6,530 nt of DNA from Lachnospiraceae bacterium (lineage in GTDB: Bacteria > Bacillota_A > Clostridia > Lachnospirales > Lachnospiraceae), in assembly GCA_031262285.1 (NCBI GenBank), contig JAISHZ010000297.1, positions 1-6,530 on the forward strand. The letters are read 5' to 3'. The notes beneath the pieces are model-generated. The model was given only the letters and a program-made list of their open reading frames with translations, was not told the origin of the DNA and did no database searches. Made by a program: the position numbers and the translations under genes. Positions within the stretch are counted from its first letter, which is position 1. Each line of letters opens with the position of its first letter. This document shows positions 1 to 6,530 of this stretch, in pieces.

Positions 1-363
1 GCTTTTAATATGGAATTGCAATTTTTTTATGGTAATCACCCGATCAATTGCTATTAATGATTACGGTTTCGTAGCAATCTGCGAATCGTTATATCAATAG
101 TTTCTGAAATGATCTTACATTCCTATTTGACTATGCTATACTGTCTCTAATAGAAAATCCATATTACCCTTTACATGATACATCTTGAAAGAAACGAGGA
201 AATTGCTCCGTTACCTATGACAAAAGCTGTGAAGTTAATGGAGTTTTATTTGTGACAATGTCTCATATTCGTTAGCAAAATCGTTAAATTATACGGAACC
301 GGTAACGTCAATTGGTTTTATTTGCTACAGGAGATTATCTACTCTCAGCTATTTAAGGTGTGG
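1..363. other. Non-coding region upstream of the acetyltransferase gene
   Basis: No convincing gene lies here. The stretch is AT-rich. It has a 7-bp inverted repeat (ATTGCTA at 47-53, TAGCAAT at 72-78, 18-nt spacer), a promoter-like site at 114-142 and a 26-codon ORF at 175-255. That ORF has no good ribosome binding site and no recognised product, so I do not call it a gene. If the promoter at 114-142 is real, the acetyltransferase message carries an untranslated leader of roughly 215 nt. Confidence 0.5.
114..142 (+). promoter_or_regulatory. Possible sigma-A promoter with extended -10
   Basis: The -10 element TATACT (137-142) matches 5 of 6 consensus positions and is preceded by TGC at 134-136, an extended -10. 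A weak -35 element CTTACA (114-119) sits at the ideal 17-bp spacing. It would start transcription near 149, ahead of the acetyltransferase gene. An overlapping TTGACT at 127-132 is too close to this -10 to serve as its -35. Confidence 0.35.
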
Positions 364-1239
364 ATGACCATCATTATGTTTTCAAACGCAAACAATAGCA
401 AAATCGAAGTTCGACAGTTGGAATATGCAGATTGCCCGGCAGTTGTCGAAGTCTATCGCCATGAGCAAGGTTGGTACAACACGCTTACCGGCTGTCGCGA
501 TATGTTTTCACGTGGACAACGTTGTGGTTTATACCAGACAATTGCTCTACGCAATGGGATTGTGCTTGGTATAGCTGAGTGGTTGCTTGACCGCGATGAA
601 CGCGGTACTTATCTCTATTTAACTGAACTGCAAGTTAAGTCAGATTCTCAACAGCAGGGCATCGGACGCACATTGGTTGCCAATGGCGCCGGGTTTGCGC
701 GGACATATGCCGCATCAAGATTGCTTACAATCCCGGAGACAGAAACCGGCTCACAACATTTTTATGCAAAATGTGGCTTCATCAGCGAAGATGCCATATG
801 TGCGCTGACAATTCCCTCAACCACTAACGCCCGATTGTCAAGAACGTATATACAAGTGGACAGTGTTCCACTGACAGTCCTGGAGCGACCGTTTCTGTTT
901 GGCGCGGCTCAATGGTCGCCTCGGCATGAGTATCATGTGTACAACGACAAGCCATTTTTAACCGACCCATATGAACGCATCGCTTTTCGAGCTGAGAATG
1001 GCGATACGATACAATTTCGCTACAAGAGAGACTACGGAATTGCGCTCGGTTGGTGTGCAATGCCGTCAGCAGACTGCATAAGTGATACTCTCGCGCTCGC
1101 AAACACACTCGGTGTACAAAGCGTTGACTTCAAATTTTATCAGCAATACACACCATTATTCGCCACATTCGGCACAGTCGAGCAGTCGGCAATGACGATG
1201 AGTTGTGACGTACGTTCGGAAAATACACTTCCTTCTTGA
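364..1239 (+). CDS. GNAT-family N-acetyltransferase with additional C-terminal domain
   Basis: This is a predicted cytosolic acetyl-CoA-dependent N-acetyltransferase of 291 residues; the acceptor substrate is unknown. The N-terminal GNAT domain covers about residues 13-150. Beta strand 4 (YLYLTELQV) leads into the acetyl-CoA pyrophosphate loop QQQGIGR at about 96-102, which matches the family Q/RxxGxG/A signature. Motif B, FYAKCGF, follows at about 133-139. A single GNAT domain is usually 140-180 residues, so the remaining 130 residues are extra. They have a strand-helix-strand pattern ending in FYQQYTPLFATFG, which resembles a degenerate motif B, so a second inactive GNAT-like half is possible. 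The start is uncertain. ATG 364 has AAGGTG only 3 nt upstream, ATG 376 is 15 nt from it, and the frame is open back to TTG 322 with no better ribosome site. No functional link to the signalling genes downstream is evident. Confidence 0.85.
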   Translation: MTIIMFSNANNSKIEVRQLEYADCPAVVEVYRHEQGWYNTLTGCRDMFSRGQRCGLYQTIALRNGIVLGIAEWLLDRDERGTYLYLTELQVKSDSQQQGIGRTLVANGAGFARTYAASRLLTIPETETGSQHFYAKCGFISEDAICALTIPSTTNARLSRTYIQVDSVPLTVLERPFLFGAAQWSPRHEYHVYNDKPFLTDPYERIAFRAENGDTIQFRYKRDYGIALGWCAMPSADCISDTLALANTLGVQSVDFKFYQQYTPLFATFGTVEQSAMTMSCDVRSENTLPS

Positions 1240-1292
1240 ATCAGAATATGATAAACTAAACTTAAATCATAACATTCTACTATCTTTACAGA

Positions 1293-1313
1293 AAGCGATT
1301 ACTTAAATCGCTT
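1293..1313 (+). terminator. Hairpin after the acetyltransferase gene, terminator or operator-like
   Basis: AAGCGATT (1293-1300) and AATCGCTT (1306-1313) form a perfect 8-bp stem with a 5-nt loop. It lies 54 bp after the acetyltransferase stop. No run of T follows, so intrinsic termination would be weak. A transcript-end hairpin or a dyad operator for the FIST gene are both possible. Confidence 0.3.
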
Positions 1314-1368
1314 GATCTAACCATATCAATCAGCGTTTGAATCGATTCATGTGCGAAAGCGCGCAGAC

Positions 1369-1373
1369 AGGAG
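1369..1373 (+). promoter_or_regulatory. Ribosome binding site that fixes the FIST gene start
   Basis: AGGAG lies 5 nt before ATG 1379. The upstream in-frame alternatives TTG 1337 and ATG 1349 have no comparable site, which makes 1379 the preferred start. Confidence 0.8.
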
Positions 1374-1378
1374 CAAGT

Positions 1379-2557
1379 ATGATTCGTTCCACCACCGCAT
1401 TTACCTATGAGTTAGATGACCCCGCTCTGGCAGTCAAAGAAATTATCACACAGCTCAAAAACTTTGAACTGATGCAAAATACAATCGGTATCGTATTATG
1501 CGACACTGAGTTTATCAATACAGCTATTTATAAAGAAATAGCCAGAGCACTCCCCTTCCCTATCGTCGGAGAAACCACTATGAATCAAGCAGTACCAGGT
1601 CAAGTAGGAACCTTCCTATTGACTCTTATGGTACTGACAGCGGACGATGTTACCTTTTCTGCCGGCATTACAGAGGAGATTCAGAGCGGCGGCGAAGCAC
1701 TTACACCACTAACAGAGGCGTACTATGAAGCAGCGGCGAAGCTCCCGACTCCTCCCAAATTGATCCTTTGCTTTCCGCCTTACTTTCACTTTAACGCGGG
1801 AGATATTTACGTAGAAGCATTTGAAAAATTGTGTCCGGGAGTTCCGATTTTTGGGTCTCCGGCGATTGATGATTCTTTGTCTGCTTTTGACAATTGCTCT
1901 GTCATATATAACGATACTGATACCAAAGTGAAAATGACCTTTGTCTTGATTAGCGGGAATGTTCATCCAAGATTTGAAGTACTTACCCTTACAGAGGATA
2001 GTAGACTCCCTTTCTCCGGAGAGATTACGAAGAGCACCAAGAACATCGTTGAAGAAATTAACGGAATCCCTACCGGTAAATATCTGGAGGAATGTGGACT
2101 TATCGAAAACAGAGAATTTAACGGTGGGTTGGTTTTTGTACCGTTTATGGTTGATTTAAAGAAAAAAGAAGATTATGACGGCGTAGTCATCGTGCGTTCC
2201 GTCGTTCGCTTCGATGAGAATCGCAATGGTGTATTTCAAGGAAATATGTATCAACATTCGGTGTTCACTCTTGCTCGCCCAACAGGATCGCACATTTTGC
2301 CGGCTACGAAAGAAATCATCCGACGTATTGAAAATATGCCGGATGCAAATGCGGTACTTATCTTTGCGTGTGCCCTTCGTCGTATGGCTCTCGGATCGCA
2401 AGCCCTGGCTGAACCGCAGATGATCAACGAGTCACTAAGCGGGAAGGTGCCGTTTTTGTTCGGAGACGCAGGAGGGGAAATCTGCCCGACCTCCTATCAA
2501 GAAGGGAAACTATCGAATCGTTTTCACAACTTTTCAATCGTCGCCTGTATCTTGTAA
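1379..2557 (+). CDS. FIST domain-containing sensor protein
   Basis: This is a stand-alone FIST protein of 392 residues without a signal peptide or membrane segment, so it should act in the cytosol. The FIST_N part covers about residues 10-200 and includes the IVGETT...GTFLLTLMVL core. The FIST_C part covers about 210-390. Its hallmarks are FACALRR at 329-335, GDAGGEICP at 362-370 and the closing strand RFHNFSIVACIL at 381-392. FIST domains are ligand-sensing modules. Their gene neighbourhoods suggested small molecules such as amino acids, and in NosP proteins a FIST protein binds heme and nitric oxide and controls a neighbouring hybrid kinase, NahK. The next gene here is a soluble hybrid kinase, so a sensor-kinase partnership is likely. 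Histidines such as H137, H196, H293 and H383 are present, but I cannot say whether any binds heme. The protein lacks any fused output domain. Confidence 0.9.
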   Translation: MIRSTTAFTYELDDPALAVKEIITQLKNFELMQNTIGIVLCDTEFINTAIYKEIARALPFPIVGETTMNQAVPGQVGTFLLTLMVLTADDVTFSAGITEEIQSGGEALTPLTEAYYEAAAKLPTPPKLILCFPPYFHFNAGDIYVEAFEKLCPGVPIFGSPAIDDSLSAFDNCSVIYNDTDTKVKMTFVLISGNVHPRFEVLTLTEDSRLPFSGEITKSTKNIVEEINGIPTGKYLEECGLIENREFNGGLVFVPFMVDLKKKEDYDGVVIVRSVVRFDENRNGVFQGNMYQHSVFTLARPTGSHILPATKEIIRRIENMPDANAVLIFACALRRMALGSQALAEPQMINESLSGKVPFLFGDAGGEICPTSYQEGKLSNRFHNFSIVACIL

Positions 2558-2615
2558 ACAAGCGCATACAAGCAATATTATTTACGTATGACATCTAATA
2601 TAAATAACAATTACG

Positions 2616-2642
2616 AGAAGCAGCATAGAATCAGCTTTTTTT
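2616..2642 (+). terminator. Weak terminator-like site after the FIST gene
   Basis: AGAAGC (2616-2621) can pair with GCTTTT (2634-2639) including one G-U pair, across a 12-nt loop. Seven consecutive T (2636-2642) overlap and follow the right arm. The stem is short and AT-rich, so its efficiency is doubtful, but the T run and position 59 bp past the FIST stop are suggestive. Confidence 0.25.
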
Positions 2643-2652
2643 CGGTTTGTAG

Positions 2653-2781
2653 ATGCCTAAACTTTCAAATAAATGGCAGGATGCCGGGGTAAAAGCCCGA
2701 AAATATAGTGGTATAAATGAACTTAATAAAATTTATGTTATTGATTCGCTGAATCATATTAATTCTTCCAGAAATTCTTAG
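2653..2781 (+). CDS. Possible small ORF of 42 residues, unrecognised
   Basis: ATG 2653 opens a 42-codon frame ending at TAG 2779-2781. The peptide starts MPKLSNKWQDAGVKARKYSG and is rich in K, N, S and I, with no recognised motif. Against it, there is no Shine-Dalgarno sequence and an in-frame TAG sits immediately before the ATG. For it, the composition is protein-like and no larger gene explains the stretch. It could be a small protein, a gene remnant or chance. Confidence 0.18.
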   Translation: MPKLSNKWQDAGVKARKYSGINELNKIYVIDSLNHINSSRNS

Positions 2782-2872
2782 TGTAAACATAAAGGTTATT
2801 GAAAACGTTTATAGTAGTCTAACGCATACAATAAATACTGCATATCGTATTGATTTGTCAGCAAATATACTT

Positions 2873-2902
2873 TTGACACCGACATCATGACATTGGTATA
2901 CA
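2873..2902 (+). promoter_or_regulatory. Strong sigma-A-type promoter of the histidine kinase gene
   Basis: A perfect -35 TTGACA (2873-2878) is followed after 18 bp by TATACA (2897-2902), preceded by TGG at 2894-2896 as an extended -10. Transcription would start near 2909, giving a leader of about 40 nt before the kinase ATG. It shows that the kinase can be transcribed independently of the FIST gene. Confidence 0.65.
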
Positions 2903-2932
2903 AGAGTAACGATCCTCACACAGACAGGAAAG

Positions 2933-2939
2933 AAGGAGG
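2933..2939 (+). promoter_or_regulatory. Ribosome binding site that fixes the kinase start
   Basis: AAGGAGG lies 8 nt before ATG 2948. The in-frame GTG at 2939 overlaps this site and so cannot be its start codon. Confidence 0.85.
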
Positions 2940-2947
2940 TGGAACAG

Positions 2948-5038
2948 ATGAGCGAAATGATTTCTCGCGTCGAGTACGATACGATCGTAGCGCAGCTTGC
3001 GGAAGCAAGATTGGAAATACAGAAGTTGAATCGCCATATGAGAGCCAACGAGCATTATGCGGAATCTAGCCGTTTGAATGCGAAGATTCAAGAAGATCTG
3101 TACAAAACGATGCAAAAAGAAATGGTACGCGGAGATGAATATATGCGGCAGTTGCTGAAGAACTCTCCGAATATGATATTTTTGTTGGACAACAATTTAC
3201 GGTATATATTGGGTACCAGACAGGTGGCTTCCTTTGTCAATCTAGACGAAGATACGCTCAAAGGTCGTGACTTTATGTCCATCATTTCCGGTCATTTGAC
3301 ACCTGAACTCAATCTATACATCATAGGGAAGATACAATCCGTCTTACAGAGAGGCGAGCCATTGGAGTTTGATATTGAAGTAGGTCAAAATCTTTATGAG
3401 ACCGCAATCGTCCCCTTTTTGGATACCTTGGATCAAGGGCGATGTGTATTGGTAATGCTCCATGATATCACAGATCTGGTACAAGCACGGAAAGACGCTG
3501 AAGATGCCAGTCATGCGAAGTCAGATTTTCTCTCACGAATGAGTCACGAAATACGAACTCCCATGAACGCGATTATTGGTATGACCACCATCGCCAAGAA
3601 TTCAGGCGATATGGAGAAAAAAGATTATTGCTTAGAAAAAATCGAAAACGCTTCCATCCACTTGCTCAACATCATTAATGATATTTTGGATATGTCCAAA
3701 ATCGAAGCCAATAAATTCAATCTTTCCATGACAGAATTTCCATTAGAAACGATGCTTCGTAAAGTGGTGGATGTATTGGAATTTAAGATAGAGGAAAAGC
3801 AGCAACGGCTTTTCGTGCAGATCGATGATCAGATTCCGAAAATATTACTAACGGACGATCAAAGATTGTCTCAAGTGATTACCAATTTGGTTTCCAATGC
3901 GACGAAGTTCACACCCGAACAAGGACATATTAGTGTACAAGCATTTCTCGAGGAAAAGCACGAAGAGGATTGCGTGATTCGTTTTGTTGTAAAAGACGAT
4001 GGGATTGGTATTAGTTCAGATCGCCAAACCAAACTTTTTGGATCCTTTGAGCAGGCGGATAACAGCATATCCAGAAAATACGGCGGAACAGGTCTTGGAC
4101 TGGCGATATCCAAGAAGATCGTGGACTTGATGGGCGGAACGATCTGGGTGACATCGACACCCGGACATGGCGCCACATTTGAATTCACTATCCAAGCGAA
4201 AGAAGGTAAGAATAAAGTCAAACCGATGAATATCCCTTACACAAAGCTCAACACATTACGCGTTTTGGCAGTGGATGATGAACCGGAAATAGGTGAATTG
4301 TTGAAAGCAATCCTACAAAAAATTGGTATTCATTGTGATTATGCGCAAAACGGTGAGGAAGTCGTGAAGATGCTCGATGAGGGGATCGAACATCAGATTT
4401 ATTTCGTTGACTGGCGTATGCCGAGTATGGATGGTATCGAAGTATGTAAAAGGATTCGCGAAAAAAGCAAACACAGTGTGGTGATTATGATTTCCGCGAT
4501 GGAATGGGCACTCATTGAAAAAGAAGCCTATGGAGTCGGGATAGATCAATTTATGCCCAAACCTTTATTTCCAACGGCTGTCATCGAATGCATTTACCGT
4601 TGTTTATCTATGAAAGATGGTTCAGAGCTTATACAAGAGTCGAAAGAAATCGAAAATTATGAGGGGAACTGCATCTTGTTGGTTGAGGATGTGGAAATCA
4701 ACAGTGAAATCGTCCAAGAACTCTTAAAACCAACAGGCGTTAAGATAGAATGTGCGATGAATGGTCAAGAGGCAGTGACGATGTTTCGTGCCAATCCGAA
4801 CCGCTATCATGTCATTTTTATGGATCTGCAAATGCCTGAGATGGATGGCTTCGAAGCCACTAGACAAATACGTGCGCTCGACATAGAATCGGCCAAAACG
4901 ATTCCGATTATCGCCATGACAGCCAATGTATTTCGAGAAGATATCGAACGTTGCCTAGCTTGTGGGATGAATGATCATATAGGGAAGCCATTGGATCTAC
5001 AAAATGTCATGACGAAACTGCGAAATTGGTTGAAATGA
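2948..5038 (+). CDS. Cytosolic hybrid histidine kinase (coiled coil-PAS-HisKA-HATPase-REC-REC)
   Basis: This 696-residue kinase has no membrane segment. An N-terminal coiled coil (about 1-65) precedes a PAS-like domain (about 67-185). The dimerisation/phosphoacceptor domain has H200 in SHEIRTPMN. The ATPase domain follows: N box with N313 and N317 (NLVSNATKF), G1 box DDGIGI at 350-355, F box FGSFEQAD, and G2 box GGTGLGLAI from 379. REC1 (about 438-555) has acidic pocket D443/D444, phosphoacceptor D488 and K538. REC2 (about 574-694) has E580/D581, D626 and K680. Both receivers therefore look competent. There is no HPt domain and no DNA-binding output, so phosphate probably passes to a separate HPt protein or the receivers tune the kinase. 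The upstream FIST protein is the likely sensory partner, by analogy with NosP/NahK. The gene has its own promoter and terminator, so it is probably monocistronic. Confidence 0.95.
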   Translation: MSEMISRVEYDTIVAQLAEARLEIQKLNRHMRANEHYAESSRLNAKIQEDLYKTMQKEMVRGDEYMRQLLKNSPNMIFLLDNNLRYILGTRQVASFVNLDEDTLKGRDFMSIISGHLTPELNLYIIGKIQSVLQRGEPLEFDIEVGQNLYETAIVPFLDTLDQGRCVLVMLHDITDLVQARKDAEDASHAKSDFLSRMSHEIRTPMNAIIGMTTIAKNSGDMEKKDYCLEKIENASIHLLNIINDILDMSKIEANKFNLSMTEFPLETMLRKVVDVLEFKIEEKQQRLFVQIDDQIPKILLTDDQRLSQVITNLVSNATKFTPEQGHISVQAFLEEKHEEDCVIRFVVKDDGIGISSDRQTKLFGSFEQADNSISRKYGGTGLGLAISKKIVDLMGGTIWVTSTPGHGATFEFTIQAKEGKNKVKPMNIPYTKLNTLRVLAVDDEPEIGELLKAILQKIGIHCDYAQNGEEVVKMLDEGIEHQIYFVDWRMPSMDGIEVCKRIREKSKHSVVIMISAMEWALIEKEAYGVGIDQFMPKPLFPTAVIECIYRCLSMKDGSELIQESKEIENYEGNCILLVEDVEINSEIVQELLKPTGVKIECAMNGQEAVTMFRANPNRYHVIFMDLQMPEMDGFEATRQIRALDIESAKTIPIIAMTANVFREDIERCLACGMNDHIGKPLDLQNVMTKLRNWLK

Positions 5039-5045
5039 TTTAACG

Positions 5046-5077
5046 AAAAGGACTTACTGAAAAGTAAGTCCTTTTTT
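5046..5077 (+). terminator. Intrinsic terminator of the kinase gene
   Basis: AAAAGGACTTACT (5046-5058) and AGTAAGTCCTTTT (5063-5075) form a perfect 13-bp stem capped by a GAAA loop. Six T (5072-5077) end it. It begins 8 nt after the kinase stop codon and should separate the kinase message from everything downstream. Confidence 0.93.
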
Positions 5078-5292
5078 GTGCAAGAGTTATAAAAAAATAG
5101 ATTCAATATGAAAAGTAGAAAAAATAGTTCTAATAATAATACAATAAATCGCAAAATTCAAAAATGACAGACAAAGGGGACATGAAATAAAAATAGATAA
5201 CAAATATAAGGAGATATCAATATAAATGTGATGACAGTCAGAAGAAGGTAATTAATAATGATAAAAAAATATTAAAAATGAGCAAATTCCTA
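5078..5292. other. AT-rich gene-free leader region with Shine-Dalgarno-like minicistrons
   Basis: No ORF of useful length occurs. The + strand is A-rich and holds several ribosome-site-like sequences followed by tiny ORFs: AAAGGGG before a 2-codon frame at about 5182, AAGGAG (about 5209-5214) before a frame of about 7 codons from GTG 5228, and AGAAGG before a 5-codon frame near 5258. In such composition these can arise by chance. The region ends at a strong promoter. Confidence 0.4.
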
Positions 5293-5322
5293 TTGACAAG
5301 TAGAATACCCAGGGAGTAGAAT
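5293..5322 (+). promoter_or_regulatory. Near-consensus sigma-A promoter facing the gene-free region
   Basis: TTGACA (5293-5298) matches 6 of 6 and TAGAAT (5317-5322) matches 5 of 6, with an 18-bp spacer. Transcription would start near 5329. It follows the kinase terminator and no ORF above about 40 codons lies in a plausible position after it, so the likely product is a non-coding RNA. Confidence 0.6.
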
Positions 5323-5364
5323 ATGACTACAAGTTGATTAACGAATCAGCTCGTACCGTTACTA

Positions 5365-5400
5365 TTGACGGACTGGCATGAACCAATGGTTCGGTGTCAA
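5365..5400 (+). repeat. Nested inverted repeat near the 5' end of the candidate RNA
   Basis: TTGAC (5365-5369) pairs with GTCAA (5396-5400). Inside, GAACC (5380-5384) pairs with GGTTC (5388-5392) across a 3-nt loop, extended by a T-G wobble (5379/5393). The internal loop is asymmetric (9 nt against 2 nt). Confidence 0.4.
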
Positions 5401-5407
5401 AAGCATA

Positions 5408-5451
5408 CTACGAAAGATCGGCATCAAAACATGGAAGCCATCTTACGCTAG
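5408..5451 (+). repeat. Long imperfect hairpin
   Basis: CTA-CG-AAGAT-GGC on the left pairs in order with GCC-ATCTT-CG-TAG on the right, 13 bp. It is interrupted only by bulged C5419, an A-A mismatch (5413/5445) and bulged C5448. Two further pairs are possible inside the 14-nt loop. Such bulged long stems are typical of structured RNA rather than of protein operators. Confidence 0.5.
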
Positions 5452-5523
5452 GGTCTCCTGTAGGAAGCGCTGCAGCGGTTGTGAATCGAATGTTGAATAG
5501 GTCGTATAACGATCGATCAACAA

Positions 5524-5646
5524 CGTTACACGGAGAGTGCACAATAGCGAACTGCTCATCTTCTTTTGTATAGAAGATAGATTACATCCCAAATTCAGAT
5601 GATTTACCGTACTAAAATTTCGTAGTGTAACGCAGAAACGGTGAAA
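5524..5646 (+). repeat. Interlocking complementary segments, possible pseudoknot
   Basis: CGTTACAC (5524-5531) is perfectly complementary to GTGTAACG (5625-5632). TTTACCGT (5603-5610) pairs with ACGGT plus AAA (5638-5646, one bulged G). The second helix encloses the 3' strand of the first, so the two cross as an H-type pseudoknot if both form. A 7-bp hairpin, ATCTTCT/AGAAGAT (5558-5578), lies inside the first pairing. Confidence 0.3.
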
Positions 5647-5785
5647 ACCCAAAGATTTCATTACAAAATCTGATGGTAGATACCGCAAGCAAAAGCAGGG
5701 AAGCCGATCGGACAATTGTAGAAGGGCAAAAAAGCGGGAGGACGATCTGTGTGAATCGGGTAAAGCAAGTGATTGTGTCAATTTC

Positions 5786-6176
5786 GTAAGACGGGAATGA
5801 ATGTAGAGGGAAATTACATGATTCTAGTAAAAGGACGATGAGATTCGAGTAAAAGGAACGTGTAGGAGATGCAATTAGGAAAGATGTGTAGGGGATTACG
5901 ATGAAGGGGTATGCAGTAGGATTGTCTTAAAAGGATGCATAAAGAAATGCTACAAGGGGATATGCAAAGGAATACGGTTATGTAAATGTGTAATGAAATA
6001 CGATAGAAAGAATCTAAATGGGGATATCGTATAAGGGAAGTGTAAAAGCGAAAACGTGTAAGGAACACAGTAAAAAGGGTAAACCAAAACAATATTATTT
6101 GGACATGTGTAAAAAATACCGTAAAAGGTAGTGCAAAAGATTAGGGAAAGAAATGTCGTAAAGGGATTTCAAGAAA
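5786..6176 (+). repeat. Purine-rich tract of degenerate 12-13 nt units
   Basis: Units resembling GTAAAAGG followed by A-T-rich bases and often TGC or GAT recur, for example at 5827, 5849, 5862, 5888, 5916, 5927, 6029, 6042, 6058, 6070, 6109, 6121 and 6158. The commonest step is 12-14 nt, with irregular gaps. By hand count about 70% of bases in 5801-6180 are purines on this strand. The step is not a multiple of three and stop codons are frequent in + frames, so it is not a protein repeat. GGA occurs 17 times between 5794 and 6166, moderately more than this composition would give by chance. Confidence 0.5.
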
Positions 6177-6244
6177 GTGTGTTGATGGTTTCTCATAAAA
6201 CTTCAAAAATCGGGGATGTTTGCGTAGAAGGCTTCGGAAAAGAA

Positions 6245-6317
6245 TCCGTTGAGAACGCGAATCAGAGCAGGTGAATGTTATATATTGGCAGCAGCCATGC
6301 TCTGATCGTGTCACGGA
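6245..6317 (+). repeat. Very long bulged hairpin (20 bp)
   Basis: The right arm 6298-6317 pairs without interruption. Its partners on the left arm are ATCAGAGCA (6261-6269), CGCG (6256-6259, one G-U), GA, and TCCGT (6245-6249). Bulges occur only on the left (A6260, three nt near 6253-6255, T6250). The 28-nt apical region can add GGU/GCC closure. This is the strongest secondary structure in the gene-free region. Confidence 0.65.
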
Positions 6318-6399
6318 ATGTGTCTCGTACAAAAAGTAGGTAGAACGAGAGAGGGCTTTTGGTTCACGAAAGAGGATTAGGGAGCAGAAGTATGTTCGG

Positions 6400-6421
6400 T
6401 TGTATATCAGCGGATATGCAA
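6400..6421 (+). repeat. 9-bp hairpin with AGCG tetraloop
   Basis: TTGTATATC (6400-6408) pairs with GATATGCAA (6413-6421), including one T-G wobble, around a 4-nt loop. It lies within the multiloop that the 6351-6356/6493-6498 pairing would close. Confidence 0.5.
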
Positions 6422-6448
6422 AGCGGTCTGATTGAGTATAAATAAGGC

Positions 6449-6486
6449 AGCAACAAGCCGTGTATTTTAGATACGCGGCTATTGCT
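6449..6486 (+). repeat. Strong two-tier hairpin, possibly the 3' end of the candidate RNA or a terminator of a reverse-strand gene
   Basis: AGCCGTGTAT (6456-6465) pairs with ATACGCGGCT (6471-6480), one G-U. AGCAA (6449-6453) pairs with TTGCT (6482-6486) beyond a 2-by-1 internal loop. No T run follows on the + strand. Read on the - strand, a loosely T-rich stretch follows, so it might terminate a convergent gene beyond the window edge. The G-U wobble favours + strand RNA. Confidence 0.5.
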
Positions 6487-6530
6487 AGTTATGCCCTCGA
6501 AATACATTGATAGAGCTTCAACAACAAGGG

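Follow-up and report, generated by a model that had tools for sequence, protein, structure and literature searches.

The lasting oddity of the gene-free region at the right-hand end of the window (the whole stretch of DNA analysed, 6,530 nt) is a lattice of purine runs and pyrimidine blocks that recurs every 12.8 nt on average, a feature unseen in the initial annotation, which had proposed a promoter-driven 1.2-kb structured RNA. The region is gene-free and has a good promoter, but a large RNA structured throughout was not borne out. Three readings of the lattice stand as near equals, each of them tentative and given here from the most to the least probable: the decayed remains of a short tandem repeat, a rut-like array on the minus strand, and an untranslated RNA on the plus strand. 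Although a decayed repeat is as probable as a rut-like array, it offers no mechanism. We adopted the rut-like array as our mechanistic reading, since neither of the others explains the spacing, the class-level constraint and the depletion of G all at once.

The region is bordered by the following features.

379–1239, plus strand: GNAT acetyltransferase gene (Pfam PF00583)
1379–2557, plus strand: FIST_N/FIST_C sensor protein gene (Pfam PF08495, PF10442)
2948–5038, plus strand: hybrid histidine kinase gene with HisKA, HATPase_c and two receiver stretches (Pfam)
5046–5077, plus strand: hairpin AAAAGGACTTACT/AGTAAGTCCTTTT running into T6, likely the intrinsic terminator of the histidine kinase gene
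6489–6530, minus strand: possible 3' end of a convergent gene from beyond the contig (sequence reading)

The arms of the hairpin behind the kinase gene (5046–5058 and 5063–5075) are 100% complementary, and this likely terminator forms the left border of the gene-free region. It was absent from the list of a consensus terminator scan, probably because its T run lies partly within the stem. At the other border, a minus-strand frame (6486–6530), too short for searching, terminates in TAA at 6489–6491, directly before the hairpin there, and may belong to a convergent gene entering from beyond 6530. The stretch ahead of the promoter (5040–5290) is AT-rich, with a plus-strand purine fraction of 0.60–0.77 in 60-nt steps.

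After the window's own, the closest matches of the FIST protein were FIST proteins from bacteria of several phyla. The FIST gene and the hybrid kinase gene adjoin in 72 of the 79 genome loci having a FIST alignment, the kinase match beginning no more than 600 nt after the FIST match; these loci come from MAGs and genomes placed in many different phyla, a pattern suggestive of either horizontal spread or misbinning. No FIST gene was found in viral contigs. Among 5.8 billion proteins, the acetyltransferase had three relatives (70–81% identical), all in JGI metagenomes. The codon usage of the window resembles that of several AT-rich MAG loci. Many MAGs among the FIST-related loci are, we presume, termite-gut bacteria (names such as embiratermitis help), and the window is probably of termite-gut origin as well.

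The promoter described in the initial annotation was recovered intact.

5293–5322, plus strand: sigma-70-type promoter TTGACA-N18-TAGAAT (consensus scan)

Its two hexamers match the consensus at 6/6 and 5/6 positions across an 18-nt spacer, and it is the only site scoring at least 11/12 on either strand of all 6,530 bases; an order-1 Markov model predicts 0.017 such sites per strand within 5040–6530 (1,491 nt). Transcription would start near 5329, about 7 nt past the -10 hexamer. A start at this position would lie just ahead of the first hairpin, which is suggestive of the plus direction, and a plus-strand transcript from this promoter is plausible.

We also agree that the region holds no credible ORF: the longest with an ATG, GTG or TTG start is 112 aa, on the minus strand. 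Period-3 power was 0.6–2.0 in stretches of the region and 2.4, 9.7 and 17.0 in the three genes, the contrast being small against the acetyltransferase gene (2.4). Of 16 stop-to-stop fragments of at least 38 aa, the ten searched against Pfam gave no match, nor did three further ORFs. Decay of a protein gene or insertion sequence would have had about 1.2 kb to occupy between the kinase gene and the contig end, and one 23-aa tblastn match from the 79 loci (43%, E=0.003, to a frame in locus L037) speaks for it. The missing Pfam matches, the low period-3 power and searches of phage and plasmid records, which returned only chance pieces of 29–39 nt, make this origin very improbable. Within 5860–6112, the plus strand carries seven pairs of a start codon and a stop codon (GTGTAA, for example), the majority placed after purine runs, against 2.8 expected; this post hoc count of at least seven was reached by 8/1000 shuffles.

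The lattice itself is strongest in the middle of the region.

5829–6260, both strands: purine/pyrimidine lattice with a period of 12.8 nt (Fourier analysis, run spacing, phase)

Its units appear as purine runs (AAARGGA-like) on the plus strand and as pyrimidine blocks (TCC/TTTCC-like) on the minus strand. Fourier analysis of purine/pyrimidine class over 5730–6185 gave a peak at 12.82 nt with a power of 18.4, reached by none of 3000 dinucleotide shuffles, and the strongest window of the full region had a power of 20.5, matched by 0/300. Counting purine runs of at least 4 nt, successive starts from 5829 are spaced by 11, 11, 13, 13, 13, 13, 15, 11, 12, 13, 12 and 29 nt; later spacings are less regular (10, 15, 13, 11, 6, 10, 12, 14, 25, 12, 12, 8, 17, 11, 26...). 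The phase can be traced back to about 5480: it stays between 0.18 and 0.47 of a cycle in every window from 5481 to 6338, with low amplitude left of 5832. When the units were permuted, the observed coherence was matched in 52/2000 trials, which speaks slightly for a fixed lattice and against a drifting repeat. Successive reduced block gaps had a lag-1 correlation of -0.21, which is not significant (permutation p 0.15).

To place these values, we surveyed 287 spacers, each at least 160 nt long and lying between ORFs of 110 aa or more (87 kb including the window; periods 11.3–14.5). The array ranked first with a power of 18.6, and the runner-up reached 11.3. Across 91 loci, with coding sequence included and periods of 8–20, 7 of 20,199 windows scored at least 20.49. 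Five of these lie in L078; of the other two, one spans the FIST-kinase junction of L048 and one falls within an open frame of L068.

How alike the units are bears directly on whether the lattice could be what is left of an old short tandem repeat in functionless spacer DNA, with promoter and hairpins incidental. At lag 13, purine/pyrimidine class matched at 0.65. Base identity beyond class was small there (+0.052 for purines and -0.004 for pyrimidines, with a spread over lags of 0.035 and 0.079), so the units are alike mainly as purine versus pyrimidine class, and adjacent copies are not alike in base sequence in the manner of a tandem repeat or minisatellite. Tandem Repeats Finder returned zero rows. 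Anchoring on run starts did reveal a weak consensus (T at -6, C at -5 to -3, G at -2, A as first purine, G at the fifth base, T at the eighth; all positions z 2.0 to 3.0), and a very old tandem repeat is therefore a candidate. We estimate that, once transitions are saturated, the purine/pyrimidine class of a position can persist longer than its base identity. Such decay should include indels that scramble the phase, yet permuted units seldom reach the coherence observed; the gap correlation, for its part, is no proof of a fixed lattice. Fold z scores of -4 are common in spacers (17/120). There is also a precedent in the intergenic DNA of the deltaproteobacterial MAG locus L078, which is full of imperfect 8- and 12-nt repeats. 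Taken together, decay from a repeat is a reasonable possibility short of even chances. Among the matches listed, the literature held nothing relevant on periodic purine tracts in bacterial spacers.

The repeats of L078 (MAG Gx481_bin110) occupy 1780–3200 and 4430–4850, occur also in L098, and are accompanied by very large C>G bubbles.

We turn to the rut-like array, which is suggested by the composition of the minus strand.

5650–6482, minus strand: uninterrupted C>G bubble of 833 nt with rut-like composition (area 13906)

In 1.07 Mb of fetched loci, only 3 of 46,191 C>G bubbles were larger, and all three belong to one repeat-rich genome (L098; L097 and L078 represent the same place). Between 5780 and 6260 the minus strand contains 27.7% C and 9.1% G. 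It folds mostly without excess structure, with z scores of 0.48, -1.42, -2.13 and -0.80 for windows starting at 5640, 5760, 5880 and 6000. Each subunit of the Rho hexamer binds one YC dinucleotide, and the hexamer as a whole covers roughly 70–80 nt. YC dinucleotides on the minus strand have a period of 12.74 nt (power 13.8, with 0/400 shuffles as high), while cytosines alone are not periodic (power 4.1, reached by 325/400 shuffles).

Published rut descriptors gave a similarly mixed picture. In the excerpted text of PMC6407284, RhoTermPredict seeks 78 nt with C>G and cytosines every 11–13 nt; the minus-strand bubble has C over G across far more than this minimum. The strict rule of a cytosine every 11–13 nt showed no excess, 185/500 shuffles reaching the array's count, and it also holds for numerous further stretches on the window's minus strand, those in genes among them. 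A second study, as excerpted (PMC9160355), counts (YC)N9-13 repeats. For the array, the rule for YC was reached by 21/500 shuffles. The longest YC chain was matched by 39, 22 and 214 of 500 shuffles for steps of 11–13, 11–14 and 12–14 nt, respectively. In related loci, 74 other skewed spacers showed no excess at lag 13 (-0.008); lag 12 was raised (+0.020), as was lag 9 (+0.023), a period-3 trace. A general Rho rhythm was thus not seen in the spacers of relatives. Overall, the match to Rho is good in size and composition and mixed in detail.

If the minus strand does carry an oversized rut-like array, which is possible but tentative on these data, transcription would enter from the right, either from a putative convergent gene beyond 6530 or as antisense. 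The resulting RNA would be G-poor, with C over G and mostly without excess structure across 5640–6250, and would carry a pyrimidine block every 12.8 nt on average. It could thereby offer primary sites for several Rho hexamers, with Rho reading dinucleotides in six clefts (PMC4132721, excerpted text), and transcription might be terminated before the kinase operon is reached. The class-level constraint on the units counts for this proposal, being what is expected of a pyrimidine-reading protein. Against it, the sole strong promoter points the other way. The part of PMC12350095 available puts about 80% of the Rut peaks mapped in B. subtilis antisense to genes, and a purine-rich sense strand may thus bring a rut-like antisense strand with it as a mere by-product; the same part states that no combination of descriptors reliably separated Rut from Rut-less B. 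subtilis sequences. No description of a Rho sponge, decoy, trap, titration or rut array was found in the literature searched.

The large structured RNA of the initial annotation fared less well than its promoter: hairpins were found near both ends, but the middle (5773–6192) folded no better than shuffles (z=0.02).

5328–5399, plus strand: three stem-loops (5332–5351, 5356–5371, 5374–5399; helices p>0.7)
5400–5545, plus strand: remaining 5' hairpin domain (5414–5444, 5491–5522; z=-2.76 plus, -1.16 minus)
6256–6310, strand undecided: long bulged hairpin ATCAGAGCA...TGCTCTGAT with nine contiguous pairs
6351–6498, strand undecided: 3' domain closed by GAGGGC/GCCCTC (6351–6356 with 6493–6498; pair probability 0.94 on plus)

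Compared with dinucleotide shuffles, the whole region folded with z=-4.74 on the plus strand and -4.35 on the minus strand (40 shuffles each). With 100 shuffles each, the first 560 nt gave z=-1.64 and the last 346 nt z=-4.7, in addition to the value for the middle. Among sliding 250-nt windows, only 5400–5649 (-4.05) and 6240–6489 (-6.42) fell below z -2.3 on the plus strand, and only 5040–5289 (-2.62), 6120–6369 (-3.40) and 6240–6489 (-4.81) on the minus strand. For control we folded 60 spacer segments of 250 nt from related loci on both strands (30 shuffles each), and 17 of the 120 strand-segments had a z score of at most -4. Within 200 nt, ungapped stems were no more numerous than in shuffles at 6 Watson-Crick pairs (25 vs 26.1) or 7 pairs (8 vs 9.9); at 8 pairs there were 6 vs 3.6, and 16/100 shuffles reached 6. 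Given comparable z scores on both strands, the frequency of such scores in control spacers and the lack of a stem excess, the fold on its own is no strong sign of a large RNA. The data do not support a 1.2-kb RNA with OLE-, ROOL- or GOLLD-like folding along its whole length.

Which strand is favoured depends on the part of the region considered, and the stretches compared here were picked after the fold was seen. At the 5' end, 5320–5420 gave z=-3.03 on plus and -1.20 on minus, and the first hairpin core starts 3 nt past the expected transcript start; farther on, 5500–5645 favours minus (-0.53 plus vs -2.22 minus). The 3' hairpins are about equally stable on both strands. For 6205–6350, z was -3.14 on plus and -3.23 on minus, with pair probabilities of 0.97–0.99 on plus for the 6256–6310 hairpin; for 6440–6505, which covers the hairpin at 6446–6494 within the 3' domain, z was -3.69 on plus and -4.11 on minus. 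The initial annotation had also taken wobble pairs, G-U on the plus strand in the strongest helices, as an independent strand call. That argument did not survive a strand-neutral count in which G-U and A-C were handled alike: there were 18 G-U and 11 A-C vs 15.5 and 10.9 in shuffles, and at 7 Watson-Crick pairs 6 and 2 vs 6.6 and 4.8.

These observations frame the reading in which the region encodes an untranslated plus-strand RNA from about 5329. Such an RNA would have a 5' hairpin cap and the 6256–6498 domain at its 3' end, and its purine blocks, single-stranded and set at intervals, would be where a multimeric RNA-binding protein or ribosomal RNA docks; alternatively, it would be a long leader belonging to a gene that lies past 6530. 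The direction of the best promoter, the position of the first hairpin core and the greater plus-strand stability of 5320–5420 and 5400–5545, and of 6240–6489 as a sliding window, all accord with this reading, as does a chain of 12 purine runs with steps of 11–14 nt, matched by 1/500 shuffles. The central plus strand is also C-poor, which would spare the RNA from Rho. The shuffle-like middle, the lack of a stem excess, the uninformative wobble count and the minus-favouring stretch at 5500–5645 weigh against it. In addition, the consensus scan found no terminator-like site, and no homologue appeared among the loci and genomes searched. Nor do GGA motifs (CsrA-type sites) follow the lattice, their longest chain being 2, matched by 398/500 shuffles. 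On balance an untranslated plus-strand RNA is a doubtful but serious candidate.

The GGA chain of 2 vs a shuffle mean of 2.0 does not support a CsrA sponge. GGA motifs are barely enriched overall (19 vs 14.5 expected; 60/1000 shuffles reach 19).

The searches for relatives bear on all of these readings. The initial annotation had recognised no signature of the known large RNAs, and Rfam searches at E up to 5 for the window and up to 10 for 5200–6530 returned only matches far below gathering scores, with none near those scores for OLE, ROOL, GOLLD, HEARO or group I and II introns, and neither a tRNA nor a tmRNA was found. Beside the FIST-kinase pair in the 79 loci, blastn gave only chance pieces (best E 0.008 over 47 nt) and nhmmer nothing at E 1. 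Genome blastn comprised 1147 genome searches, with some genomes counted twice. At E 0.001, matches occurred in 0/28, 1/195, 2/391 and 2/185 genomes; at E 1, they occurred in 181/296 and 33/52 (best E 0.0036) and were pieces of 17–52 nt among the matches listed. We judged the matches at E <0.001 to be chance: they comprised 24/25 nt at 6496–6520 in two genomes having the same 141-nt contig end, and otherwise pieces of 29–35 nt. Single-sequence covariance models, run under the stricter filters of Infernal and without a positive control genome, gave matches in 0/296 and 0/183 genomes for 5326–5400 and in 0/183 for 6243–6351, and across 19 sources the window itself was their sole match. Exact patterns occurred in 22, 0, 3 and 0 viral contigs, and the longest piece shared with viral contigs at E 0.05 was 18 nt. 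This lack of homologues means little, since the three relatives of the acetyltransferase sit in JGI metagenomes, outside the searched contigs.

A broader proposal would unite the two functional readings in a dedicated noncoding locus with about 34 spaced, class-level docking blocks (length divided by period) for a ring-shaped RNA-binding protein. These blocks could form either an array for several Rho hexamers on the minus strand, acting as a terminator or Rho sponge, or an untranslated plus-strand RNA capped by a hairpin domain at each end, with the purine docking sites in between. We consider this proposal rather unlikely. If the rhythm does stem from Rho binding, the region would be a natural sequence showing per-subunit Rho spacing by eye, and one could test on it directly how exacting the hexamer is about spacing. 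A plus-strand RNA would make it a candidate large RNA with an unstructured, rhythmic core, and a decayed repeat would serve as a warning that a purine rhythm and spacer hairpins can together mimic a large RNA.

Comparison with known systems places the region near several of them. Like OLE, ROOL, GOLLD and HEARO RNAs, it falls within the same size range, lacks ORFs and has hairpin domains at both ends; it differs in having no Rfam match, a middle without excess structure and no homologues found. CsrB/RsmZ-type sponge RNAs carry recurrent GGA sites, and the region shares with them many purine-rich, GGA-containing blocks, here on the plus strand, whereas its GGA motifs are neither lattice-spaced nor more than barely enriched. 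The spacer repeats of L078 are likewise noncoding and purine-skewed, with a period near 12 nt, but their copies are alike in bases by eye, while those of the window are alike mainly by class. With Rho rut sites, the minus strand shares a C>G bubble, a G-poor composition and pyrimidine blocks spaced near 11–13 nt, and it may share their low level of structure. It differs from them in extent, with 833 nt here compared with 78 nt in the predictor, and in a rhythm that resides in pyrimidine class and YC dinucleotides, not in cytosines alone.
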